A stretch of 5,226 nt of DNA from Sporomusa sp. (GTDB lineage: Bacteria; Bacillota_C; Negativicutes; Sporomusales; Sporomusaceae), in contig JAQSXM010000273.1 of the NCBI GenBank assembly GCA_029256645.1, forward strand, positions 1 to 5,226, in the 5' to 3' direction. Shown here piece by piece: positions 1 through 5,226 of this stretch. The notes beneath the pieces are model-generated. The model searched no databases. It had not been told where the DNA came from and saw only the letters and a program-made list of their open reading frames with translations. The first letter of the stretch is position 1; every line of letters starts with the position of its first letter. A program made the translations under genes and the position numbers.

Positions 1-6
1 TTAGCA

Positions 7-51
7 TATAGAAAACCCCACAGAATCACAGTCATGTGACTCCGCAGGGTT
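7..51 (-). terminator. Terminator-like hairpin with T-rich tail
   Basis: Read on the minus strand, AACCCTGCGGAGTCAC (36-51) pairs over 16 positions with GTGATTCTGTGGGGTT (14-29) around a 6-nt loop. The pairing has no mismatch but includes four G.U pairs. The stem runs directly into TTCTAT, giving a UUUUCUAU tail. The ACCC of its upstream strand can alternatively pair with GGGT at 55-58 to form a small GGGT-AGCA-ACCC hairpin, so two exclusive folds exist, as in attenuators. A transposon right-end hairpin would look similar. Confidence 0.5.
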
Positions 52-122
52 GCTACCCACGTGTAAGGCTTGCAAAGCCTCTATGCAGCTCCAGCATCGC
101 TACTGGTATGCACACTCACCTT
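8..122 (-). ncRNA. Candidate structured RNA (small RNA or leader), unidentified
   Basis: On the minus strand, about 115 nt between the candidate promoter and a terminator-like hairpin can fold into successive stems. A CCAG/CTGG hairpin (91-106) may be extended by TGCA/TGCA (84-87 with 109-112). AGGCTT/AAGCCT has a 3-nt loop (66-80). A possible closing helix is GUGU/ACAC (112-115 with 61-64), although it shares one base with the TGCA pairing. Last comes a 16-bp stem (14-51). The final stem contains four G.U pairs that exist only in the minus-strand transcript, which argues for RNA rather than DNA function. All minus-strand frames here are quickly closed by stops. I do not recognise a known riboswitch, T-box, 6S or tmRNA signature. 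The string CGTGGGTAGCAACCC before the last stem loosely recalls the 3' end of TnpB-associated omega RNAs. Identity unresolved. Confidence 0.4.
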
Positions 123-149
123 TGGGAATATTTTTGCATAATATTCCCA
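123..149. repeat. Palindrome covering the promoter spacer and -10 box
   Basis: Arms TGGGAATATT (123-132) and AATATTCCCA (140-149) are exact complements around a 7-base centre. The palindrome fills the stretch from the -35 box to the predicted start of transcription. That is where a repressor would block RNA polymerase, so an operator is the simplest reading. A subterminal hairpin of an IS200/IS605-type left end is an alternative. Confidence 0.75.
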
Positions 150-158
150 GAATGTCAA
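130..158 (-). promoter_or_regulatory. Candidate sigma-A promoter pointing left
   Basis: On the minus strand, a perfect TTGACA -35 box (153-158) is followed by a 17-base spacer and AAAAAT (130-135). The -10 box is immediately preceded by TGC, an extended -10. The -10 matches TATAAT at four of six positions, including the key A2 and T6. Predicted transcription would start near 122-124 and run into the hairpin-rich segment and then out of the window to the left. Confidence 0.5.
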
Positions 159-163
159 GAACA

Positions 164-190
164 GACTCAAGGGGACGGTTCTCTTGAGTC
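164..190 (+). repeat. REP-like imperfect palindrome
   Basis: Arms GACTCAAG (164-171) and CTTGAGTC (183-190) pair perfectly. On the plus strand the stem continues inward through G.T, G-C, G.T and A-T to give 12 pairs with a CGG loop; on the minus strand the two wobbles become A.C mismatches. The core GGGGACGGTTCTC is of a type I recall as dispersed and associated with REP/RAYT (Y1 transposase) elements in Bacillota. Copy number in this genome cannot be seen. It lies 24 nt beyond the regulator stop and could also weaken read-through. Confidence 0.55.
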
Positions 191-213
191 ACTCCACCTA
201 TTCTATTAAATCA

Positions 214-753
214 TTAAAAAGTCGGCGGTGTCATTGTCCATATGGAAATTGCGGTTACATCGCCGATATTGATAAAGCGGTGTGGCACAGTGCTATCCAG
301 ATAAATACTATCCCCTTCATGCAGGATATACTCTTTGCTGCCCCAGCGAATTTTCATGCTTCCTTGCAGCATATAGCCGCATTCCTCACCTTCATGGCAA
401 ATCAGCTCATCAAAATTCTCCATGCCTGGCTCGATTTTTATCAGTAAAAATTCCATCTTCCGGTTTAAATGGGGACTCAGCAATTCATAAGTAACATTTG
501 AATTAGGCAGGATGATTTTCTTTCTCTCATCTTTGCGGACAACCGGATTATCCAGCTCGTACTCGTCAAAAAAGTAGTTGATATGCACATTTAATGCTTT
601 GGCTACCTTCCAGAGGGACCCTACTGAAGGTACAATAATATCCCGTTCCATTTGGCTGATCAAACCGGAGCTCAGGTCCGCCTTCTGGGCAAGCTGCTCG
701 ATCGTATACTTTTGTTCCTTGCGCAGGCTCCGTATTTTTTCCCCTAGTTGCAA
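214..753 (-). CDS. XRE-family HTH / cupin transcriptional regulator
   Basis: Small DNA-binding regulator with an N-terminal helix-turn-helix and a C-terminal cupin sensor domain, 179 aa from TTG 753. Longer starts are GTG 762 and GTG 765 (181-183 aa); a stop codon lies two codons above GTG 765. I prefer TTG because GGTGGTG sits six bases upstream, and the protein then begins MQLGEKIRSLRK, the usual distance from the HTH in this family. In the 183-aa numbering, the HTH_3 domain is about 7-63, with the recognition unit TIEQLAQKADLSSGLISQME (21-40). The cupin covers about 105-178: motif 1 CHEGEECGYMLQG (123-135) and motif 2 GDSIYLDSTVPHRF (151-164). The HEGEECGY string resembles PuuR/SutR-like regulators of amine and amino-acid metabolism. 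Motif 1 has His124 and Glu128 but no HxH pair, so the metal site may be altered or absent. It lies 80 nt past the peptidase on the same strand, which suggests control of peptide uptake. Its ligand is unknown. Confidence 0.93.
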   Translation of the reverse strand: MQLGEKIRSLRKEQKYTIEQLAQKADLSSGLISQMERDIIVPSVGSLWKVAKALNVHINYFFDEYELDNPVVRKDERKKIILPNSNVTYELLSPHLNRKMEFLLIKIEPGMENFDELICHEGEECGYMLQGSMKIRWGSKEYILHEGDSIYLDSTVPHRFINIGDVTAISIWTMTPPTF

Positions 754-759
754 ACTTTT

Positions 760-766
760 CACCACC
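760..766 (-). promoter_or_regulatory. Ribosome binding site favouring a TTG start for the regulator
   Basis: Reads GGTGGTG on the minus strand, one mismatch from GGAGGTG, six bases before TTG 753. The two GTG triplets that serve as alternative starts lie within this same string and have only A/T-rich sequence, with no ribosome site, in front of them. The choice of start rests on this spacing. Confidence 0.5.
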
Positions 767-780
767 AGCTAATTTTATTT

Positions 781-826
781 GGCGCATACCATTATGCCCG
801 CATCTGCTGGCATAATGGTATGCGCC
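781..826. repeat. Perfect 18-bp inverted repeat between peptidase and regulator genes
   Basis: Arms GGCGCATACCATTATGCC (781-798) and its exact complement (809-826) surround a 10-base loop. The repeat starts seven bases after the peptidase stop and ends well before the regulator's ribosome site. Each arm contains a smaller dyad: GCATA-CCAT-TATGC at 784-797 and GCATA-ATGG-TATGC at 810-823, with centres 26 bp apart. As RNA it would form a very stable hairpin, but the minus-strand sequence after it is AAATAAAATT, with no T-run, so it is a poor intrinsic terminator. An operator for the regulator, or an mRNA-stabilising or processing hairpin, are the better readings. Confidence 0.9.
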
Positions 827-833
827 GCTTCAC

Positions 834-1745
834 TTATGTGTTGCGTTCAAAATAAGGCAACCTAACATGTGGTGTGGTTTCGATACAGGGATTGCGAACT
901 ACCATATCCACATGGCAATTACACTTATTCTTCCCCAAATTATAGCTGTCGCCAAGAGCAAAATGCACAGTACCGGCTGCTTTCTCATCGACGGAAATGT
1001 TGCGAATGACCTGCCGGTGGTCTGGGTTAAATCCAAGAGCAAATTCGCCGATGAAATAAATGTCCGGCCCCTGCGTCCTGATATATTCTGCAAATTGTGG
1101 TGAACAATCAACAAGTTTGCCTTGCCTGAACTCAAGGCGCTGTGGCTCCGGAGGCAGCCAGGAGCGGCTGACAGTACCATCAATGACGATAACCCCTGTA
1201 AAGGTATCTTCAACAGGGCAGGTATAAATCTCCCCGTCAGGCATTTGCGCCAGCCCGTCATTGCGGCACAAGCCATTGGCAATAATCCAGGAACGCCCTT
1301 TGACCGAAAAAGTGATGTCGGTACCTGCTTCAGATGTAATATGGAAATATTCTACTTTAATAAGTTCCTGCTTTATTATCGCCAGTTGCTGCGCCAGAAT
1401 AGTATAATCGGTGCTACCCCAGAATTCATCCTGTAAATAATCATCACGCCAGTCAAACAAGGATACGATCCGGCACCCGTCGCTTTGCAGCCGGTTGCGC
1501 AGACGGCGGCACAGATCATATCCAGGGGCCTCAGGCTCGTACAGCTCAATGGCGTGACTGACACCGTCCAGACCGGATTCTTCGCTAAAACCGCCCAGGC
1601 TATTGATTACCACAGTGGGATAAGGCAGCAGCCCGGCAATGGTTTGGGCCAATGCTTTTTTGCTTTGATAACAGACAGCCACCCGCCGGACCGGAACACC
1701 GCCTCCCTGCAAAGAAATAATAAGATTCTTCCGTAATTTATGCAT
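834..1745 (-). CDS. M29/COG2309-type metallo-aminopeptidase-like protein
   Basis: Probable cytoplasmic metal-dependent aminopeptidase that trims peptides brought in by the adjacent importer; 303 aa with no signal peptide. The start is ATG 1745, with GGGAGG nine bases upstream; ATG and the dppF stop interlock (ATGCATAA, 8-nt overlap). The open frame runs 26 codons further upstream but only inside dppF. The C-terminal half carries the M29-style catalytic set: Glu172 (MPDGEIYTCPVED), Glu234 (IGEFALGFNP), His261 and Tyr268 (GTVHFALGDSY), then His278 and Asp280 (CHVDM). The N-terminal half (about 1-130) is divergent, with a Rossmann-like alternation of strands and helices that I cannot match further. 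Classical M29 enzymes are nearer 370-410 aa, so this is a short form. Two cysteines (275, 277) sit directly before the HxD ligands. The ending HVDMVVRNPCIE also recalls the related NicX-type dioxygenases, so the chemistry is not certain. Linkage to the dpp genes favours peptide hydrolysis. Confidence 0.82.
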   Translation of the reverse strand: MHKLRKNLIISLQGGGVPVRRVAVCYQSKKALAQTIAGLLPYPTVVINSLGGFSEESGLDGVSHAIELYEPEAPGYDLCRRLRNRLQSDGCRIVSLFDWRDDYLQDEFWGSTDYTILAQQLAIIKQELIKVEYFHITSEAGTDITFSVKGRSWIIANGLCRNDGLAQMPDGEIYTCPVEDTFTGVIVIDGTVSRSWLPPEPQRLEFRQGKLVDCSPQFAEYIRTQGPDIYFIGEFALGFNPDHRQVIRNISVDEKAAGTVHFALGDSYNLGKNKCNCHVDMVVRNPCIETTPHVRLPYFERNT

Positions 1746-2703
1746 TTTTCCTAACCTCCCAACAAGCAACCTGATGACCGGGGCCGCAATCCTGCAGCAC
1801 AGGCATCGCCTGACTGCAGACACCGGACGCCTGCCGGCACCGGAAGCGGTACAAACAACCGAAACTTACCTGGCTTTTATTGTTTTCTTCACCATATTCC
1901 AGACAGTTGGAGGCTAACGGCTTGCCGATGGCAGGTACGGCGCTGATTAATTCCCGGGTGTACGGATGAACCGGATTGAGCATGATATTGTCAGCCGTGC
2001 CGGTTTCAAGGATCTTGCCCAGGTACATGACGGCCGCGCGATTGGCTACATATTTTACCACTGCCAGGTTATGGGATATAAAAATATAAGTCAATCCCAG
2101 CTTCTTTTGCAATTGCTGCAATAAATTCAGGACCTGGGCCTGTACTGATACATCCAGTGCCGATGTCGGCTCATCCAGAATCAATAGTTCCGGTTCAGTT
2201 GTTAAAGCCCGCGCGATCGACAGCCGCTGACGTTGCCCGCCACTGAATTCATGCGGGTAACGGCGCAAATGATCACTGGTCAGGCCGACAAGCTCCAACA
2301 GTGATACTGCTTTGCCGCGCATGTCGTCCGGAGTCCATTTTCCCAGAACACGCATCGGTTCGGTAATGATTTGCTCCACATTCAGCCGCGGATTCAGGGA
2401 CGAGTAAGGATCCTGAAAGATAATCTGCAGGCGTGGACGTAACGGTCGCAGCCTGGCTTCCGGCAGATGGGATATTTCCACCCCGTCCAGCAAGATCCGC
2501 CCGCCTGTAGGCGCTTCTAAACGGACGATCAAATTGGCCAGCGTACTTTTCCCACAGCCGGATTCGCCGACAATGCCAAGGGTGTCCCCTTTATTAACAG
2601 CAAGGGTTACCCCGTCAACCGCCCGGAAGATTCTTTCCTTGCCCAGATAAGTCTTTTTTACAAAATATTTTTCAACAGCATCCAGTTCCAGTAATGGCTG
2701 CAT
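1738..2703 (-). CDS. dppF: Peptide ABC transporter ATP-binding protein, DppF/OppF type
   Basis: Second cytoplasmic ATPase, 321 aa. It starts at ATG 2703 with AAGGAGG six bases upstream, and both lie inside the 3' end of dppD, so translation is probably coupled. Walker A GESGCGKST 46-54, Q-loop Gln97 (IIFQDPYSSLNP), signature FSGGQ 153-157, Walker B LLILDEP 173-179, D-loop SALD 181-184 and switch His211 are intact. DPYSSLNPR and the N-terminal pattern of a variable insertion before FRAVDGV are DppF/OppF-like rather than DppD-like. The C-terminal extension (HPYTREL 246-252) is followed by Cys283, Cys289, Cys296 and Cys314 in C-x5-C-x6-C-x17-C spacing. This is the same Fe-S-type motif as in the D subunit, so both ATPases may carry a cluster. 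The final codons overlap the peptidase start. An Fe-S cluster is inferred from cysteine spacing only. Confidence 0.96.
   Translation of the reverse strand: MQPLLELDAVEKYFVKKTYLGKERIFRAVDGVTLAVNKGDTLGIVGESGCGKSTLANLIVRLEAPTGGRILLDGVEISHLPEARLRPLRPRLQIIFQDPYSSLNPRLNVEQIITEPMRVLGKWTPDDMRGKAVSLLELVGLTSDHLRRYPHEFSGGQRQRLSIARALTTEPELLILDEPTSALDVSVQAQVLNLLQQLQKKLGLTYIFISHNLAVVKYVANRAAVMYLGKILETGTADNIMLNPVHPYTRELISAVPAIGKPLASNCLEYGEENNKSQVSFGCLYRFRCRQASGVCSQAMPVLQDCGPGHQVACWEVRKNA
1755..1760 (-). promoter_or_regulatory. Ribosome binding site of the peptidase gene
   Basis: GGGAGG on the minus strand, nine bases before ATG 1745, with a second weaker AGGA four bases closer. It lies within the last codons of dppF. 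It fixes the peptidase start downstream of the long open frame and implies coupled translation. Confidence 0.7.
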
Positions 2704-3685
2704 TTCCAGCCTCCTTCTCTGCTACCAGCCAGCAGCGAACAGTATGTCCGGCCCGCACGGTGATATTCTCCGGTTTCTTGCCTGTACAAATAGCCTGCTT
2801 ACAGGAACAACGCGGCTGAAACCGGCAGCCTGGCAAAATACTGCGCACATCCGGAACCGTTCCGGGAATAGCCGCCAGTTGTCCGGCCGCTGTGAAAAAG
2901 TCCGGAATAGCGGCAAGCAGCGCCTGGGTATAGGGGTGCCGGGGTGATTGCAATAATTGCGCCGTCCTGCCACATTCCACAACCTCGCCGGCATACATAA
3001 CCGCCACCCGGTCACAGATTTGCGAAACCACGCCCAGGTCATGGGAAATAAAAATCACGGCAGCGCCGGTTTGTTTGACAGCCTCCTGCAGCAACCGCAA
3101 TATCTGCGCCTGAATGGTGACATCAAGCGCAGTGGTCGGCTCGTCGGCGATTAAGAGTGCCGGTGAACATGACAACGCCATGGCAATCATAACCCGCTGC
3201 CGCATCCCGCCGCTCAACTCGTGGGGATAACTTCGCAGAATGTGTTCCGATTCCCGAATGTGAACAGCCTCCAGCATGGCTGTCGCATGTGCTTCGGCCT
3301 GCCTTTTACTCATATCCTGGTGGGTCATAATCACATCAGTCAACTGCCGGCCAATAGAAAACACCGGATTCAGGCTGGTCATGGGCTCCTGAAAGATCAT
3401 TGCCAGCTCTTTACCCCTGATTTTCCTCATTTCCGCCGGTGTTTTCCGCGTCAATTCCTGGCCGCGGAAATTAATGCTGCCACCGGTAATAGCCGCTCTC
3501 CCGCCTGGCAGAAGCTGCATAATAGCCGCCGCCGTAACCGATTTGCCTGAACCCGATTCGCCAACCAGCCCCAGAATTTCGCCTGCAGTCACCGTTAACG
3601 ATACCTCATGTAAAACCCGCGCTTGCTCACGGCCAATCGCGAGATCGACCACGAGGTCCCGGATAGACAGTACTGAATTCTCCAT
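2672..3685 (-). CDS. dppD: Peptide ABC transporter ATP-binding protein, DppD/OppD type
   Basis: Cytoplasmic ATPase of the importer, 337 aa from the preferred ATG at 3685. An ATG at 3691, two codons earlier, is in frame but only one base from AGGGAG, whereas the second ATG is seven bases away. In numbering from the 3691 ATG: Walker A GESGSGKS 44-51, Q-loop Gln101 ([11 protein letters not shown]), signature LSGGM 159-163, Walker B LLIADEP 179-185, D-loop TALD, switch His217. All nucleotide-site residues are present. The OppD/F-specific tail starts near RHPYTQALL (251-259). It holds Cys289, Cys295, Cys302 and Cys320 in the pattern C-x5-C-x6-C-x17-C, the motif that binds a 4Fe-4S cluster in characterised DppD/OppD proteins; a fifth Cys297 is nearby. 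The gene follows dppC within 20 nt, and its last 32 nt overlap dppF. It would pair with DppF as a heterodimeric motor. Confidence 0.96.
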
Positions 3686-3692
3686 ATACATT

Positions 3693-3698
3693 CTCCCT
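3693..3698 (-). promoter_or_regulatory. Ribosome binding site choosing the second ATG of dppD
   Basis: AGGGAG on the minus strand, just after the dppC stop codon. It is one base from ATG 3691, too close for normal initiation, and seven bases from ATG 3685. The latter is therefore the better start. Confidence 0.65.
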
Positions 3699-3700
3699 GC

Positions 3701-4540
3701 TTAGTTTTTAGCCCGCGGGTCCAATATGTCACGAATCCCGTCGCCCAGCAAATTAAACCCTACAACAGTAATAAAGATAGCCACTCCGGGAAAACCGGCA
3801 TACCACCACTGGTCAATTGCATACGAACGGGCCGTGCTGATCATGGCACCCCATTCGGGAGTCGGCGGTTGGGCACCCAGCCCGATAAAGCTCAGCGATG
3901 CCGCAGTCAAGATGGCTTCCCCAATGCCGAGTGTCATCTGAATCAGCACCGGCGCAATACAATTGGGGATGATATGCCGGGGGATGATCCACAGCGGCGT
4001 GGCGCCAAAGGTACGCGCCGCCCGGACATATTGCCGTTCTTTTAATGACAATACCTGGCCTCGCACCAGCCGAATGTAAACCGGAATCTTCACAACCGCT
4101 ACAGCCAGCATAGTATTAAACAGGCTGGGGCCGAGTGCGGCTGCCAGCGCCATGGCCAGAACCATGGAGGGAAAAGACAGGACAATATCGGTTAAAGCCA
4201 TGACAGCCTGATCTGTTTTGCCGCCCTGATAGCCGGCAACACTGCCGATGATCGTTCCGGTCACCGCCGCAATGACAACTATAGACAGACCAACTTGTAC
4301 CGATATCCGGCTGCCGTAGATTACCCGGCTCAGGATATCCCGCCCCATTTCGTCAGTGCCAAACCAGTGCTGCATCCCGGGTGGCTGTAATCTGGCCGGC
4401 ACATCGATAGCAACAGGATCGTAGGGAGCAATCACCGGCGCACCAAAACCAATGACCAGCACCAGCATCACAATAATCGAACCAATAAAGGTCAAAGAGT
4501 TGCGACGTAAAATAGTAAATGTTTTGCAGGCACTCATCAT
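3701..4540 (-). CDS. dppC: Peptide ABC transporter permease, DppC/OppC type
   Basis: Second inner-membrane permease of the importer, 279 aa from the chosen start. The start is ATG at 4540, one base after the dppB stop, with AGGGAGG nine bases upstream. A TTG at 4570 would add 10 residues but lies upstream of that ribosome site, inside dppB. The N-terminal helix is at about 17-37. The family's extracytoplasmic motif follows (APYDP 38-42, HWFGTDEMGRDILSRVIYG 58-76). Further helices lie near 83-103, 115-137, 142-158, 197-215 and 251-268. The EAA loop is at about 170-193 (YVRAARTFGA, then PRHIIPN). The C-terminal GDGIRDILDPR is characteristic of DppC/OppC. Length and motif order match complete family members, and I see no damage. 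It should form a heterodimer with the DppB subunit and couple to DppD/DppF. NikC-like nickel permeases share this architecture, so peptide specificity is inferred from the neighbouring peptidase. Confidence 0.96.
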   Translation of the reverse strand: MMSACKTFTILRRNSLTFIGSIIVMLVLVIGFGAPVIAPYDPVAIDVPARLQPPGMQHWFGTDEMGRDILSRVIYGSRISVQVGLSIVVIAAVTGTIIGSVAGYQGGKTDQAVMALTDIVLSFPSMVLAMALAAALGPSLFNTMLAVAVVKIPVYIRLVRGQVLSLKERQYVRAARTFGATPLWIIPRHIIPNCIAPVLIQMTLGIGEAILTAASLSFIGLGAQPPTPEWGAMISTARSYAIDQWWYAGFPGVAIFITVVGFNLLGDGIRDILDPRAKN

Positions 4541-4541
4541 A

Positions 4542-5226
4542 TTAGTCGACCTCCCTGATTTGAGGGTCAAGCACCCGGTATAGCAAATCGACCAACAGAT
4601 TGATCAGAACATACCCGACAGAAACAACCAGCGTAAACCCCATGATAGCGGGGAAATCAAGAAAAGCCACTGAATCAACGACATATTTCCCCATACCGGG
4701 CCAAGCAAAAATAGTTTCGGTAATAATGGCGCCACCCAGCAATTCGCCGAGAATTAACCCGGCTACCGTCACTGTCGGTAATAAGGCATTTTTCAATGCA
4801 TACTGATAAATAATCTTCCATTCAGCAAGACCACAGGCTCTGGCTGTCCGAATATAATCCTGTGCCAACGCATCGATCATACTGGAGCGCACCTGCCGCG
4901 CGATAACCGCCAGTTGGATATAAGCCAGGCAACTGGCAGGCAGCACCAGGTGCTCGGCAGCGCTCACCACCACCTGCCAATTACCTGCTATTATGCCATC
5001 AATGATATACATCCCGGTTATATAGGCCGGTGGGCTGATAAAGGCATCCAGCCGCCCGGAAGCCGGAAACCATTGCAAATATTTATAAAAGATAATCATG
5101 ACCACCAAGCCGGACCAAAATAAGGGAGTGGACACGCCGATGAGGGAAATAATCCGGCTGATGTGGTCAACCCACCGGTCGCGCCGGACAGCAGCCGCTA
5201 CCCCCAGCAAGATCCCGAAAACCAGA
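4542..5226 (-). CDS. dppB: Peptide ABC transporter permease, DppB/OppB type (partial, N-terminus outside window)
   Basis: Inner-membrane permease that pairs with the DppC-like subunit to form the channel for imported di/oligopeptides. The frame stays open to the window edge (preceding codons read L-V-F-G-I), so the gene is cut. About 227 residues are visible, against roughly 305-335 for the family, so the first membrane helix and most of the first periplasmic stretch are missing. A TTG at 5210 is an internal Leu codon and not a start. Counting from that Leu, hydrophobic segments lie near 22-45, 86-106, 144-167 and 188-212. The cytoplasmic EAA-type loop that docks on the ATPases is at about 118-142 (YIRTARACGL, then ALKNALLP). 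The ending ETIFAWPGMGKY (165-176) and LLYRVLDPQIRE is typical of DppB/OppB/NikB. The stop TAA is one base before the next start. The family is certain. The substrate (peptide, nickel or another oligopeptide-like ligand) cannot be read from the permease alone. Confidence 0.93.
   Translation of the reverse strand, partial: LVFGILLGVAAAVRRDRWVDHISRIISLIGVSTPLFWSGLVVMIIFYKYLQWFPASGRLDAFISPPAYITGMYIIDGIIAGNWQVVVSAAEHLVLPASCLAYIQLAVIARQVRSSMIDALAQDYIRTARACGLAEWKIIYQYALKNALLPTVTVAGLILGELLGGAIITETIFAWPGMGKYVVDSVAFLDFPAIMGFTLVVSVGYVLINLLVDLLYRVLDPQIREVD
4550..4556 (-). promoter_or_regulatory. Ribosome binding site of dppC
   Basis: AGGGAGG on the minus strand inside the end of dppB, nine bases before ATG 4540. 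It excludes the TTG at 4570 as the start, because that codon is upstream of the site. Confidence 0.7.

Follow-up and report, generated by a model that had tools for sequence, protein, structure and literature searches.

A divergent ykkC-scaffold RNA from Sporomusa, with its own promoter and terminator, as a likely transcriptional ON riboswitch

The ykkC RNAs are described as an extreme case in which one scaffold with a nearly constant core serves several unrelated ligands (PMC7266159). Subtype 2 comprises the sensors of ppGpp (2a), PRPP (2b) and (d)NDP (2c) together with the orphan 2d, for which EamA transporters are reported as targets (PMC7266159). In the structural account given in PMC6031431, the P3 loop of ykkC docks into P1 and helps to build the pocket. 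Here we analyse an RNA from Sporomusa sp. that shares this scaffold, lacks sequence signatures that define ykkC, and is likely to act as a riboswitch in front of genes with a presumed role in defence against toxic compounds.

On the minus strand, the window, by which we mean the whole stretch of 5,226 nucleotides that was analysed, contains a partial dipeptide/nickel-type ABC transporter operon, alongside it a gene matching an M29 peptidase family, and the gene of an XRE/cupin regulator (214-765). Beyond the regulator gene, 158-10 of the same strand is taken up by a promoter followed by a folded RNA and its terminator. The features of this unit are given below; counts refer to the 12 loci introduced further on, and A6 is an alignment of these loci. 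The helix names are those of this analysis, and the structure paper splits P1 otherwise (PMC6031431).

153..158, minus strand: -35 element TTGACA (11 of 12 loci have TTGACA and one TTGACT)
130..138, minus strand: extended -10 (TG + 1 + AAAAAT) with a spacer of 17; TG stands before the -10 in 10 of 12 loci
116..119, minus strand: P0 5' strand GUGA (48/48 cells paired in 12 loci)
109..114, minus strand: P1a 5' strand UGUGCA (helix paired in 100% of cells; 5 of its 6 pairs vary on both sides)
107..108, minus strand: 5' side of the internal loop, UA, as in ykkC
91..106, minus strand: P1b, a short variable hairpin replacing the ykkC GGGUUCC...GGACC module (alignment and motif counts)
88..91, minus strand: 3' side of the internal loop, GAGC, as in ykkC
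82..87, minus strand: P1a 3' strand UGCAUA (alignment A6)
66..80, minus strand: P2 hairpin AGGCUUUGCAAGCCU (each of the 6 pairs varies on both sides in at least one locus)
61..65, minus strand: junction strand UACAC (invariant in 12 loci; common to ykkC)
56..61, minus strand: P3 5' strand CGUGGG, the antiterminator (rule-based pairing test and folding)
43..49, minus strand: P3 3' strand CCCUGCG, doubling as part of the terminator 5' arm (pairing test and folding)
36..39, minus strand: P0 3' strand UCAC, doubling as part of the terminator 5' arm (alignment A6 and folding)
14..51, minus strand: intrinsic terminator, 17 bp (pattern scan and folding)
10..15, minus strand: terminator tail UUUUCU, its first two U inside the stem

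The earlier note, made from the letters of the window, had described a TTGACA, a 17-base spacer and an extended -10, all on the minus strand, and a sequence scan bears this out; a similar promoter is found in 12/12 loci, with a TTGAC -35 and spacers of 16-17 bases. The UUUUCU tail and the four G.U pairs reported for the last stem also stand, although that stem has 17 pairs and not 16. The note had further taken the RNA to be specific to the minus strand, in agreement with the folding of positions 1-122, where the minus strand gives a z of -3.81 (0/200 shuffles as good) vs -1.17 on the plus strand (28/200). Neither the promoter nor the terminator match is significant alone, since the window holds 7 promoter-like sites against 5.8 expected and 9 terminator-like sites against 4.8 expected. 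What sets the unit apart from chance is its recurrence, as the same trio of promoter, RNA and terminator is found in 12 loci, and the observation of a predicted transcription unit is upheld. Transcription is predicted to start just before P0, which begins 7-12 bases past the -10 in 11/12 loci and 23 bases past it in one. The edge of the window lies 9 bases past the terminator tail, and an mRNA would run left, out of the window.

Two further repeats lie close to this unit. The -10 of the RNA promoter is bracketed by an inverted repeat of 9 bases (window 124-148), made up of GGGAATATT and AATATTCCC; this is a possible operator that, by eye, the other copies lack. The hairpin GACTCAAGGGGACGGTTCTCTTGAGTC at window 164-190, behind the XRE/cupin gene, has a core, GGGGACGGTTCT, that is found once more, in L089; we presume that it is perhaps a dispersed REP-like element.

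Copies of the RNA were found in stages. A BLAST search of 28 genomes of the order of Sporomusa malonica (E <= 0.1) gave copies in G019 (89%), G011 (84%) and G006 (71%), each with a promoter in front and a terminator behind, while a fourth hit, in G009, spans 22 bases only and was not counted as a copy. A covariance model, R1, was built from the window and these three copies. Over 380 genomes of the class, under stricter filters, R1 gave no further member, but it did reach three loci with an Rfam guanidine-I match of 54 bits, below the gathering score of 63. Its matches under about 36 bits look, by eye, like bare terminators. A second R1 match in G019 (L045 1501-1608, 35 bits), not recovered by the later model, is probably a strong terminator only, but may be a structured leader. 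With ykkC loci at 36 bits beside a probably terminator-driven match at 35, the R1 search of the class proved nothing alone. A second model, R3, describes the junction only and leaves out the terminator 3' arm. At E <= 0.05 over the 380 class genomes, R3 returned the three known genomes plus four canonical ykkC loci (34-39 bits). Over 398 genomes of the phylum it added six new loci, spread over five genomes, at E <= 0.01, and in the 19 genomes of the order of G474 it had matches in three genomes, with new loci in G765 and G766. Further R3 searches, with matches in 1/5, 2/5 and 3/97 genomes, recovered known loci only. In total, 12 loci are known, the window and 11 others in 10 genomes, and the flanks of 11 are known. 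The loci in G765 and G766, those in G019 and G011, and both in G608 may lack independence.

Sporomusa malonica (L001, G001) is 91% identical to the window over 5016 bases, and one of its regulators is 96% identical to the XRE/cupin regulator. No RNA match was found there at the same site, where a convergent gene, read by eye, stands in its place. Similarity searches with the RNA in plasmids and phages gave no match; the whole window gave one 50-base match among plasmids, which lies inside the ABC genes and is irrelevant to the RNA. In viral contigs, two 5' patterns and an exact 32-mer were found in 0 stretches; a short 3' pattern occurred in 81, and a scan of the 80 listed loci with R3, 686 kb in all, yielded 0 matches at E <= 1. 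No report of the motif was recognised in a literature search that covered main texts in part. Sporomusa sphaeroides has reportedly been the subject of a Term-seq study.

Compensatory changes among homologues were found, on an alignment that leans to structure because R3 fitted it: in A6, with its 12 loci, pairing holds in 95.3% of 297 cells, and 18/26 pairs vary on both sides. None of 500 shuffles of A6 reaches any of the five measures, and slid partners give 27-42% paired. In a MAFFT alignment of four sequences, 5/26 pairs change on both sides, a count that 20/500 shuffles reach. P3 was also extracted by rule from the 12 sequences, and 58/60 of its pairs are standard, with replacements that include U-A to A-U and G-C to A-U; 15/5000 strand shuffles are as good. 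The terminator does not explain this pairing because the P3 5' strand lies outside it. For P0, 48/48 cells are paired and one pair of the helix changes on both sides, and 848/5000 strand shuffles pair as well because P0 hardly varies. The pairing figures for P1a come from A6, as the rule-based extraction misplaced this helix in six loci and was not used. A MAFFT alignment of the 12 loci shows GUGAG, UA, GAGC, UACACG and CGGAGUC as near-invariant or invariant. P1b is free in length: the aptamer reaches 106 nt in G433, and the second G608 copy, with six bases where P1b would stand, has 72 nt.

The hairpins and terminator that the earlier note saw make up one of two competing folds, the other being a four-way junction. 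When the RNA is folded up to the P0 3' strand, P0 is in the minimum-energy fold in 11/12 loci (in G006, which departs from this, the P0 probability is 0.53), and the probabilities of P3 and P1a are 0.51-1.00 and 0.39-0.93. In the full-length RNA, P3 and P0 have a probability of 0.00 in 12/12 loci, and 11 or 12 bases of the 12-base P3/P0 3' strand are tied up in the terminator. The junction and terminator folds are mutually exclusive, since both need the 3' strands of P3 and P0. These energy calculations leave aside ligand, tertiary contacts and kinetics.

We compared the RNA with 60 ykkC loci of the order of Sporomusa malonica, one of which could not be cut by rule; 56 distinct 3' halves were aligned. 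RF00442 is frequent in this order, with 130 matches in 27/28 genomes at E <= 0.1, most of them below the cut-off, which is exceeded in 11 genomes. By eye, the new RNA matches the ykkC 3' halves in GAGC(G/U)GCACAG, P2, UUACAC, GUGGG and CCCnGCGGA. The match by sequence only is weak: an nhmmer profile of the 3' half, built from 50 sequences with 6 atypical ones left out, gives its top rank to G019 (E 1.2) and fifth place to the window (E 4.1), and G011 and G006 are absent from its best 25. A covariance model, R2, was built from 18 ykkC subtype-2 aptamers with the P1b interior replaced by N; 26/60 loci were prepared, and the 18 used were picked for a P3/P0 type resembling the new RNA. Over 54 loci (309 kb), R2 places the first four copies on top at 39.8, 39.6, 39.3 and 36.2 bits (E 2e-9 to 3e-8) and its next best at 9.4 bits (E 4.9), a strong test but not a blind one, because the aptamers were hand-chosen after the match was already suspected. 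When the four loci were scanned without filters, the fifth-ranked match had 8.5 bits. R2 recovers 9/12 loci at 22-42 bits and misses G474, G471 and G463.

The statement that this RNA matches no riboswitch must be divided accordingly. At gathering thresholds Rfam 15 matches nothing in the whole window, and within the 158-10 unit there is no match up to E 5, with two weak ones at 163-191 instead; RF00442 likewise reports none of the 12 copies (window up to E 5, the other 11 up to E 10). A ykkC subtype-2 model with P1b masked, however, does match. GGGUUCC in P1b is found in 0/12 copies vs 58/60 canonical ykkC loci, and an exact AUAAAA in the P3 loop in 0/12 vs 44/60. NNAAAA is present in 58/60 canonical loci, and a run of four A stands in the P3 loop of 3/12 copies (G006 and both of G608, by eye). 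UACACG occupies the place in 12/12 copies where 53/60 canonical loci have ACACCG, and the S-turn region of P3 (G95/G96 in ykkC 2a-2c) reads, by eye, CCCUGCGG or CCACGG vs CCCGGCGG. Thus, failing the defining sequence signatures of ykkC, the RNA should not be filed as guanidine-I or as a known subtype, but the model comparisons indicate that it is, by descent, a divergent member of the ykkC scaffold. In ykkC the P3 loop and P1 are docking partners, and here both partners may have changed together.

Two observations on individual loci may be added. The ykkC loci with CUAUUGGCACAAAAAG in P3 (L129, L130, L133 and L135-L137) look like a distinct subtype. L241 3002-3073 has CCUA...GAGCGG like canonical ykkC, six bases for P1b and an A-rich P3 loop, and this copy is possibly an evolutionary intermediate.

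In 11/11 loci with known flanks, the next downstream gene runs in the same direction as the RNA. The first such gene encodes a GNAT in five loci, an ABC or MFS exporter in four, a methyltransferase in one, and an unassigned protein in one. A GNAT acetyltransferase comes first in G019, G011, G474, G471 and one G608 copy, an MFS gene behind the other G608 copy, and an ABC exporter ATPase in G765, G433 and G766 (G766 by eye, with a frame that looks interrupted). In G433 the next open frame of at least 60 codons lies about 550 bases downstream of the RNA. The ABC permeases of G433 and G765 match ABC2_membrane_6, and that of G471 matches nothing. In G463 a methyltransferase gene is followed by one for an S66 peptidase, which in the PDB matches proteins of the MccC/MccF family best, and the downstream protein of G006 has no Pfam or NCBIfam match. 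None of the GNATs scanned reaches a curated NCBIfam cut-off; the G019 GNAT has as its best PDB match 1nsl, a probable acetyltransferase, with MccE lower at E 8.6e-8. This GNAT has 21 matches in 14/28 genomes of the order; close ones are confined to G019 itself and G011 (76%), and both genomes carry the RNA. In G019, an EamA transporter gene follows the GNAT gene (L022 3348-4226). Taken together, the gene assignments suggest defence against toxic compounds as the common downstream theme.

We consider it likely that this RNA is the 5' leader of an mRNA and works as a transcriptional ON riboswitch, a putative ligand sensor that is a divergent variant of the ykkC subtype-2 scaffold. What computation provides is a conserved unit, two exclusive folds, covariation and a relation to ykkC. 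On the proposed mechanism, the transcript would begin just before P0, and the nascent RNA would first fold into the four-way junction of P0, P1, P2 and P3. A ligand holding P0 and P3 would then block the terminator so that the downstream gene is read, probably for the disposal or export of a toxic compound, whereas in the ligand-free RNA the terminator would form with the 3' strands of P3 and P0, and transcription would stop. The same ON-switch geometry is reported for PRPP riboswitches (PMC5912903). With the P1b module gone in 12/12 loci and the A-rich P3 loop in 9/12, the mode of ligand sensing probably departs to some degree from that of the known subtypes.

It is possible that the RNA is a candidate new riboswitch class on the ykkC scaffold, sensing a toxic, possibly nucleotide-like competitor compound. 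We hold this tentatively, at a little short of even chances, since 3/12 copies keep the A-rich P3 loop. More speculatively, the ligand could be an aminoacyl-nucleotide antibiotic of the microcin C type, an idea suggested by the RimJ/RimL-like GNATs (one with MccE among its PDB matches), the MFS exporter and the MccC/MccF-like S66 peptidase found among the loci. Genes of these kinds belong to the resistance set for microcin C-type antibiotics. In the genomes with the RNA, a microcin C-like set is not together in any one genome, and the S66 gene is seen once only.

The ON riboswitch must first be weighed against a reading in which the RNA keeps the known ligand of a subtype 2 RNA (ppGpp, PRPP or a nucleoside diphosphate) or that of 2d, and the changes in P1b and the P3 loop merely rebuild the docking contact. 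The 12 loci retain, bar a few exceptions, P0, the AG before P1a, UA/GAGC, UACAC and the CGGAG before P0, and A5, G6, G48, C75, A76, C77, G104 and G105 are named among the contacts of a ppGpp-binding mutant in PMC6031431, the mapping being by eye; for the 2d ligand in particular, the EamA gene behind the GNAT in G019 corresponds to a 2d target as given in PMC7266159. The downstream genes, however, are neither of amino-acid or purine biosynthesis, as published accounts describe for 2a and 2b, nor NUDIX as for 2c, and the S-turn region of P3 differs, by eye, as detailed above. We regard such retention of a known ligand as rather unlikely.

The earlier note had left undecided whether the unit is a stand-alone sRNA or an attenuated leader, and the evidence points to a leader: 11 copies lie upstream of co-directional genes, and a terminator competes with a conserved junction. 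A trans-acting sRNA with its own promoter and terminator would account for the completeness of the unit and for the distance of about 550 bases in G433, and the window's downstream gene lies outside the window. This explanation is improbable, given that the antiterminator pairing is conserved, that the next gene is co-directional in 11/11 known flanks, and that its function class recurs though the genes differ.

A leader could also act as a ribosome-mediated attenuator, in which a leader peptide stalls under antibiotic and frees a resistance-like gene. GNAT, ABC, MFS and methyltransferase genes would fit such control, and RUG is present at aptamer position 8 in 11/12 loci, but it sits in P1a, which accounts for it. 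The frames have differing lengths of 4 to 28 codons, one locus has no RUG there, and the ribosome-binding sites were judged by eye; given the predicted start, an aptamer beginning 7-12 bases past the -10 in 11/12 loci leaves scant room for such a site. Stalling control thus appears quite improbable. There is still less reason to expect a decayed ykkC riboswitch without ligand, retained merely as a terminator, and we judge it very improbable: loss of the P1b signature in 12/12 copies and of the A-rich P3 loop in 9/12 would suit decay, but 12 loci in several orders keep the junction through compensatory changes, and GUGAG, GAGC, UACACG and CGGAGUC are nearly invariant. Membership in guanidine-IV or its Gd4v variant, which have a like size, a terminator switch and GNAT genes among their targets (PMC9788692), is scarcely credible, as guanidine-IV consists of two hairpins joined by a pseudoknot (set apart here by description), has no conserved ACG trimer in the account of PMC7736828 where UACACG is found in 12/12 copies here; SugE-type and transaminase genes are absent from the first downstream genes read or scanned.

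An ON riboswitch of this kind is of interest in three respects. The variant keeps the junction and drops the P1b module, and thereby tests which parts of the scaffold ykkC needs. Judged by the neighbouring genes, the RNA may sense a compound that is toxic or antimicrobial. The RNA is also small, with a defined promoter and terminator, and is directly testable.

Among described systems, toxin-sensing leaders of the yjdF type have another fold and other genes than the new RNA. The likeness to them is one of probable detoxification control, as such leaders are presented in PMC7266159. Gd4v is likewise a riboswitch variant with a terminator and GNAT genes among its targets, but it has a two-hairpin pseudoknot architecture as described in PMC9788692 and PMC7736828. 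The guanidine-I riboswitch (RF00442) shares P1, P2, P3 and the ACAC strand, whereas the new RNA has P0, lacks the P1b signature and is silent to RF00442. The closest system is ykkC subtype 2 in its forms 2a, 2b, 2c and 2d. Both have the order P0, P1a, UA/GAGC loop, P2, UACAC, P3 and P0, and in both the terminator draws on the 3' strands of P3 and P0. The new RNA differs in having no GGGUUCC in P1b and, in 9/12 loci, no four-A P3 loop, in carrying CGGAG before P0 where ykkC has CGGAAGG (by eye), and in preceding defence-like genes.
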